Origin: Planctomycetota bacterium
Lineage (GTDB): Bacteria > Planctomycetota > UBA1135
Reading direction: 5' to 3'
DNA: 64,000 nt
NCBI GenBank assembly: GCA_004295085.1
Contig: SHNF01000018.1
Location: 186,001 to 250,000, forward strand
In this document: positions 1 through 64,000 of the stretch, one piece after another
Numbering within the stretch: position 1 is the first letter of the stretch
How the letters are laid out: the number at the start of each line of letters is the position of its first letter
Notes under the pieces: generated by a model
Databases searched by the model: none
Seen by the model: the letters and a program-made list of their open reading frames with translations, nothing else
Told to the model about the DNA's origin: nothing
Translations under genes and position numbers: made by a program

Positions 1-957
1 CCCGGCACCAAGGACGGCAACGGCAACTGGATGATGGGGCGCGGCGGCGCCGGCGGCAACGGCGTGATCCAGATCCAGGTGCCGGATCCCGGCACCGACA
101 TCCTGTGGCACCGCGACGCGGAGCCCGGGATCCGCGAGTTCATCCGCAACGGCGACCTGAACGGACCGGTGGACACGGCCAAGCTGGAACAGGTGCTGGA
201 CCTCTACGGTGCGCCGCGCCCGTACAACCTGATCCCGATCTTCTCGGCCACCTCGCAGATCCAGAGCACGTGGCTGGACACCGGTCTGGCCTACCTGCGC
301 GCCCCGGGGGCCGGCACCGGCCCCTACCCGGACTGGGCCGGCGAGCTGCTGCGCTTCCAGGGACTCACCGCCAGCGGCGACGTGCAGCGCACCGGCACGC
401 GCGTGACGCCGCAGGACAACATCGCCATCGGTTCGGCCGCGCAGGCCGGGTTCGGCGCCTTCTCCGTGACCCTCTCCGGAGCCAGCTCCGCGTTCGCGCC
501 GCAGTTCCTGCGCGCGCCGGCCACCCTGATCGGTTACGACGTGCTGCCCGACAGCGCGCAGGTCAACCGCAGCTTCGAGATCGTGGCGGTGGACTATGAC
601 CGCCCCAACGACCGGCTGACCTTGACCACGCGCACCACCGACGGCGCCATGACCTTCGACGTGGGCGTGCAATGGGCCGTGCGCGAGAAATTCTTCCGCG
701 TGGCCACCTCCGGCCTCAAAGACGCGCTGCCGCCCTCGGTCAACGTGAACATGGTGTTCCAGGGAGCGGACGATCCGCAGAATGCGGCCGGCATCGTGCC
801 GGGCGAGAACGAATGGACCGCGGATCTGAGCCTGCTCCAGGGCAAGCGCTACGTGCGCTACCGCATCAACTTCGACATCAACGCCAACGGCGCCGGCGTC
901 ACGCTCAACAATCCGCGCCCGAGCGTGGACTACCTGAAGCTCCCCTTCGTCTGGTAG
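1..957 (+). CDS. Exported/surface protein, C-terminal part (5' end outside window)
   Basis: The reading frame is open from the first base and ends at TAG 955-957, so only about 318 C-terminal codons are visible and the true start lies to the left. The visible part begins with a glycine-rich stretch (GRGGAGGNG). A long region with little charge and many short beta-type segments follows, ending in LKLPFVW. There is no membrane helix and no recognised catalytic motif. Glycine-rich runs followed by beta-rich domains are common in large secreted proteins of Planctomycetota, so a surface role is likely, but the family was not recognised. An internal ATG at 31 exists but is not needed. Confidence 0.75.
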   Translation, partial: PGTKDGNGNWMMGRGGAGGNGVIQIQVPDPGTDILWHRDAEPGIREFIRNGDLNGPVDTAKLEQVLDLYGAPRPYNLIPIFSATSQIQSTWLDTGLAYLRAPGAGTGPYPDWAGELLRFQGLTASGDVQRTGTRVTPQDNIAIGSAAQAGFGAFSVTLSGASSAFAPQFLRAPATLIGYDVLPDSAQVNRSFEIVAVDYDRPNDRLTLTTRTTDGAMTFDVGVQWAVREKFFRVATSGLKDALPPSVNVNMVFQGADDPQNAAGIVPGENEWTADLSLLQGKRYVRYRINFDINANGAGVTLNNPRPSVDYLKLPFVW

Positions 958-1054
958 GAGAAGCGCGGCCGCGCCGGAACGGTCCTGTGCGCCGGTGCAG
1001 CGCTCCACGTGCCTGCTCCCGTGCGCAGCCGGCGGTCCCGTGCACGCGGGCCGA

Positions 1055-1060
1055 TATAGT
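1055..1060 (+). promoter_or_regulatory. -10-like hexamer TATAGT close to a GTG start
   Basis: TATAGT ends 8 bases before the GTG at 1069 and stands out as an A/T island in GC-rich sequence. No good -35 box lies 16-18 bases upstream and there is no Shine-Dalgarno sequence, so a very short leader or leaderless mRNA is suggested. Confidence 0.4.
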
Positions 1061-1068
1061 CAGGCGTC

Positions 1069-1509
1069 GTGCTGCCTTACGTCAACCGGATCATGCTGTT
1101 CCTGCATGTGCTGGGAATGGCCACGCTGTTGGGCTGCCTGGTCGTGCACATCATGGCGCACGAGTCGGAGCGGGAGGAGCGGGCGGCGGTGTGGGCCGCA
1201 CGCCTGCGCAAGCCTGGATACGTGGCGCTCGCGCTGCTGTTTCTGAGCGGGGGGCACCTGGCGTTTGCCACCGGGCTGCTGCACGGCGAGTCCGCTGTCC
1301 TGTTGCTCGTGAAGATGGGCCTGGGACTCAGCGCGATCTTCCTGTGCTTCGCCCTGTTCCTGCCGAGTGAACCCGCTGGCACGCCCCAGGCCGCGCTGCT
1401 GCGACCCGCGCTGCTGCGGCTCGCGCTGGTCCTGGCTTTGACGACGGCCTTTCTGGGGACTTGGATCGCCGCGGCGGGACTTCCGGAGCGCCCCACCGCC
1501 GCAGGCTGA
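1069..1509 (+). CDS. Small integral membrane protein, unknown function
   Basis: This 146-residue protein starts at GTG 1069. It shows four hydrophobic segments, at about residues 5-28, 50-68, 78-102 and 115-137. A charged loop rich in Glu and Arg follows helix 1. A histidine in helix 1 (FLHVLG) and another near its end (VHIMAH) recall CopD/DUF2269-type membrane proteins that bind haem or copper, but the match is weak and the family is not assigned. The IS terminal repeat begins directly after the TGA stop, so the insertion sits flush against the 3' end of this gene and did not break it. Confidence 0.7.
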   Translation: MLPYVNRIMLFLHVLGMATLLGCLVVHIMAHESEREERAAVWAARLRKPGYVALALLFLSGGHLAFATGLLHGESAVLLLVKMGLGLSAIFLCFALFLPSEPAGTPQAALLRPALLRLALVLALTTAFLGTWIAAAGLPERPTAAG

Positions 1510-2670
1510 TACTGGACCCCTTGATTGGGTGGAATTGTGGTGGAGAGGTGTAACCGGAAGGGGGGATGAGCGTGATCGGAGGAGCTGCGAGCACTGGCCC
1601 TCACAGACTCCGCCATGTCCCGGTTCACACCGCCAGTCTGTCCCTACGCCGCCTGCTCCTCCCACATCCGCGGCCGTCCCTTCCTGTGGCAGCGCAAGGG
1701 TTTCTACCGGCGCCGCTGCGACGACCGCGTGGTGGCGCGCTTCCACTGTTTGAGCTGCCGGCGCAGCTTCTCGTCGCAGACCTTCCGCCTCGACTGCGGC
1801 CTGCGCAAGCCCTGGCTGGATGTGCCGGTGGCCAGGGCCTTGTGCGCCAAGACCACCCTGCGCAAGATCGCGGAGCTGCTGGCCGTCAAGCGCCGGACAG
1901 TGGAGCGCCGGCTGGACCGCCTGGGCGAGCACTGCCGGCGCTTCCACGCCTGGATGCTGGAGCGCCACCAAGAGCGGGGCGGGTGCCTGCCCCCGCTGAT
2001 GGCGCTGGACGAACTGGAGACCTTCGAGAACGACCGGCTGCTGCAACCGGTGACGGTGCCGGTGCTGGTGGAGAAGCGCTCGCTGTTCATGGTGGACGTA
2101 CAGACGGCGCCGTTGCCGGCGCGGGGACGGCTGTCCCCGCGGGACCGGCGGCGCAAGATCGCACGGGAAGAGCGTTTCGGGCGGCGGCGCAGCGGCTCGG
2201 CCGAGGCCGTGCGCCGGTGCCTGGAATCGTGGCGGCGCTTCGGTCCCAAGCCCGGCAGTTACATCGAGTTGCACTCGGACCAGAAGACCGTCTATCGGAA
2301 ACTGTACCGGGAGGTCTTTCCAGCGCACCTGCGCGGTCACGCGCGCGTGTCCTCCCGCGAGCGCCGCGACCGGCGCAATGCCTTGTTCGTGAGCAACCAC
2401 ACCAACGCCATGCTGCGCGACGGGCTCAGCCGGCTGGTGCGGCAGAGCTGGGCGCACAGCAAGACGCGCCAGCGCCTGGAGCGGCACCTGTGGGTGTGGG
2501 TGGTGTTTCGCAACTACGTGCGCGGACTGACGCGCAAGACCTGGCAGCGCAGCTCGGCCATGGTGCTAGGCCTCGCGGCCCGCAAGCTCCTCTGGAACGA
2601 CGTCCTGCGCTGGCGCGATCCCTTCTTCTCCCTCCCTCCTCTCTCCTCCACCCACTGAAGGGGGCCAGTA
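1510..2670 (+). mobile_element. Complete IS element, IS1-like, with terminal inverted repeats
   Basis: The terminal inverted repeats are 1510-1533 and 2647-2670. Both read TACTGG inward from the end, and they differ at only 3 of 24 positions. The single transposase gene fills the interior and its stop codon lies inside the right repeat. No clear target-site duplication is visible next to the repeats. The same terminal sequence borders a 184-bp element at 7519-7702, so the element probably moves a non-autonomous derivative. Confidence 0.8.
1615..2658 (+). CDS. IS1-like DDE transposase
   Basis: The 347-residue protein has a zinc-ribbon-like N-terminus (CPYAAC, then FHCLSC near residue 47). A helix-turn-helix follows at about 78-105 (LRKIAELLAVKRRTVERRL). 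The catalytic core has candidate acidic residues in ALDELETFEND (about 125) and LHSDQKTVYRKL (about 220). The C-terminal pattern, with NHTNAMLRDGLSRLVR followed by HLWVWVVFRNYVR, resembles the end of IS1/InsB-type enzymes. It is intact and bounded by good inverted repeats, so it may be active. The start is the ATG at 1615. The family is close to IS1, but the exact group is uncertain. Confidence 0.85.
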   Translation: MSRFTPPVCPYAACSSHIRGRPFLWQRKGFYRRRCDDRVVARFHCLSCRRSFSSQTFRLDCGLRKPWLDVPVARALCAKTTLRKIAELLAVKRRTVERRLDRLGEHCRRFHAWMLERHQERGGCLPPLMALDELETFENDRLLQPVTVPVLVEKRSLFMVDVQTAPLPARGRLSPRDRRRKIAREERFGRRRSGSAEAVRRCLESWRRFGPKPGSYIELHSDQKTVYRKLYREVFPAHLRGHARVSSRERRDRRNALFVSNHTNAMLRDGLSRLVRQSWAHSKTRQRLERHLWVWVVFRNYVRGLTRKTWQRSSAMVLGLAARKLLWNDVLRWRDPFFSLPPLSSTH

Positions 2671-2684
2671 CCGGGGGCGAGGGT

Positions 2685-5600
2685 CTAGACGTTGCGCCGG
2701 TACTGGCCGCCGACGTCGTACAGGCAGCGGCTGATCTGACCAAGTGTGCACGTCTTCACCGTCTCCATGAGCTCGGCGAACAGGTTGCCGCCTTCCAGCG
2801 CGGTCCGGCGCAGGCGCATCAGCGCCGGCTCGGCCGCGCCGCGGTGGCGCTCCTCGAACTCGTGGACCTGCGTCACCTGGACCTGCCGCTCCTCCTCGGT
2901 GCTGCGGATCAGCTCGGCCACCTGGTCGGCCTTGCCGTCCTTGTGCGGATGCACGAAGGTGTTCACGCCGACGATCGGCAGCTCTCCGGAGTGCTTGAGC
3001 GTCTCGTAGTGGAGGCTCTCGTCCTGGATCTTGCCGCGCTGGTACATGGTCTCCATGGCGCCGAGCACGCCGCCGCGGGCGCTGATGCGCTCGAACTCGG
3101 CCAGCACCGCCTCCTCCACCAGGTCGGTGAGGAGCTGGATGACGAACGCTCCCTGCAGCGGGTTCTCGTTCTTGCCGAGGCCCAGCTCGCGATTGATGAT
3201 GAGCTGGATGGCCAGCGCGCGGCGCACCGATTCCTCGGTGGGCGTGGTGATGGCTTCGTCGTAGGCGTTGGTGTGCAGCGACTGGCAGTTGTCAAAGATC
3301 GCGTACAGAGCCTGCAGGGTGGTGCGGATGTCGTTGAAGTCCACCTCTTGCGCGTGCAGCGAGCGGCCGCTGGTCTGGATGTGGTACTTCAGCTTCTGGG
3401 CGCGCTCGTCGCCGCCGTACACGTCGCGCATGGCCACGGACCAGATACGGCGCGCCACGCGCCCGATGACGGCGTACTCGGCGTCCAGGCCGTTGCTGAA
3501 GAAGAACGACAGATTGGGGGCGAAGTCGTTCACCGCCATGCCGCGCGCCCGGTAGTACTCGGCGTAGGTGAAGCCGTTGGCCAGGGTGAACGCCAGCTGC
3601 GTGATTGGCGTGGCGCCGGCCTCGGCGATGTGGTAGCCGCTGATGCTGACGCTGTAGAAGTTGCGGACGTCGTGGTCCACGAAGTACTGCTGCACATCGC
3701 CCATCATCTTCAGGGCGAAGTCGGTGCTGAAGATGCATGTGTTCTGGGCCTGGTCCTCCTTGAGGATGTCCGCCTGCACGGTGCCGCGCACCTGCGCCAG
3801 CGCCGCGGCCTTGACCTGCTCGTACTCCTGCGCGGGCAGCAGCCGGTCGCCGCTGACGCCCAGCGTGCCCAGGCCATGGCCGTCGTGGCCCGGGGGCAGG
3901 GCGCCGCGGTACGCCGGCGGCCTGCCGCCGCAGAGCTCCTGGATGCGGCGCTGCGCCTGCTCCCAGCGCCCGGTCTCCTTGAGGCGCCTCTCCACCGCCT
4001 GGTCGATGGCGGCGTTCAGGAACATGGCCAGGATCATGGGCGCCGGCCCGTTGATGGTCATGCTGACCGAGGTCGTCGGCGCGCACAGGTCGAAGCCCGA
4101 GTACAGGCGCTTGGCGTCGTCCACCGTGCAGATGCTGACACCGGAATTGCCGACCTTGCCGAAGATGTCCGGGCGCAGGGCCGGGTCCTCGCCGTAGAGC
4201 GTGACCGAGTCGAAGGCCGTGCTCAGCCGCTGCGCCGGCTGGCCGTGGCTGACGAAGTGGAAGCGGCGGTTGGTGCGCTCGGCCGTGCCTTCGCCGGCGA
4301 ACATGCGCGTCGGGTCCTCCTGCGTGCGCTTGAACGGGAACACGCCGGCGGTGTAGGGAAACGCGCCGGGCACGTTCTCGGTGCCGAGCCAGCGCAGGCG
4401 TTCGCCCCAGTCCCGGGTGGCCGGCAGCACGACCTTGGGCACCTGGGTGCCGGACAAGCTGACGTGGTGGTTGCGCACGCGGATCTCGCGGCCGCGCACC
4501 TGGTACGCCGAGTGCTCGCCCTCGTAACCGGCCTTCAAGGCGTCAAAGCCGGCCACGGCCGCGCGCATCTCCGGCTGCAGCTCGCCGAGCAGCTCGTTGT
4601 AGCGCTGGCGCAGCAGGCGCACGGCCGGATCGGCCTGCGGATCGGTCAGCGCCGCGGGCGCGTACTCCTGCGCCGTCGGCGGAACGGCGTCGCCCAGCTC
4701 GGCCAGCGCGCGCGCCAGCCCGTCGGCCCGGGCCGCGACCTCGGCCTGCGCTTCCACGCGCCGGCGGTGGCCGCGGCACGCTTCCGCGATCTCGGCCAGG
4801 TAGCGCTCGCGCTGCGCCGGCACCACGCCCGGCACCTGGGCGGCCCCGGCGGGTGCCGGCGCCGGCTCCCAGTCGCGCCCGGTTTTTGCCGCCAGCTCCT
4901 GGGTGAGCCTCAGGAACAGCGCGTCCACTCCCGGGTCGGCGTAGCGGCTGGCGGCCGTGAGGAACACCGGCAGTTCCTCGGCCGCGGTCTCGAAGCGCTT
5001 GCGGTTGCGCTGCACCTGCTTGCGCACGTGGCGCAGCGCGTCGTCCGCGCCGCGCTTGTCGCGCTTGTTGATCGCCACCAGGTCGGCGAAGTCCAGCATC
5101 TCGATCTTCTCGAGCTGCGTGGGCGCGCCGTACTCGGGCGTCATCACGTATACGGACACGTCGCACAGGTCGACCACCGCGCTGTCGCTCTGACCGATGC
5201 CGGCGGTCTCCAGGATCACGAGGTCGTGGCCGGCGGCGCGCAGGGCCAGCAGCGCGTCGCCGACCGCGCCGGCCACGGCCACGTTGGCTCGGCGCGTGGC
5301 CATGGAGCGCATGTACACGCGCGGGCCGTGCGCCGCGTTCATGCGGATGCGGTCGCCCAGCAGCGCGCCGCCGGTGCGGCGCTTGCTTGGATCCACGGCC
5401 AGGATGGCCACCGTCCGGTCGGGGAAGCGGTCCAGGAAGCGGCGCACCAGCTCGTCGGTCAGGGAGGACTTGCCGGCGCCCCCGGTGCCCGTGATCCCGA
5501 CCACGGGCGCGGGCTGCGCGCCCAGCCGCGCCGCCAGGGCGCCCCGGATCTCCTCGAGCCGTGGACTGCCCGTTCCGTTCAGGGTTTCGATCAGGCTGAG

Positions 5601-6134
5601 GGCCTTGGCGACGTCAACGGGCCGCCGCGCAAACAATCCCTCGGGCAGCGCGTCGCCTGCGGACATGGTGGCGAAGTCGGCGTGCGCCAGCAGGTCGCGG
5701 ATCATCCCGGTCAGGCCCAGGCGCCGGCCGTCCTCCACCGAATAGATGCGGCGCACGCCGGCGGCGTGCAGCTCGGCGATCTCGGCGTCGGTGATGGTGC
5801 CGCCGCCGCCGCCGTACACCTGGATGTGCCCCGCGCCGCGCTCGGCCAGGCGCTGCACCAGGTAGCGGAAGAACTCGAGGTGCCCGCCCTGGTAGGACGA
5901 CACGGCCACCGCCTGCGCGTCCTCCTGGACCGCGGCCTCGGCGATCTCCTCCACGGAGCGGTTGTGCCCCAGGTGGATCACCTCGGCGCCCTCCTGCTGC
6001 AGCAGCCGGCGCATGATGTTGATCGCGGCATCGTGTCCATCGAACAGCGAGGCCGCCGTGACCACGCGCACCTTGTGACGCGTGGCGAACTCGGTCCCCG
6101 GAGCGGAGTGGGATGCGGCAGTGGGGGAGGTCAT
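2685..6134 (-). CDS. icmF: Fused isobutyryl-CoA mutase (IcmF)
   Basis: This 1149-residue adenosylcobalamin enzyme interconverts isobutyryl-CoA and n-butyryl-CoA, and often isovaleryl-CoA and pivalyl-CoA. The N-terminal B12-binding domain (about 10-150) has the base-off motif [10 protein letters not shown] and the GGGGG turn. A MeaB-like G-protein chaperone domain follows (about 210-410), with P-loop [24 protein letters not shown] and base motif NKRD. The large TIM-barrel mutase domain occupies about 545-1149 ([18 protein letters not shown]). The order B12-GTPase-mutase and the length are those of IcmF and not of methylmalonyl-CoA mutase. The ATG overlaps the stop of the upstream MerR gene (ATGA), so the two are translationally coupled. 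The IS at 1510-2670 ends 14 bp beyond its stop. Confidence 0.96.
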
Positions 6135-6532
6135 GCGCTCTTCCTCCGGCCTTCTTCCAGGCGTGCGCGTTTCTCGCGCATGCGTTCCAGGTACGTGGTC
6201 ATCTCGCGCTGCAAGCTCTCGAGCTCATGCACGCGGCGCTGCAAGGTGTCGAGGTGCTGGAGGAGCAGCGTCTCCAGCTCTTCGATCATGGAGCTGGTGT
6301 TGCCGCGGTCGAAGGCGCCGGCCAGCTGGCCGATCTCATCGAGGGTCAGCCCCAGCTTCTTCAGCCGGTCGATGAAACGCAGCCGCTCCAGGGTGTCGGG
6401 CGCATAGCGGCGGCGGCCTCCATTTCCCCGGTCCTCGGCTCGGATCAGCCCGCGCTCGCCGTAGTAGCGCAGCGTGCGGCTGCTGACGCCGGCTTGCACG
6501 GCCAGCTCCGCGATGTCCCACACGGCGTCCAT
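6131..6532 (-). CDS. MerR-family transcriptional regulator of icmF
   Basis: The 133-residue protein has an N-terminal winged helix with the typical MerR pattern ([13 protein letters not shown], then [14 protein letters not shown], residues 5-70). A long coiled coil follows (about 80-125), ending in an Arg/Glu-rich tail. No conserved cysteines are present, which argues against metal sensing and for a small-molecule or acyl-CoA type effector. It is cotranscribed with icmF, overlapping it by 4 bp, which fits regulators of branched-chain or short acyl-CoA metabolism such as LiuR-like MerR proteins. A promoter with a near-palindrome lies just upstream (6539-6569). Confidence 0.92.
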
Positions 6533-6538
6533 GCCGGC

Positions 6539-6569
6539 AAGTTACCCGATGCGCCAGTTTGCGTCAACT
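6539..6569 (-). promoter_or_regulatory. Promoter and candidate MerR operator for the merR-icmF operon
   Basis: On the minus strand, TTGACG (6562-6567) is followed by 17 bases and then TAACTT (6539-6544). The -10 box ends 6 bases before the ATG, so the transcript would be almost leaderless. The -35 box lies within the imperfect palindrome AGTTGACGCAAACT (6556-6569), a plausible site for autoregulation by the MerR protein. The nth stop codon is only 2 bp away. Confidence 0.55.
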
Positions 6570-6571
6570 GT

Positions 6572-7285
6572 CTAACCGGATTCGGCGTCCAAGGCCACCC
6601 CGATCCTGGGGCACACATCCGCCAGCAGGCAGGTCTCGCAGCGAGGCTTGCGCGCCCGGCACGTGTCCCGGCCGTGCAGGATCAGCGCGTGGGCGACAAA
6701 AGTCCATTCGGAGCGAGGGAACAGCTCCATCAGGTCACGCTCGGTCCGAACCGGATCCAGGGACAGTGTCAGGCCCAGCCGAAGCGCCAGGCGGCCGACG
6801 TGCGTGTCCACCACGATGCCCTCGTTCTTGCCGAAGGCGGCGCCCAATACGCAATTGGCGGTCTTGCGGGCCACCCCCGGAAGCCTCAGGAGCTCCTTCA
6901 TCGTGTCCGGAACCTGGCCGTCATGGCGTTCCAGAACGGCTCTGGCGGCTCCTCGCAAACTCTTGGCCTTGTTATTGAAGAAGCCAGTGGGCCGGATGAT
7001 GGCTTCGATCTGCCCGGGGCGGCTCTCGGCGATGGAGCGGGGCGTCGGGAAGCGCCGGAACAGCCCGGGCGTGACCTGGTTCACCCGGGTGTCTGTGCAC
7101 TGAGCCGAGAGGATGGTGGAAACCAGGAGCTGCCAGGGGTCACTCCAGTCCAAGGCGGTGCCCGCGTCCGGATACTGGCGCCGCAGCCGCTGCAGGACCT
7201 CGGCGCTGCGGGTCTTGCGCCGCCGCAGCGTCTCGAGCTTGGGCTGCGCGAGGACGCGTGGTTTCCTGTAGGAGCGCCTGGCCAA
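6572..7285 (-). CDS. nth: Endonuclease III (base-excision repair DNA glycosylase/AP lyase)
   Basis: The 237-residue protein has the full endonuclease III signature. The helix-hairpin-helix LPGVARKTANCVL contains the catalytic lysine, and VDTHVGRLALRLG contains the catalytic aspartate. The C-terminal four-cysteine Fe-S loop is C-x6-C-x2-C-x5-C (from CRARKPRC to ADVC). About 25 basic residues precede the usual start of the fold, so a slightly later start is possible. It removes oxidised pyrimidines. It lies upstream of merR-icmF on the same strand, but the promoter at 6539-6569 separates the units. Confidence 0.96.
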   Translation of the reverse strand: MARRSYRKPRVLAQPKLETLRRRKTRSAEVLQRLRRQYPDAGTALDWSDPWQLLVSTILSAQCTDTRVNQVTPGLFRRFPTPRSIAESRPGQIEAIIRPTGFFNNKAKSLRGAARAVLERHDGQVPDTMKELLRLPGVARKTANCVLGAAFGKNEGIVVDTHVGRLALRLGLTLSLDPVRTERDLMELFPRSEWTFVAHALILHGRDTCRARKPRCETCLLADVCPRIGVALDAESG

Positions 7286-7518
7286 GGTCGCGTCATGCTA
7301 CGGCCAGGTACCCAGGGTGGCCGTAAAGCTGCGAAAAAGAGGGCGAAAAGCCGGTCCAGCTTCCGAAGAGAAGAAGAGAAGAGTGCAGCGCATGGGTTCT
7401 TTCCCGGTCTTTGCGCCTGTAGGGGATTCGGGCGCGAGGGCCGGACCGAGGTAGGAGGAAATCGGCGGCTGAACGGGACGGTTTCAGCCGCCGGTTTTGC
7501 GTACCAGGCGCCGCCAGA
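7286..7518. other. Non-coding interval between nth and the MITE
   Basis: No convincing gene is seen on either strand. The interval holds a purine-rich stretch (about 7365-7385) and one strong hairpin at 7463-7493. The hairpin points rightward although no annotated rightward gene ends here, so a small RNA or a decayed gene could occupy this space. Confidence 0.5.
7463..7498 (+). terminator. Strong hairpin with short T tract
   Basis: The arms CGGCGGCTGAA (7463-7473) and TTCAGCCGCCG (7483-7493) pair perfectly over 11 bp around a 9-base loop. They are followed by GTTTT. This looks like an intrinsic terminator on the plus strand, but no recognised plus-strand gene precedes it. Confidence 0.55.
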
Positions 7519-7702
7519 TGCTGGCCCCCTTCGATGGGTCGCCGCGATTCGCAAATCCTTGACTCTGAAGGGAATGACTCCGGAAAGACTTCGCTATGGG
7601 ACGACGGGTTCGTGAATTACCCGAGCGTAAGTCATAAGCAATGATTCAATAAGTACTTGCAATCACGAATGAGTCTATACTGCCCATCGAAGGGGGCCAG
7701 TA
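7519..7702. mobile_element. 184-bp MITE-like element related to the IS at 1510-2670
   Basis: Perfect 18-bp inverted repeats (CTGGCCCCCTTCGATGGG at 7521-7538 and its complement at 7683-7700) bracket a short non-coding interior. The interior is lower in GC than the flanks. The terminal bases match the ends of the IS1-like element (CTGG followed by a C run and CTT), so its transposase could mobilise this element in trans. The right end carries TATACT (7676-7681) pointing to the polyketide synthase gene 79 bp further on. Confidence 0.7.
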
Positions 7703-7759
7703 TCGGGTGTGTTGTGCGCGACGCGTGGCGGCGGGGTATAGCCTGCCTCCGGAGACACC

Positions 7760-8827
7760 GTGCGCGCGCGTTCCGGTCCCTACCTCGCGTCCCTGGCGAC
7801 GGCCTTCCCATCCCACCTGCTCGCGCAACGCGACGCGGTGCCGCTGCTGCAGGGACTGTTCGCGGACGAGGATCCCGAGCTGGTCCGCCGCCTGGCGGAA
7901 CACTCCGGCGTGGCAACGCGGCACCTGGTCCTGCCGCCGGCGGACATCCTGCGCCTGGCGCGGTTCGGACAGCGCAACGCGTGCTACCAGGAGGCGTCCG
8001 TTGTTCTGGCTGAGACCGCCGCGCGCCGAGCCCTGGAACGGGCGCGCCTGGCCCCGGAACAGGTGGACGTCGTCCTGGACGTCTCCTGCACCGGGATCGC
8101 CATTCCAGCCCTGGACGTGGACCTGGCTCAGCGGCTGTCGCTGCGCGCCGACGCGCGCCGCGTGCCCATCACGGAAAGCGGCTGCGCCGCCGGCGCCCTG
8201 GGCCTGGGGTTGGCAGCGAACTTCGCCGCGCTGGGCCAGCGTGCTCTGGTGGTCGCGGTGGAGTTGAGCTCGCTGACCCTGGTGCAGGGCGACCGCTCGC
8301 GCGCCAACCTGGTGGCCAGCCTCCTGTTCGGCGACGGCGCCGCCGCAGCCATCGTGCTCCCGGGCGGCGGAACGCCGTGCATCGCCGCTGCCGGCTCGCA
8401 CCTGTTCCCGGACACGCGCACCGCCATGGGCTTCGACGTGAGCGAGGACGGCCTGCGCATCGTCCTGGACAAGGAACTGCCGGCGTTGCTGCGCAGCCAC
8501 TTGCGCCCGGTGGTCGAGCGCTTCCTGGCCCGCCATGGGCGCGTGCTCGCCGACGTCGGGCTGCACCTCGTGCATCCGGGCGGCCGCCGCGTGCTCGAGG
8601 TGTACCGCGAGCTGTTCGGCCTTCCGGACGACGCTCTGCGCTGCTCCGAGGAGGCGCTGCGCCGCTACGGCAACCTCTCATCCGCGTCCATACTCGCCGT
8701 GCTCGATCTGGCCCTGGAGGCGCACGAGCGTCCGGCGCCCGGCCGCGACGCTCTGGTGCTGGCCTTCGGCCCCGGCTTGTCCGCGGAGATGCTGCTCTTG
8801 CGCTGGGAGCAGGAGAGCGCTCCTTAA
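7760..8827 (+). CDS. Type III polyketide synthase (chalcone/stilbene synthase family)
   Basis: The 355-residue homodimeric ketosynthase condenses acyl-CoA starters with malonyl-CoA. The catalytic triad is visible: Cys142 in ESGCAAGALGL, His272 in LVHPGGRRVLE and Asn305 in RYGNLSSASIL. The FGDGAAAAIV loop is also present. Length is standard for bacterial enzymes. The start is GTG 7760 with GGAG 6 bases upstream. The gene ends in a 4-bp convergent overlap with the hydrolase. No methyltransferase or oxidoreductase partner is adjacent, so the product (alkylpyrone, alkylresorcinol or other) cannot be predicted. The upstream region contains the MITE, which may supply the promoter. Confidence 0.93.
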   Translation: MRARSGPYLASLATAFPSHLLAQRDAVPLLQGLFADEDPELVRRLAEHSGVATRHLVLPPADILRLARFGQRNACYQEASVVLAETAARRALERARLAPEQVDVVLDVSCTGIAIPALDVDLAQRLSLRADARRVPITESGCAAGALGLGLAANFAALGQRALVVAVELSSLTLVQGDRSRANLVASLLFGDGAAAAIVLPGGGTPCIAAAGSHLFPDTRTAMGFDVSEDGLRIVLDKELPALLRSHLRPVVERFLARHGRVLADVGLHLVHPGGRRVLEVYRELFGLPDDALRCSEEALRRYGNLSSASILAVLDLALEAHERPAPGRDALVLAFGPGLSAEMLLLRWEQESAP

Positions 8828-10128
8828 CGCTGGCGGAGAGCGGCGCCCAGCCCGGCGGCGCGCAGCAGGTCCGCCTCCCAGCTGCGGCCGCGCGGCGCCG
8901 GGCCGAAGCTGCGCGCGAGGGCCAGCAGCTCCGACTCGGTCCACCAGCCGCGGCTGCGGCCGCGCAGCTCGATCAGGTAGTCCAGCAGTTGCGCCAGCTC
9001 CGCCGGCGGCGGGACACCGTCGCCGCAGACCAGCAGCGCCTCCAGCTGCGCGAGCGGCAGGCGCTGCAGGACCGGGATCGGGATGCCGCGCACCCAGTGC
9101 AGCAGCGGCGCCTCCGCCTCCGCCGGTGGCGCCGCGGATGCGAGCGCCGCGGCGAGCTGCGGCGGATCGAGCAGGTAGGTGGCGCAGTAGCCGCGCAGGC
9201 GCGCCTGCGCCTCCGTTCCCTGGGCGAACGCCGCCTCCGCCTCCGCCGGCAGCGCGCGCAGCGTCCGTTGCACGCGTTCCTCGAGCGGCGGTAGCTGGGG
9301 AAACAGGCGCCGGTAGAACGCGCGCTCGGCGTCGAACAGCGTGCAGGCGTGGAACACAAGCGCCGGGTGGCCGTAGCGCGACGGCACCCAGGTGCCACCT
9401 ACCTGCGCCACGGCTTCTTCCAGCAGCAGGCGCTCCGCGTCCGGCAGCAGGTAGTCGGAGCGGGGCGCGTACACCAGGGCCGGCACGCGCAGCCCCGCGA
9501 CCACGAGCACGATGTCCACGGACAACGTGGCCCGCATCAACGCCGCCGGAAGGCGTCCCAGCGTGCGCGGATGGTAGTGCCGGGCCCAGTTGCGCGCGAC
9601 GGTCTCGGCGCGCACCGGCGCGATCAGGATCACCCCGGCCGGCCGCCGGCCCATGGCGAACAGTGCCGCCGCCGCCAAGGTGCCCAGGGAGGAGGCGCGC
9701 ACCAGCACGCGCCGGGGATCCCCGCCGGCGCGCTCCAGCGCCACTTCCCAGGCCGCCAGCGCGTCGCCCGGGATGTTGCGCGGCGAGCGCCGGCCGTTGC
9801 TGGCGCCCACGCCGCGGTAGTCGAGCATCACCGAGGCGAAGCCGAGGTCGCGCAGCTGCCACAGGCTCGGATGCCCGCGCAGGTGGCGCGTGCCGTAGGT
9901 GACGGAGCCCTCGGCCGGCAGATAGTGCAGCACCACCGGCGCTCCCGGATCCGCCGGCACGAACACCCCTTCCACGCGTTCGCCGCCGCGGAACGGGAGG
10001 CGGAGGTGCTCCGTGCCCGCCGGGAAGCTGCGCAGGTCCAGCTCCGGCAGGCCGCCCTCCAGCACCGCCGGCGGCACCATGGCTCCGGCGGCCGCGAGCA
10101 GCAAGTCGCGGGGGCGCGGTTTGGGCAT
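8824..10128 (-). CDS. Alpha/beta hydrolase-fold protein
   Basis: In this 434-residue protein the N-terminal 260 residues form an alpha/beta hydrolase. VMLDYRGVGASNG marks the strand and loop before the nucleophile elbow, which reads RASSLGTLA with Ser in an A-x-S-x-G variant of G-x-S-x-G. VPALVYAPRSDYLLP carries a likely acidic residue, and RYGHPAL a likely catalytic His. The C-terminal third is helical, Ala/Glu-rich and of unknown function. No clear signal peptide is seen. Substrate is unknown. The gene is convergent with the polyketide synthase, so the two are not cotranscribed even though they are neighbours. Confidence 0.8.
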   Translation of the reverse strand: MPKPRPRDLLLAAAGAMVPPAVLEGGLPELDLRSFPAGTEHLRLPFRGGERVEGVFVPADPGAPVVLHYLPAEGSVTYGTRHLRGHPSLWQLRDLGFASVMLDYRGVGASNGRRSPRNIPGDALAAWEVALERAGGDPRRVLVRASSLGTLAAAALFAMGRRPAGVILIAPVRAETVARNWARHYHPRTLGRLPAALMRATLSVDIVLVVAGLRVPALVYAPRSDYLLPDAERLLLEEAVAQVGGTWVPSRYGHPALVFHACTLFDAERAFYRRLFPQLPPLEERVQRTLRALPAEAEAAFAQGTEAQARLRGYCATYLLDPPQLAAALASAAPPAEAEAPLLHWVRGIPIPVLQRLPLAQLEALLVCGDGVPPPAELAQLLDYLIELRGRSRGWWTESELLALARSFGPAPRGRSWEADLLRAAGLGAALRQR

Positions 10129-10185
10129 CCCCCAGAACGGTAGCGTGCTCCGCGCGTCAGCGCTGGGCCGGCCAGGAGAGCCCGT

Positions 10186-10551
10186 TCACGCGTCCAGCGG
10201 AGCGCACAGCTCCAGGTCGTGGCCGTCCGGATCGGAGAAATACAACGAGCGCGCGGGCATCCAGCGGTGCAGCACTGGACCTTCGACGGCGATGCCGCAC
10301 CGGCGCAGGGCGGCCGCCGCGGCCTCGATATCGGCATCATCGACCGTGAAGGCGAGGTGCTGGAGCGGCCACTGCGCCGGGTCCTCCTGCAGCACGATCA
10401 TGCCGCCCGGCCCGGCGCGCAGGAACACGCGCTTCCGCGGATCATCGCGCAGGCCATCCTGCAGTCCCAGGACTTCCCGGTAGAACGCCTCGGCCCGCGC
10501 CAGGTCGCGCACGCGGACTGCGACCTCGTACACGCCGCGGATGGCCAGCAT
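10186..10551 (-). CDS. VOC-family (glyoxalase/dioxygenase-fold) protein
   Basis: The 121-residue protein has a single vicinal-oxygen-chelate module. It opens with YEVAVRVRDLARAEAFYREVLGL, has QHLAFTVDDADI in the middle and closes with SLYFSDPDGHDLELC. The residues expected to bind metal are present (His in the middle and Glu in the last strand). Enzyme activity is undetermined, with a glyoxalase-like, fosfomycin-resistance-like or dioxygenase role all possible. The ATG at 10551 is chosen because the fold starts directly after it; an in-frame upstream ATG at 10605 would add 18 unlikely residues. A TACGAT hexamer ends 8 bases before this start. Confidence 0.88.
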   Translation of the reverse strand: MLAIRGVYEVAVRVRDLARAEAFYREVLGLQDGLRDDPRKRVFLRAGPGGMIVLQEDPAQWPLQHLAFTVDDADIEAAAAALRRCGIAVEGPVLHRWMPARSLYFSDPDGHDLELCAPLDA

Positions 10552-10595
10552 CGCGCGCCATCGTAGCGGGCGCCCGTGGCTTGGCGGGGCAAAGA

Positions 10596-10615
10596 GCGCC
10601 CCCACGCGGGGGCGC
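10596..10615 (-). terminator. Intrinsic terminator after the anti-sigma fusion gene
   Basis: GCGCCCCC and GGGGGCGC pair perfectly over 8 bp around a 4-base loop. On the minus strand the hairpin is followed by TCTTTG. It lies 9 bp after the stop of the 10625-13219 gene. Confidence 0.7.
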
Positions 10616-10624
10616 CTGCCTGCG

Positions 10625-13219
10625 TTACCAGCGCACCTGGAAGCTCGCCTGCAGCGCGCTGTGGTCCTGCACGCGCTCGCGTGCGGCGTTGGCCTGCAGG
10701 AACAGCGTGCGCCGGCCCGCGTGGGACTCCACGGCGGCGTGCGCCAGCGCGTACGGCAGCTCGTTGCCCTGGGGATCGGTCACGCGGCCATCCACGGTGA
10801 AAACCGTGCCGGGCGGCAGCATCCCGTCCTCCAGCGCGACACGGGCCAGGATGCGCCAGTCGGCGCGGCGGTCGCCGCCGAACATGTCCCAGGCCTTGGG
10901 ATGAAAGCCCTCCTTCCAGGTGACCAGGACGTCGAAGCCCTGCTCGCCGCGGTTGCGCACCTCCACCTGCTCGAGCGGGTGGGCGGTGGGTCGGAACGGA
11001 GCCAGCGCCGGGTCCCCGATCAAGATGCGGTTGGCGCCGCCGCCCTGCATGACGTCCTCCGCCGCGGCCGGCATGGAGCCGTGCAGCTCGAGCACCAGCT
11101 CGCCGCCGGCCTGCAGGAACACGTCGTCCCACGTGGATTTCACCGCCGCGCCCAGGCTCGCGCCCTGCTCCAGGGCGAACTCGGTCTCGTTCAGGACCGC
11201 GTAGCCGTGGTTGGAGGCGATGGGGGCGAGCAGCGCCACCGCGCCGGCGCCCAGGAGGCTCAATCCCAGGCTCTCCTGCGGCTGCAGCTCGTACACGGTG
11301 GTGCCCTGCGTGCGCCCGAAGGTGGACACGATGTCGCCTTCCACGAACACGCGGCCGGTGGAGGCGGAGTGGCAGGTGCCGCTCCACACCACCGGACTCT
11401 GCAGGCGCAGTGCGTGGAAGAAGTCGGCCGTGATGCGCGGCATCTCGCCCGCGGGGTCGTAGCCGACCTTGCCGGGCGCGAAATCCCAGTGCTTGCTGGC
11501 GTCGATGTTGCGGCGGTCGTCGAACAGCCACACGCCCTGTGGATCGCCGTTTCCGGTCATGCTGATCACGCCGGCCTGCTGCAGGTCCGCCAGGCGCGCG
11601 CGCGCGAAATCCAGCACCTCCGGATCGCTCTCGACGATGGAGAAGCCCAGCCCGCTGCCCTGGAAACCCGCCGCCTCGGCCAGCTCCGGGATGTCGCCCG
11701 CAACGACGCCGCTCTTCGCGCCGGTCCGCACCGAGGTCTCGATCCAGGTGTGCGCGCTCAGCCCGGCCCGGTGGACTTCCTCCGTGCGCCGCCACAGCTC
11801 GCGCAGGCAGGCGCCGTCCCTGGCCGTGAAATAGCCGAACGTGAAGTCGGGGAAGGCGTCCGGGTCGAGCTGCGCGGACAGCAACAGGATGCGGCGGTGC
11901 AGGTCCACGTCCAGGTCCTGCGGCTTCACGACGAACAGGACCTGGGCCGGGCGGCGCCGCTGCAGCTCCTGGCGCAGGCCGTCGAAGTCCGCGCCGTCGA
12001 AGTCGACGATCCCGCCGTCGCCGGCGCCGTGGAAGCGCGCGGCCTGCCCGGCCACCTCGAGAAAGGCTGCGTCTGCGGCCGCGCCGGAGTCGAGGCCCAT
12101 GCGGACCACGCAGTAGCCGCTCTCCGGCGCAGACGCGGCGGGAACCTGCCACTTGCCGCCCGCGGCCGCGCCGGTCCGCGCCGGCGGGCGCTGCGGGTCG
12201 GGCGCGGCGCCGAGCGCGGCGCGCGCGTGCTCCACCATGTCCGAATCCGGGTAGTCCTCGATCAGGCCGCTCCAGATCGCTTCCGCCTGCGCGCGCAGCC
12301 CCAGCCGGTCGTGGTGCACGCCGTCGAAGAACAGCACGTAGGCGCGGCTGTCGTCCGCGGGGTAGCGCTCGAGCCAGGTGTGCGCGGCCGCGATCGCCTC
12401 CGCGTAGCGCTCCTGCCGGCTGAGCGCGGCGCTCAGGTAGAACAAGGACTGGTTGCGCTGGTCCTCCGACGCGTCCGGGTGCTCCCAGGCCGAGCGGAAA
12501 CAGGCCTCCGCCTGCGGCATGTCCTGGCCCTGGAAGAAGGCGCGCACGCCGGCGTCGAACAGCTGCGCCGGGGTCCTGGCGGGCTCCTGTCCCGGCTGGC
12601 CCTCGAAGAAGGCCCGCGTCAAGCAGGCGTGGTGCGTGCCGGGCCCCAGGCTCCGGCTGCCGAGGGAGGAGACCACGAACAGCGCGCCGCCGGGCCGGAT
12701 TTCCGCCTGCACCTCTCCTCGCAGCAGCACCAGCTTCCAGCCCTCGGAGGAGCCGTCCAGCTCGAACGCCGCCGGGCCGGTGGCGCGCAGCGCGCCCACG
12801 CCGCTCACGTCGATGCTGACGGAATGCCCCGGCGTGCCCAGCTCGAAGTGATTGGTGTAGCCCAGCGCCGTGGTCGCGCCGGCCTGCAGCAGCCAGGCCG
12901 GGGCCACGCTCAGGAACTGGTGCGTGGCCGAGCCATAGGCCGGGCGCGGTCCGAGCAGCATCTGCAGGCCGAGGATCCCCAGTCCGAACACCGCCACGGC
13001 GGCGGCCTGCCGCCACCAGCCGCGGCGCGCAGTCGACGCCCGGGCCGGACGGCCTTCCTCCAGCACGTTGGTGAGGGTCTGCTCGGCGATCATCTGCTTC
13101 TGGCAGGCCTCGCAATGCAGCAGGTGGCCTTCGATCGCCGCCCGCTCTCCCGCGCTCACCTCGTCCTCGAGGTAGGCGGAAAGCAGGGGGCGGACGCCGT
13201 CGCAAGCGCGCTCCTTCAT
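10625..13219 (-). CDS. Anti-sigma factor fused to FecR-like, TPR and C25/caspase-like domains
   Basis: The 864-residue membrane protein starts with a zinc-finger anti-sigma domain (His32, Cys36, Cys39: H-x3-C-x2-C). One membrane helix follows at about 71-89, then a FecR-like beta domain (about 100-205) and TPR-type helices (about 225-345). The large region at about 395-740 resembles clan CD peptidase C25. PDFTFGYFTARDG, WSGTCHSASTGRVF, GLSLLGAGAVALLAP and RILIGDPAL follow the C25 order. The position expected to hold the catalytic GHG reads TGNGDPQGVW, so the dyad may be altered or the domain inactive. A beta-rich C-terminus closes the protein. The gene starts 2 bp after the ECF sigma stop, so the pair is one operon. 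The anti-sigma role is well supported. The protease-like assignment is inferred from motif order. Confidence 0.8.
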   Translation of the reverse strand: MKERACDGVRPLLSAYLEDEVSAGERAAIEGHLLHCEACQKQMIAEQTLTNVLEEGRPARASTARRGWWRQAAAVAVFGLGILGLQMLLGPRPAYGSATHQFLSVAPAWLLQAGATTALGYTNHFELGTPGHSVSIDVSGVGALRATGPAAFELDGSSEGWKLVLLRGEVQAEIRPGGALFVVSSLGSRSLGPGTHHACLTRAFFEGQPGQEPARTPAQLFDAGVRAFFQGQDMPQAEACFRSAWEHPDASEDQRNQSLFYLSAALSRQERYAEAIAAAHTWLERYPADDSRAYVLFFDGVHHDRLGLRAQAEAIWSGLIEDYPDSDMVEHARAALGAAPDPQRPPARTGAAAGGKWQVPAASAPESGYCVVRMGLDSGAAADAAFLEVAGQAARFHGAGDGGIVDFDGADFDGLRQELQRRRPAQVLFVVKPQDLDVDLHRRILLLSAQLDPDAFPDFTFGYFTARDGACLRELWRRTEEVHRAGLSAHTWIETSVRTGAKSGVVAGDIPELAEAAGFQGSGLGFSIVESDPEVLDFARARLADLQQAGVISMTGNGDPQGVWLFDDRRNIDASKHWDFAPGKVGYDPAGEMPRITADFFHALRLQSPVVWSGTCHSASTGRVFVEGDIVSTFGRTQGTTVYELQPQESLGLSLLGAGAVALLAPIASNHGYAVLNETEFALEQGASLGAAVKSTWDDVFLQAGGELVLELHGSMPAAAEDVMQGGGANRILIGDPALAPFRPTAHPLEQVEVRNRGEQGFDVLVTWKEGFHPKAWDMFGGDRRADWRILARVALEDGMLPPGTVFTVDGRVTDPQGNELPYALAHAAVESHAGRRTLFLQANAARERVQDHSALQASFQVRW

Positions 13220-13221
13220 GG

Positions 13222-13752
13222 TCACTCCTCCTCCCGGTCCTGAGCCAGGCGCTGGCGCAGCGCCTGGCGTGCCAGGTGTACGCGGCCGCGCACCGTGGAC
13301 ACGGGCACGCCGAGCCGCCGGGCGATCTCGGAATAGCTCAGGCCGCGGCGGTAGCGCAGCTCCAGCACGGTCCGGTGCTCGCCGGCCAGCCGTCCGGCCG
13401 ACTCCCAGACGTCGCCGGACGCCAGGGGCGCCGGCAGTGCCGGCGGCGGCGCGGCCTCCAGGTCCGCAGGCAACGGTTCCTCCTTGCGCGCGCCGTGGCT
13501 GCGGTGATGGTCGGCGGCGCAGTTGCGGGCGATGCGCAGCAGCCAGCTCTCGAGCTTCTCCGGGTCGCTGAGGCGCTCCAGGTTGCGGAACGCCAGGTAG
13601 AAGGTCTGCTGGACCAGCTCTTCCTGCGCGTCGGGATCGCGCACCGACCAGCGGATCAACTGCCGCAGCTTGCGGTCGTGGCGCCGCACCACCTGGCCGA
13701 ACAAGGACAGCTCTCCTCCCAGGATGCGGGCGACCAGGACGGAATCTTGCAT
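13222..13752 (-). CDS. ECF-type RNA polymerase sigma factor
   Basis: The 176-residue protein shows region 2 (about 12-75: GGELSLFGQVVRRHDRKL, then DAQEELVQQTFYLAFRNL) and region 4 (about 115-170: LRYRRGLSYSEIARRLGVPVSTVRGRV). A Pro/Ala linker of about 35 residues joins them. It is the first gene of a two-gene operon with the anti-sigma fusion protein, which presumably holds it at the membrane. A GATAAT hexamer on the minus strand at 13817-13822 is a possible promoter element 64 bp upstream. The regulon is unknown. Confidence 0.94.
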   Translation of the reverse strand: MQDSVLVARILGGELSLFGQVVRRHDRKLRQLIRWSVRDPDAQEELVQQTFYLAFRNLERLSDPEKLESWLLRIARNCAADHHRSHGARKEEPLPADLEAAPPPALPAPLASGDVWESAGRLAGEHRTVLELRYRRGLSYSEIARRLGVPVSTVRGRVHLARQALRQRLAQDREEE

Positions 13753-13874
13753 GGCAGTGGGCCGCGTCTCCCTCGTCTCTCCCTTCCTGACGCAGCCGTG
13801 GCCGCGGAATCAAGGCATTATCGCGCGTTCCGGCGCGGCCGCCCGCACCGGTCCGCGCGCAAGCGCTGCCGGTG

Positions 13875-16124
13875 CTAGCGGCCCGGCTCGGTCCGGCGGC
13901 GGCGCGGGTCGCGGTCCCGGCGGTCCGGCAGCTCGCGCTCGAACGCCGGCGGCAGCAGGAGGGCCGGATCCAGCGCGTCCAGGGCCGCCTGCAGGCGGAC
14001 CGCCAGGTCGTCGCGCTTCAGGCTGGTCAGCCGCGCGAGCAGCATCTGGGCGGTGGCCACGGGCGAGAGACTCAGCCCGTCGTGGCTGGCCGCGGCCTCG
14101 GGCTTGCGCGCGAAGGAGGCGAGCAGCTCGGCCAGGGCTTCTTCGTAGTCGGCGCGCTCGTAGGCGAGGCGCGCGCGGCCGGCGTGCGCGAGCGCCACGT
14201 AGTGATCGGCGGCCGCGCGCGTGTCCGGATTGACCTCGATGCCGCGCTCGTAGTGGGCGATCGCGCGGCCGTAGGCCGCCAGGGCCTGCGTCTCCTCGCC
14301 CTTGCGTCGGTGGAACTCGGCGGCCACGAGCGAGGCGTAGCCGGCGAACCACTCCAGGTTGCGCGGCGCGTCTTCGCGGCGCAGCCGCGCCTCGTAAGCC
14401 GCCTCCAGGCCTTCCAGCCCCTGCTGCTCGAGGATCTGGGCGCGCAGCCGCTCGTGCAGGCCCCAGGAGTCCGGGAAGCGGTCCAGGCCGTCCTCGAGCA
14501 CGCGCGCGGCCTGATCGGCGGCGCCCAGCGACTTGAGGAAGTCGTGGTGCGCGAGCACCAGCGCGTCGGTGCCGTACGGATGTCGCGCCAGCACGGCGTA
14601 GGCGGCGTGCACGTCCGTGAGCCACTGCGCCGGCCATTCGGCCTGCTCGCGCACGGCTTTGGCGACCGCCTGCCGGCGCGCGTCCGCGAACAAGGCCAGC
14701 ACGGCCATCGCGTTCCAGCCCTGCTCGCCGGGCGGCAGCTCGGCCACCGCGGCTTCGGCGCGCGCGCGCGCCTGCTCGAAGTCGCCGAGGTAGTGGGCGG
14801 CGAGGGCCAGCGCCGCCTGCACGCGCCAGCCGGTCGCCCCCAGGCGCTCGGCCTCGAGCGCCGCGCGCTGCGCGTCCTCGAACATGAGGCGCGCGTATCT
14901 GGTCGCCGTGCGCCGGTCGGCGGCGAGCTGCAGCGCGGTCTTGGGATCCACCGCCAGCGCCAGCGACGCCTCCGCCAGCTCGAGGCGCGCCTGGGCGTCG
15001 CCGGGGCTCGCGGCGGCCCGGGCGGCTTCGCTGTCCAGGCGCGACTCCAGGGCGTACCAGTCACTCGCCGCCGCCGCTTCCGCGCCGGCCAGCGACTCCG
15101 ACCAGTCCTCCACGTCCAGCGCGCTCGAGCGCGCGTCCAGGCCCTGGTGCACGACCGCGAGCGTGCGCGCGCGCGGCGACGACGCGCCGATGCGCTCCAG
15201 TGCTGCGATCAAGGCCTCGCGCTCGCCCGCCTCCAGCGGCACGCGCAAGGTCTCGGCGATGAGGTCCACGGCCGCCGGCGAGCTGCTGGCGGCCAGCGCG
15301 CGCCGGGCCAGCTGGCCCAGCTCCGCGTCGAAGCCGAAGGCGGCGAGCCGCAGCAGGTCCACGGGGGCCGCGTCGGGCCGGGCCAGGGCCGCTTCCAGCA
15401 GCGCGCGGCGCCGGGCGCGGTCGCCCTGCAGGTACTCGGCCTCGACCGTTGTGCGGTCGGCGACGTCGCGGCTGGCGACCTGCTCCAGGATGGAGCGGTC
15501 GCCGCGCACCACCGGCGGGCTGCTGGGGCGGTCGGCGACGCCGTCGCGCAGGGCGTTGAAGATGGTGTCCGTGTCCCAGGCGTAGTACACGTCGTACTGC
15601 TCCTGGCCGTCCAGCTCGACCGCGATGTGGCGCGGCGCGATGCGCCGGCCCTCGAAGAACTTCTCGTACAGGACCGGCTCGATGGCGATGTGCTCGCCGC
15701 AGGTGACGCCTCCGAAGCGCGGGCAGGGGATGCGCCGGCCCTGCTCGTCGTAATCGCGCGGGCTGTGCCGGTACACCGAGGCGATGACGCACACGTAAGG
15801 CTCGTAGAGCTTGGCGATCTCCGGCTGGCGGTAGCGCACGCCCGCGTAGTGCTCGCTCGCGATCTCGCCGTCCATGTTCACGCACACCAGGATCGGCTTG
15901 CCGGTTTCCTTCGAGACCGCCAGCGCGTCCTCGTAGCTGCGCTGCCAGGTGATGAGGCACGGCTTCATCCAGTCCTCGGCGCTGGGAGCCGGCCACATCT
16001 GCTCGCGCGTGACGCCCGGAGGCAGGCCGCCGCCGCCCTGGCCGCCGCCGCCCTGGGCGGCGCCGGCAGAGGCCAGGACGGCCACGCACAGCGGGACGGC
16101 GAGCGGACGCGGACGGAGACCCAT
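13875..16124 (-). CDS. Exported thioredoxin-fold and TPR protein
   Basis: The 749-residue protein begins with a signal peptide (PLCVAVLASAGAAQ) and a Gly/Gln-rich linker. A region at about 50-180 resembles the thioredoxin-like fold of DUF255/thioredoxin_7 proteins (ALAVSKETGKPILVCVNMDG), but the usual C-x-x-C is absent at that site. The rest is all-helical with repeated Ala/Glu/Leu segments of TPR type up to the C-terminus. The ATG at 16124 is chosen because it places the signal peptide first, and a TATCAT box lies 6 bp upstream. It is probably periplasmic, with a scaffolding or assembly role; the exact function is not known. Confidence 0.72.
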   Translation of the reverse strand: MGLRPRPLAVPLCVAVLASAGAAQGGGGQGGGGLPPGVTREQMWPAPSAEDWMKPCLITWQRSYEDALAVSKETGKPILVCVNMDGEIASEHYAGVRYRQPEIAKLYEPYVCVIASVYRHSPRDYDEQGRRIPCPRFGGVTCGEHIAIEPVLYEKFFEGRRIAPRHIAVELDGQEQYDVYYAWDTDTIFNALRDGVADRPSSPPVVRGDRSILEQVASRDVADRTTVEAEYLQGDRARRRALLEAALARPDAAPVDLLRLAAFGFDAELGQLARRALAASSSPAAVDLIAETLRVPLEAGEREALIAALERIGASSPRARTLAVVHQGLDARSSALDVEDWSESLAGAEAAAASDWYALESRLDSEAARAAASPGDAQARLELAEASLALAVDPKTALQLAADRRTATRYARLMFEDAQRAALEAERLGATGWRVQAALALAAHYLGDFEQARARAEAAVAELPPGEQGWNAMAVLALFADARRQAVAKAVREQAEWPAQWLTDVHAAYAVLARHPYGTDALVLAHHDFLKSLGAADQAARVLEDGLDRFPDSWGLHERLRAQILEQQGLEGLEAAYEARLRREDAPRNLEWFAGYASLVAAEFHRRKGEETQALAAYGRAIAHYERGIEVNPDTRAAADHYVALAHAGRARLAYERADYEEALAELLASFARKPEAAASHDGLSLSPVATAQMLLARLTSLKRDDLAVRLQAALDALDPALLLPPAFERELPDRRDRDPRRRRTEPGR

Positions 16125-16130
16125 AGCGCT

Positions 16131-16136
16131 ATGATA
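16131..16136 (-). promoter_or_regulatory. -10-like hexamer TATCAT six bases before the ATG
   Basis: On the minus strand, TATCAT is followed by six bases and the ATG at 16124. This spacing would put the transcription start at or next to the start codon (leaderless). No -35 box is evident. Confidence 0.4.
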
Positions 16137-16267
16137 GGCGTGCAAGGCACGTTCCCGGCGCAAGGCGCCGCGCCGGCGCGGGCGCCGTGGACCCAAGGAA
16201 ACGGTTGCTGCCGGTCCCGCCCTGGTTTCTTGCGGGCACGGGCCGTGCACACTGCGACCCGCCGTAG

Positions 16268-17269
<1,002 letters not shown>

Positions 17270-17513
17270 CGAACGTGGCCGGATCGGCCGCAGAGATACG
17301 TACGGGGACAGAGATAGATAGAATGGGAGATCCACGTCAGGTGCGCAGTGCTACCCGGAGGTATGTGGCGGTTTTTCCCTGCAGCGGGTCGAGATCCGGT
17401 TCGACAACGGAGTCGAACAGCAACGGCGTACTTCTAAGCGTCTGTGAGCCCCATCGTTACTGTAGCATCGGTGGCGCACATCACGCCCGTCAAGCTGTTT
17501 CTTGAGATGCCCA
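17270..17513. other. Non-coding gap after moxR
   Basis: This 244-bp stretch lies between the convergent ends of moxR and the 17514-18566 gene and has visibly lower GC than moxR. No gene, clear hairpin terminator or IS end was recognised in it. Confidence 0.4.
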
Positions 17514-18566
17514 CTAATCTATCAGAACGACGTTGCTAATCTCGCACGTCGTCAAGTTCAGCGCCTGGATCCGGAGCTGCCCACAGGCACCCGCGGGTAC
17601 TGGAAAGTACACACTTCGTGCGTTCCCGAGCTCGCCGACATTGGACATCACGCCAAGCGCTACGCTTGCCCCCAACTCCACTTGCGTTCCGGCACAAGGA
17701 CCGGATGGAATCGTAAAGGGGCCACTTGAGCCAACGCTATAGAGGAAAGCGATTCGGTCACGTGGAGAAGCGCCAGTCAATGCGGCCCGCAGCGTCCCAG
17801 GACATGGACCAAGCACCATGAGGCGCATTGGGTAGGAGATTGGCTCCAAGAACTCCATGGCGCGGACGTCAACAGGTAGATCAACAATCCAATGGCGCTT
17901 GCCCGTTGCAGTATCGATGGTGGCAAGAACACTCGAGCCAGCGTACAACACACCGGTGCGATTGAAGCACAGAGTCTGGAATTCGCCTGAGAAAGCATCA
18001 ATGGAGGGGTTTACGTCGGTGGCCATGCCCGTCGCGGTGTTCAGAATCATGAGGCCACTAGGCGCCGATGCTGTATCGAAGTTCGCGTACGCATACAGAA
18101 CACCACCTGCGAAAGCGAGCGACTGGATGCTACCCAAGCCGGTTGAACCTACTAATTGAGCAGTGCCAGTAGCGAGGTCAATGGTGTAAAGCAAATCAAC
18201 GCCCTCATCCTGTATGGCGTACAGCACATCGCCTAGGCCGAACGCAATGCCTCGGATGTCATCCAGAGGAACCTGAGCCGCGAGAGTCAAGTCAGCCCGA
18301 TCCGGGTTAAACAAGGCGATGCCGGAGGGCCCACCTAGCGCTACGTGGCCGGCGACAAAGATCCGACCGCCACTGTCCTTGGCCATGGCATTTGTGCTGC
18401 CAAGCACAGGCGTAAAGCCCAAGTAGAAGACTTGTCCTGTGGACGATTGAATGGAGTACAGGTCGCCGAAGAAAGACATGCCGATGATGTCTTGTTCTTG
18501 AGCGATCCCAGTAACTGGGAACAGGCCCAGGGCCAGAAACACGACTGCGAGCCAACGGGTTCCCAT
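17514..18566 (-). CDS. Secreted beta-propeller-like protein with Cys-containing C-terminal domain
   Basis: The 350-residue protein has a clear signal peptide (MGTRWLAVVFLALGLFPVTG). Repeated beta segments of YVTN/NHL type follow (FGDLYSIQSSTGQVFYLG, DVLYAIQDEGVDLLYTID, GVLYAGSSVLATIDTATG). The C-terminal domain (about 245-350) has four spaced cysteines and the SGPFTIPSGPCAGT style seen in many secreted proteins of some Planctomycetota. The ATG at 18566 puts the signal peptide first. Base composition is clearly lower in GC than the flanking operon, and the gene runs against it, which suggests later insertion. No enzymatic residues are evident. Confidence 0.75.
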   Translation of the reverse strand: MGTRWLAVVFLALGLFPVTGIAQEQDIIGMSFFGDLYSIQSSTGQVFYLGFTPVLGSTNAMAKDSGGRIFVAGHVALGGPSGIALFNPDRADLTLAAQVPLDDIRGIAFGLGDVLYAIQDEGVDLLYTIDLATGTAQLVGSTGLGSIQSLAFAGGVLYAYANFDTASAPSGLMILNTATGMATDVNPSIDAFSGEFQTLCFNRTGVLYAGSSVLATIDTATGKRHWIVDLPVDVRAMEFLEPISYPMRLMVLGPCPGTLRAALTGASPRDRIAFLYSVGSSGPFTIPSGPCAGTQVELGASVALGVMSNVGELGNARSVYFPVPAGACGQLRIQALNLTTCEISNVVLID

Positions 18567-18607
18567 GGCGAAGCCTCCGCTGAACGGCGGACGTAAGAGT
18601 GTAGCGT

Positions 18608-19657
18608 TCACGAAATTGCTTCCGCTTTGACATGCGGGATCGGCTGACCGCCGCGGGTGATGTTGATGTATTCAAAGTTCTGCAGCGTGTTCAGGATCGC
18701 CCAGCGTGCCGCACGCCGCCGAGCACGGACGCCTTGCACACCGGCTACGGCTTGCCGCACTGCAGTGCACGCGGCTGCGTAGAAGCGAGCACGCACGACC
18801 TCATCGTACGCGGGGGACGGCGCCTGGCAAGCCACAGCCGCAGTCCTCCAGCCAAGGCTGCGCCGCAGCCGCGCCCGATTCAGCCGCTCCGCCGCTGCAC
18901 GCAGCTGCGTCCAGGCCGCCGTGACCTCGCCGAGCTCGAGACTGCCGTCGAGCCCCGACTCCTCCTTCAGCTCGCGCACGCACCGCTCCGCCCACGCGTT
19001 CTGCTGCGGCACGTGGCCTTCCGTCCACAGGTGCACGACCTGGCCACGCTTGAGGTACTCCGCCAGCACACGGCTCCGGTACGCGCCCCCATGATCGCTG
19101 CTGAGCACCAGCGGCAGCGCCAGAGCCTCCTGCCGCGCCTCCTCCAGCAGCGCCACGACGTCCTCCCCGCCCGCCGGCGGCCCCACGCTCAGGCCCACGA
19201 CCTTCTTGCTGCAGACGTCCCGCACGACCTGGCCCTCCAGCACCTCACCCTCCACCCGCCCCAGCTGCGTCCCGTCCACGCTCCACAGCACCTGGGGTGC
19301 CGCCACCTCCACGTGCACCCGCTGACTCTCGAGCCGCTGCCGGCGCTCCCGCCGCTCCGCCCTCTTGCGCTCGGCCACGATCTCTCGCGCCTGCCGCAGC
19401 GACACCATGCCGTTCAGGCCCTTCTGCACGCTCATCGCGCCGCTGGTCTTCCCTTGCCGCTCCCACTCCGCCTCGATCTCCACCACCTGCTGCAGGTCCG
19501 CTTCCCGCCGCGGACGTCCCAGCCGGCCCCGCGCTGCCTGCACCCGCCAGCCGCGCAGCGTCCGTGAGCTCACTCCCAGCAGCTTTGCCACCTGCTCCTG
19601 CCTTCCCTGGCTGCGCCGCCGTGCCAGCACCTCCGCCACCGCGCGCCTCACGACCAC
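18608..19657 (-). CDS. rve-type transposase (second transposase of the element)
   Basis: The 349-residue protein has an N-terminal helix-turn-helix ([18 protein letters not shown], about 21-40). A basic helical linker precedes a retroviral-integrase-like core: Asp in LWSVDGTQLG, Asp in VLSSDHGGAY and Glu in NAWAERCVRELKEE. GTG 19657 is used as start because a perfect AAGGAGGT lies 5 bases upstream (19663-19670). Its last 15-20 residues are encoded by the terminal inverted repeat. It overlaps the tail of the coiled-coil frame, so translation is probably coupled. It resembles the orfB product of IS3-like elements. Confidence 0.82.
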   Translation of the reverse strand: MVVRRAVAEVLARRRSQGRQEQVAKLLGVSSRTLRGWRVQAARGRLGRPRREADLQQVVEIEAEWERQGKTSGAMSVQKGLNGMVSLRQAREIVAERKRAERRERRQRLESQRVHVEVAAPQVLWSVDGTQLGRVEGEVLEGQVVRDVCSKKVVGLSVGPPAGGEDVVALLEEARQEALALPLVLSSDHGGAYRSRVLAEYLKRGQVVHLWTEGHVPQQNAWAERCVRELKEESGLDGSLELGEVTAAWTQLRAAAERLNRARLRRSLGWRTAAVACQAPSPAYDEVVRARFYAAACTAVRQAVAGVQGVRARRRAARWAILNTLQNFEYINITRGGQPIPHVKAEAIS

Positions 19658-20123
19658 GGGATACCTCCTTCCGCCTTTTTCCCCCCGGCGCCGCCTTCTC
19701 CGCTGGCTTCTTCTCCTCCGCCTCCCGCTGCGCCGGCATGTCCCTCAAGATCACGATCAGCTCCTCCGCCATCGCCAGCTTCGCACGCAGTTCCGCGATC
19801 TCCTTCTTCAGCGCCTTTGCATCCTCCGCCATCGCTGCCTCCGGGCTCCCTCGGGTCTTCGGCTGGGTCAAGAGCCCCGCCACCATACCCGACAGCGCCT
19901 GCTGGCTCAGCTGCCACACCCGCAGCCGCGGAATCGCCAGCTCCGCCGCCAGCTCGCCCTTGCTCTTCCGGCCCCGCCAGTACTCGAGCAGCGCCACCGC
20001 CGTCCGGTGCGCCAGGCTCCGCTGCTCCGCGCTGGCACTGCGCCATATCTCTCTCACTGGCCGCGCCGGCCACTTCGGCTCGCTCCGCGGGATCTTCCTT
20101 GGACCTCTTCTCGCCGTTTCCAT
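19245..20123 (-). CDS. HTH/coiled-coil accessory protein of the element (real part about 20123-19660)
   Basis: The frame starts at ATG 20123 with AGGGAGG upstream. The first about 155 residues look like a real protein. They comprise a helical region, an HTH-like segment (ELAAELAIPRLRVWQLSQQ) and a leucine-zipper-type stretch (ALKKEIAELRAKLAMAEEL), then a Lys/Glu-rich end. This is the layout of IS3-type OrfA. Beyond about 19660 the frame continues without a stop to 19245, but as Gly/Ala-rich sequence shadowing the second transposase. The true C-terminus is therefore unclear. A G6A5 run at 19676-19686 could allow slippage. Confidence 0.55.
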   Translation of the reverse strand: METARRGPRKIPRSEPKWPARPVREIWRSASAEQRSLAHRTAVALLEYWRGRKSKGELAAELAIPRLRVWQLSQQALSGMVAGLLTQPKTRGSPEAAMAEDAKALKKEIAELRAKLAMAEELIVILRDMPAQREAEEKKPAEKAAPGGKRRKEVSRGREARGGGGAGTAAQPGKAGAGGKAAGSELTDAARLAGAGSAGPAGTSAAGSGPAAGGGDRGGVGAAREDQRRDERAEGPERHGVAAAGARDRGRAQEGGAAGAPAAARESAGARGGGGTPGAVERGRDAAGAGGG

Positions 20124-21516
20124 CGCTCCCTCCCTGGTATTCGATCGCTTCCGTGCCGCCCGGCGTCTGGATCACCAGCCGCCCGTTCTCCCCATGCAGC
20201 CGCACCTGCTGCTCCCCGATCTGACCGATCAGGAAGACCGCCGGCCGCGGCTTCTCGCCCAGCGCCAGGCTCAGCGCGTTGCGCTGCACCTGCTGCTCCA
20301 ATTGCTCCGCCAGCGCGCTCTCCGCTCCGAAGAAGCGGTCGGCCGGGGTCATCCCCGCGATCCCCTGGTGCGGCCGGCGGAAGTTGTAATGACTGAAGAA
20401 GAGACCCAGCCGCTCCCGCGCGTCCGCCAGGTCCTGGGGCCGCACCCGCTCCCAGAATTCCCGGTTGACCGTCTCCCACAGGCGCTCGCACTTGCCCAAG
20501 GTCTCGGGGTGGTGCGCCCGGCTGACCACGTGCGCGATGCCTTCCTTCAGGAGCAGCTCCTGGAAGGCGCTCTTGCCGCGCCAGGCGTAGTACTGGCGGC
20601 CCTGGTCGGTCAGCACTTCCTCCGGCTTGCCGAAGCGGCCGATGCCCTCGAGCAGCGCCTCGCAGACGATCTCCTGGCGCTGGTGCACGTGCAGGCCGAA
20701 GCTCACGATGAAGCGGCTGTGATCATCGAGAAAGACGATCAGGTAGACCCGCTGGCTGTGGCGGGCGAGGATGAAGCTGGTGATGTCGCTCTGCCACAGC
20801 TGCATCGGCCGGGCCCGCTCGAAGCGCCGCGGCAGCGGCGGCTTTCTGCGGCGCTTGGCCGGCGGCCGGCGCTCAATCCCGGCCTCCGCCAGTGCCCGCG
20901 CCACCGTCGGCAGCGGCGTCCGCAGCGCCTTCCACCGGTACAGCCAGTTGCGGATGCTCCGCAGCCCGAAGTGCGGGAAGCTCTGGTGCACCTCCACCAC
21001 GGCCTCGGCCACCGGCGGCGCGATCGGCTGGCGGCCAGGCGGGCGGCCGACGTAGCGATCCTCCAGGGCCTTCGGCCCGCCGACGCTGTAGCGGTGCCGC
21101 CATTCCAGCAGGGTCTTGCTGCTCACCCCCCAGGTCATGCAGAAGGCCTCCTGGGTCAGCCCGGAGCGCGCGTAGGCCTCCACGGCCGCGCGCCGCTCCT
21201 CCGGCGTGTAGCGCCGGCTGCTGGCGCCGGTGGCGCTGTTGCGCACGTTCCGCCGCGGCTCCAGCGCCGCCGGGCCCGCCTGTGCTTGCCGTCGCCACTT
21301 GCACAGCGTCGCCGTGCTCAGCCCGTGCTGTGCGCAGAAGCTGCGGATGTCGCCCGGCCACTCCGCGTACGCCGCGAGCAGCGTCCGCTTCTCCGCGGCG
21401 CTGTAGAAGTGCCGGCCGGCGCCCGCCCAGTCGGGAGGAGCTCCGCCTGCAAAGCCAGGCGTCGCTCCTCCCGACTGGCTGCCCTCTCCCTCCCTCCTCG
21501 CATCGTCCCCTTCCAT
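19648..21516 (-). CDS. rve-type transposase (first transposase of the element)
   Basis: The 622-residue frame carries two N-terminal HTH segments (SFCAQHGLSTATLCKWRRQ at about 60, and EAFCMTWGVSSKTLLEWR at about 125). The integrase core follows: Asp in LWQSDITSF, Asp in VLTDQGRQYY and Glu in GKCERLWETVNREF. A small beta domain comes near 430-460 (FLIGQIGEQQVRLHG). GGAGGAG precedes the ATG. After about residue 465 it overlaps the accessory frame for 475 bp and reads as Gly/Ala-rich sequence, so the natural C-terminus may have been lost or is recoded. The core is intact. Confidence 0.82.
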   Translation of the reverse strand: MEGDDARREGEGSQSGGATPGFAGGAPPDWAGAGRHFYSAAEKRTLLAAYAEWPGDIRSFCAQHGLSTATLCKWRRQAQAGPAALEPRRNVRNSATGASSRRYTPEERRAAVEAYARSGLTQEAFCMTWGVSSKTLLEWRHRYSVGGPKALEDRYVGRPPGRQPIAPPVAEAVVEVHQSFPHFGLRSIRNWLYRWKALRTPLPTVARALAEAGIERRPPAKRRRKPPLPRRFERARPMQLWQSDITSFILARHSQRVYLIVFLDDHSRFIVSFGLHVHQRQEIVCEALLEGIGRFGKPEEVLTDQGRQYYAWRGKSAFQELLLKEGIAHVVSRAHHPETLGKCERLWETVNREFWERVRPQDLADARERLGLFFSHYNFRRPHQGIAGMTPADRFFGAESALAEQLEQQVQRNALSLALGEKPRPAVFLIGQIGEQQVRLHGENGRLVIQTPGGTEAIEYQGGSDGNGEKRSKEDPAERAEVAGAASERDMAQCQRGAAEPGAPDGGGAARVLAGPEEQGRAGGGAGDSAAAGVAAEPAGAVGYGGGALDPAEDPREPGGSDGGGCKGAEEGDRGTACEAGDGGGADRDLEGHAGAAGGGGEEASGEGGAGGKKAEGGIPWS

Positions 21517-21661
21517 CGCTCTCGCTCCTCCCCAGGTCTCCCCAGGGCTCTGTGCGGCGAGAGCCGATCCCCCTATGTCAAACCGGAAGGTATTTCGTTA
21601 CGCTGGACAGGCGTGCTTGGTGCCTGCTCCTTCGTGAAACAAGTCGGCTAGCGCGCGGCGG

Positions 21662-22573
21662 ATGGTCGAGGAAGGGGAAATCGGTCTGGCGGAGCTGCTG
21701 GCGGAGGTCCGCCGCATCGAGGTGCAGAGCCGCCGCCTGGTGACCGGCGTGATGGCGGGCGGCTACAGCTCGGTGTTCCGCGGTGCCGGCATGGAGTTCG
21801 ACGAGGTGCGCGAGTACGCGGAGGGGGACGACCCGCGCGCGGTGGACTGGAACGTGACCGCGCGCGTGGGCCGCCCGTACGTCAAGAAGTACGTGGACGA
21901 GCGCGAGCTGACGCTGCTGTTCCTGCTCGACCTGTCCGCGTCCATGGACGGCGGCTTCGGCCCGTGGTCGGCGCGGCAGACCGCGGCGCGCGTGTGCGCG
22001 TGTCTGGCCCTGTCGGCGGTCCGCAACCACGACAAGGTCGGCCTGATCGCGTTCCGCGGCGCCGTGGAGAAGTACGTGCCGCCCAAGAAGGGCCTCAGCC
22101 ACGCGCTGGCCGTGCTGCGCGACTGCCTGGCCCTGCCCGGCCACGGCGCCACCGACCTGGCGCCCGCGCTGGAATTCGCGGCGCGCGTGCAGCGGCGGCG
22201 CGCCATCCTGTTCCTGGTGTCGGACTTCCTGGCCGGCGGCTGGCGCGAGTCGCTGAGCCTGTGCGCGCGCCGCCACGACGTGATCGCGGTGCGCCTGCTG
22301 ACTCCGGAGCTGGCGCCGTCCGCGGCCGGACTGCTGCGCGTGGCCGACCCGGAGGGCGGGCGCGCCTCGGTGCTGGACTGGAGCAGCGCGCGCGTGCGCG
22401 CCGCGTACGCGCAACGGGTCGCGGACTGGCGCCGGCGCACCGAGGACGAGCTGCGCCGCGCCAAGGTGGACCGCATGGACGTCCTGGTCCCGCGCGTGCT
22501 CGACAAGGACGCCGTGGCGCGCCCGATCCTCGCGTTCTTCCGCATGCGCGAGCTGCGCGGGGCCAAGCGATGA
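21662..22573 (+). CDS. DUF58 (von Willebrand A-like) protein, MoxR partner
   Basis: The 303-residue protein carries the DUF58 signature GMEFDEVREYAEGDDPRAVDWNVTARVGRPYVKK at about residues 42-75 (shown here only as landmark). A vWA-like core with a MIDAS-type LDLSASMDGG follows. In other bacteria it follows moxR directly and is thought to be a MoxR substrate. Here the element's right end (21609) lies 52 bp before its ATG, so its original promoter or coupling to moxR was probably changed. It overlaps the next gene by 4 bp (ATGA), which starts an unbroken chain of overlapping genes to 28446. Confidence 0.93.
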   Translation: MVEEGEIGLAELLAEVRRIEVQSRRLVTGVMAGGYSSVFRGAGMEFDEVREYAEGDDPRAVDWNVTARVGRPYVKKYVDERELTLLFLLDLSASMDGGFGPWSARQTAARVCACLALSAVRNHDKVGLIAFRGAVEKYVPPKKGLSHALAVLRDCLALPGHGATDLAPALEFAARVQRRRAILFLVSDFLAGGWRESLSLCARRHDVIAVRLLTPELAPSAAGLLRVADPEGGRASVLDWSSARVRAAYAQRVADWRRRTEDELRRAKVDRMDVLVPRVLDKDAVARPILAFFRMRELRGAKR

Positions 22574-23535
22574 GGCTGCGGTCGTTGCCGGCGCTCCTGT
22601 TCGCGGCCGTGGCCGCCGCCGCGGCCGCCTGCGGCGGCGGCGCGCCGATCCCGGACCAGGACCTGCTGCTGCGCGTCACCGCGGGCGCGCACGAGGTCGA
22701 GCTGGGCCAGCCTTTCCCGCTCACGGTCCAGCGCGTCTGGGGCAAGGATCTGGTGCCGGAGGACTGGAGCGACGAGGCGCTGGCGCCGCTGGTGCTCCGG
22801 CTGGAGGAGACCAAGCGCCGCGAAGACGCGCGGCGGATCGAGGAGACGCGGCGCTACCAGGCCCATGCCTTCACCCTGGACGACGTCGTGATCGCGGCGC
22901 CCGTGTTCCGGGCCCGTCCCCGGGACGGCGGGCCCGAGCGCGTGGCCGCCGGGGAGGAGCTGTCGCTGCGCGTGCGTCCGGCCCTGGACCGCGCCGCACC
23001 CGGCCCGGCCGAGCTTCCGGGCGAGCCCCTGGCGCAGCCCTCGCGCCGCCGCCAGTGGTGGTGGGCGGGCGCCATCGGCCTGGCCGCGCTGGCGCTGGCC
23101 CTGTGGTCCTGGCGGCGGCGCCTGCGGCCGCCGCCGGCCCCGCCGCCGGTGGTGAGTATTCCGGCATCCGACCCGCCGCAGGTGCGGGCCTGGCAGCGCC
23201 TGCAGCGACTGGCGGAGCAGCAACCGCGCAGCGCCGGGGAGATCGACGCCTGGCACGTCGAAGCTGCGTCCTTGGCGCGCGACTACGTGGGAGAACGCTG
23301 CGCGCTGCGCGCCGCGGAGATGACCACCGAGGAGCTGCGCGCGGCCCTGGAGGCTGCGCGTGTCCTGCACCGGCGCCATCAGGAGCTGTTGGCAAGCGTC
23401 CTGGCGCAGTGCGACCTGGTCAAGTTCGCGCGCCACGCTCCGCCCGCCTCCGAGCGCGAGCGGCTGCTGGAGACGGTGGCCGCGTTCCTGCGCGCGACGG
23501 GCGCCGTCGAGAACCGGGCAGGAGAAACCGCGTGA
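22570..23535 (+). CDS. Bat-operon lipoprotein with one internal membrane helix
   Basis: The 321-residue protein has a lipoprotein signal peptide ending AAAAAC (Cys about 21). A beta-type extracytoplasmic region (about 30-155) and one membrane helix (about 163-182, flanked by RRR and WWW) follow. The C-terminal region is helical and Pro-rich at its start, and is cytoplasmic. The layout resembles DUF4381-type genes that sit between DUF58 and batA in moxR operons. ATGA overlap with DUF58 indicates coupling. Precise function is unknown; a role in assembling the vWA complex is inferred from position only. Confidence 0.78.
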   Translation: MRLRSLPALLFAAVAAAAAACGGGAPIPDQDLLLRVTAGAHEVELGQPFPLTVQRVWGKDLVPEDWSDEALAPLVLRLEETKRREDARRIEETRRYQAHAFTLDDVVIAAPVFRARPRDGGPERVAAGEELSLRVRPALDRAAPGPAELPGEPLAQPSRRRQWWWAGAIGLAALALALWSWRRRLRPPPAPPPVVSIPASDPPQVRAWQRLQRLAEQQPRSAGEIDAWHVEAASLARDYVGERCALRAAEMTTEELRAALEAARVLHRRHQELLASVLAQCDLVKFARHAPPASERERLLETVAAFLRATGAVENRAGETA

Positions 23536-23563
23536 GCGCCACGCGCGCGCAGGAGCACCGGCG

Positions 23564-24562
23564 GTGAACCCGCTGTTCGAGTCCCTGGCCGGCCTGACGC
23601 TGCGGGATCCGTGGATGCTGTCGTGCGCGCTGCTGCTGCCGCTGGCGTTGTGGCTGCGGCGGCGCCGCGGCGCTCCGGCGGTTCGATTCGCCCCGGCCGC
23701 GTTCGTGCAGGATCTGCCGCGCACGTGGCGCGTGCGCATGCTGCCCCTGCCTCCGGCGCTGCAGGTCCTCGGACTGCTGCTCGTGGTCCTGGCCCTGGCG
23801 CGCCCGGTGCAGCGGACGCCGCTGCCGCTGCGCACCGAAGGCATCGACATCCTGCTGTGCCTGGACGTGTCCTCGTCCATGGCGGCGAGGGACATGGATC
23901 CGCTGCGCGCGCGCCTGGACCTGGCCAAGGCGGCGGCCGCGCAGTTCATCGCCGGGCGGCCCCAGGACCGCGTCGGCCTGATCGCCTTCGCGCGTTACCC
24001 GGACCTGGTGTGCCCGCCCACCCTGGATCATGCGGCCCTGCAGGAGCTGCTGGCCCGGGTGGAGCGGGTGGAGAGCGAAGGCCCGGAGGATGCGACCGGC
24101 ATCGGCACCGCCGTGGCGCGCGCGGCCCAGGTGCTGCGCGCGAGCACGGCGAAGTCCAAGGTGGTGATCCTCCTGACCGACGGGGAGGAGAACGTGGCGA
24201 CGGCGCAGACGCCCGCGGAGATCGCGCCGCTGCACGCCGGGCAGCTGTGCCGGGAGCTGGGCGTGCGCGTGTACGCCATCGCGGCCGGCACCGGCGGCCC
24301 GGACGCGTCCGGCGGCGGGCCGGCGATCGACACGTCGCAGGTGCAGCGCCTGGCCGAGATGACCGGCGGCGCGCTGCACGAGGCCCGCGACGCCGGCGCC
24401 ATGGCCGGCGTGTACGCGCACATCGACGCGCTGGAGAAGGTCGAGATCCAGGAGCCGCGCTATCGGCTGGAGGACCGCTTCCTGCCGTTCCTGGGCGCGG
24501 CCCTGGCCTTGCTGTTCCTGGGCCGCGTGCTGCAGTCGACGCTGCTGGAGGCGCTGCCGTGA
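23564..24562 (+). CDS. batA: BatA-like von Willebrand A membrane protein
   Basis: In this 332-residue protein two N-terminal membrane helices (about 18-30 and 60-80) precede a vWA domain with the MIDAS motif DVSSSMAARD. LIAFARYPDLVCPPT, ATGIGTAVARA and ILLTDGEENV follow, and a final helix sits near the C-terminus. This order (TM, vWA, TM) defines BatA/BatB of aerotolerance-type operons. GTG 23564 with AGGAG 8 bases upstream is preferred over earlier starts, which would give out-of-family N-termini. It overlaps the next gene by 4 bp (GTGA). The symbol follows operon order and is tentative relative to the next paralogue. Confidence 0.9.
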   Translation: MNPLFESLAGLTLRDPWMLSCALLLPLALWLRRRRGAPAVRFAPAAFVQDLPRTWRVRMLPLPPALQVLGLLLVVLALARPVQRTPLPLRTEGIDILLCLDVSSSMAARDMDPLRARLDLAKAAAAQFIAGRPQDRVGLIAFARYPDLVCPPTLDHAALQELLARVERVESEGPEDATGIGTAVARAAQVLRASTAKSKVVILLTDGEENVATAQTPAEIAPLHAGQLCRELGVRVYAIAAGTGGPDASGGGPAIDTSQVQRLAEMTGGALHEARDAGAMAGVYAHIDALEKVEIQEPRYRLEDRFLPFLGAALALLFLGRVLQSTLLEALP

Positions 24563-25563
24563 GCCTGCGCGACGGTTGCGCCTGGCCGGAAGCGCTGCCG
24601 CTGCTGCTGCTCGCGCCCCTGGCGTGGCTGCTGCTGTGGGCGCTCGACCGCGCCCGGGCCCGGCGGCTGGCGCGCGCCGTCGGCCCGCGGGCGCAGGCGC
24701 TCACGCCGGAGCTGAGCGCGCGCCGGCGCCGGCTGCGGCGCGCGCTCGCCGCGGCCGGCCTGCTGCTGGCGCTGATCGCGCTGCTGCAGCCGCGCTGGGG
24801 CCGGAGCGCGGGTCCGCCGGAGTCGCGCGGCGTGGACATCGTTGTGTGCCTGGACGTGTCGCAATCCATGCTGGCGCGCGACCTGCCGCCGAGCCGCCTG
24901 CTGGCCGCCCGGAACGAAGTCCAGGCGCTGGCCGGGCGCGTCCGCGGCGACCGCATGGGCCTGGTGGTCTTCGCGGGCGAAGCCCGCCTGAGCGTGCCGC
25001 TCACGCACGACATGGAGTCGTTGCTGCAGCTCCTGCAACTGGCCGACCCGCTCAGCGTGCGCGCAGGCGGCACCGACCTGGGCGCGGCCCTGGAGAGCGC
25101 GCTTGCGCTCCTGCCGGAGGGCGGCGCCGGCGGCGTGGTGCTGCTGCTCAGCGACGGCGAGGATCTGGCGGCGCGCGGTCCGCTCGTCGCGGAGCAGTGC
25201 CGGGACCGCGGCGTCGTGGTGCACTGCGTGGGCTTCGGCTCGGCCCTCGGCAGCAAGATCGCGCTCGAAGGCGCCGCCGGCGGCGGCTTCCTGCGCGACC
25301 GCGCGGGCGCGGAGGTGGTGTCGGCGCTGGATCGCGCCGGCCTGCGCCGGATCGCCGAGACCACCGGCGGCGAGTTCCTGGAGGCCGCCGGCGCGCCGGC
25401 GCCGCTGCTCGATCTGTACGAGCGGCGCGTCCTGCCGATGGCGCGCGCGTCGTTCGAGGCGCAGCAGCGGCGCGAGCGCGAGAACCGCTTCCAGTGGCCC
25501 TTGCTGGGCGCGTTCCTGCTCTGGATACTGGAACTGTGCTGGACCGACCGGAGGCGGGCATGA
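24559..25563 (+). CDS. batB: BatB-like von Willebrand A membrane protein
   Basis: This 334-residue paralogue of the preceding gene has N-terminal membrane helices and a vWA domain with MIDAS motif DVSQSMLARD. GLVVFAGEARLSVPLT, GTDLGAALESAL and LLLSDGEDL follow, and the C-terminus is hydrophobic (LLGAFLLWILEL). The GTG start overlaps the previous stop, and the TGA overlaps the ATG of the next gene. The two vWA proteins probably form a membrane complex with the BatC, BatD and BatE-like products. The physiological role in this organism is unknown; oxidative or envelope stress tolerance is the usual proposal. Confidence 0.9.
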   Translation: MSLRDGCAWPEALPLLLLAPLAWLLLWALDRARARRLARAVGPRAQALTPELSARRRRLRRALAAAGLLLALIALLQPRWGRSAGPPESRGVDIVVCLDVSQSMLARDLPPSRLLAARNEVQALAGRVRGDRMGLVVFAGEARLSVPLTHDMESLLQLLQLADPLSVRAGGTDLGAALESALALLPEGGAGGVVLLLSDGEDLAARGPLVAEQCRDRGVVVHCVGFGSALGSKIALEGAAGGGFLRDRAGAEVVSALDRAGLRRIAETTGGEFLEAAGAPAPLLDLYERRVLPMARASFEAQQRRERENRFQWPLLGAFLLWILELCWTDRRRA

Positions 25564-26288
25564 AGGCGCTGTTCCTGTGCCTGCTGCTGCAGGCCGGCGA
25601 CCCGTTCGCCGAAGGCCTGCGCGCCTACCGGGAGGGCCGCTTCCAGGACGCGCTGGCGGCGTTCGCGGCAGCCGAGGCCGCGGCCGGCGCGCGCGCCGGC
25701 GCCGAGCTGCTGCACAACAAGGCCCTGGCGGCGCTGCGCGCCGGCGATGTGGCGGCGGCCGAGTCCGCGGCGGAACAGGCGGCGGCACGCGGCGGACCGG
25801 AGTTCGCCGCGCTGCGCGATTTCCTGCTGGGCAACGCCGCGTTCCAGCGCTGCGCGGCGGCCGCAGCGCAGGCCGCAGGGCCGGAAGCCGAACCCTTCGC
25901 CTATGACGTCGCGATCGCCTACGCCGAGAGCGCCCGCGGCGCCTGGCAGCGCGCCGCGCTGCGCCGCACGGACTGGCCGGAGGCGCGGCGCAACGTCGAG
26001 CGCGCGCTGCTCAAGCTGGAGGAGCTGCGCCGGCAGCGCGAGGCGGCGCGACGGAACCGGGAGGGCGACGACCGCAGCCAGCCGCGCCCCCAGCCGGTGC
26101 CGCCGCCGGAGCGGCCGGCGGAGCAGGCGGCCGATCTGGAGCAGCGGCCCGAGCCGCATCGGACCGAGCTGGCGCCGGAGCAGGTCCTGCGCCTGTTCGA
26201 GATCCTGGAGCGGAAGGAGCGCGAGAAGCTCGGGCTGCGCCGGTCGCAACGGCGCACGCCCAGGGCCGACGTGGACAAGGACTGGTGA
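25560..26288 (+). CDS. batC: BatC-like TPR protein
   Basis: The 242-residue protein has a short hydrophobic N-terminus (KALFLCLLLQAG) that may be a weak signal peptide. Ala-rich TPR-type helices follow (about 15-110). Next come a Glu/Arg coiled coil and a Pro/Gln-rich segment (about 165-200), and then a basic C-terminal helix (ILERKEREKLGLRRSQRR). TPR proteins of this kind lie between batB and batD. Position and ATGA overlaps on both sides support the assignment; the sequence itself is low in complexity. Confidence 0.75.
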   Translation: MKALFLCLLLQAGDPFAEGLRAYREGRFQDALAAFAAAEAAAGARAGAELLHNKALAALRAGDVAAAESAAEQAAARGGPEFAALRDFLLGNAAFQRCAAAAAQAAGPEAEPFAYDVAIAYAESARGAWQRAALRRTDWPEARRNVERALLKLEELRRQREAARRNREGDDRSQPRPQPVPPPERPAEQAADLEQRPEPHRTELAPEQVLRLFEILERKEREKLGLRRSQRRTPRADVDKDW

Positions 26289-27751
26289 AGCCGGCGCTGC
26301 TGCTCGGTTGCCTGATCCCCCAGTCCGGCGGCGGCGCGGACGAGGCGGCCGCGGCGCACGCTTTCCTCGAGGTGGTGTCCCCCCACAGCGCGTACTTCGT
26401 GCACGAGCCGGTCCAGGTCCGCCTGCGCTTCGGTTTCGACCCGGAGTTCTTCGCGAGCCACGCGCTGCAGTTGTCTCCGCGGCGCCTGGACGTCCCCGCC
26501 CATGTGCAGGCGCCATGGCTCGAGGACCTGCCGGGCGCCGTCCTGCTCGATCCGGGTGCGGACGAAACCGCCGCCGGCCCGCGCCTGAGCTTCGCGCTCA
26601 ACGACGGCGTGGCCGAGGCGGCGCCGGTGGCGGAGCGCGCGCCGGATGGAAGGACGTTCACCGTCCTGGAGATCCGCCGCAGCTTCCTTCCGGCCGGCGC
26701 CGGCGAGCTGGTCATCCCCGGCCCGCTGCTGCGCTTCGCCCACGCCACGCGCTTCCACGACGACCTGGTCAACGGCCGCGTGCCGGCGGATCGCCGCGAG
26801 GCGCTGGTGCGCGGAGCCCCGCTCACGCTCACGATCCGGCCCTTGCCCGAAGAGGGACGCCCGCCGGAGTTCAGCGGCGCGGTCGGCCGCTTCACGCTGC
26901 AGGCCGAGGCGCGGCCGCGCGCGCTGGCCCTGGGCGACACGCTGCAGCTGCTGCTGCACATCGAGGGCCAGGGCAACCTGGCGTTCTTCGAGCCGCCGCG
27001 CCTGGAGCCGCTCGAGGGCTTCCACGTCTACGGCCTGATCGACGACCGCGGCGCGACGCGCCGCACCATCACCTACGACCTCGTGCCGCTGCGCCCCGAC
27101 GTGGTGGAAGTGCCGCCGATCCGGTTCGCCTTCTTCGATCCGCAGGCGCCGGACGGCTACCACAGCGTGCACACCGAGCCGATCCCGATCCGGGTCGGTC
27201 CGCCGCCCGCGGGCACCCCGGCAGAGCTCCCGGCGACCGGCGCCGCCGCCGGCACCGTCCCGGGCGAGAACGACATCTACGACATCAAGCCGGCGGCCAG
27301 CGGGCCGCGCCAGGCGGCGGCGCGCCGCCTCTCCCCGGCGCTGCTCGTGATCGTGCTGCTCCTGCCGTGGCCGCTGGCGCTCGGTCTGTGGTCGTGGATG
27401 TGCGCGCACGAGCGCCGGCGCTCCGATCCGGCCGGCGTGCGGGCCCGCCATGCCGCGGACCGGTTCCGGGCGGACCTCGACCGGCCGCAGGCGGATCCGG
27501 CCGCGGCCCTGGCCGAGTTCCTGGCCGCACGCCTGCGCTGCCCGGCCGCCGCGGTGATCACGCCGGATCTGCCGGAGCGGCTCATGCACGCGGGCGTGCC
27601 CGCCGGGCTGGCCGCGCGCGCCGCGGCGCTCCTGGACGCGCTCGTGGCGGCGCGCTACGGCGCGGCCGCGACCCCGCAGAGCGCGGCCCAGGCGCGCGCT
27701 CTGGTGGGCGAGCTGGAAGACGCGTTCCAGTCGGCGGAGCGCTCGGCATGA
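26285..27751 (+). CDS. batD: BatD-like oxygen-tolerance protein
   Basis: The 488-residue protein has a short hydrophobic N-terminus and several immunoglobulin-like beta domains in the exported part (about 20-330). VQVRLRFGFDPEFF, LALGDTLQLLLHIEGQGNL and a Tyr-rich GFHVYGLID segment stand out. One membrane helix lies at about 350-375 and a helical cytoplasmic tail follows. This is the BatD architecture. It starts with GTG overlapping the batC stop and overlaps batE by 4 bp. It probably binds the vWA proteins on the outer face of the inner membrane. Confidence 0.85.
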   Translation: MKPALLLGCLIPQSGGGADEAAAAHAFLEVVSPHSAYFVHEPVQVRLRFGFDPEFFASHALQLSPRRLDVPAHVQAPWLEDLPGAVLLDPGADETAAGPRLSFALNDGVAEAAPVAERAPDGRTFTVLEIRRSFLPAGAGELVIPGPLLRFAHATRFHDDLVNGRVPADRREALVRGAPLTLTIRPLPEEGRPPEFSGAVGRFTLQAEARPRALALGDTLQLLLHIEGQGNLAFFEPPRLEPLEGFHVYGLIDDRGATRRTITYDLVPLRPDVVEVPPIRFAFFDPQAPDGYHSVHTEPIPIRVGPPPAGTPAELPATGAAAGTVPGENDIYDIKPAASGPRQAAARRLSPALLVIVLLLPWPLALGLWSWMCAHERRRSDPAGVRARHAADRFRADLDRPQADPAAALAEFLAARLRCPAAAVITPDLPERLMHAGVPAGLAARAAALLDALVAARYGAAATPQSAAQARALVGELEDAFQSAERSA

Positions 27752-28446
27752 TCGCGCTCCTGCTCGCGCTGCTCCTCGCTCGCGCCGACCTCGGCCAGGC
27801 CGAGCGCGCCTACCGCGCCGGCCAGTACACGCAGGCGTTCCTGCTGTTCGAGGCCGCCTTGTCCCAACCGGAGACGCCGCAGGGGCCCGTGCTGTACAAC
27901 CTCGGCAACTGCGCGTACCGCCTGGGCCGCCACGCCGACGCCATTCTCTACTACAAGCGCGCGCAGCTGCGCCTGCCGCGCGATCCGGAGCTGGAGTTCA
28001 ACCTGCGCCTGGCGGAGCGCCGGCTCGGCGTGGACAGCGCGTCCGGCCGGTCCTTCCGCGCCGCAGCCCTGGCGCTGGCCGACGCGTTCACGCCCGGCGA
28101 GCTGCTCGCGCTCGCCAGCGGGCTGCAGGGCGCCGGCCTCGCCGGGCTGGTGCTGCTGCGGCGGCGCCGCGCGGGACGCGCGGTCATGGCGGCGCTCGTG
28201 CTGATCGGCCTGGTCGCTGCGGCCTGCCTGGTGCACAAGCAATGGTTCCCGGGTGCGCCCGGCGGCGTAGTGCTGGCGCGCGAGATCGCGCTGCGCGCCG
28301 AGTCCGATGCCGGACTGCCGCCCGTGGCCACCTTGCGCGCCGGGGAGAGCGTGCGCGTCCAGGCCCAGGACGACGGCTGGCTCCGCATCGCGCACCGTCA
28401 CGCCAGCGGCTGGACCGAGCGCTCCGGCGTCGGCATCATCGAGTGA
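27748..28446 (+). CDS. batE: BatE-like TPR and SH3-type protein
   Basis: The 232-residue protein has a hydrophobic N-terminus, then TPR repeats (AYRAGQYTQAFLLFEAAL, YNLGNCAYRLGRHADAILYYKRA). Two membrane helices follow at about 115-160. The C-terminal SH3-like module (VLAREIALRAESDAG, then AGESVRVQAQDDGWLRI) is typical of BatE. It is the last gene of the operon. The next gene starts 60 bp later and is unrelated. Confidence 0.85.
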   Translation: MIALLLALLLARADLGQAERAYRAGQYTQAFLLFEAALSQPETPQGPVLYNLGNCAYRLGRHADAILYYKRAQLRLPRDPELEFNLRLAERRLGVDSASGRSFRAAALALADAFTPGELLALASGLQGAGLAGLVLLRRRRAGRAVMAALVLIGLVAAACLVHKQWFPGAPGGVVLAREIALRAESDAGLPPVATLRAGESVRVQAQDDGWLRIAHRHASGWTERSGVGIIE

Positions 28447-28506
28447 GCTAGACTCACCTCCTCGTGCCGCATCCGGATTCCCCGGCGCCTTTCCTGGAGT
28501 CCCCCG

Positions 28507-30114
28507 ATGACTCGCCTTTCTTTCCTCTCCCCCCAGCTGCGCGCGCCGTTGCCCGCGCCGGACCTCGACGATGCCCTCCGCATCCCGCAGGCCACGCTCG
28601 AGGCGATCCGCGAGCCTGCGCTGGCCGCGCAGGGCGAGCTCCTGCGCCGCAAGGTCGAGCGCATCGTGGTCCTGATGCTCGAGAACCGCAGCTTCGACCA
28701 CCTGCTCGGCTGGCTGGGGCCCGAGAACGGCGGCCTGTCCGGCCAGGAAAGCAACCCGGTGCCCGGCTACACCACCGGCAAGGGTTCCGGCCTCGTGCCC
28801 GTCTTCCAGGTTTCCGACACCTCGCTCCCCATTTCGCCGCCGCACGCGGGTAACGCCACCTTCCTGCAGATCAACGGCGGCAAGATGGACGGCTTCCTGC
28901 GCGTCTTCATCCCCAACCGCACCGAGGAGATCGCCGCAGCCCCGGACGTCGAGGGCCATCCTCCCTCCCACATCCCGATGGCCTATTACGGCCGGGAGTC
29001 GCTGCCCGCGTACCGCCACCTGGTCGAGCAGCACACGGTCTGCACGCGCTACCACGCCTCGGTGCCCGCGGGCACCTGGCCGAACCGCTTGTACCTCTAC
29101 GCCGGCAACTGCGGCGGTCTGTTCAAGAACGGCAGCGCCTTCCCGCGCGACGAGGCCTACGACGACCAGATGCCGAAGAAGCTGCTGGTAGACCTGCTCA
29201 CCGCAGCCAAGGTGGACTGGGCCGTCTACGCGCACGGCATCGCCTGGATGCGCCTGTTCAAGGGCCGGTTCGAGGGCCCCCTGGACAAGACCCACGATTT
29301 CCGCCGCTTCGACGAGCACTGCCGGCGCGGGAACCTGCCGTCCGTCTCCTTCATCGACCCCAACTGGGCCGACCTCGGCTACGAAGCCACGGCCAATGAC
29401 GACCTCGCGCCCTGCGACCTCATGAACGGCCAGCGCCTGGTCGCGGAGGTCTACAACTCCCTGCGCGAGCTTCCCAAGGAGCAAGCCGAGAAGACGCTGT
29501 TCGTCGTCACCTACGACGAACACGGCGGCTTCTTCGACCACGTCGCGCCCGGGCCGACCATCGGCCGCGACTCCAAGGAAACGGACAACCGATTCGCGAC
29601 CTACGGCGTGCGCGTGCCGACCTTCGTGGTCTCGCCTTACGCGCCGGCCGGGCTCAGCGACGTCCTGTTCGACCACGCCTCGCTGCACGCGACCATCCAC
29701 CGCACCTTCCTGCCGGGCGTGCGCCTGCTCGGCCCGCGCGCTCAGGTGGCGGACACCTTCGCGACCCTGCTCACGCTGGACACGCCGCGCCCCAAGCCGC
29801 CCGCGATGGACGTGCCGAGCCGGCGCGAGCAGCGCAAGGCCGACCCGGAGCAGTGGCGCGCCGACCGCGAGGAGCGCCGCGACCGCCTGCACGAGAAGCG
29901 CGAGGACCGGCGCGAGGACCGCCGGGAGGATCGCCAGGAGCGCCGCGATGAGCGGCAGGACGCACGCCAGGACCGCCGCGAAGCGCGCCAGAACAACCGC
30001 CAGGACCGCCGCGAGGACCGCCAAGAGCGTCGCAGCTACAAGGCCGACGCCGAAGACGGCGGCTTCCGCGCCTGGGTCAGCTCGCTGCGCGGGACCCTTT
30101 CGCCGCCCGGGTAG
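28507..30114 (+). CDS. Phosphoesterase (phospholipase C/acid phosphatase family) with charged tail
   Basis: In this 535-residue protein residues about 45-425 form the PF04185 phosphoesterase fold. LMLENRSFDHLLGWLG carries the nucleophile region, HASVPAGTWPNR is the middle motif, and VVTYDEHGGFFDHV holds the metal ligands. No convincing signal peptide is seen, which is unusual for this family. The C-terminal about 90 residues are almost only Arg, Asp, Glu and Gln in short repeats (REDRREDRQERR), probably a long charged helix. A final SLRGTLSPPG end follows. Substrate is unknown; phospholipids or phosphomonoesters are typical. Confidence 0.85.
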   Translation: MTRLSFLSPQLRAPLPAPDLDDALRIPQATLEAIREPALAAQGELLRRKVERIVVLMLENRSFDHLLGWLGPENGGLSGQESNPVPGYTTGKGSGLVPVFQVSDTSLPISPPHAGNATFLQINGGKMDGFLRVFIPNRTEEIAAAPDVEGHPPSHIPMAYYGRESLPAYRHLVEQHTVCTRYHASVPAGTWPNRLYLYAGNCGGLFKNGSAFPRDEAYDDQMPKKLLVDLLTAAKVDWAVYAHGIAWMRLFKGRFEGPLDKTHDFRRFDEHCRRGNLPSVSFIDPNWADLGYEATANDDLAPCDLMNGQRLVAEVYNSLRELPKEQAEKTLFVVTYDEHGGFFDHVAPGPTIGRDSKETDNRFATYGVRVPTFVVSPYAPAGLSDVLFDHASLHATIHRTFLPGVRLLGPRAQVADTFATLLTLDTPRPKPPAMDVPSRREQRKADPEQWRADREERRDRLHEKREDRREDRREDRQERRDERQDARQDRREARQNNRQDRREDRQERRSYKADAEDGGFRAWVSSLRGTLSPPG

Positions 30115-30304
30115 ACGCTCCCCGCGCGCGGCTTCGCCAGTGCAGCGCCAGTCTGCGTTCATGCGCGGCGCAGTCGCGCAGGTACAAGTAGATGAGCGTC
30201 TGGTACGGAATCTCCGAATCCTCCGCCAGTCTCTTGAAGTAAGCAATCGTCGTCGCGTCCAACCGGATCGTGACGGGCTTCTTGAGGAGCCGAGATGATG
30301 CGAA
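30077..30304 (-). pseudogene. BrnA-type antitoxin remnant
   Basis: The open frame between TGA (30305-30307) and the stop at 30077 encodes KKPVTIRLDATTIAYF followed by AEDSEIPYQTLIYLYLRDC. This is the ribbon-helix-helix C-terminal half of BrnA antitoxins. The first about 40 residues are missing and no start codon with a ribosome site is present. No BrnT toxin gene is adjacent. The 3' end overlaps the phosphoesterase gene tail to tail. It is best read as a decayed toxin-antitoxin module, although translation from TTG 30262 cannot be excluded. Confidence 0.65.
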
Positions 30305-30387
30305 TCACGCTCCCCGTTTCTACCAGGTCCGGGGAAAGAGCCGCCGACCCAATTTCAATACGCTACGGGACTATTTCCGTACAGTGC

Positions 30388-31290
30388 CTACTTACCATTA
30401 TGCGACTCTGCGTTCGCATAATAGATCGCGCAGGCCTGTCTGATAGCATCAACGTACTTTTCCTTGGCAAATTCGCGGTCCTCCTCTAGCGCCTTCCACT
30501 CGCCGGAAAAGTCTCCATACTGACTCGGCATGCTTACTCTGTATCCCAATGCGTCTGCCGCACGCTTAACTGCCGCGCCTACTACGAACTTCTCGGCTCC
30601 AAGCTGTAAGAATTCGTTGATATAAGCCACGCGCGCTCGCGCGACTTCTGCTACGAAACTTGGTTCCCATTCTTCTGGGTCATCCCCAAGAACAATAGCG
30701 CACAAGTACTCCGGAGGATATTGGAATGGATCACTTAGCATTTTCGCACGGTCGATATTGTGGTCGTCCTCGATCGATGTTCCCCATTCTTCGTAGGCGT
30801 CACTCACATCGAGGAGCAGCCGATGCAGTTCGGCCGCAGAATCGTAAATTACTGACGGGAATTGCTCCCTTTGAAGATTGTTGAGCGGACTCTTTACTTG
30901 CTCCAATGTGGCAAAACTATCCGCCAGTACCTTCTCAATTGCATGCGCATTCTCTAGCCGGAGCTTTTCTGTTCCTTCATACACATCTACAAGGATAGCA
31001 TTGTATACTTCTTGAAATTCCGCCAGCTTGCTTGCGTCCTGCCACCACGTATCGGGCGTCGCCGGCTCAACACTCTTGGTTGGAGCACTCCGGCTCAACT
31101 CGCCTTGATCCATGAGGACAGGCCGCGGGCCAACGTTCCGCGGCACGTCATTGCTGCTCAAGTCTGAGAATTCTGCCAGTTCTTCATTGCTTGTATCCGC
31201 GCTCCACAGCAACCAAAGAGTTATGCCCAGGACTGCAACAGGAACGGCGATGAAGATGCGCAACAGGCGTGTTACTAGAAGCGGTTTCAT
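30388..31290 (-). CDS. Unknown membrane-anchored protein, low GC
   Basis: The 300-residue protein has one N-terminal membrane helix (about 11-30, IFIAVPVAVLGITLWLLW) and a polar, Glu-rich remainder of helical character. No family or catalytic motif was recognised. Its GC content is visibly far below that of the neighbours, so it was probably acquired by transfer. The ATG overlaps the stop of the broken IS5-type transposase upstream (TTATGA), and the insertion may therefore have replaced its natural 5' region. It ends near A/T-rich sequence at 30300-30390. Confidence 0.65.
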   Translation of the reverse strand: MKPLLVTRLLRIFIAVPVAVLGITLWLLWSADTSNEELAEFSDLSSNDVPRNVGPRPVLMDQGELSRSAPTKSVEPATPDTWWQDASKLAEFQEVYNAILVDVYEGTEKLRLENAHAIEKVLADSFATLEQVKSPLNNLQREQFPSVIYDSAAELHRLLLDVSDAYEEWGTSIEDDHNIDRAKMLSDPFQYPPEYLCAIVLGDDPEEWEPSFVAEVARARVAYINEFLQLGAEKFVVGAAVKRAADALGYRVSMPSQYGDFSGEWKALEEDREFAKEKYVDAIRQACAIYYANAESHNGK

Positions 31291-31917
31291 AAGGCGCGCA
31301 GGGTGATGAGGAGACAGGCCACGTGGAAGAAGCCGCTGAAGACCACGATCTCGCGGTCATAGCGGACCACGAGCCGACGGAAGTTGGCGATCCAGGCCAA
31401 AGTCCGCTCCACTTTCCAGCGCCGGCGATAGCGGCGCAGCGTGCGCCCATCCTGCGTCGCCGGCCGCTTGCGGTTGCTGTGGTGCGGCACAATCAGCTCG
31501 ATGCCGCGCCGCGCCAGCCGGCGCCGCAGGGGATCGCTGTCGTATCCCATGTCGGCGATGATGCGCTCGGGACGACAGTGCGGCCGTCCCGGTCCCTTGC
31601 GCGGGACCGCCACGGTTTTCAGCGTTCCTTCCGCGAGATTGACTTCCGCCGGGGACGCGGATTCCAGTCGCACTCCCAGAGAAGCACCTTTGCCGTCGAC
31701 CACCACCATCCACTTCGTGCCTTTTCCGCGCTTGGTCTTGCCGACGCAGAGCCCCCCCTTGTCGCCGGAGCGAAGCTCCCGTCGAGGAAAGACTCGCTCC
31801 AGTCCAGTTTGCCTTGCTCGTCGAGCTCGGCCAGGAAGGCGCGCCAAACCCGGAGCCAGGTGCCATCCTCCTCCTACAGCTTGAGCCGGCCCGATTCTAA
31901 CACTTTGCCCGAGCCAG
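31287..31917 (-). pseudogene. Degraded IS5-family transposase
   Basis: The C-terminal about 140 residues are clear: GKTKRGKGTKWMVVVDGKG, ERIIADMGYDSDPLRRRL, and the catalytic-Glu region WKVERTLAWIANFRRLVVRYDR. Upstream the matching frame (GTWLRVWRAFLAELDEQGK) is displaced by one frame, with a one-base lesion near 31750-31765. It is also cut by an in-frame TAG just before EEDGTW. Most of the N-terminal domain is missing, so no functional enzyme is made. Confidence 0.8.
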
Positions 31918-32002
31918 AGTATGGAGTCTTGTGGCCGCCTTTCTCCGCCACGGCGCGTTGTCACATGTCACTCCTCTCCCGAATGCAATACTTTTGGCGT
32001 AC

Positions 32003-32814
32003 ACGGAGTTACTACCGAGAGTGGAAAGGTGTGACAGTTCATCATGCGGCGGCATAGCGGACGTTCTCTTCGCGGAAGAAGCGCTGCACGAGCTGCTGCT
32101 GACGTTGGGTGCTGCGGAGGCAGGAGCGCACGCCATCCACCATTTCTTCCTTGTTCGAGGGACGTTGCCGGCCCAGGGCGTTGCTCTTGACGTCCTGGTT
32201 GAGCAGCTCATCGAGATTGAGGTGCGGACTGTACGCCGGCAGGAAATGCAATCGCACCTGGTCTCGGTGCGCGCGCAGCCAGCGCTTGACCTTCTTGCTG
32301 TGGTGCACCTTGTGCCGGTCCACGATCAAGAAGATCCGCCGCTTCACTAGCCGGACCAGCACCTGCAGGAAGTCGAGGAACACGTCCTCCGTGAAACTGC
32401 TGTCGAACAACATGAAGGCCAGCCGGCCGCGATTGGTCAACGCCGAGATCATGTTGCAGTGAAAGCGCTGCCCCGTCCCCGGTACGACCTGGTCTTGACC
32501 GTCAACGCCGCTTGCAGCGGCTCGAGCTGGGTCCCCGCCGGCCGGCCGCGCCGGCGCGCCTTGAGCGCCCGCAGCCCGTGCTCCTCGACCCTGCGCATCC
32601 ACCGACTGATCGTGGGCCGCGCAACTCCAAAGGCTCTCGCCGCGGCGCTCTGGCTCAGGCCCTCGTCCTGCACCGCACTGCGCGAACCACTCGTCGGCGC
32701 TGATCTTCCTGTGCGGCGGGCGCGAGTGAGCGTGCATCCTGCTTCGGCATGAATCCTCGTACCCTAACTCCATGCTTCGGTCACCCATAATATGCTCTGG
32801 TTAGTAATTCCGGT
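32003..32814 (-). mobile_element. Degraded IS630-family element
   Basis: The end sequences CGGAGTTACTACCGAGAG (32004-32021) and, on the opposite strand, CCGGAATTACTAACCAGAG (32795-32813) are similar and mark the ends. The length of about 0.8 kb is too short for a complete IS630 (usually about 1.1 kb), which agrees with the internal deletion in its transposase. The region is lower in GC than the surroundings. Confidence 0.6.
32042..32788 (-). pseudogene. IS630-family transposase with internal deletion and frameshifts
   Basis: The C-terminal half is well preserved: TGQRFHCNMISALTNRG, FLIVDRHKVHHSKKVKRWL (second Asp) and LPAYSPHLNLDELLNQDVK (catalytic Glu). The N-terminal HTH part (SQSAAARAFGVARPTISRW) lies in another frame at about 32500-32673. 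The segment that should hold the first catalytic Asp is deleted between LQAALTVK and VVPGTG. The start region (HAHSRPPHRKISADEW) is in a third arrangement. The copy is dead. Confidence 0.82.
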
Positions 32815-32905
32815 TCGTCGGCCTGTATTGTGTATTGGCCGTCCGATGCTGTGGCCACCTTTGGTGACCTGCGAGGAGTTATTGTGTAGTAAGGAGCAAT
32901 CGTCC

Positions 32906-35251
32906 CTACGCCGTCGGCATCGCGGCGGGCCAGGAGATGGACTGCAGGCGCTGGTCGCGCTCGGCGGCGAAGCGGCGGATGCCTTCGAGCAGGTGTGCAG
33001 GGTCGAGGTGGGCCTCTTGCACGACTTCGTCCACGCTGCCGCCGGTGCGCCAGCGGTTGTCCCAGTCGGAGCCCATGGCGTAGTCGTAGGCGGTGCGGTG
33101 CGCGGTCCACAGCCACATGGCCTGGCGGGCGCCGTTGGTGATGAAGCTGCTGTCCAGCCAGTCCTCGCGCGAGCAGATCTTCTTGCGGTAGCTCTCGGGC
33201 TGCAGCATGAACAGCTCGTGGCTGATCGCGGCGACCAGCTTGACGTTGGGGCCGTCGCCGTCGAAGGCGCCCTTCTTGAGCAGCTGGATGATGGAGCTGG
33301 TGGCCGAGGTGCCGCGCACGAAGATGCAGCCGTCCTTGGAGCGGCCGGGATCGTAGTCGCGGATCAGGTAGGCGCCCTTGGCGGCGTCCATGTGGCTGGC
33401 CATGCGCAGCGCGGCGCGGTCCGGCACTTCCACGGCGGGGCGGGTGAGGTGCAGGGCCACGATGGGGGCCTTCTGGCCGAGCGCTGCGATCAGCGCCGGC
33501 GCGACTTCGTTCGGCTCCCAGGGGTGCAGGTCGATGACATGGCCGCGCGGGAAGAGTTGCGTGACCATCGGCTCGAAGATGCCGAAGTGAGTGCGGAAGT
33601 CCTCGGCGGTCTCGGGGCCGCTGTGGCCGGCCACCCAGATGACCTTGCCGACCTTGATCTGGCAGTCCTGGGCCAGCTGGCTGAACAGGCGCATGGGCCC
33701 GTACTTCAGGTAGGAGAACGAGCCGTAGGTGCTGCAGGCGCCCCAGAAGCCGGCGAAGCGCTCCTCGGGCCGGTCGCTCAGGTTTGTGCTGGCGATGCCG
33801 CAGACGAGGCCGGCGTTGGTGAACTCGGTGATGCCGGTCGGGAGCAGCGCGCCGTTGGGGCTCTTGTCGCGCTGGAACCAGCCGAAGCCCTTGAAGTCGC
33901 CGAGGCCCTGCGCGAAGCCGTAGATGTTGGTGGATTCGGCCAGGTCGGCGCTGGCGGCGATCACGATGGGCCGGCCGTACTTGCGCTGCCCCACGGTGTT
34001 GATGTAGGCGCCGACCTTGCCGAAGCCGGCCCGGTTGGGCTGCTTCTCGCCGGCCTTGAAGAACAGCTCCGCGGGCAGGCGCGCCGGGTCCGTCAGCTCG
34101 GGGTCATGGGAGGGATCCTGGTCGGGCTTCACCCGCACGCCCTCGAGCTGCTGCGGCACGCTGTCGCCGAGCTCGATGAGTCGGTCGGCGAGGTAATGCA
34201 AGAGGGCCTTGTCGGTATGCAGGAGCGAGAGCGCGACCTGCATGTTGCGCGCGGTCTGCTCGCGGAACTCCTTGGAATCGGCGGGCGCGGGCTGCCCGAA
34301 GCCTTCGAACTGCACGCCGTACTTGTCCGCGAACTCCTGCTTGGTCTGCCAGAAGATGTCGGAGTTGGGCTTGTGCGCCTGGCCGTGCGACTTGTAGCCG
34401 GTGATTCCGTAGCCGCGGCCCTTCACGGTCCTGAACCAGGTGCAGCGCGGCTGGTGGCCGGGAGCGTGGACGCTGGCGAGCAGCGCGGCGGCGAGCTGCT
34501 CGAAGTCGGTGCCGTCCTCGGCGCCCTGCACCAGGAAGCCGTAGGGCTCGAACCAGTCGCGGGGCGTGCCGTGCACGATGTCGCTGAACGGGCGCGGATC
34601 GATGCCGTGGTCGTTCCAGTCGAGCAGGTAGTTCAGGTTGCCCAGCCCCAGCGCCCAGGCGGTGTGCTTGCTCTCGTGGTGCGCGCCGGCGGTGTGGCCG
34701 CCTTCGCCTTCCATGAGGAACACGCGCACTTCCTCGGCGTTGGCGCACTTGAGCGCGGTGGCGATGCCGATGCTGGGCGGCGCGCCGTGCGCGCTGGGGC
34801 CGGTGTTGGCCTTGACGAACAGCGTCTTGCCCTCGCACTCGGCGTGGCCCGCCAGCCCCTTGTGGCTGCGGAATTTCAGGAGGTCCTCCCAGACCAGCTG
34901 GCGCTCCTCGGGGTGCGGAACCAGGTAGCGCGGGTCCCGGGTCTCGGCGTAGCGCAGGCGCAGGGCCTCGTTGAGCACGGCCAGCGTGGCGTAGAGCAGC
35001 GGCGTGCAGTGGCCGGCGACCAGCACGAAGCGGTCGGCGAAGGCCTTCTCCGGGTGGCGGATGTCCCAGCGCATGGCCCCGGACAGGCACAGCGTGGTCA
35101 GCATCGGCACCTTGGAGCGCGAACCGCCCGGATGGCCGCTCTGGCGGTAGTTGAGCATCAGGTCGATCAGCTGATCGACCATGTCCGCCGTCTTCTGCCA
35201 GTGGGCGAAGTGCGGGCGGAGCTGGGCAAGCTGCGGGACGGGACGTGCCAT
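32906..35251 (-). CDS. tkt: Transketolase
   Basis: In this 781-residue thiamine-diphosphate enzyme of the pentose phosphate pathway the N-terminal domain has YRQSGHPGGSRSK and a TPP-binding segment MEGEGGHTAGAHHE. WNDHGID follows, where classical enzymes read GDG and NN. The pyrimidine-binding domain has SADLAESTNIYG and GITEFTNAG with the catalytic Glu. The C-terminal domain has WVAGHSGPETAEDF. It is somewhat longer than E. coli TktA (663 residues) and belongs to a divergent branch. It starts 1 bp after the ugd stop, so it is the last gene of that operon. Confidence 0.88.
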   Translation of the reverse strand: MARPVPQLAQLRPHFAHWQKTADMVDQLIDLMLNYRQSGHPGGSRSKVPMLTTLCLSGAMRWDIRHPEKAFADRFVLVAGHCTPLLYATLAVLNEALRLRYAETRDPRYLVPHPEERQLVWEDLLKFRSHKGLAGHAECEGKTLFVKANTGPSAHGAPPSIGIATALKCANAEEVRVFLMEGEGGHTAGAHHESKHTAWALGLGNLNYLLDWNDHGIDPRPFSDIVHGTPRDWFEPYGFLVQGAEDGTDFEQLAAALLASVHAPGHQPRCTWFRTVKGRGYGITGYKSHGQAHKPNSDIFWQTKQEFADKYGVQFEGFGQPAPADSKEFREQTARNMQVALSLLHTDKALLHYLADRLIELGDSVPQQLEGVRVKPDQDPSHDPELTDPARLPAELFFKAGEKQPNRAGFGKVGAYINTVGQRKYGRPIVIAASADLAESTNIYGFAQGLGDFKGFGWFQRDKSPNGALLPTGITEFTNAGLVCGIASTNLSDRPEERFAGFWGACSTYGSFSYLKYGPMRLFSQLAQDCQIKVGKVIWVAGHSGPETAEDFRTHFGIFEPMVTQLFPRGHVIDLHPWEPNEVAPALIAALGQKAPIVALHLTRPAVEVPDRAALRMASHMDAAKGAYLIRDYDPGRSKDGCIFVRGTSATSSIIQLLKKGAFDGDGPNVKLVAAISHELFMLQPESYRKKICSREDWLDSSFITNGARQAMWLWTAHRTAYDYAMGSDWDNRWRTGGSVDEVVQEAHLDPAHLLEGIRRFAAERDQRLQSISWPAAMPTA

Positions 35252-35252
35252 T

Positions 35253-36584
35253 TCAGACCGCGGTGGGTACCGGCTGGTGCACCGGCGGGATGCCGACGCC
35301 GTGGCGCTCGAAGCCTTGCTCCTTCATGAGCTTGGCGGGGTACAGGTTGCGCCCGTCCAGGATCAGGCGGCGGCGCATGAGCTGGGCGACGCGCTCGAAC
35401 TCCGGATGGCGGAACTCGTTCCACTCCGTGTTCAGGATCAGGCAGTCGGCGCCGCGCACGCACTCGTAGGGGTCCAGCGTGAACTCGACCTGGTCGCCGA
35501 ACTGGCTGCGGGCGTTGGGGATGGCCACCGGGTCGCAGGCGCGTACCCGGGCGCCGTGCTGGAGCAGGCCCTGGATGATGCTGATGGACGGCGCCTCGCG
35601 CATGTCGTCGGTCCTGGGCTTGAACGCCAGTCCCCACACCGCGAACTGCTTGCCGCGCAGGTCGCCGCCGAAGATCGCCAGCGCCTTGTCCAGCATGAGG
35701 CGCTTCTGGCGGTCGTTGACATCCTCCACGGCCTTCAGGATCCGGAACTCGTAGCCGTGCTCGGCGCAGGTCTTGACCAGGGCCTTCACGTCCTTGGGGA
35801 AGCAGGAGCCGCCGTAGCCGACGCCCGGGAACAGGAAGGAGTGGCCGATGCGGGCGTCGCTGCCGACGCCCTGGCGCACCTGGCTCACGTCGGCGCCCAC
35901 CAGGTCGCACAGGCGTGCGATCTCGTTCATGAAGGAGATGCGCGTGGCCAGCATGGCGTTGGCCGCGTACTTGGTCAGCTCGGCGCTGGCCGGATCCATG
36001 CGCAGGATGGGCTTGCCGGTGCGCAGGAACGGCGCGTACAGCTCGTCCATGATCTCGAAGGCCTGCGGCGAGTTGGCGCCGATGACGACCCGGTCCGGCT
36101 TCATGAAGTCGTCGATGGCCGCCCCTTCCTTCAGGAACTCGGGGTTGCTGACCACGTCGATGGGATGGCGGGTCTCGGCCTGGGCCGCGGCCTTCACCCG
36201 GGCCGCCGTGCCCACGGGGACCGTGGACTTGTCCACGATCAGCTTGGGGCCGTTGGCGCAGCGGCCGATCTCTCGGGCCACGGCCAGCACCGCGCTCAGG
36301 TCGGCGGCGCCGTCGGCGCCCGGCGGCGTGCCCACGGCGATGAACACCACGCGCGCGGCCTCCACCGCCTCGCGCAGCGACGTGGTGAACTGCAGGCGCC
36401 GGTCGCGCACGTTGGACTTGACCAGCTCCTCCAGGCCCGGCTCGTAGATCGGGATCTGGCCCTGGCGCAGGCGCAGGATCTTGTCCTGGTCGATGTCCAC
36501 GCACAGCACCTGGTTGCCCATTTCGGCGAAGCAAGTGCCGGCGACCAGGCCGACGTATCCGGTTCCGACGATCGCGATGTGCAT
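35253..36584 (-). CDS. ugd: UDP-glucose 6-dehydrogenase
   Basis: In this 443-residue protein the N-terminal Rossmann fold has VGTGYVGLVAGTCFAEMG, with VDIDQDKI. VDKSTVPVGTA and NPEFLKEGAAIDDF follow. The catalytic cysteine is in GYGGSCFPKD (about residue 260). The C-terminal domain holds WGLAFKPRTDDMREAPS and NTEWNEFR. It oxidises UDP-glucose to UDP-glucuronate for surface polysaccharides. It lies between a sulfatase-fold gene and transketolase on one strand with gaps of 3 and 1 bp. Confidence 0.96.
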   Translation of the reverse strand: MHIAIVGTGYVGLVAGTCFAEMGNQVLCVDIDQDKILRLRQGQIPIYEPGLEELVKSNVRDRRLQFTTSLREAVEAARVVFIAVGTPPGADGAADLSAVLAVAREIGRCANGPKLIVDKSTVPVGTAARVKAAAQAETRHPIDVVSNPEFLKEGAAIDDFMKPDRVVIGANSPQAFEIMDELYAPFLRTGKPILRMDPASAELTKYAANAMLATRISFMNEIARLCDLVGADVSQVRQGVGSDARIGHSFLFPGVGYGGSCFPKDVKALVKTCAEHGYEFRILKAVEDVNDRQKRLMLDKALAIFGGDLRGKQFAVWGLAFKPRTDDMREAPSISIIQGLLQHGARVRACDPVAIPNARSQFGDQVEFTLDPYECVRGADCLILNTEWNEFRHPEFERVAQLMRRRLILDGRNLYPAKLMKEQGFERHGVGIPPVHQPVPTAV

Positions 36585-36587
36585 GGA

Positions 36588-38069
36588 TCAGTGCGGGGAT
36601 TCTGTGGTGGACGTGTCTTCCGTGTACCCGAGCTCGCTGAGCAGGTGCGTCATCGCCTCGGGCTCTTCCATGGAACGCGTGTGCCCGGCGTGCCGGGCTG
36701 CCGCCTGGATGGCTGCCCACGCGCGGCGTCCCACCTCGTTTTGGGCCAAAGATTGTAGCCGCAGCGGCGCCTGCTCGGCCGGATCGGCGGCCAGGTCGTA
36801 CACCTCTCCCGACGCGCTCACCGCGTTCCAGAGCACCTTCTCCGGTCCGTTGCGCCACCCGCGCTGGCGGAAGCCCTCGTTCATCTCCAGGTCCAGCAGC
36901 ACGGCGCGGCCGGGATCGGCCGGGCGTTCCCACAGGGGCCGGAGGCTGCGGCCGCCGCGCTCCGGCCAGGCGGGCACTCCGGCCAGCTCCAGCAGGGTCG
37001 GCGCCAGGTCGTACAGGCCCGCGCTGCCCGCCGCCACCGTCCCCGGCGGTGCCAGGCCCGGCGCCCGCACCAGCAAGGGTATGTGCAGCACCTCTTCGTA
37101 CAGCGTCTTCTGGTGCCCCTTCTGCCCGTGCTCGTAGAACTCGTCCCCGTGGTCGCTGCTGACGGACAGGATGACGCGGTCGGCGACGCCCCACTCCTCC
37201 AGGCGGGCCCAGAAGCGCGCGATCTGGTCGTCGGTGTAGCGGATCTCCGCGTCGTACAGCGCGATCACCCGGTCCAGGTCCTCGCCCTGGTAGCGGCGCT
37301 TGGGGTTGATGAAGTCGCGCCCGTCCACGGCCCCGGCGTAGCCCGGATGGAAGCGCTGCGCATACGCGTCCGGCGGCTCGTAGTCGTAATGCGGGTCCCA
37401 CAGGTGCAGGAACACGAAGAACGGCCGCTCGTAGCGCCGGCCTTCTTCCAGCCAGCGCAGCGCCGCGTCCACCACGCGCTCGCTGCACAGCTTGTCCTCG
37501 TGTGAAGCGTCGTGCAGCGGGCGCAGCGCGCCCTGCGCCGTGTCGGCGATCGCCTCGACCGCGCCCAGGCCTTGCAGGTACGGCGCGGCGCCCTCGTAGT
37601 GGTCGAAGCCGTGCCCGAAGCCCCATGCCGGGTGCAGGAACGGCGCCGAGAAGAAGCCGGCGGTCTGGTAGCCGGCCCGCCGCAGCCTCCCGGCGATGTG
37701 CTCGCTGCCTTCGTCCAGCCGCACCATCCGGTTGCGCACGCCGTGCTCGTAGCAGTCCATCCCCGTCAGCAGCGACATGTGGCTGGGCAGCGTCCACGAC
37801 GTCGGCGCGCTGGCGGCCGCGAAGCGCACCCCTTCCGCCGCCACCTTCTCCAGGAACGGGGTGGTCTTCTCCTCGGGCGCGAATTTGGGCCGGTACCCGT
37901 ACGCCGAGCAGTGGTCCGCGCGCAGGCTGTCGATCGAGATCATCACCACCGGCCGCCCGTTCGAGGGCAGGGGACCCGCATCCGCCTGGTCTTCCTTCCC
38001 GCCGCAGCCCGCGGCGGCGGCGATCCACCCCGCCAGGAGGCATTTCCCGAGTCGCAGATCCGCGCGCAC
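36588..38069 (-). CDS. Sulfatase-fold lipoprotein without the formylglycine cysteine
   Basis: The 493-residue protein has a GTG start, a lipoprotein signal peptide ending AAAAGC, and the alkaline-phosphatase-superfamily sulfatase fold. VVMISIDSLRADHCSAYGY binds metal, and SVSSDHGDEFYEHGQKGHQ is the second metal site. The position of the active-site C/S-x-P-x-R reads TSWTLPSHMSLLTG, with Thr in place of the formylglycine-forming Cys and no Arg. A phosphoesterase or phosphotransferase role is therefore as likely as sulfate-ester hydrolysis. Located at the outside of a membrane, it probably acts on a surface glycan made by the same operon. Confidence 0.85.
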   Translation of the reverse strand: MRADLRLGKCLLAGWIAAAAGCGGKEDQADAGPLPSNGRPVVMISIDSLRADHCSAYGYRPKFAPEEKTTPFLEKVAAEGVRFAAASAPTSWTLPSHMSLLTGMDCYEHGVRNRMVRLDEGSEHIAGRLRRAGYQTAGFFSAPFLHPAWGFGHGFDHYEGAAPYLQGLGAVEAIADTAQGALRPLHDASHEDKLCSERVVDAALRWLEEGRRYERPFFVFLHLWDPHYDYEPPDAYAQRFHPGYAGAVDGRDFINPKRRYQGEDLDRVIALYDAEIRYTDDQIARFWARLEEWGVADRVILSVSSDHGDEFYEHGQKGHQKTLYEEVLHIPLLVRAPGLAPPGTVAAGSAGLYDLAPTLLELAGVPAWPERGGRSLRPLWERPADPGRAVLLDLEMNEGFRQRGWRNGPEKVLWNAVSASGEVYDLAADPAEQAPLRLQSLAQNEVGRRAWAAIQAAARHAGHTRSMEEPEAMTHLLSELGYTEDTSTTESPH

Positions 38070-38078
38070 GATTGCGTC

Positions 38079-38084
38079 ATTCTA
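38079..38084 (-). promoter_or_regulatory. -10-like TAGAAT before the sulfatase-fold gene
   Basis: TAGAAT on the minus strand is followed by 9 bases and the GTG at 38069. Its first three bases are also the stop codon of the GT-C gene upstream, so the match may be partly chance. If real, it splits the run of genes 40573-32906 into two transcripts. Confidence 0.25.
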
Positions 38085-39614
38085 AACGGAACGAGGCGCG
38101 GAGACGCACGCGGTCGCGGGTCCGCGCCGGCTGCGCTCGAGCGCCAGGGCGGCGACCATGGCCACCGGCGCGAGGACGTGCAGGAACAGGCGATCGGGGA
38201 TGCCGGTTTCGGAGAGCTGGTCCAGCGCCCATGGCGTCACCAGCAGCACCAGCGCATACAGCGCCAGGCCGCCCAGCACGAACAACGCCAGCCAGCGCGA
38301 CTCGGGGTCGCCGCGGCGGAACGGGAGACAGAGCGCGAACAGCAGCCACAGCACGCCCCAGGTGGTGACGTCGAGGAACTCCAGGAAGTACACGCGCAGC
38401 AAGGTGGCGGGGCGCGAGGGCGGGTTCGCCAGAGAAGCGTCGTCCAGCTCGCCGGTGAGGCCTTCGCGCGTCTTCTCCAGCGGCTCGCGGGCGCCGAGCT
38501 GCGCCAGGATGTTGCCGGGCGCGAGCTGCTGCGTGTAGTTCTCGTCGATCGCGGGCAGGCGGCTGCGGTGCACCAGCCAGGGGGCGCTGGCGAGCAGGGC
38601 GGTGGCCAGCACCAGGGCGGCCGGCTTCCAGGCGCGGAAGCGCTGCAGCAGCGCGGCGAGCGCCAGGGCGGCGATCAGGACGGCGAGCAGGCCCAGGCCC
38701 TCGTTCTTCATCAGCACCATGCCGGCCAGGCACAGGCCGCCGGCCACCGCGGCGCGCCGGCACGGCTGGCGGCGCACGCGCAGCAGCAGGGCGCAGCCGC
38801 CGGCGAGGAGCGCCGCGAGCGCCAGGTCGGCGCTGCCGAGCGAGGTGGAGCCGCGCAGTCCCGCGAGGACGGGCTCCCCGCCGCGGCCGAGGAGCAAGTC
38901 CTGCAGGAAGTTGCGCGCGTACAGGGCCGGCGTGGCGGCGGCCAGCAGGGCGCCCCAGCGCTGCGCGCCGGGTCCGAAGGCGCGCAGGCCGAAGGAGACC
39001 GCCGCCGGCAGGCACAGCGCCCAGAACGCCAGCGGCACCTGCACCCAGCGCTCGTCCCAGCGGCCGCCGGCGTGGGCGGCGAAGGCCTGCAGGAAGGGCA
39101 CGCCCAGCGGGTAGTTGGGGTGCGTCATCAGGCGGCCCACGCGCGCCGGACCGCCGTCGGGGCCCACCATGCCGGTGAAGGCCGGATCCAGGATGTCGCC
39201 GCCGTAGAACAGCACCTTGGCCTTGAGCGCGAAGTGCAGGATCGGGTCGAACTCGTTCAGCGGCAGCGACAGCGTGACCAGGACGGAGCCGGCGCCGAGG
39301 ACGGCGAGCAGCGCTTTCTGCCAGCCGGACAAGGCACAGGCGGCGCAGCGCTCGGCGCCGCGGAAGTCGCGCACGACGCGCCAGGCGCCGGGGAGCGCGG
39401 CCGCGGCCAGCAGGCCCCAGACCAGCGGCGCGCGCAGCGGCAGTCCGGCGCAGGTCAAGGCCATGGCCGCGACCAGCAGGGCGGCCGCGCCGGCGAGATA
39501 AGCCACGGCCTGCTCTTCCCAGGCGTCGCGGGACAGGACGGAGCGCGAGGGGAGCAGGGCGCGCCCGCCCAGCCACGCGCTCAAGGCCACCAGCAGGCCG
39601 CCGAGCAGGCTCAC
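38082..39614 (-). CDS. Multi-spanning GT-C type glycosyltransferase
   Basis: The 510-residue protein has about 11-12 membrane helices. NEFDPILHFALKAKVLFYGG contains the acidic residue expected in the first external loop of ArnT/PMT-like enzymes. THPNYPLGVPFLQAF follows. Such enzymes transfer sugars from polyprenyl-phosphate carriers on the outer face of the inner membrane. The GTG start at 39614 overlaps the stop of the UGDH-C-like gene (GTGA). Substrate is unknown. Confidence 0.8.
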   Translation of the reverse strand: MSLLGGLLVALSAWLGGRALLPSRSVLSRDAWEEQAVAYLAGAAALLVAAMALTCAGLPLRAPLVWGLLAAAALPGAWRVVRDFRGAERCAACALSGWQKALLAVLGAGSVLVTLSLPLNEFDPILHFALKAKVLFYGGDILDPAFTGMVGPDGGPARVGRLMTHPNYPLGVPFLQAFAAHAGGRWDERWVQVPLAFWALCLPAAVSFGLRAFGPGAQRWGALLAAATPALYARNFLQDLLLGRGGEPVLAGLRGSTSLGSADLALAALLAGGCALLLRVRRQPCRRAAVAGGLCLAGMVLMKNEGLGLLAVLIAALALAALLQRFRAWKPAALVLATALLASAPWLVHRSRLPAIDENYTQQLAPGNILAQLGAREPLEKTREGLTGELDDASLANPPSRPATLLRVYFLEFLDVTTWGVLWLLFALCLPFRRGDPESRWLALFVLGGLALYALVLLVTPWALDQLSETGIPDRLFLHVLAPVAMVAALALERSRRGPATACVSAPRSV

Positions 39615-40573
39615 TGCGGCTCCTCGTGCGCCGGCAGCAGCCGCCAGTCGTTGCGGCGGAAGTCGCTGTTGGGGAGGTAGCGGAGCTGCCAGCGCGCGCC
39701 GGTCTGCGCCAGGGCCTCCGCCAGGGCGCCGCCCTGCCACACCGGGCCCTGCGGCGGCCCTTCGGCGCGCAGCCGGTTCACCCAGTCCCAGTACTGCACC
39801 ATGGTCCCGCTGGCCTCGGTCGGGTAGGGGAGATAGAGGCGGCGCGGGTAGAGGAAGTAGTTGAGGTGCAGGAACCAGCGCGAGCGCGGCGCGTAGGTGG
39901 CCAGCGGCGCCCGCGGCATCAGCAGGATGCCGTCGGTGGGATCGGTCTGCGCGGCCAGCGACGCGACCGTGTCCCGGAACTCCGGGTCCAGCCAGGCCGG
40001 AAAGGCCGGTTGCCCGTACTGCCAGTAGACGAGTCCGGCGGTCTCGGCGGCGCCGCTGTTCCAGCCGCCGTAGCAGTCGAGCAGCAGGGGCTGCGCCAGC
40101 ACGCTCTTGAGCCGGGCGAAGTCCGGCGCGACGTACTCCGGTTCCTCGCAGGCCAGGATCAGCGCCGCGGCGCCCTGCGCCGCTGCGTACGGGTCGGCCG
40201 CCACCTGCACCGTGGCCGGGAGCAAGGCAGTCGCGGCGCCGCGCGGATCGTGCACGCGCACCGCCGCGCCCTTCTCGGCCAGCTGCCGGGCCAGCAGCAC
40301 GCCGGCGCTGGTCGCGGAAGGGTGACCGCCCGGCTCTGCGGCCAGCCCCCAGATGGCCACCGTCTTGCCGGCCGCATCGCGCTGCAGCCGCACCCAGTCC
40401 TGCACGACCTTGTGCACTTCCTCCTCCGGCTTGAAGCGCTGGCGGCCGTAGTCGTGCGCGTCCGGCGTGAAGCCGGCGCCGGCCGCGTTGCGCAGCGCCA
40501 GCGCCAGGAACAGCAGCGGCAGCACCGCGCAGGCGAGCTGCACGGCGGCCAGGACGCGGCGTACGCGGTCCAC
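39611..40573 (-). CDS. Membrane-anchored protein with UGDH C-terminal-like nucleotide-binding domain
   Basis: The 320-residue protein has one N-terminal membrane helix (about 7-28). A domain at about 65-180 matches the C-terminal UDP-binding domain of UDP-glucose/GDP-mannose dehydrogenases: VAIWGLAAEPGGHPSATS, VRVHDPRG, DPYAAAQGAAALILACEEPEY and LLLDCYGGWN. The N-terminal NAD-binding and catalytic domains are absent. The remaining C-terminal half is of unknown fold and Trp/Tyr-rich. GTG 40573 is chosen because it starts just before the membrane helix. It is coupled to the GT-C gene. A regulatory or sugar-nucleotide-binding role in glycan synthesis is inferred. Confidence 0.7.
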   Translation of the reverse strand: MDRVRRVLAAVQLACAVLPLLFLALALRNAAGAGFTPDAHDYGRQRFKPEEEVHKVVQDWVRLQRDAAGKTVAIWGLAAEPGGHPSATSAGVLLARQLAEKGAAVRVHDPRGAATALLPATVQVAADPYAAAQGAAALILACEEPEYVAPDFARLKSVLAQPLLLDCYGGWNSGAAETAGLVYWQYGQPAFPAWLDPEFRDTVASLAAQTDPTDGILLMPRAPLATYAPRSRWFLHLNYFLYPRRLYLPYPTEASGTMVQYWDWVNRLRAEGPPQGPVWQGGALAEALAQTGARWQLRYLPNSDFRRNDWRLLPAHEEPQ

Positions 40574-40617
40574 GCGCGACAGTCTAGGAACGCCCGGACT
40601 TGCTAGCCTGCGCGGCC

Positions 40618-42297
40618 ATGGAGGCGCGGCCGGCCGTTTCCTGGCGCGTGCTGCTGGCGGCGCTGCTGCTGGGAGCCGTGCCGGCCGTGGCGGCGGCACT
40701 GCTGCCGCAGGACACCAGGCGCCCGCTGCTGCAGCCGCTGGACCTGCCGCTGACGGCCGCCGCGCTCGGCTTTGGCGGCGCGTGCGCGCTGCTTGGGCCG
40801 CGCGCGCAGCGTCCCATCCGCTTCGTCCTGCCCGCGGCGCTCGGGCTGGCCGTGCTGCCGGTAGCCCTGCAGGCGCTGCTGCTCGACACGCCCATCAGCA
40901 GCGACGAGCGGGCTTACCTGCTGCAGGCGCAGCTGTTCGCGGAGGGGCGGCTGTCCGAACCTCTGGCCGAGCCGGCGTGCCGGCCGGAGGACAAGATGAA
41001 GCTGTGTCCGCTGCACCAGCGCCAGGTGTACGAGGACACGGCGCGCGGCGTACGCTACGCCAAGTATTCGCCGGGAGCGTCGCTGGCGCTGGCGCCGGGG
41101 ACGGCGGCCGGAGCCCCGTGGCTGGCGCCCGCCCTGCTGGCGCTCGCCGACGTGCTGCTGCTGCACGCCATCGCGCGGCGCATGCGCGTGCAGGCGCCGC
41201 TGGCCGCGCCTCTGGCGGCGCCGCTGCTGCTGGCGGCGTCGCCCTTCTTCTTCCTGGTGCACGCTTCGTACCAGTCCGAGGTGTTCACGCTGCCGGCGGC
41301 GCTGGCCGGCTACTGGTGCCTGCTGTGCGCACGGGAGCAGCAGGCGAGCGGCGCGCGGCGTTTCCTGTCCGGCCTGGGCATCGGCGCCAGCGCCGGCTGG
41401 ATCTTCTGCATCCGGCCGCTGACCGGGGTCTTGTTCGCGGCGGCCTGCGTTCCGGGCCTGATGTGGAAGACGGAGCGCCGCAGCTTCGGCGCGCTCGCCG
41501 GGGCGTTCGCCGGCGGCATCCCGCTGCTGCTGCTGGCGCTGGGCTACAACGCCGTCCAGACCGGCGATCTGCTGTCGTTCCCGTATCACCGCTACGCCGT
41601 GGAGTTCGGACCCTGGCTGGATCCGGCGGGCACCATCCCGCTGGACGTGTACGGCCGCGGCGCTCTGCTCGACGGCCTGCTGGACCACGCCGCGCGCTGG
41701 TCGGTGGGCACCGGTGTGCTGGGCCTGGCGGCGCTCGGCTTTCTCGGCCTGTGGCGGCTGCGCGCGCACGACGGCGGCTCGGCCCTGGCGCTCGCGGTGC
41801 TCCTGCCGGTGGCGTATGCCGCGCACTGGTACCGCGGCCACTGGGCATACCTGGGGCCCTTGTACGCCTTCGAAAGCCTCGGCCTGCTGCTCCTGGGCGT
41901 GCAGGCGACGGCGGCGGCGGCGCCGCCGCGCTGGCGGAGCGGCATCTACGGCGCGCTGGCGGCCGGGGCCGTGCTGCTCGGCGGATATCGTCTCGGGATC
42001 GTGCGCGAGCAGAGCGCGCTGTGCCATGCACCGGAAGCCGCCGCGGCGGCCGCGCCCGCGGGCTCGGTGGTGCTGCTGCCGTTCTTCCGCGACCCGGAAC
42101 GGCAGAACGACTCGCTGAAGTACTACACTCCTTCCCGGCCTCCATTCGACCCGGACGAGACCGTGCTGGTGCGGGAGCTGCAGGGACCGCGCCGCACGCA
42201 GGACGCCCTGGCGCAGCTAGGCTTGGGCGGCCGTCCCGTGTTCCGCTTCGTGCCGGACGGATCGTCCGGCGGACACCTGGAGCCTTACGCGCCGTGA
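40618..42297 (+). CDS. Multi-spanning GT-C (PMT/ArnT-like) glycosyltransferase
   Basis: The 559-residue protein has about ten membrane helices. The large first external loop contains TPISSDERAYLLQAQLFAEG with the acidic pair typical of GT39/GT83 enzymes, and later RYAKYSPGASLALAPG. The C-terminal soluble part is short. It is divergent from the UGDH-C-like gene with only 44 bp between starts, so the two share a control region. It overlaps the next gene by 4 bp (GTGA). Substrate is unknown. Confidence 0.8.
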   Translation: MEARPAVSWRVLLAALLLGAVPAVAAALLPQDTRRPLLQPLDLPLTAAALGFGGACALLGPRAQRPIRFVLPAALGLAVLPVALQALLLDTPISSDERAYLLQAQLFAEGRLSEPLAEPACRPEDKMKLCPLHQRQVYEDTARGVRYAKYSPGASLALAPGTAAGAPWLAPALLALADVLLLHAIARRMRVQAPLAAPLAAPLLLAASPFFFLVHASYQSEVFTLPAALAGYWCLLCAREQQASGARRFLSGLGIGASAGWIFCIRPLTGVLFAAACVPGLMWKTERRSFGALAGAFAGGIPLLLLALGYNAVQTGDLLSFPYHRYAVEFGPWLDPAGTIPLDVYGRGALLDGLLDHAARWSVGTGVLGLAALGFLGLWRLRAHDGGSALALAVLLPVAYAAHWYRGHWAYLGPLYAFESLGLLLLGVQATAAAAPPRWRSGIYGALAAGAVLLGGYRLGIVREQSALCHAPEAAAAAAPAGSVVLLPFFRDPERQNDSLKYYTPSRPPFDPDETVLVRELQGPRRTQDALAQLGLGGRPVFRFVPDGSSGGHLEPYAP

Positions 42298-42797
42298 AAC
42301 GCCTCTTCCTCCTGCCGTTCCTCGCCGCCGCCTGCCAGAGCGCGCCGCCGGCGGAGTTCCACTACGTGAACACCGAAGCCTGGAGGCAGGCTCATCCGCA
42401 GGGGACGCCCGGCATGCAGAGCTCGGAGGCCTGGCCGGCTCCGGCGAGCGACGGCCGCCTGCTGGTCGTGCGCGGGGAGGTCAGGCTCCACTACCACGCC
42501 GGACGCGAGGAATGGCTGTACGTGCTGGACGGCTCCGGGACCTTCCAGGTCGGCCCGGCCGCCGCCGAGTTCGTGCCGCCCGAGCAGATGACGTCCTACC
42601 CCGTTGCCCGGGGCGACCTGTTCCTGATCCCGCGGCGCACGGCGCATTCCTTCCGCGGCGCGGCCACACTCCTGGTCGTCTACTCGCCCGGGATGCCGGA
42701 GGAGCCGGATCGGGTGGAGGCGCCGGACCAGTCCAGCGCGGAGCCGCCCGCGGGCACGTCCGCCTCCATTTCCTGGTCCAGCACGCGGAAGCGGTAG
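42294..42797 (+). CDS. Cupin-domain lipoprotein
   Basis: The 167-residue protein has a GTG start and a lipoprotein signal peptide with Cys at LAAAC (about 14). The single cupin barrel has HYHAGREEWLYVLDGSG with two His and one Glu ligand, and PVARGDLFLIPRRTAHSF with the last His. A sugar-binding or isomerase-like role is possible, but no partner identifies the substrate. The Pro/Ser-rich tail (last about 38 residues) overlaps the opposite-strand gene by 118 bp, and one of the two tails may be non-essential. Confidence 0.82.
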   Translation: MKRLFLLPFLAAACQSAPPAEFHYVNTEAWRQAHPQGTPGMQSSEAWPAPASDGRLLVVRGEVRLHYHAGREEWLYVLDGSGTFQVGPAAAEFVPPEQMTSYPVARGDLFLIPRRTAHSFRGAATLLVVYSPGMPEEPDRVEAPDQSSAEPPAGTSASISWSSTRKR

Positions 42798-43639
42798 CGT
42801 CCGGGCGGCAGCGGCGGCCAGTCCCAGGCGCCGGACGGCGGCACCAGGACCAGCGGCAGCGCAGCGGCGACGTCCACGCGCGCGCCGTCCAGAAGCTCGC
42901 CGGCGGGGAGGCTGCGCAGGGCGATGCGCGCCGCCGGCACCTCGATCTCCAGTGGCGCGGCGACCGCTTCCTCGCCGCTCAGCGCGCGGCTCGCCAGGCG
43001 CCAGGCCGGCTCCGCGGGGAGCAGCGGCGCGTACACGTGCACGACGAGCGGGCCGGGCGGCGCGCTGGCCAGGGCGGCGCTGCCGTCGGCGCCGGTGATG
43101 GCCAGCGAGAACGGGTGTTCGCCGGCGGCGTGTTCGCCGGCCAGGACCAGCGCCGCCGCCAGCGGCGCGCGCGTGTCCGCCTCCACGACGCGCACGCGCC
43201 GCTCCGCCACCTGCGCCGGCGGACGCACGCGCGTCGGCGCTTCCGGCAGGGGCTGGAAGAGCAGGCCGCGCGGCGCCGGCTCGTGGAACGGCTCCGGTTC
43301 CAGGAGCTGGTGCCCGTCCAGGTACGCCCACAGGCGGTAAGGGCCGGGGGAGCGCACCGCCAGGCGCCCGACGCCGTCGGCGCCCGCGACGGCCACTCCC
43401 GGCTCCGGATGCAGAAGCATCACGATCGCGCCCTCCGCCGGGCTGCCGTCCGGGCGCAGCAGCGACAGCGCCAGCTCCTGCGCCGGGGGGTCGGGCGGAG
43501 CCGGCGCCGGAGGCTCCGGGAAGGCGAAGTCGCCGGTCGGGGCCGGCTCGCCGCCGAGGAAGTGGCCCAGGACCAGGATGGCCAGCACCGTGGCCGGCGG
43601 TGCCAGCCACGGCGCGATCCGGTGCCAGCGCCAGCCCAT
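42680..43639 (-). CDS. Carboxypeptidase-regulatory-like protein, membrane anchored
   Basis: The 319-residue protein has an N-terminal membrane helix (WLAPPATVLAILVLGHFLGG), a Pro-rich linker and two to three beta-sandwich repeats of the carboxypeptidase regulatory-like type. Motifs include SPAEGAIVMLLHPEPGVAVAGADGVGRL and APLAAALVLAG...TGADGSAALA. It starts 4 bp after the stop of the longer homologous gene, so the two form an operon. It probably has an extracytoplasmic structural or adhesion role. Confidence 0.8.
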   Translation of the reverse strand: MGWRWHRIAPWLAPPATVLAILVLGHFLGGEPAPTGDFAFPEPPAPAPPDPPAQELALSLLRPDGSPAEGAIVMLLHPEPGVAVAGADGVGRLAVRSPGPYRLWAYLDGHQLLEPEPFHEPAPRGLLFQPLPEAPTRVRPPAQVAERRVRVVEADTRAPLAAALVLAGEHAAGEHPFSLAITGADGSAALASAPPGPLVVHVYAPLLPAEPAWRLASRALSGEEAVAAPLEIEVPAARIALRSLPAGELLDGARVDVAAALPLVLVPPSGAWDWPPLPPGRYRFRVLDQEMEADVPAGGSALDWSGASTRSGSSGIPGE

Positions 43640-43643
43640 GCGC

Positions 43644-46334
43644 CTATTGAATCGGCCTGGGCTCCTTGGATTCCTGCTTTTCCAGGACCAGATCGAGCTG
43701 CAGCGTGTCGCCGGGCGGCACCTGCACCGGCGTCTCCATCACGTAGTCGCCGCTGCGCACGCTCAGGTTCCAGGTGCCGGCGGCCAGCATCTCCGCGCCG
43801 AAGCTGCCGTCCCGGCCGACGTTGACGCGCCGCTCGGCCACGCCCTCCAGGCTCGCGGACGGGTGCAGCACGGCGGTGCCGCCGCGCACCGACTGCGACT
43901 TGCCGTTCTCCAGGCGCGCGACGTGTCCCTCGATCCGCCCGTGCAGCAGGTCCAGGTCGCGGCGCGTGTGCTCTCCCGGCGCCAGCGCCAGCGCCAGGCG
44001 GCTGATGCCGGCAGGTCCGGCGCCAGGTCCGCTGTCCTGCGGGTCGAAGTCGAACACGTTGCGCGGCCAGGTGTCGCCGCGTTCCACCACCAGCCAGTAG
44101 TCGCCGGGATCCAGCGCCGAGAACTGGTACTCGCCGCGGAAATCGGTGGACACGCTGCGCAGCCGGCTCGAGAGCGTGCGCCACAACATGCGCGGATCCT
44201 CGGCGCCGCGGCCGACGTCGCGCGGCACCAGGAACAGGTTGAGCTCAGGCGCGGGCACGCCGTTGATGCGCACGCGGCCGGCCAGGCTGGCGCGCTCCGA
44301 CAGGTCCAGCTCCAGGGTGACGAACTCCGTGGCGCCGGCTGCGACCACCACGTCGGAGCGGCGCGCCAGTCCTTCGCCGGCGCCGAACGAGAAGGCGCCC
44401 GCTCCGCGCAGGCCGGGATCCACCTCACGCAGCACCAGCTCGTAAGTCTCCGGCAGCAGGTCGGTGAAGCGGAAGGAACCGGAAGGGTCCACCAGGGCAT
44501 CCACCGCGTCGGTGCGCGACGAGGTCGCCGTGACCCGCAACTGCCCCAGCTGCGAGCGATCTCCCGCCACCTGTCCCTCGAGAGAGCTGGCCGCCGGCAG
44601 GGTCAGCACGGCCTCGTACGGCTGGCCGACCAGCGGGAAGTCGGGACTCTCGGCCGGCGAGAAGCCGGGGCTGTACGCCTCCAGGCGGTAATCGCCCTCT
44701 GGAAGCCCGCCGAAGCGGAAGCTGCCGTCGGCGCCGCTGCTCGCGGCCCGGTAGATGTTCCCGGGCCGGCGCGTCTCCGCGACGAGCACGCGGCGCCCGG
44801 CGCCCCCGCGCAGCGCGTACAGGCGGCGCAGGTGCACGCGCGCGCCACCCACGGGCATTCCAGTGGACGTCAGCACCACGCCGCGGGCTTCCAGCCCGGG
44901 CCCCAGGGTCAGGGCCAGCGGCTGCGCCGGCGGGTAATTGCCGCCGCGCTCATCGATGGTGAGCACCTCCGAGAAGGCCGGCGCGTAGCCTTCGGCCCAG
45001 GCCGCCGCCTGGAACTTGCGTTCGCTGCTGCGGCTCAGGTCCACGGTCAGCTGGAACCTGCCGTCGCCGGCCGAGAGCGCGCCGGCGCTGCGCGGCAGCG
45101 AGGCGGGATCGCCGAAGTCGTCGCGCGTGCGCCGCGCCTCGAACAAGGCGACCGTGGCGCCGGCCAGCGGGTTGCCGGCGCCGTCCTCCACGTAGCCGAC
45201 CAGCGGCGGCAGGGGCTCCAGGGCCACCTCCACCGGCAGGCGCCGCTGCGCCGCGCTCACGGCCATGCGCACGGGCCAGTAACCCGGAGCCACCGCGGTC
45301 AGCTGCAGCGTGCCGCCGCTCGAGGGCGGATCCAGGTGGAAGCGGCCGTCCGCGTCACTGCGCGTCTCCAGGCGCTCGTCGTTCTCCACCGTCAACTGCA
45401 GGAGCGCGCCGGAGATGGCCGCGCCGCCCGGCGCGGTGACCACCCCGTCCATGCCCTCGGAACGTGGCAGCACCAGCGTGACGCCGTCCACCTGCGCCCG
45501 GGGCGCGCCGCTCACCGGCGCGCTGAAGCCGGGCGCGAAGCCCGGCGCCGCGGCCCGCAGCCGCAGCCTCCCGGCCGGCAGGTTGCGCAGCGTGAAGCGG
45601 CCCGCGGCATCGCTCTCGACGCCGTAGCCCTCGATCGGCGGCACGTTCTCCCGGAACCAGGTGGAAAAGCTGGCGCTGTCGGCTTCCGGAATCGGCACTA
45701 CCGTCGCGCCGCTCACAGGATGTCCGTCGGGATCGCCGACGCTGCCGCTCACGGCGTAGCCTTCGGCCAGCTGCAGGTCCCCGAGGTCGCGCGTCCGGCC
45801 TGGCTGCGCCGGCAGGTTGCTGCGCTCCAGCGGCGGCAGCTCGCCGGCGCGGGCCCGGATCACGAAGCGCAGCCCGTCGCGCGTCGGCTCGGGGAACTGG
45901 AAGCTGCCGTCCTGCGCGGTCTCGGTCTCCCACTCCACCAGCGGGCGCGAGCGCAGGTCGGTCGCATCCACGTACATGGCCCAGCCGACCATGCCAAAGG
46001 CCTGCACGCGCGCGCTCGGCGCCGGTCTGCCGTCCGGGAGCAGCAGCCGTCCACGGAACGAGGGCACCGTCGCATCCCCGCGCGCCAGCACCGGCGCCTC
46101 CGTCCCGTCCTCCTCCGCGGGCCGCTCGACCCGACCACCCGAGGCGCCGCGATGCACGGCCTCGCCCGCGTCCACGGCTCCGGCGGCGGGGCCGCGGCGC
46201 GGATCCGGGCCCGCTGCATCCGGCGGCGCCGGCGTGCGCCCGCCCGGCCCCTGCCACAACAGGTAGGCCACCGCCGCCAGCACGGCGACTCCCAAAGCGA
46301 TCGGCAGGGCACGGCGGGCCATGGACAAGGACAT
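43644..46334 (-). CDS. Large carboxypeptidase-regulatory-like repeat protein
   Basis: The 896-residue protein has an N-terminal membrane helix (ALPIALGVAVLAAVAYLLW) and about eight to nine repeats. Each repeat follows the pattern GxVxDxxGxPVxGAxV and DxxGxFxLxxLPxGxYxLxxxAxG, for example SVGDPDGHPVSGATVVP and GRFTLRNLPAGRLRLRAAA. These are transthyretin-like beta sandwiches common in planctomycete surface proteins. ATG 46334 is used; ATG 46322 is equally possible. No enzyme motif is present. Function is probably in cell-surface structure or sugar binding. Confidence 0.85.
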   Translation of the reverse strand: MSLSMARRALPIALGVAVLAAVAYLLWQGPGGRTPAPPDAAGPDPRRGPAAGAVDAGEAVHRGASGGRVERPAEEDGTEAPVLARGDATVPSFRGRLLLPDGRPAPSARVQAFGMVGWAMYVDATDLRSRPLVEWETETAQDGSFQFPEPTRDGLRFVIRARAGELPPLERSNLPAQPGRTRDLGDLQLAEGYAVSGSVGDPDGHPVSGATVVPIPEADSASFSTWFRENVPPIEGYGVESDAAGRFTLRNLPAGRLRLRAAAPGFAPGFSAPVSGAPRAQVDGVTLVLPRSEGMDGVVTAPGGAAISGALLQLTVENDERLETRSDADGRFHLDPPSSGGTLQLTAVAPGYWPVRMAVSAAQRRLPVEVALEPLPPLVGYVEDGAGNPLAGATVALFEARRTRDDFGDPASLPRSAGALSAGDGRFQLTVDLSRSSERKFQAAAWAEGYAPAFSEVLTIDERGGNYPPAQPLALTLGPGLEARGVVLTSTGMPVGGARVHLRRLYALRGGAGRRVLVAETRRPGNIYRAASSGADGSFRFGGLPEGDYRLEAYSPGFSPAESPDFPLVGQPYEAVLTLPAASSLEGQVAGDRSQLGQLRVTATSSRTDAVDALVDPSGSFRFTDLLPETYELVLREVDPGLRGAGAFSFGAGEGLARRSDVVVAAGATEFVTLELDLSERASLAGRVRINGVPAPELNLFLVPRDVGRGAEDPRMLWRTLSSRLRSVSTDFRGEYQFSALDPGDYWLVVERGDTWPRNVFDFDPQDSGPGAGPAGISRLALALAPGEHTRRDLDLLHGRIEGHVARLENGKSQSVRGGTAVLHPSASLEGVAERRVNVGRDGSFGAEMLAAGTWNLSVRSGDYVMETPVQVPPGDTLQLDLVLEKQESKEPRPIQ

Positions 46335-46458
46335 CGTACGGGAAACACAGGCGCGAATCGCCCTCCTGAGGCGCTGAAGGGGCGCTGAGGCACTTGTGCA
46401 CGCGCGGTGCGCGCGTCCTGCAGGAGCCGCCCGCGGGTCCGCCGCGCAGCAGAGTCCC

Positions 46459-46464
46459 TAGAAT
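46459..46464 (+). promoter_or_regulatory. -10-like TAGAAT before proS
   Basis: TAGAAT is followed by 10 bases and the proS ATG. There is no Shine-Dalgarno sequence between them and no obvious -35 box. Confidence 0.4.
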
Positions 46465-46474
46465 CTCCGCTCCC

Positions 46475-48228
<1,754 letters not shown>

Positions 48229-48232
<4 letters not shown>

Positions 48233-48870
48233 AGCCGCGGGACGACGGCAGTCCGGCCGTGATCCTGGCGGTGCTGGTCGCGGTGTTGCTGCTGCTGTTG
48301 CTGGCCGGCGGCGCCTTCTTCCTGCTGGCCGCCCGCACGCAACAAGAGGCTGAGCGCGACGCCGCACAAGCCCTGCGGGCGGCCGAGGCGGCACGCTCCG
48401 CACAGCACGCCGGAACGCCTGCGCCCGAGGCCGCGCCCGAGGCCGCGCCCCAGCCGCAGCCGGCAGCGCCGGTGCCGGCAGCGGGAACGGAGCCGGGAGC
48501 TGCGGAGGGGGCGGACGAGGAGCCGGGCGCGGGACTCATTCCGCCGCGGCGCCTGGACGTGGAGCAGCCGGCGCAGCGGGTCGTGCCCTGGGAGCAGGCG
48601 GCCGCTCACGTCGGCGAGGTGATCGCGGTGGAAGGGCGGATCGTGCGCACCCACAACAGCGGGCGCGCCTGCTTCCTCAACTTCGCCGAGGACTGGCGCG
48701 GCAAGTTCCACGGCGTCATCTTCGCGTCGTCGTTCCCCGATTACCCCGAGCCGCCGGAGCAGTTGTTCCAGGGCAAGCGCGTGCGCCTGACCGGGAAGGT
48801 CCAGGAGCATCAGGGCGTGGCGCAGATCGTCCTGGAGCGGCCGGGACAGATCACCGTTCTCGCGGACTGA
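48229..48870 (+). CDS. Membrane-anchored OB-fold protein
   Basis: The 213-residue protein has one N-terminal membrane helix (about 10-33) and a long Ala/Pro/Glu linker (about 40-110). The C-terminal OB-fold-like domain (AAAHVGEVIAVEGRIVRTHNSG, then LFQGKRVRLTGKVQEHQG) resembles the domains in secreted nucleases and YhcR-type DNA-binding proteins. It is translationally coupled to proS (ATGA), which is probably incidental to function. Ligand is unknown. Confidence 0.75.
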
Positions 48871-48925
48871 GCCCGGCGTCGGCGGTCGGAAGCCGCCGCC
48901 GCTGCCGCGTCCGGCGCTTCGTGCC

Positions 48926-48931
48926 TATACT
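48926..48931 (+). promoter_or_regulatory. -10-like TATACT before the EEP-family gene
   Basis: TATACT is followed by 9 bases and the ATG at 48941. The spacing allows a transcript with almost no leader. No Shine-Dalgarno is present. Confidence 0.4.
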
Positions 48932-48940
48932 GCGGGCGCC

Positions 48941-49810
48941 ATGCTGATCGCGCTCGTGATGATGTTGCAGGACGACGTTCCGGCCGGGGCTCCGGTTCCC
49001 GCCGCCGCTGCGGCCACGGCCCAGGCGCCGGCGGCGCGCGTCGCCACCTGGAACCTGGAGAACCTGTACGACGTCTTCGACGACCCCTGGACCCAGGACG
49101 AGATCACCCAGCCGCAGTACGCGAGCGAGGGACGCCTGCAGCGCCTGGCCCAGGTGATCCGGGACCTCGACGCGGACGTCCTGTGCGTGCAGGAGGTGGA
49201 GAACCGCTACGTGCTGGAGAAGTTCGTGCAGGAGCATCTGTCCGGCAGCGGCTACGCCGTGGTCCAGTTCGAAGGCAATGACGGCCGCGGCATCGACGTG
49301 GCCCTGCTGTCGCGGCTGCCGGTGGGGCCGGTGACCAGCTATCGCCACGTGGAGTTCACGGGCGCGGGCGGGCGCAAGCAGCGCTTCCTGCGCGACCTGC
49401 TGCGCGTGCGCATCGGCGCACCCCTGAACGCCGACGTGTACGTGGTGCACCTCAAGTCGCAGATCGGAGGCGACGAAGCCGACGCCGTGCGCGCGGCCGA
49501 GGCGCAGGCCGCCGCCGCGATCCTGGCCGGGGAGCTGCAATCCGATGCCGGGTATCGTGCGCTGGTCGCGGGCGACTTCAACGACCAGGCCGGCTCCGAC
49601 ACCGTGCAGGCCTTCCTGGGTCTGGGCCTCGTGGATGCCTGCGCCGGCACGCCGTCCGTGACCTTCAACCGCGAGCCTTACCGCGAGCGCATCGACTTCG
49701 TGCTGCTCACACCGGCGCTGGCGCAGGGTCTCGCCGGCGGCAAGGTGCTGGAGAGCGCGGCCATCATGGACGCCTCCGACCACAACCCGGTGCTCGTGAC
49801 CTGGAAGTAG
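48941..49810 (+). CDS. Endonuclease/exonuclease/phosphatase-family hydrolase
   Basis: In this 289-residue protein a short hydrophobic N-terminus and Ala/Pro linker precede the EEP fold. ATWNLENLYDVFD carries the first metal-site Asn, DADVLCVQEVEN the Glu, VHLKSQIGGDEADAVR the catalytic His region, VAGDFND the DxN motif, and ASDHNPVLVTW the final His. Mg-dependent phosphodiester hydrolysis is expected, probably extracytoplasmic. It could be a nuclease or a phospholipase. It is separated from the OB-fold gene by 70 bp and has its own promoter-like hexamer. Confidence 0.9.
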   Translation: MLIALVMMLQDDVPAGAPVPAAAAATAQAPAARVATWNLENLYDVFDDPWTQDEITQPQYASEGRLQRLAQVIRDLDADVLCVQEVENRYVLEKFVQEHLSGSGYAVVQFEGNDGRGIDVALLSRLPVGPVTSYRHVEFTGAGGRKQRFLRDLLRVRIGAPLNADVYVVHLKSQIGGDEADAVRAAEAQAAAAILAGELQSDAGYRALVAGDFNDQAGSDTVQAFLGLGLVDACAGTPSVTFNREPYRERIDFVLLTPALAQGLAGGKVLESAAIMDASDHNPVLVTWK

Positions 49811-49825
49811 CCGGTCCCGGCGGGC

Positions 49826-50398
49826 TTGGGCTTTCCTCCTCTCTACGCCGGCCTGCTGGGCGTCACGGCGGCACAGCGGCTGGCGGAGCTGGCCTGGTCG
49901 CGGCGCAACCTGCGCCGGCAGGCGCGCAGCCCCGGCGTGGCCGCGGCATCGCGGCGGGCGTTCGCGGGCATGGTGGCGCTGCACGCCGGATTGATCGTCC
50001 TGCCGGGGCTGGAAGTCCTGTGGCGCGGCCGCGGCGCACCGGCCGCGCTGGCGGTTCCGGCCGGGCTTGCCTGGGGCCTGGCCCAGGCGCTGCGCTACTG
50101 GAGCCTCCAGGCGCTCGGCACCGCCTGGAACGTGCGCGCCGTCGTGAGCAGTGAGGCGGGCATCGTCAGCCGCGGCCCGTACCGCTGGATCCGCCATCCC
50201 AACTACCTGGCGGTGATCCTGGAGTTCCTGGCCATTCCGGCGGCCGGCGGCGCCTGGATCGCGCTGCTGGCGCTGAATCTCGCGCACGCGCCCGTGCTTG
50301 CCCGGCGCATCCGCGCCGAGGAGCGGCTGCTGTTCCGGATCCCCGGCTACCGCGAGCAGATGGGGGGCAAAGGGAGGTTCCTGCCGCGCCGGCGCTGA
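49826..50398 (+). CDS. Isoprenylcysteine carboxyl methyltransferase-family membrane protein
   Basis: The 190-residue protein has about five membrane helices. The C-terminal ICMT/PEMT-type signature is SRGPYRWIRHPNYLAVILEF, followed by ARRIRAEERLLFRIPGYREQM, which binds S-adenosylmethionine. The TTG start at 49826 is 15 bp after the previous stop. In many bacteria relatives of this protein methylate products of type III polyketide synthases. The polyketide synthase here is 41 kb away, so a link is only speculative. It is convergent with the LON-domain gene (3 bp between stops). Confidence 0.88.
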   Translation: MGFPPLYAGLLGVTAAQRLAELAWSRRNLRRQARSPGVAAASRRAFAGMVALHAGLIVLPGLEVLWRGRGAPAALAVPAGLAWGLAQALRYWSLQALGTAWNVRAVVSSEAGIVSRGPYRWIRHPNYLAVILEFLAIPAAGGAWIALLALNLAHAPVLARRIRAEERLLFRIPGYREQMGGKGRFLPRRR

Positions 50399-50401
50399 AG
50401 C

Positions 50402-51049
50402 TCAGTTCCAGGGCATCTTGCCCGAACGCCTGCCGGCGGCCTTCAGGCTGCGACGGCGGTCGTTGATGTCGCGCAGACACTCGAGCACGCGGCGCGCCCG
50501 TTCTTCCACGTCCAGGATGCTGAACAGCTCCTGCTTGTGGGCGACGTCCAGCGGCAGCGCCACGATGAGGATGTCGGCCAGGTAGCTGAGCGGCGCGGAC
50601 TTGCTCAGCAGCAGCGAGCCCTCGGCGAACTCGATCAGGCCTTCCCGCAGCGACTGGTGCAGGCCCGCGACGTCCGGCGAGTCGGGGGGCGGGATCTCGG
50701 CCAGCTCGTCCACGCGCACAGTGCGGTACAGGCGTCCGCTGGGCGATTCCTCGACCAGGCGCACGCGCGTGAGACCCTGCACCAGGATGTTGAAGCGCCC
50801 CTCGGAGGTGCGGCTGCACTGCAGCATGCGACCCAGCCCCGCGACGTCGAACACCGGCGGGTTCTCGAAGTAGCTCGGCTCCCAGCCGGGACGCATCAGG
50901 CCCAGTGCGATCCGATCGTTCCCGGATTCCTGCAAATCCTCCACCATCTGCACGTAGCGCGGCTCGAACACGTGCAACGGCAGGATGGCGTCCGGGTACA
51001 GCAGGACGTTGGGCAGCGGGAACAAGGGGACCACAGCCGGCGAATCCAT
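50402..51049 (-). CDS. LON N-terminal (substrate-binding) domain protein
   Basis: The 215-residue stand-alone LON domain has VVPLFPLPNVLLYPDAILPLHVFEPRY at the start, and FNILVQGLTRVRLVEE. ALPLDVAHKQELFSILDVEERA sits in the helical part. No ATPase or protease domain follows. Such proteins are thought to bind substrates or regulate proteolysis. The ATG is preceded by a near-ideal AGGAGGTG, one of the best ribosome sites in the window, suggesting strong translation. Confidence 0.92.
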   Translation of the reverse strand: MDSPAVVPLFPLPNVLLYPDAILPLHVFEPRYVQMVEDLQESGNDRIALGLMRPGWEPSYFENPPVFDVAGLGRMLQCSRTSEGRFNILVQGLTRVRLVEESPSGRLYRTVRVDELAEIPPPDSPDVAGLHQSLREGLIEFAEGSLLLSKSAPLSYLADILIVALPLDVAHKQELFSILDVEERARRVLECLRDINDRRRSLKAAGRRSGKMPWN

Positions 51050-51088
51050 CCCTTCACCTCCTAGTCCTAGTCCGGAGTGGACCGACGA

Positions 51089-51880
51089 TTACCGGATTCC
51101 GGTGCCGGTCGTTGGGTGGAGGTTGCGGCGGTGACGGGCGCCGAACTCGGCCAGGGAGGCGCGAACCACGGCGCCCGGAAGGCGGTAAGCCATGTCCTCG
51201 AAGAGATAACGGCGCAGGAACTGGCGCTCCAGGCCAAGGCTGCGCACACCTTCATCCACGTAGGCCTCGCGCCGCGCCAGGCCGCGCTCGGCGGCGGGCA
51301 GCAGCACGCCGGCGGCCGAGGCCGGGTCGAATCCTGAGGAGCCGATCCATCCTGCATAGATGAATGGAAGACGGGTCAGGTCATTCCAGGTTACGCCTAA
51401 ATCCACACATTCCCATTCCGGGTGATCCACGACCGCTTCCAGGGCGGGATCGCCGATGCGTTGGACCGCGTCGGCGCCGAGACGGAACGGGTCACTGCCC
51501 GGTGGTGCTGTCCGCTCTTCGAACTCGGCGGCGTACGCGTCCCGGAGCAGGATGCGCGCCAGGGCGGCTCCGGTGCGGCTGTTAGGGTCAAGAATCAAGC
51601 TTTGGACCTTGTTCGGGCCGCAGAGCCCTGGCCGCAGGAACAGGAGCACCGAGCGCACAGCCCGGGGTGCTGCGATCAGCGGCCCCTCTTCCCAGAGCCG
51701 CCACTCCGGGTTCTCCAAAGACAGGATGGATGAGGCCAGGGCGACGTCCAGGCGCCCCTGGGCCAGGTCCCGTCCCAGCTCCGCCGGAGGGGCGACCCGG
51801 AGCTCGACTCCGGGGAGCCGGCCCAGTCCCTCGGTGAGGGGGCGGGCCACCAGGTAAGGAACGGTCCCGACGCGCAGCAT
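51089..51880 (-). CDS. mqnA: Chorismate dehydratase (futalosine menaquinone pathway)
   Basis: In this 263-residue periplasmic-binding-protein-like enzyme, VGTVPYLVARPLTEGL at the start is typical. GRLDVALASSILSLENPEW and LDPNSRTGAALARILL form the ligand-binding pocket. FIYAGWIG is the MqnA signature in the second lobe. It converts chorismate to 3-enolpyruvylbenzoate. The ATG overlaps the mqnE stop (TGATG), so the two are coupled. The remaining pathway genes (mqnB, mqnC, mqnD) are not in this window. Confidence 0.92.
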   Translation of the reverse strand: MLRVGTVPYLVARPLTEGLGRLPGVELRVAPPAELGRDLAQGRLDVALASSILSLENPEWRLWEEGPLIAAPRAVRSVLLFLRPGLCGPNKVQSLILDPNSRTGAALARILLRDAYAAEFEERTAPPGSDPFRLGADAVQRIGDPALEAVVDHPEWECVDLGVTWNDLTRLPFIYAGWIGSSGFDPASAAGVLLPAAERGLARREAYVDEGVRSLGLERQFLRRYLFEDMAYRLPGAVVRASLAEFGARHRRNLHPTTGTGIR

Positions 51881-53097
51881 CAGCCGACCGACCGTGCTCC
51901 CGCGGGCAAGTCGGCCGGGGCGGCCACACGCAGCGGGGGCGGCAGCGGCGCAGCCGCCTGCAGGTCTTCCAGGGGGTCGCCGCCCTCGAAACGTCGCAGC
52001 ACGCGGTACAGCGTGTCCCGCTCCGCAGGCACGCGCCCAACCTCGCGGATGAGCTGGTGCAGCTGCGCCCGGGTCATGGACTGCGGCGTGTCGGCGCCCG
52101 CGTCGTGGTAGATGCGTTCCTGGCTCACGGTGCCGTCCAGGTCGTCGGCGCCCATCCCCAGGGCGAGCTGTGCCACCGGGATGCCGAGCATGATCCAGTA
52201 GGCCTTGACGTGGGGCACGTTGTCCAGGAACAGGCGGCCGACGGCGATGCTGCGCAGGCGCTCGGGCGCGCTCGGGTAGGGCAGGTGATCCAGCCCGGTG
52301 TTGGCCGGATGGAAGGCCAGCGGGATGTACGTCTGGAAGCCACCGGTCTCGTCCTGCAGCTCGCGCAGCAGGCGCAGGTGCTCCACGCGCTCCTCCAGGG
52401 TCTCCGTCATCCCATACAGCATGGTGCAGTTGGTGCGGAAGCCGTGGCGATGGATGGCCCGGGCCAGCTCCATCCAGCGCGCCGCGCCCATCTTGAGCGG
52501 GTACAGGTCTTGGCGCACGCGCTCGCTGAACACCTCGGCGCCGCCGCCCGGCATGCTGTCCAGGCCGGCGGCGCGCAGGTCGTCCAGCACGTCGGCGACC
52601 GGTTTGCCGGCACTCTTCACGATCTGGTCCACCTCCACCATGGTGAACGCCTTCACGTGGATGTCCGGACGGGCGGCCTTGGCGGCCCGGCAGATGTCCA
52701 GGTAGTACTGGTAGGGCAGCGCCGGCCACACGCCCGCCACCATGTGCACCTCGGTAGCTTGCGGATTGGCCTGCTTCAGCTCGTCATGGATCTGCTCCGG
52801 CGTCATGCAGTACGCGCCCGCGTCCTTGGGGCGGCGCTGGAACGCGCAGAAGTCGCAGAACTTGTTGCACCAGTTGGTGTAGTTGATGTGGATATTGACG
52901 TTGTAATAGGCCAGGTTGCCGTGCAGGCGCTCGCGCACGCCGTTGGCCAGCAGGCCGAGCAGGGCCAGGTCGTCGCTCCGGTACAAGGCCAGGGCGTCGG
53001 CGGGCGTGAGGCGCTCGCCCCGGGCCAGCCGGGACGGCATCCCGTCCAGCCCGGCACGCTGCGCGCGCCGCTCCAGGACCTCCGGAGGGAGCTCCAT
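51880..53097 (-). CDS. mqnE: Aminofutalosine synthase (radical SAM)
   Basis: In this 405-residue protein the radical-SAM cluster motif is C-x3-C-x2-C in WCNKFCDFCAF (about residue 75). ATEVHMVAGVWPALPYQYY, AFTMVEVDQI, GLDSMPGGGAEVF and ETGGFQTYIPLAFHPANT agree with MqnE. The AcMqnC-type loop (ILLQGGHHP) is absent. The enzyme joins 3-enolpyruvylbenzoate and SAM to give 6-amino-6-deoxyfutalosine. ATG 53097 is chosen because the family begins there; a much longer upstream frame is only GC-rich shadow. TAAGAT lies 7 bp upstream. Confidence 0.93.
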   Translation of the reverse strand: MELPPEVLERRAQRAGLDGMPSRLARGERLTPADALALYRSDDLALLGLLANGVRERLHGNLAYYNVNIHINYTNWCNKFCDFCAFQRRPKDAGAYCMTPEQIHDELKQANPQATEVHMVAGVWPALPYQYYLDICRAAKAARPDIHVKAFTMVEVDQIVKSAGKPVADVLDDLRAAGLDSMPGGGAEVFSERVRQDLYPLKMGAARWMELARAIHRHGFRTNCTMLYGMTETLEERVEHLRLLRELQDETGGFQTYIPLAFHPANTGLDHLPYPSAPERLRSIAVGRLFLDNVPHVKAYWIMLGIPVAQLALGMGADDLDGTVSQERIYHDAGADTPQSMTRAQLHQLIREVGRVPAERDTLYRVLRRFEGGDPLEDLQAAAPLPPPLRVAAPADLPAGARSVG

Positions 53098-53102
53098 CGC
53101 GC

Positions 53103-53981
53103 CTATCTTAAGCGTTCCGCGCGCACTTGCTCGGCCGCCTGCAGCGGATCCAGCGTGAAGGCATCGAGCGGTACGCCGGCGAGGTCGCGCGCCAGCGTCT
53201 GCAAGGCAGTGGCGGCCAGCGCCGCCAGGCCTTCCACCGTGGGGTGCAGATCGTCGGCTTGGATCATGCGCGCGGACGCGTCCTGCGGCCATTGGCTGGC
53301 TCCCACCCGCACCGGCCGGCCCGAGCGCACCTCGTCCACCAGTTCGTTCATGGGCACCAGCACGGCGTTGCGCCGCTGCGCCGCCCATTCCCGGATGCGT
53401 TGATTCACCTTGGGGAAGGTCTCGGCCTTGGGCACCTGGCCTTCGAGCAGCATCTTGCCCACGGCAGGGCTCATGTCCGGGATCAGGCTCACCAGCACGG
53501 GACAGGAGAACTCGTCCAGCAGTGCGAGACCTTGCTCCAGGTCGCGCAGCCGCGTCGCTTCATCCGGCTTGAGGCCGTACACGTACCAGAACAGGAAATC
53601 CAGGGCCAGCACCAGCGTCGGCTCGGCTTCCAAGGCATCGGCGACCTGGTTGCCGCCGTACAAGGTCGGATCCAGGAAGAACATGGCGCTCGCGTAGCTG
53701 CGCGCCGGCTCGTGCTCCAGGCGCAGCATCGGCTCCAGCAGCGCCGCGAGCGGCACGTCCTCGCCCAGCTCCATGCCGGTGCCGAAGCCAGCCGAGGCGC
53801 TGGCGCCGATGACGACCACGCGCTGCCACGGCGCCGGCGGCGCCGGCTGCGGCGGCGCGCTCGTGCCTGCGGCGGAAGCCGCAGGCGCCGTGTCGGCCGC
53901 GGGCAGGTTGAGCGTCCCGCCGCAGCCGGCAAGGAGCAGCGCCGGGAACAGCGCCGAGAGCACCAGGTACGGACGGCGCAT
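53103..53981 (-). CDS. SGNH/GDSL-type hydrolase lipoprotein
   Basis: The 292-residue protein has a lipoprotein signal peptide ending LLLAGC, an Ala/Pro linker, and the SGNH fold. VVVIGASASAGFGTG carries the nucleophile Ser in block I, LVSLIPDMSP follows, and DDLHPTVEGLAALA carries the D-x-x-H of block V. Likely an esterase or acyl/deacetylase acting on cell-wall or surface glycans, but the substrate is unknown. It ends 5 bp before the mqnE ATG. Confidence 0.88.
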   Translation of the reverse strand: MRRPYLVLSALFPALLLAGCGGTLNLPAADTAPAASAAGTSAPPQPAPPAPWQRVVVIGASASAGFGTGMELGEDVPLAALLEPMLRLEHEPARSYASAMFFLDPTLYGGNQVADALEAEPTLVLALDFLFWYVYGLKPDEATRLRDLEQGLALLDEFSCPVLVSLIPDMSPAVGKMLLEGQVPKAETFPKVNQRIREWAAQRRNAVLVPMNELVDEVRSGRPVRVGASQWPQDASARMIQADDLHPTVEGLAALAATALQTLARDLAGVPLDAFTLDPLQAAEQVRAERLR

Positions 53982-53993
53982 GGCGGCGTCCTG

Positions 53994-53999
53994 ATTCTA
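53994..53999 (-). promoter_or_regulatory. -10-like TAGAAT before the SGNH lipoprotein gene
   Basis: On the minus strand, TAGAAT is followed by 12 bases and the ATG at 53981. There is no Shine-Dalgarno in between. Confidence 0.35.
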
Positions 54000-54018
54000 G
54001 GACACCGCCGCCGCGCCC

Positions 54019-54645
54019 TCACGCGGGCAGGAGTCCCTCGGCTTGCAGCGCGCGCAGGTCCTCCAGCGTGTCGAGGTCGCGCACCGGCGCCAGCTCGCTC
54101 CAGCGCAGACCGGCCGCTCGCAGGCGCGCGCGCGTGCTGGCGAGGACCGTGGCGCTGCTCCAGGGAATGTCGCGAAACAATTCCAGGTGCGCGCGCTGCA
54201 TCCCGATCAGGGCATAGCCGCCGTCCAGGCTGGGGACCATGGCCACGTCGTGCTGCTGCAGCGCCTGCGCGGCCGACAGCACCAGCTCGGCGGTCACCGC
54301 GGGCGCGTCGGTGCCCACGGCGAGGGCCGCCGGGGCGCCGGCGGCAAAAGCGGCGCGGAAGCCCGCGGCCAGGCGTTCTCCCAGGTCCCCGGGCACCTGC
54401 GCCTGCACGCGGCCCGCCCCCGGCAGCCAGTCCGAGGCTTCGGCGACCGCATCCGCGGGCTCGACCAGCAGCCAGCGGGTGATGCGCGGGTCCGCGAGTC
54501 CGGTCCAGACCGCCTCGGCGACGCGGCGATAGGCGGCGCGCGCGGCGTCAGCGCCGATGTCCGCCGCAAGGCGCGTCTTCACCGGGCCGCGCGCAAAATG
54601 ACGCGCGAGCACGAGCACCACCGGCCGCGCCGCCGCGCCGGTCAC
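54019..54645 (-). CDS. TIGR04282-type (DUF2064) glycosyltransferase-like protein
   Basis: The 208-residue nucleotide-sugar-transferase-like fold begins with LARHFARGPVKTRLAADIG, the family hallmark. AVGTDAPAVTAEL, MVPSLDGGYALIGM and DIPWSS follow. Members are annotated as arsenosugar-biosynthesis-associated or MobA-like transferases; the reaction is not established here. It is the last gene of the sigma/anti-sigma operon by overlap with the ChrR-like gene (ATGA), but a functional link is unproven. Confidence 0.88.
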   Translation of the reverse strand: MTGAAARPVVLVLARHFARGPVKTRLAADIGADAARAAYRRVAEAVWTGLADPRITRWLLVEPADAVAEASDWLPGAGRVQAQVPGDLGERLAAGFRAAFAAGAPAALAVGTDAPAVTAELVLSAAQALQQHDVAMVPSLDGGYALIGMQRAHLELFRDIPWSSATVLASTRARLRAAGLRWSELAPVRDLDTLEDLRALQAEGLLPA

Positions 54646-55289
54646 GCGCGCACGAGCTTGTCTTCCAGGGAGCCGCTGATCAGCAGCACGCAGCCGCCCG
54701 CGGTGTGCTGGGCCGGATGCAGGGAGCCGGCGGCGGCGCGCTGGAAGTCACCGGCGCGCATGCGCACCTTTCCGACCTGAAGCTCGCCTTCCAGAACCCA
54801 GCACTCCTCGTCGCCGTGGTGGCGGTGGCTCGGGTAGGAAGAGCCGGCTTGCATGCGGAACAAGGCGGTCATGCGGTCGTTGGCGCGGTCCACGAACAGG
54901 CGGCGCACGCTCACGCCGGGCACTCCGGTTTCCTCCCAGGGGCCGTCGACGGCGGCGTGCTGGTAGAAGATGCCGTCCGTGCCGCCGGTGGAGGACCAGT
55001 TCTTCCACGGCTGCAGCGCCGGGGCCTGCGCCGGCGCCTGCGACACCGCCACCAGGGCCGTCGCGCGGCGCAGCACCGCGGCCCGGAGCCCCGGGGAAGG
55101 CGGCATGGGCTGCGCGCCGGCGAGGAGGTCGGCCACCGCCGGCTCCAGGGCACGCATCTCCGCGGCGCAGGCGGCGCAGCCGGAGGCGAGATGCGCCTCG
55201 AACTCGGCGGCTTCCTGCGCGCTCATGGCGCCGGCCGCGTACCCGGCGGCCAGCTCTTCCGGATTCCCGAGGGTGTGCTCCATGCTCAT
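54642..55289 (-). CDS. ChrR-like anti-sigma factor (zinc finger and cupin)
   Basis: The 215-residue protein has an N-terminal anti-sigma domain with zinc ligands His5 and HLASGCAAC (about 33-41). A linker follows, then a ChrR-type cupin (about 110-215): SYPSHRHHGDEECWVLEGE supplies His-x-His and Glu ligands, and GDFQRAAAGSLHPAQH the last His. In Rhodobacter, ChrR releases its sigma factor on singlet oxygen. Start is ATG 55289, which overlaps the sigma stop; GTG 55292 is an alternative. No membrane helix is present. Confidence 0.9.
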   Translation of the reverse strand: MSMEHTLGNPEELAAGYAAGAMSAQEAAEFEAHLASGCAACAAEMRALEPAVADLLAGAQPMPPSPGLRAAVLRRATALVAVSQAPAQAPALQPWKNWSSTGGTDGIFYQHAAVDGPWEETGVPGVSVRRLFVDRANDRMTALFRMQAGSSYPSHRHHGDEECWVLEGELQVGKVRMRAGDFQRAAAGSLHPAQHTAGGCVLLISGSLEDKLVRA

Positions 55290-55849
55290 CACGCGGACAC
55301 CTTCACTTGGGCCAGGATCTCGCGCATGCGTCGCATGCCCAGGCGGATGCGCGTCTTGACGGTGCCGAGAGGGATGCCGCGCAGGGCAGAGATCTCGGCA
55401 TGGGTGAATCCGCGATAGAAAGCCAGGCGGATCACCTCACTTTGCTCCCTCGGCAGGCGGGTCAGCGCTCCGCGCACCAAGCCGGCCGATTCGGCCAGCT
55501 CTGCCGCGTCGGCCACGCCGTCCTGCTGCGCCGTTTCCGCCGCGCCGGGTCCGTCGCCGCGGCGCCGGGCGCGGCGCAGGGAGTCCAGCGCGCGCGAGCG
55601 GGCAATGAGGCCGAGCCAGAACAGCGGCTGGGAGCGTTGCGGGTCGTAGCGGCCGGCTTCGGCCCAGACCTGGGCGAAGACCTCCTGCAGCAGGTCCTCG
55701 GCGTCGGCGGCGTGCCGGACCATGCCGTGGATCAACCCCAGCGTCCGGGCCGCGTGCCGATCGTAGAACTCGGCGAAGCTGTGCAGGTCGCCCTCGGCCA
55801 CCCGCGCCAGCAGGTGCTGGTCGGAGCTGCGGGCGGGCGCGGGGGTCAT
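55289..55849 (-). CDS. ECF-type sigma factor paired with the ChrR-like protein
   Basis: The 186-residue protein shows region 2 (about 14-80: LHSFAEFYDRHAARTLGL, then AADAEDLLQEVFAQVWAEAGRYDP) and region 4 (about 130-180: LPREQSEVIRLAFYRGFTHAEISALRGIPLGTVKTRI). It is closest in style to SigK/RpoE sigma factors that pair with RskA or ChrR. ATG 55849 is the first Met at the start of the fold; the longer upstream frame is shadow. The operon (sigma, ChrR-like, TIGR04282) is divergent from DUF4331. Confidence 0.93.
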   Translation of the reverse strand: MTPAPARSSDQHLLARVAEGDLHSFAEFYDRHAARTLGLIHGMVRHAADAEDLLQEVFAQVWAEAGRYDPQRSQPLFWLGLIARSRALDSLRRARRRGDGPGAAETAQQDGVADAAELAESAGLVRGALTRLPREQSEVIRLAFYRGFTHAEISALRGIPLGTVKTRIRLGMRRMREILAQVKVSA

Positions 55850-56161
55850 GGGCGCTGGATGGCTGCACGGCCGGCCGGGGGAGGCGAAACCGCCGCGGCT
55901 GGAATCGTCCACCGGCCCGCGCTGGCCGTTCGAGCTGTGGGTCATTCTAGCGGGGGGGTGCTGCAGTTGCGGATCCGGGCGCGGCGGGCGGCCTGTCCGA
56001 TCCGAGGAGTACGGTCGCGCGCGGTCCGTGGATCTCTCCGGAGCCGGAATTCCCGATCCGGAATCCGGGCCGTGATCCTGGACGTAGCTGCTGCAGACAG
56101 CGCGCGGAGCGCACGCCCGCGCCAGCCGTGTCCAACCCAGTCCATCCGCCCGGAGAACCCG
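55850..56161. promoter_or_regulatory. Divergent intergenic region between sigma and DUF4331 genes
   Basis: This 312-bp region has no gene. On the minus strand TAGAAT (55944-55949) is a possible -10 for the sigma operon. On the plus strand CGTGATCC at 56071-56078 is followed by GGACG and, six bases later plus one, CTGCA (to 56095). The same arrangement occurs before the haloperoxidase gene at 58564-58588. GGAG at 56152-56155 is the ribosome site of DUF4331. Confidence 0.5.
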
Positions 56162-57253
56162 ATGCATCCCCGCTTCCTCATGCTCCTCGGCGGCGCCGCA
56201 GCCGCCGTGGGCCTGATCGGCGCGCTGACCCTGGCCGCCGACCACCGCGAGGCTCCTCTCATCCAGGAGGACCCCATCGCCGACATCAACGACGTCTACG
56301 TCTTTCCGAATCCGAACGACCCGGAATTCCTGGTCCTGGTGATGACGGTCAACCCGTTCATCGAGCGGGACCAGAACGAGGGCAGCCACTTCTCGCCCAA
56401 CGTCCGCTACACGTTCTACGTCGACAACACCGGGGACGCGGTTCCGGACGAGTTCGCGGCCTTCACGTTCAGCAACCGCGTGCCCACGGGCGGGCTCCAG
56501 ACCTTCACGGTAAACCTGCCCGGCAACATCGGCGACGTCACCGGGCCGGTGACGCCGCCCACCGTCGAGCCCACGCCGAATCCGCCGCTGATCACGCACG
56601 GTCCCGGCGGCAGCCGCTTCTTCTGCGGCCCGCGCGACGACCCGTTCTTCTTCGACCTGGTCGGCTTCAACCGCACGCTGGACGGGACCGGCACCTTCTC
56701 CGGAAACGACGGTTTCGACGGCTTCAACGTCTCCGCCATCGTCGCGGAGCTGCCGCTCGCCGCCCTCATGGGCAACGGGCCCGGCACGCTGCAGATCTGG
56801 GGCGAGACCGCGCGCCGCAAGGTGACGGTGGTGCGCTCGGACGAAGGGCAGCTGGTCAAGACCGGCGGCGACTTCGAGCAGATCGAGCGCATGGGCAACC
56901 CTGCGATCTCCACGGCGCTCATCCCGCTCAACCTGAAGGACCTGTTCAACATCGGCGAGCCCGCGGACGACGCCGCCGACTTCGCCGGCACCATCGTGGC
57001 CAGCCTGACGGCGCTCGGCACCTCCCAGGCGAACATCGACATCCTGGCCGGCGTGGCCGTTCCCGACACCATCAAGTACGACCCGTCCGTGCCGGTCGGC
57101 TACCCCAACGGGCGCGCGCTGGCGGACGACGTCATCGACACGCTGTTCTTCTTCATCTTCAACCAGACCGGCGTGACGGACCTGGTGGGCGCCAACGACA
57201 AGTCGTTCCTGAGCACCTTCCCCTACCTCGCGGAGCCGCACCAGCCGCTCTAG
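56162..57253 (+). CDS. DUF4331 secreted protein
   Basis: The 363-residue protein has a signal peptide (LLGGAAAAVGLIGALTLAADHREAP). The DUF4331 features are all present: DHREAP immediately after cleavage, PIADINDVYVFPNPND, NPFIERDQNEGSHF and NGRALADDVIDTLF near the C-terminus. No catalytic residues are known for this family. DUF4331 genes often lie beside SigK/ChrR-type regulators, as here, and are likely targets. An upstream GGAG and the CGTGATCC-type site support this start and regulation. Confidence 0.92.
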   Translation: MHPRFLMLLGGAAAAVGLIGALTLAADHREAPLIQEDPIADINDVYVFPNPNDPEFLVLVMTVNPFIERDQNEGSHFSPNVRYTFYVDNTGDAVPDEFAAFTFSNRVPTGGLQTFTVNLPGNIGDVTGPVTPPTVEPTPNPPLITHGPGGSRFFCGPRDDPFFFDLVGFNRTLDGTGTFSGNDGFDGFNVSAIVAELPLAALMGNGPGTLQIWGETARRKVTVVRSDEGQLVKTGGDFEQIERMGNPAISTALIPLNLKDLFNIGEPADDAADFAGTIVASLTALGTSQANIDILAGVAVPDTIKYDPSVPVGYPNGRALADDVIDTLFFFIFNQTGVTDLVGANDKSFLSTFPYLAEPHQPL

Positions 57254-57335
57254 AGAAGTGGCAGCGCTGCCGGCCCGGCACGTGGGGAGTAGCCGGACCG
57301 GCGGCGACTTCCTCCTCTCCCCGCCGCCTCGACCC

Positions 57336-58517
57336 ATGCCGCACACCCGCCTCTCCGCGGTCGCCGTCTTCCTCCTTGGCGCGGCCGCCTTCGCGCCCGC
57401 CCAGAGCCTGGAGCAGCGTCTTGCCGCCGATCCCACGGACACGGTCGCGCTCAGCAAGCTCGCCCTCGAACAGCTCCAGCTCGGCCGCCGCAGCGGCGAC
57501 CACGAGCCGCTCGCGCGCGCCGAGGAGCTGTTCGGCCGCTGGCTCGAGCAGAGCCCGGACAGCGCCGACGCCTGCGCCGGCCTGGCCTACGCGCGGCTGG
57601 GGCGCCACGACTTCGAGGGGGCGCTGGACGCCGCCCGGCGCGCGGCGCTCCGCAAACCCGACAACGGGCTCGTGTGGTCCCTGATCGGCGACATCCACTA
57701 CGCGCTCGGCAACTACGTCGAGGCGGAGATGGCGTTCCGGCGCCTGGAGGAGCGCGGGCTGACGCTCCAGTCCCTGGCCCGCCTGGGCCTCATCGCCGAG
57801 GCCTACGGCCGCTTCGACGAGGCCCTGGGGCTGTTCCGCGACGGCCTGGAGGCCGGACGGCTGCTCGAATCGCCCGCCGCCGACCTGGCCTGGTGCCACA
57901 GCATGATCGGGGAGCTGTACCTCCAGCGCGAGCACCTCGATCAGGCCTGCGCGGCCTTCGATCGCGCGCTGCAGCTCGACGCGAACTCCAACTTTGCTGC
58001 CCACGGCCGCGCCGAGGTCCTGGCGAAGCGCGGCCAGCCAGCCGAGGCGGAGCGAGTACTGCGTGAGCTGGTGGAGCGAGCGCCGAATCCTCGCTACTGG
58101 ATCCGGCTCGGAGACGCCCTGGCGGCGCAGGGCAAGGTCGAGGAGGCGGCCCGCTGGTACGCGCAGGCCGAGGCGGACATGCTGGACGACCTGGAGAAGA
58201 ACGAGCTGGGCCACCTGCGCGACCTGGCGGAGTACTGGCTTGAGCACGGCGGCGACGCCAGGGCGGCCGCGGAGCTGGCGCTGGCGGACCTCCACGAGGT
58301 GCGCCACGACATCGGCGCCTACGAGACCGCCGCCTGGGCCCTGCACCTGGCCGGCCGCACGGAGGAGGCGCTGCCGCTCATCGCCGAAGCGCTGCGCCCC
58401 GGCGGCGGCGAGACCCGCCTGTGGGAGCGAGCTTCCGAGATCTATGCCGCGGCCGGCAACCAGTTCCAGTCGCGGCGCCTGCTGGCCCTGGCGCAGCAGC
58501 GCTCCGGGCGGCGTTGA
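57336..58517 (+). CDS. Exported TPR protein
   Basis: The 393-residue protein has a signal peptide (LSAVAVFLLGAAAFAPAQS) and about nine TPR units spanning the rest. These include ACAGLAYARLGRHDFEGALDAARRA, SLIGDIHYALGNYVEAEMAF and IRLGDALAAQGKVEEAARWY. It follows DUF4331 by 82 bp on the same strand and is probably in the same transcript. DUF4331 plus TPR pairs are recurrent, suggesting interaction. The start at ATG 57336 is set by the signal peptide. Confidence 0.85.
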   Translation: MPHTRLSAVAVFLLGAAAFAPAQSLEQRLAADPTDTVALSKLALEQLQLGRRSGDHEPLARAEELFGRWLEQSPDSADACAGLAYARLGRHDFEGALDAARRAALRKPDNGLVWSLIGDIHYALGNYVEAEMAFRRLEERGLTLQSLARLGLIAEAYGRFDEALGLFRDGLEAGRLLESPAADLAWCHSMIGELYLQREHLDQACAAFDRALQLDANSNFAAHGRAEVLAKRGQPAEAERVLRELVERAPNPRYWIRLGDALAAQGKVEEAARWYAQAEADMLDDLEKNELGHLRDLAEYWLEHGGDARAAAELALADLHEVRHDIGAYETAAWALHLAGRTEEALPLIAEALRPGGGETRLWERASEIYAAAGNQFQSRRLLALAQQRSGRR

Positions 58518-58563
58518 GGCCGCCGCGGTCCCCGGCGCCGGGCGGGAGCTGTCGTGATACTTG

Positions 58564-58588
58564 CGTGATCCCGGACGCTAAATCTGCA
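58564..58588 (+). promoter_or_regulatory. ECF-type promoter candidate before the haloperoxidase gene
   Basis: CGTGATCC, then GGACG, then CTGCA match the 56071-56095 site at 18 of 25 positions with identical spacing. In addition TGATAC (58555-58560) and TAAATC (58579-58584) are 18 bp apart, close to the TGATCC-N18-TAAGA pattern of ChrR-controlled sigma factors. The start codon is 106 bp downstream. Confidence 0.5.
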
Positions 58589-58693
58589 CGCCATCGCGAG
58601 CCGGAATAGGCGCTCCGAACTCCCTCGGAAAGCCCACCGAACTCCCGCCGGCCGGCTCGCCCTTCCTCAGCGTTTCTTCGAACCGAGACGGCA

Positions 58694-60361
58694 ATGAAAC
58701 CGAAGATTTGCACGACCCCTCCCGACGCGGCAGCCGCAGACCCTGTGGATCGCCGCGCCTTCCTCACCCGCGTGGGCCTGGGCGCCGGCGCCGCTGCCCT
58801 GACCATGACCGGGATCCCGGGCACGCCCATGCAACCGCGCGCCAAGGCCGAGATCGGCCCGATCCTCGGCGAGAAGCGCCGCAAGAAGGTGCGCGAGGTG
58901 CGCTACAAGGCGGCCGACATCGCCTACAACCGGCCCCTGCCTTCGCACCCGGACAACGGCGAAGAGGCGGCATATCCGTACGTGGCCAACTTCAGCAAGG
59001 GGATGCCGCACAACAGCCTGGGTGAAGTGGACCCGGTGGCGTATGCGGCCTTGATCCACGCGCTCACCACCGGCAGCGAGGCGGCCTTCGAGTCCATCCC
59101 GCTGGGCGGAACGCGCAAGCTGCGCAACCCGCAGTGCGGCCTCGCCACCGACCTGGAAGGGCCGGACTGCTCCCACCTCGCCATGCCGCCGGCGCCGCGC
59201 ATCGACAGCCCGGAGAACTCGGGCGAGATTATCGAGCTGTACTGGATGGCCTTGTGCCGGGACGTCCCGTTCTCGCGCTACGACACAGACGCGACGGTTG
59301 CCGCCGCCTGCGCCGACCTGAACCAGTGCTCGGACTTCCGCGGACCGAAGATGCTGGGCCAGGTCACCCCGCAGACGCTGTTCCGCTTCTCCACGCCTGG
59401 CGACGTGGTCGGGCCCTACGTGTCGCAGTTCTTCATGGCGGACGTCAACATCGGCGCCCAGGTGATCCCGGCCCGGATGACCGTGGGACTTCCGGCCACT
59501 TACATGACCACCTACGCCGACTGGCTGGCGATCCAGAACGGCTTCGACCCCGGCGCCCTGGAGCCCTTCGATTCCGTGAAGCGCATGCCGCGGAACGGGC
59601 GCGACCTGGCGACCTATGTGCACCTCGACCTTCTGTACCAGGCGTACTTCGTCGCGACCCTGCGCCTGATGGGCATGGGCGCGGCCGTGGACGCTGGCAA
59701 CCCCTACACGCGCTACACGCGCACGGACGCCTTCGGCACCTTCAGCCCCATGCACCTCATGAGCCTGGTGACCGAGGTCGCCACGCGGGCGCTCAAGGCC
59801 GTCTGGTTCCAGAAGTGGTACGTGCACCGCCGCCTGCGCCCCGAGGAGTTCGGCGGGCGCATCCACAACCACCTGACCGGCGTCGCCAGCTACCCGATCG
59901 ACGCCGAGGTGCTGAACAGCCAGGCCGTGGCCGACGTGTTCAGCCAGTACGGCACCTACCTGCTGCCGCAGCCCTGGCCCGAGGCCTGCCCGCTGCACCC
60001 GGCCTACGGTTCCGGGCACGCCACCGTGGCCGGCGCCTGCGTGACCATCCTCAAGGCCTGGTTCGACGACGAGGCGCAGTGGCCGAACCCGATGGAGGTC
60101 GTCGCCAACGGCACGGACGTGCGCCCGTACCGCGGCCTCGACGCCGGCCAGATGACGATCGGCGGCGAGCTGAACAAGGTGGCCGCCAACGTCGCCTCCG
60201 GGCGCAACATGGGCGGCATCCACTGGCGCACCGACGGCGTGGAAGGCCTGAAGCTGGGTGAGGCGGTGGCGATCGGCATCCTGGAAGAGCAGAAGCTCAC
60301 CTACCAGGAGCCGCACTCGTTCAGCCTGACCAAGTTCGACGGCACGCGGATCACCATCTAG
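58694..60361 (+). CDS. Vanadium-dependent haloperoxidase-like protein
   Basis: The 555-residue protein has a Tat-type signal (DRRAFLTRVGLGAGAAAL). The vanadate-binding triad of the PAP2/haloperoxidase fold is complete: KWYVHRRLRPEEFGG (about 373), YGSGHATVAGA (about 438) and SGRNMGGIHWRTDGVEG (about 502). The KWYVHRR-RPE-GG pattern is that of the large algal/cyanobacterial-type vanadium bromoperoxidases, not acid phosphatases. It would oxidise halides with peroxide in the periplasm or outside. Position 176 bp after the TPR gene and the shared promoter-like site suggest control by the adjacent sigma/ChrR pair. Confidence 0.9.
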   Translation: MKPKICTTPPDAAAADPVDRRAFLTRVGLGAGAAALTMTGIPGTPMQPRAKAEIGPILGEKRRKKVREVRYKAADIAYNRPLPSHPDNGEEAAYPYVANFSKGMPHNSLGEVDPVAYAALIHALTTGSEAAFESIPLGGTRKLRNPQCGLATDLEGPDCSHLAMPPAPRIDSPENSGEIIELYWMALCRDVPFSRYDTDATVAAACADLNQCSDFRGPKMLGQVTPQTLFRFSTPGDVVGPYVSQFFMADVNIGAQVIPARMTVGLPATYMTTYADWLAIQNGFDPGALEPFDSVKRMPRNGRDLATYVHLDLLYQAYFVATLRLMGMGAAVDAGNPYTRYTRTDAFGTFSPMHLMSLVTEVATRALKAVWFQKWYVHRRLRPEEFGGRIHNHLTGVASYPIDAEVLNSQAVADVFSQYGTYLLPQPWPEACPLHPAYGSGHATVAGACVTILKAWFDDEAQWPNPMEVVANGTDVRPYRGLDAGQMTIGGELNKVAANVASGRNMGGIHWRTDGVEGLKLGEAVAIGILEEQKLTYQEPHSFSLTKFDGTRITI

Positions 60362-60390
60362 CGCCGTCCGGAACGCGAGTCCGGAAACTG

Positions 60391-60423
60391 TGGCGTTTGG
60401 TGCCGTCCCGGCACCAAGCGCCA
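60391..60423. terminator. Bidirectional hairpin between convergent genes
   Basis: TGGCGTTTGGTGCC (60391-60404) and GGCACCAAGCGCCA (60410-60423) form a 14-bp stem with one G-T pair and a 5-base loop. It lies between the haloperoxidase stop (60361) and the metalloprotease stop (60435). There is no T tract. Confidence 0.65.
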
Positions 60424-60434
60424 CGGCTCCCGGC

Positions 60435-62945
60435 TCAGCGCGCCTCGGCGCGCCGCCAGGGGATCGAATGCGACAGGCCCACGTCGGCGATGGCGCTGAC
60501 GTCGTCGAAATCGCGCATGTCGGCGTCGGTGATCCCCAGGCCGTGCTGGCTCACGAGCAGGTTGTCGTTGTCGTCGCCGTGCACGTCGCCGAACCAGCGG
60601 AAGCCCAGCACCAGCTCGCCCTCGCGCCAGCAGGCCGCCACCGGCGACTGGGTGGTGGTCCACTCGTCGTAGAAGCGCCGCAGGCGCCATCCGGAATTCT
60701 GGCTCCGGTCGCCGATGGGGATGGCTTCGTAGAAGCAGGCGTTGGGCCCGCACACGCCTGCGGCGATGAAGTGCAAGCGCCTCGGCGTGCCGTCCTCAAC
60801 CAGGAGCACGGGCCGGGAGTTGCCGTACCAGCCAGCGCCGTCGCCGCCGACGACCTCCGAAGAGGCCTCGGCGAAGCCTCCCTCGGGCACACGCCGCAGC
60901 CGCGTGAGCCTCCATCCACGCTGGTCGCCGCTGGTGAAGCTGCCGCCGACCACCAGCTCGCCGCTGTCCGGGTCCTCGACCGCTCCGGGCGTGGCGTCGC
61001 AGCGCAGTCCGGGCAGCTCTTGGGCCGCGCCGAAGGCGCTGCCACTCCACTCCAGGGCCCGCACCGGGGAAGCGGCATCCCGCCACAGCAGCACCAGCAG
61101 GCGTCCCTGGAACACCACGGCGCTCACGCCGCAGCCGGTGCTGTCGGGCAGCAGGAGACGCGGCGCACCCGCCAGCGCCTCGGCGCTGGGGGCGTGCAGC
61201 GCCAGCACGCCGGCCTCGGTCGGCGCCAGCAGGAAGAGCTCGCCCTGGCTGGAGCTGGCCCAGGGATCGCCCGTCATGGCCACGTCCGGGATCTCCTGCG
61301 GATCGCTCCACTGGCCCTCGCCGAGGCAGCGCCGCCACAGCAGGCGCCGGTCGCGCTCCACCGCGAACAGATAGGTCTGCCCCGCGTGCGCCGCCAGCGC
61401 CGGCGCGACCATGGTCTTCCCGACCCCGTGGCGCACGCCGCCGTCGACGCCGTACACGTCGGTGATGTCGGCGCGCACCGGATCGGTGTCGAAGACGCCG
61501 TTGCGGTTCCAGTCGATCCAGGTGGCCTCGCCCTCGGCCTTCAGGCGGAAGGCGTACGGCCCCTTCTCGAGGAAGGACAGCTTCGTGTAGGGCTTGGCCA
61601 CTCTCTCGGCCAGGCGGGTCTCGTTGAGCGTCAGGTCGGCCAGCTCGCCGCGGCTGTAGTGGATGGCGTTGCCGTCGTCGTTGAAGCCGTAGCTGTAGGA
61701 ATAGCTCATGAGCGAGGTGTAGGTCGGACAGCCGCCCGGAAGGTCGCCCCCACAGTGACCGAGGCCGACCTGGTGGCCGAACTCGTGCAGGAAGCTGGCA
61801 TAGAAAGCGCCCGCGCCGCAGCCTCCCGACTCCGCCATCTCTCCCGCCTGACCGCCGCCGCCGTTGTAGATGATCATGTAGTGGGCGAGGCCGCGCGCGA
61901 GCGGCGGGATCATGGCTTCGCCGAGCTCCCACCAGGGCCGCGCGTCGGCCGCGGGCAGCGGCGGCAGCCAGATCGGGTGCAAGGCCAGGCCGGTGCTGCC
62001 GTCCGGGTTGGGATTGCCGAGGCTGGCCCAGTACTGCACCACGCGCTCCATCTCGCGCCGGCAGTGGGCGCCGTCCACGTCCTCCTTGCGCTGCACGTAC
62101 ACGAAGCAGTCCTTGTGCGTGGGGGAGGCGCCGAGCGCCGCCAGGTCGAAAGCGCCTTCGCCGCGCACCTCCCAGCCGTCCAGCAGGCCGTCGTGATCCG
62201 TGTCGGCGTCCAGCGGATCGCTGCCGAGGCGCGCCTCCGTGGCGGCGTCCAGGCCGTCGCCGTCCGCGTCCGGAGCGCCCGCGCCGTACGCGAGCCAGGC
62301 GAGGACGTCTCGACCCGTCCGCCAGGCGTTGTCGCGCCGGAAGGCGATCAGATCGTCGCAACGGTCGCCGTTGACGTCGCCGGCGATGATCCCCGCGCCC
62401 GGGTAGTCGCGCAGGAAGGGCAGGTCCAGGGGCGCATCCGGCGCGGCCGCGAGCCGCAGCCGCCCCTCCGCAACACGATCCTCCAGGCCGTCGCCGTCGA
62501 AGTCCCCGGTCAGGGCGCGCGGCTCCGCGCTTGCCGACGCAGCGTCCGGCGGCGGCAGTGTGCCGCCCTCCTCGCGCACGGACCAGCTCCCATCGGCGGC
62601 GCGCGCCGCCACGCGGCGTTCGCCGTCGCCGCGGGTGATCAGGATCTCGCTGCGTCCCTCCGCCCCGGGGCGTGCCACGGCGGAGACGACGCCTCCGCCG
62701 AGATCGGCCAGCACCTGCCCCGGCCAGGCGTGCTTGCCGCCGCGCACGCTCAAGGCCACGTCCACGCTGCCCGGATCGCCCGGGTGCACGGCGATGAGGT
62801 CGCCGAAACCGTCTCCGTCCAGGTCCGCCAGCAGGAGGATGCTGGCATCGTCGCCGAAGCCGGGCGCGAGCAGTCGCGCCTTGGTGAACTGGAGGGCGGG
62901 GGGAGCGGAATCCTGCAGGAGGGCAAGGAAGAGCGGCGGCAGCAT
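60435..62945 (-). CDS. Secreted metalloprotease-like protein with FG-GAP repeats
   Basis: The 836-residue protein has a short signal-like N-terminus (MLPPLFLALLQ) and FG-GAP/VCBS calcium-binding repeats (LLLADLDGDGFGDLIAV, LTGDFDGDGLEDRVA). A type-3 thrombospondin/dockerin-like Asp segment follows (DADGDGLDAATEA and DADTDHDGLLDGWE). A zinc metalloprotease core carries HEFGHQVGLGH (about 385) and a downstream LMSYSYSYGF, which fits the Met-turn of metzincins. The C-terminal half is a beta-propeller-like lectin/neuraminidase-type domain. ATG 62945 is used since it begins the signal peptide. It follows the CstA gene by 76 bp. Confidence 0.87.
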   Translation of the reverse strand: MLPPLFLALLQDSAPPALQFTKARLLAPGFGDDASILLLADLDGDGFGDLIAVHPGDPGSVDVALSVRGGKHAWPGQVLADLGGGVVSAVARPGAEGRSEILITRGDGERRVAARAADGSWSVREEGGTLPPPDAASASAEPRALTGDFDGDGLEDRVAEGRLRLAAAPDAPLDLPFLRDYPGAGIIAGDVNGDRCDDLIAFRRDNAWRTGRDVLAWLAYGAGAPDADGDGLDAATEARLGSDPLDADTDHDGLLDGWEVRGEGAFDLAALGASPTHKDCFVYVQRKEDVDGAHCRREMERVVQYWASLGNPNPDGSTGLALHPIWLPPLPAADARPWWELGEAMIPPLARGLAHYMIIYNGGGGQAGEMAESGGCGAGAFYASFLHEFGHQVGLGHCGGDLPGGCPTYTSLMSYSYSYGFNDDGNAIHYSRGELADLTLNETRLAERVAKPYTKLSFLEKGPYAFRLKAEGEATWIDWNRNGVFDTDPVRADITDVYGVDGGVRHGVGKTMVAPALAAHAGQTYLFAVERDRRLLWRRCLGEGQWSDPQEIPDVAMTGDPWASSSQGELFLLAPTEAGVLALHAPSAEALAGAPRLLLPDSTGCGVSAVVFQGRLLVLLWRDAASPVRALEWSGSAFGAAQELPGLRCDATPGAVEDPDSGELVVGGSFTSGDQRGWRLTRLRRVPEGGFAEASSEVVGGDGAGWYGNSRPVLLVEDGTPRRLHFIAAGVCGPNACFYEAIPIGDRSQNSGWRLRRFYDEWTTTQSPVAACWREGELVLGFRWFGDVHGDDNDNLLVSQHGLGITDADMRDFDDVSAIADVGLSHSIPWRRAEAR

Positions 62946-63021
62946 GGAGGGATCGGTCAGGGTACCGCGGCCTGCGGCTCGCAGATGTACAAGCGCTTCG
63001 ATGCGGCCATCGCGACTGATT

Positions 63022-64000
63022 CTAGGCGCCGGCGCGCGCGGCTTCCGGGGCCCGCCGCAGGCGCGCCAGCGCCGTCGCCGCCAGGTAAAGCGCCAGCAGG
63101 ATGAAGGCGGCCGCGCCCAGCCCGTTGAGCAGCTCGACGTCCAGCCCGTGCGTGGCCGCCAGGTTCGCGAGCAGCAGGCGCATGAGCGCCCAGAGCGTGA
63201 CGACCAGCACGAACAACATCGGCACGAGCGCGAAGCCGGCGGGCCGGCGGCGCGCGTGCAGCCAGACGCCCACGGCCATGAGCGTGAGGGCCGCGAGCAG
63301 CTGGTTCGACGCGCCGAACAGGGTCCAGAAGCGCGCCCAGCTGCCACCGCCGCCGAAGACCAGGAAGAGCAGCGGCAAGGTGATGGTGAGCAGCGTGCCG
63401 ACCAGGGCGCCCGCGCGCCCGCGCCAGCCGGTCAGCTCCTGCACCATGTAGCGGCCCAGGCGCGTCGTCACGTCCAGCGTATCGAACACGAACGTGGAGA
63501 AGGCCATGGCGCCGAAGGTGACCGCGAAGCGGTAGTTATGCTCGCCGACCAGCAGGGTCATGAAGCGGCCGATGCCGTTGCCGTAGATGGTGCCCGGCGC
63601 GGCGCCGGCCAGGTCCTCCGGCCGTGCGATCATCACCGTCACCAGGGCGATCAGCGCCACGAAAGCCTCGGCCAGCATGGCGCCGTAGCCGATCACCCGC
63701 ATGTGCGACTCCTTCGCCACCTGCTTGGACGTGGTACCGGAGCAGACCAGCCCGTGGAAGCCGGAGCAGGCGCCGCAGGCGATGGTCACGAACAGGAAGG
63801 GGAACAGCGCCCCGGAGGCCCCGCCCGCATTCCAGGACTTGAAGGCCGGCTGCTGGATGTCGTAGCCGCCGAACAGGACGCCGATGACGCCCATGGCCAG
63901 CGCCGCGTAGAGGACGAAGCCGCCCAGGTAGCCGCGCGGCTGCAGCAGGGCCCACACGGGCGCCACGGAGGCCACGCAGCAGTAGGCCAGGATGATCAGG
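63022..64000 (-). CDS. cstA: CstA-type carbon starvation transporter, C-terminal part (5' end outside window)
   Basis: About 326 C-terminal codons are visible. The frame is open to the window edge, where LIILAYCCVASVAPVWALLQPRGYL matches the conserved middle of CstA. SGFHGLVCSGTTSKQVAKESH, AFVALIALVTVM and FGASNQLLAALTL are further hallmarks, with about seven membrane helices. CstA proteins take up pyruvate or peptides. The C-terminus is slightly shorter than in E. coli. The start lies beyond 64000. Confidence 0.93.
   Translation of the reverse strand, partial: LIILAYCCVASVAPVWALLQPRGYLGGFVLYAALAMGVIGVLFGGYDIQQPAFKSWNAGGASGALFPFLFVTIACGACSGFHGLVCSGTTSKQVAKESHMRVIGYGAMLAEAFVALIALVTVMIARPEDLAGAAPGTIYGNGIGRFMTLLVGEHNYRFAVTFGAMAFSTFVFDTLDVTTRLGRYMVQELTGWRGRAGALVGTLLTITLPLLFLVFGGGGSWARFWTLFGASNQLLAALTLMAVGVWLHARRRPAGFALVPMLFVLVVTLWALMRLLLANLAATHGLDVELLNGLGAAAFILLALYLAATALARLRRAPEAARAGA

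Follow-up and report, generated by a model that had tools for sequence, protein, structure and literature searches.

A widespread family of bacterial mobile elements with two different DDE transposases and no detectable target-site duplication

Introduction

To our knowledge, a single DDE enzyme normally serves both ends of a bacterial DDE element, and a fixed duplication of the target is taken as a hallmark of transposition. Elements of the IS3 family encode one DDE enzyme, an OrfAB fusion made by frameshifting, and generate duplications of 3-5 bp. Tn7-like and Tn5053/Tn402-like systems employ an AAA+ ATPase and TniQ and produce 5-bp duplications; TnsA of Tn7 is not a DDE enzyme. IS481 elements possess one transposase and give duplications of 2-15 bp, those of the IS1202 group being 5-29 bp (PMC10045372). 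In laboratory evolution, insertion sequences (IS) have inserted without a duplication, with the target lost or rearranged, and insertion into existing breaks was raised as an explanation (PMC11708052).

Here we analyzed an element in a stretch of 64,000 nucleotides from a Planctomycetota bacterium (contig SHNF01000018.1, positions 186,001 to 250,000), hereafter the window. The initial annotation had proposed a single element with two different DDE transposases, either a new family or two fused elements sharing ends. Where a widespread family combines two dissimilar DDE enzymes with dissimilar ends and a missing duplication, a division of labour between strands or ends becomes directly testable. 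Some deletions in environmental bacteria may also stem from such a family. Because standard IS finders seek one transposase and a duplication, they would tend to overlook or split such elements.

Results

Structure of the window element

The element and its parts are as follows.

18600..21609, minus strand: whole element, 3010 bp, TGT...ACA, no target-site duplication; inverted ends read directly
21553..21609, minus strand: left end, upstream of tnpA, TGTCCAGCGTAACGAAATACCTTCCGGTTTGACAT..., left-type motif GTAACGAAA
19648..21516, minus strand: tnpA, 622 aa, IS481-like DDE transposase with two HTH segments and rve core (D244, D304, E344)
19674..20123, minus strand: orfB, protein of ~150 residues with HTH and long helix (coiled coil), frame open to 19245
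18608..19657, minus strand: tnpC, 349 aa, second DDE transposase with two N-terminal HTH-like helical segments, integrase core and C-terminal helices (D128, D188, E224; D-D-35-E)
18600..18656, plus strand: right end, downstream of tnpC, TGTAGCGTTCACGAAATTGCTTCCGCTTTGACAT..., right-type motif TTCACGAAA

All three genes lie within 18600-21609, bounded by one pair of long imperfect inverted repeats whose alignment extends past 50 bp and includes small indels, and the right end contains the tnpC stop codon. This bears out the initial annotation, which had described one long repeat pair around three overlapping minus-strand frames (19648-21516, a frame from the ATG at 20123, and 18608-19657); the TG...CA ends it gave are genuine repeats with the fuller form TGT...ACA. 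The pair at 18600/21609 was not listed when the window was searched with an unguided repeat finder, because the pair has indels. No inner pair of ends was found within 18600-21609, and neither transposase lies there alone inside good repeats of its own. The 4.1-Mb genome contains one full copy, whose flanks have no common repeat; the elements most closely related to it come from Planctomycetota MAGs. Another member of the family has left a remnant ~22 kb before the window and ~41 kb from the window element (L035:3750-4005; G000:C3 near 163750); the remnant comprises the last 78 codons of tnpC, 57% identical to the window copy at the protein level, and the right end TGTCGCGTACACGAAA.

TnpA matched Pfam rve and rve_3 and contains two HTH_Tnp_1 stretches. 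Its score of 233 bits passes the NCBIfam IS481 cut-off of 224, with other family members falling slightly under it. The conserved part ends near residue 465 and the remainder overlaps orfB off-frame. The rve core and the two HTH segments of the annotated 622-codon transposase were recovered by Pfam, and its last ~158 codons are probably an off-frame extension left open in a GC-rich gene. A near-perfect hairpin in the 5' part of tnpA (21427-21478; 23-nt arms, 91% complementary, 6-nt loop) could affect transposase expression.

The orfB frame starts with the ATG at 20123 and is open for 292 codons, ~150 of which are real protein, in agreement with the OrfA-like HTH/coiled-coil frame described earlier. 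Window OrfB had no match in Pfam or NCBIfam profile searches, and the fold search returned no significant match, only weak HTH regulators.

The second, 349-residue rve transposase of the initial annotation corresponds to tnpC, with its triad intact. Window TnpC matched Pfam rve and rve_3 below threshold; its best NCBIfam match was IS3 (E 5e-28), well below the curated cut-off, as for every curated transposase model. The TnpC profile matches retroviral integrase cores (E 2e-15). In the predicted structure (pLDDT 88.5), the nearest known structures are TnsB of the type V-K CRISPR-associated transposon (CAST) and retroviral intasomes.

The insertion site is formed by the following genes.

16268..17269, plus strand: moxR-type ATPase gene, one side of the ancestral site, adjoining DUF58 in most relatives
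17514..18566, minus strand: secreted-protein gene, 365 aa, between moxR and the element, not at this place in relatives
21662..22573, plus strand: DUF58-type gene, other side of the ancestral site, start 52 bp past the element

The moxR and DUF58 genes are adjacent in most relatives checked, and in the window they are parted by the 365-aa gene and the element. The ATG at 18566 is the likely start of the secreted-protein gene, since the GTG at 18611 falls inside the element. The window site was thus rearranged too, but it acquired the secreted-protein gene in addition to the element, and a simple deletion cannot account for this case.

Conservation of the gene trio

We scanned GTDB species genomes with a TnpA alignment and then with refined profiles. 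This family survey gave 69 loci with intact TnpA, one of them on a contig from a viral collection; four survey loci are copies within two genomes. Five of the 69 end within ~1 kb downstream and were left out of the tnpC count. Among the 64 loci with intact tnpA and enough downstream sequence, 62 have tnpC behind tnpA on the same strand, and tnpA-tnpC loci span Planctomycetota, Bdellovibrionota, Myxococcota, Elusimicrobia and others. The same three genes in the same order were found in two further genera of the window's taxonomic family. OrfB is present in 68 loci, with one orfB gene in clade I (A-B-C) and two in clade II (A-B-B'-C). The search for the same ends and trio in relatives, proposed with the initial annotation, thus returned dozens of loci from several phyla with one gene order. 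Copies without one transposase were sought as well and amounted to two loci, L130 and L134, with several kb downstream of tnpA and no tnpC, and to fragments of tnpC. Among the more distant IS481-type relatives, none has a same-strand tnpC.

A reverse search seeded with TnpC covered 392 genomes of the phylum, and its result partly overlaps the TnpA-seeded set. It yielded 17 near-full-length tnpC loci, all with orfB (17/17) and 16 with tnpA sequence, partial in some; the remaining locus is truncated by its contig. The TnpC-seeded copies without another gene are fragmentary tnpC remnants. Profiles and open reading frames of relatives revealed A, B and C only, with no TnsA-, TnsC- or TniQ-like genes. 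The plasmid and phage collections gave no close member, just generic IS481/IS3.

The catalytic D, D and E are kept in 57/57 TnpA and in 56/56 readable TnpC sequences, and judging from these intact triads both enzymes look active. Distances among TnpA proteins correlate with those among TnpC proteins (r = 0.90; permuted maximum 0.22). In a tree with several long branches and moderate supports, TnpA forms one group and TnpC another, with ordinary IS481/IS3 enzymes in between; the two thus trace to distinct lineages within the IS3/IS481 pool. TnpC evolves faster, the mean identity to the window copy in clade I being 0.32 for TnpC and 0.47 for TnpA. The proposal of a single element with two different DDE transposases is supported by both intact triads and by conservation of the trio in dozens of loci.

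Precision and side-specificity of the ends

L103/L107 (4286 bp, 99.95% identical) and L076/L078 (2892 bp, 99.97% identical) are pairs of near-identical copies inserted at different positions. In both pairs the identity stops exactly at TGT and ACA, so the element ends are exact. The consensus of 13 clade I elements is approximately TGTnnTGTGTAACRAAA at the left and approximately TGTAGTGTTCACAAAA at the right. For all 26 ends of these elements, the nearest end was the same-side end of another element; side-specificity was weaker in clade II (15/20 ends). Several clade I elements have their tnpC stop at least 25 bp ahead of the right end, and coding therefore does not explain the right-end motif. 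The side-specific motifs could reflect OrfB, or asymmetric use of one enzyme as in copy-out/paste-in elements.

Target sites

In 25 elements with both flanks, no target-site duplication beyond chance was found, comparison of 40-bp flanks gave nothing above permuted pairs, and three further elements have no duplication either (~28 in total). Ordinary IS in the same assemblies, taken through the same analysis, show duplications of 3, 3-4 and 5 bp. A control of Tn7/Tn5053 size in genome G101, with two identical copies (L222:1643-6333 and L223:142-4832; 4691 bp, TGT...ACA), has 5-6 bp duplications and shares its genome with the duplication-free pair L103/L107. A displaced duplication with filler was considered and was not significant, and no target consensus was found in the flanks.

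In many cases the two flanks come from different genes, both of them broken. Four recognised domains are cut at the element, GH77 (at 329 of 465), cation efflux (66 of 198), PIN_8 (191 of 227) and C5 methylase (310 of 324), and none of the four continues in the other flank, which suggests loss of target DNA at these insertions. Searches of two genomes, which are incomplete MAGs, recovered no orphan remainder of the GH77 or cation efflux domain. At L091:2605-6060, which interrupts a C5 methylase gene close to its end, the right end is followed by 9 nt (ATGTCGAGA), possibly filler DNA, and then by TTCC, which repeats the left flank (4 bp).

No true pre-insertion site was found. At L105, a MalQ/PHP site, relatives are too distant to reveal an empty one. 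L083 was considered as a clean in-frame insertion in one PKD gene and was rejected: its best relative, G116, has more than 1300 additional residues between the halves, so L083 represents a deletion or a gene difference instead of a clean site.

Discussion

Comparison with known systems

The window family resembles the IS481 family, including the IS1202 group, in the NCBIfam match of TnpA, the TGT...ACA type ends and the rve DDE core, but differs in having two DDE genes and orfB, with no duplication in ~28 elements, where IS481 has a single transposase gene and duplications of 2-15 (to 29) bp (PMC10045372). The likeness to the IS3 family lies in TnpC, which is IS3/IS481-like, and in orfB, whose HTH and coiled coil recall OrfA. 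However, two separate complete DDE proteins are present here, duplications are missing, and clade I OrfB has no NCBIfam IS3 match. With Tn7-like and Tn5053/Tn402-like systems it shares a multi-gene machinery, TGT...ACA ends, a TnpC model near type V-K CAST TnsB and the heteromeric idea. Tn7-like elements have TnsA, the TnsC AAA+ ATPase and TniQ/TnsD beside TnsB and duplicate 5 bp of target, whereas the window family makes no duplication (~28 elements) and the window element has no such frames between its ends, as the initial annotation had stated for TnsA and TnsC. Its comparison with Tn7 therefore holds in the sense of working like a heteromeric transposase and fails in that TnsA is no DDE enzyme and Tn7 duplicates 5 bp. 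Insertion without duplication is an occasional outcome of one-enzyme IS (PMC11708052), but apparently the rule in this two-enzyme family.

The literature search found no description of a bacterial element with two DDE enzymes. Judged from profile libraries and literature, the family is apparently undescribed, one of the two possibilities raised in the initial annotation, and is set apart from IS481, IS3 and Tn7 by the features tested; an ISfinder entry could exist.

Proposed mechanism and alternatives

The sequences show that the three genes form an obligate set, that both triads are intact, that the ends are precise and differ from each other, and that insertions lack a duplication. We lean toward a family with a heteromeric DDE transposase, in which tnpA, one or two copies of orfB and tnpC, in this order, make up the mobility unit and the target is joined without stagger and hence without duplication. 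TnpA and TnpC would assemble into a single asymmetric, heteromeric transpososome, each of them mainly recognising and processing its own end, with one enzyme per end or per strand, and OrfB would bridge ends and enzymes as a DNA-binding partner. The two end-joining events would not be coupled by a fixed stagger, so that no duplication arises and the stretch of target between the two joints is often lost. Joining might make use of breaks already present in the target, an idea put forward for occasional IS events (PMC11708052). The most specific version, in which two DDE enzymes, one per end, join independent unstaggered target points and the DNA between these points is removed, is put forward tentatively.

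A less probable explanation is that an IS481/IS3-like element makes an ordinary short duplication that is later erased by adjacent deletions or by recombination between copies, the second DDE enzyme still participating. Both processes have been documented to leave ordinary IS without duplications (PMC11708052), many flanks are two different broken genes, and L083 seems to have lost a large part of its target gene. However, none of ~28 elements keeps a duplication, including the L103/L107 and L076/L078 copies, which must be recent given their 99.95-99.97% identity; nearly all genomes have a single copy, so recombination partners are now lacking; and ordinary IS in the same genomes retain their duplications. 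It is rather unlikely that TnpA is the sole catalyst and TnpC a structural or target-choosing partner with a retained integrase fold. The faster evolution of TnpC and its scores under all curated transposase cut-offs would fit such a role, but a structural role would not require the three catalytic residues that TnpC has kept without exception across very distant clades. Each protein by itself resembles an ordinary IS transposase, and the initial annotation had allowed for two fused elements; nevertheless, a chance fusion of two unrelated IS, nested or side by side and sharing ends by accident, is very improbable. It is refuted by the conserved gene order: the unit recurs in dozens of loci, no inner pair of ends was detected, and the pair is old, co-diverged and reciprocally present.

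A SAR324 locus (L137:5992-8187) has a more distant arrangement, in which an IS481-like enzyme is followed by a coiled-coil frame and then by another, highly divergent DDE enzyme; it may belong to a remote third branch of two-enzyme elements. At L040:4800-6056, the left end and the start of tnpA are joined to part of tnpC, and this looks like an internally deleted derivative. Six MAG contigs (L066, L074, L076, L084, L088 and L257) start or stop exactly at an element end, and that of L074 is almost exactly one element long; such contigs could reflect more than one genomic context within the population, or a free form of the element.
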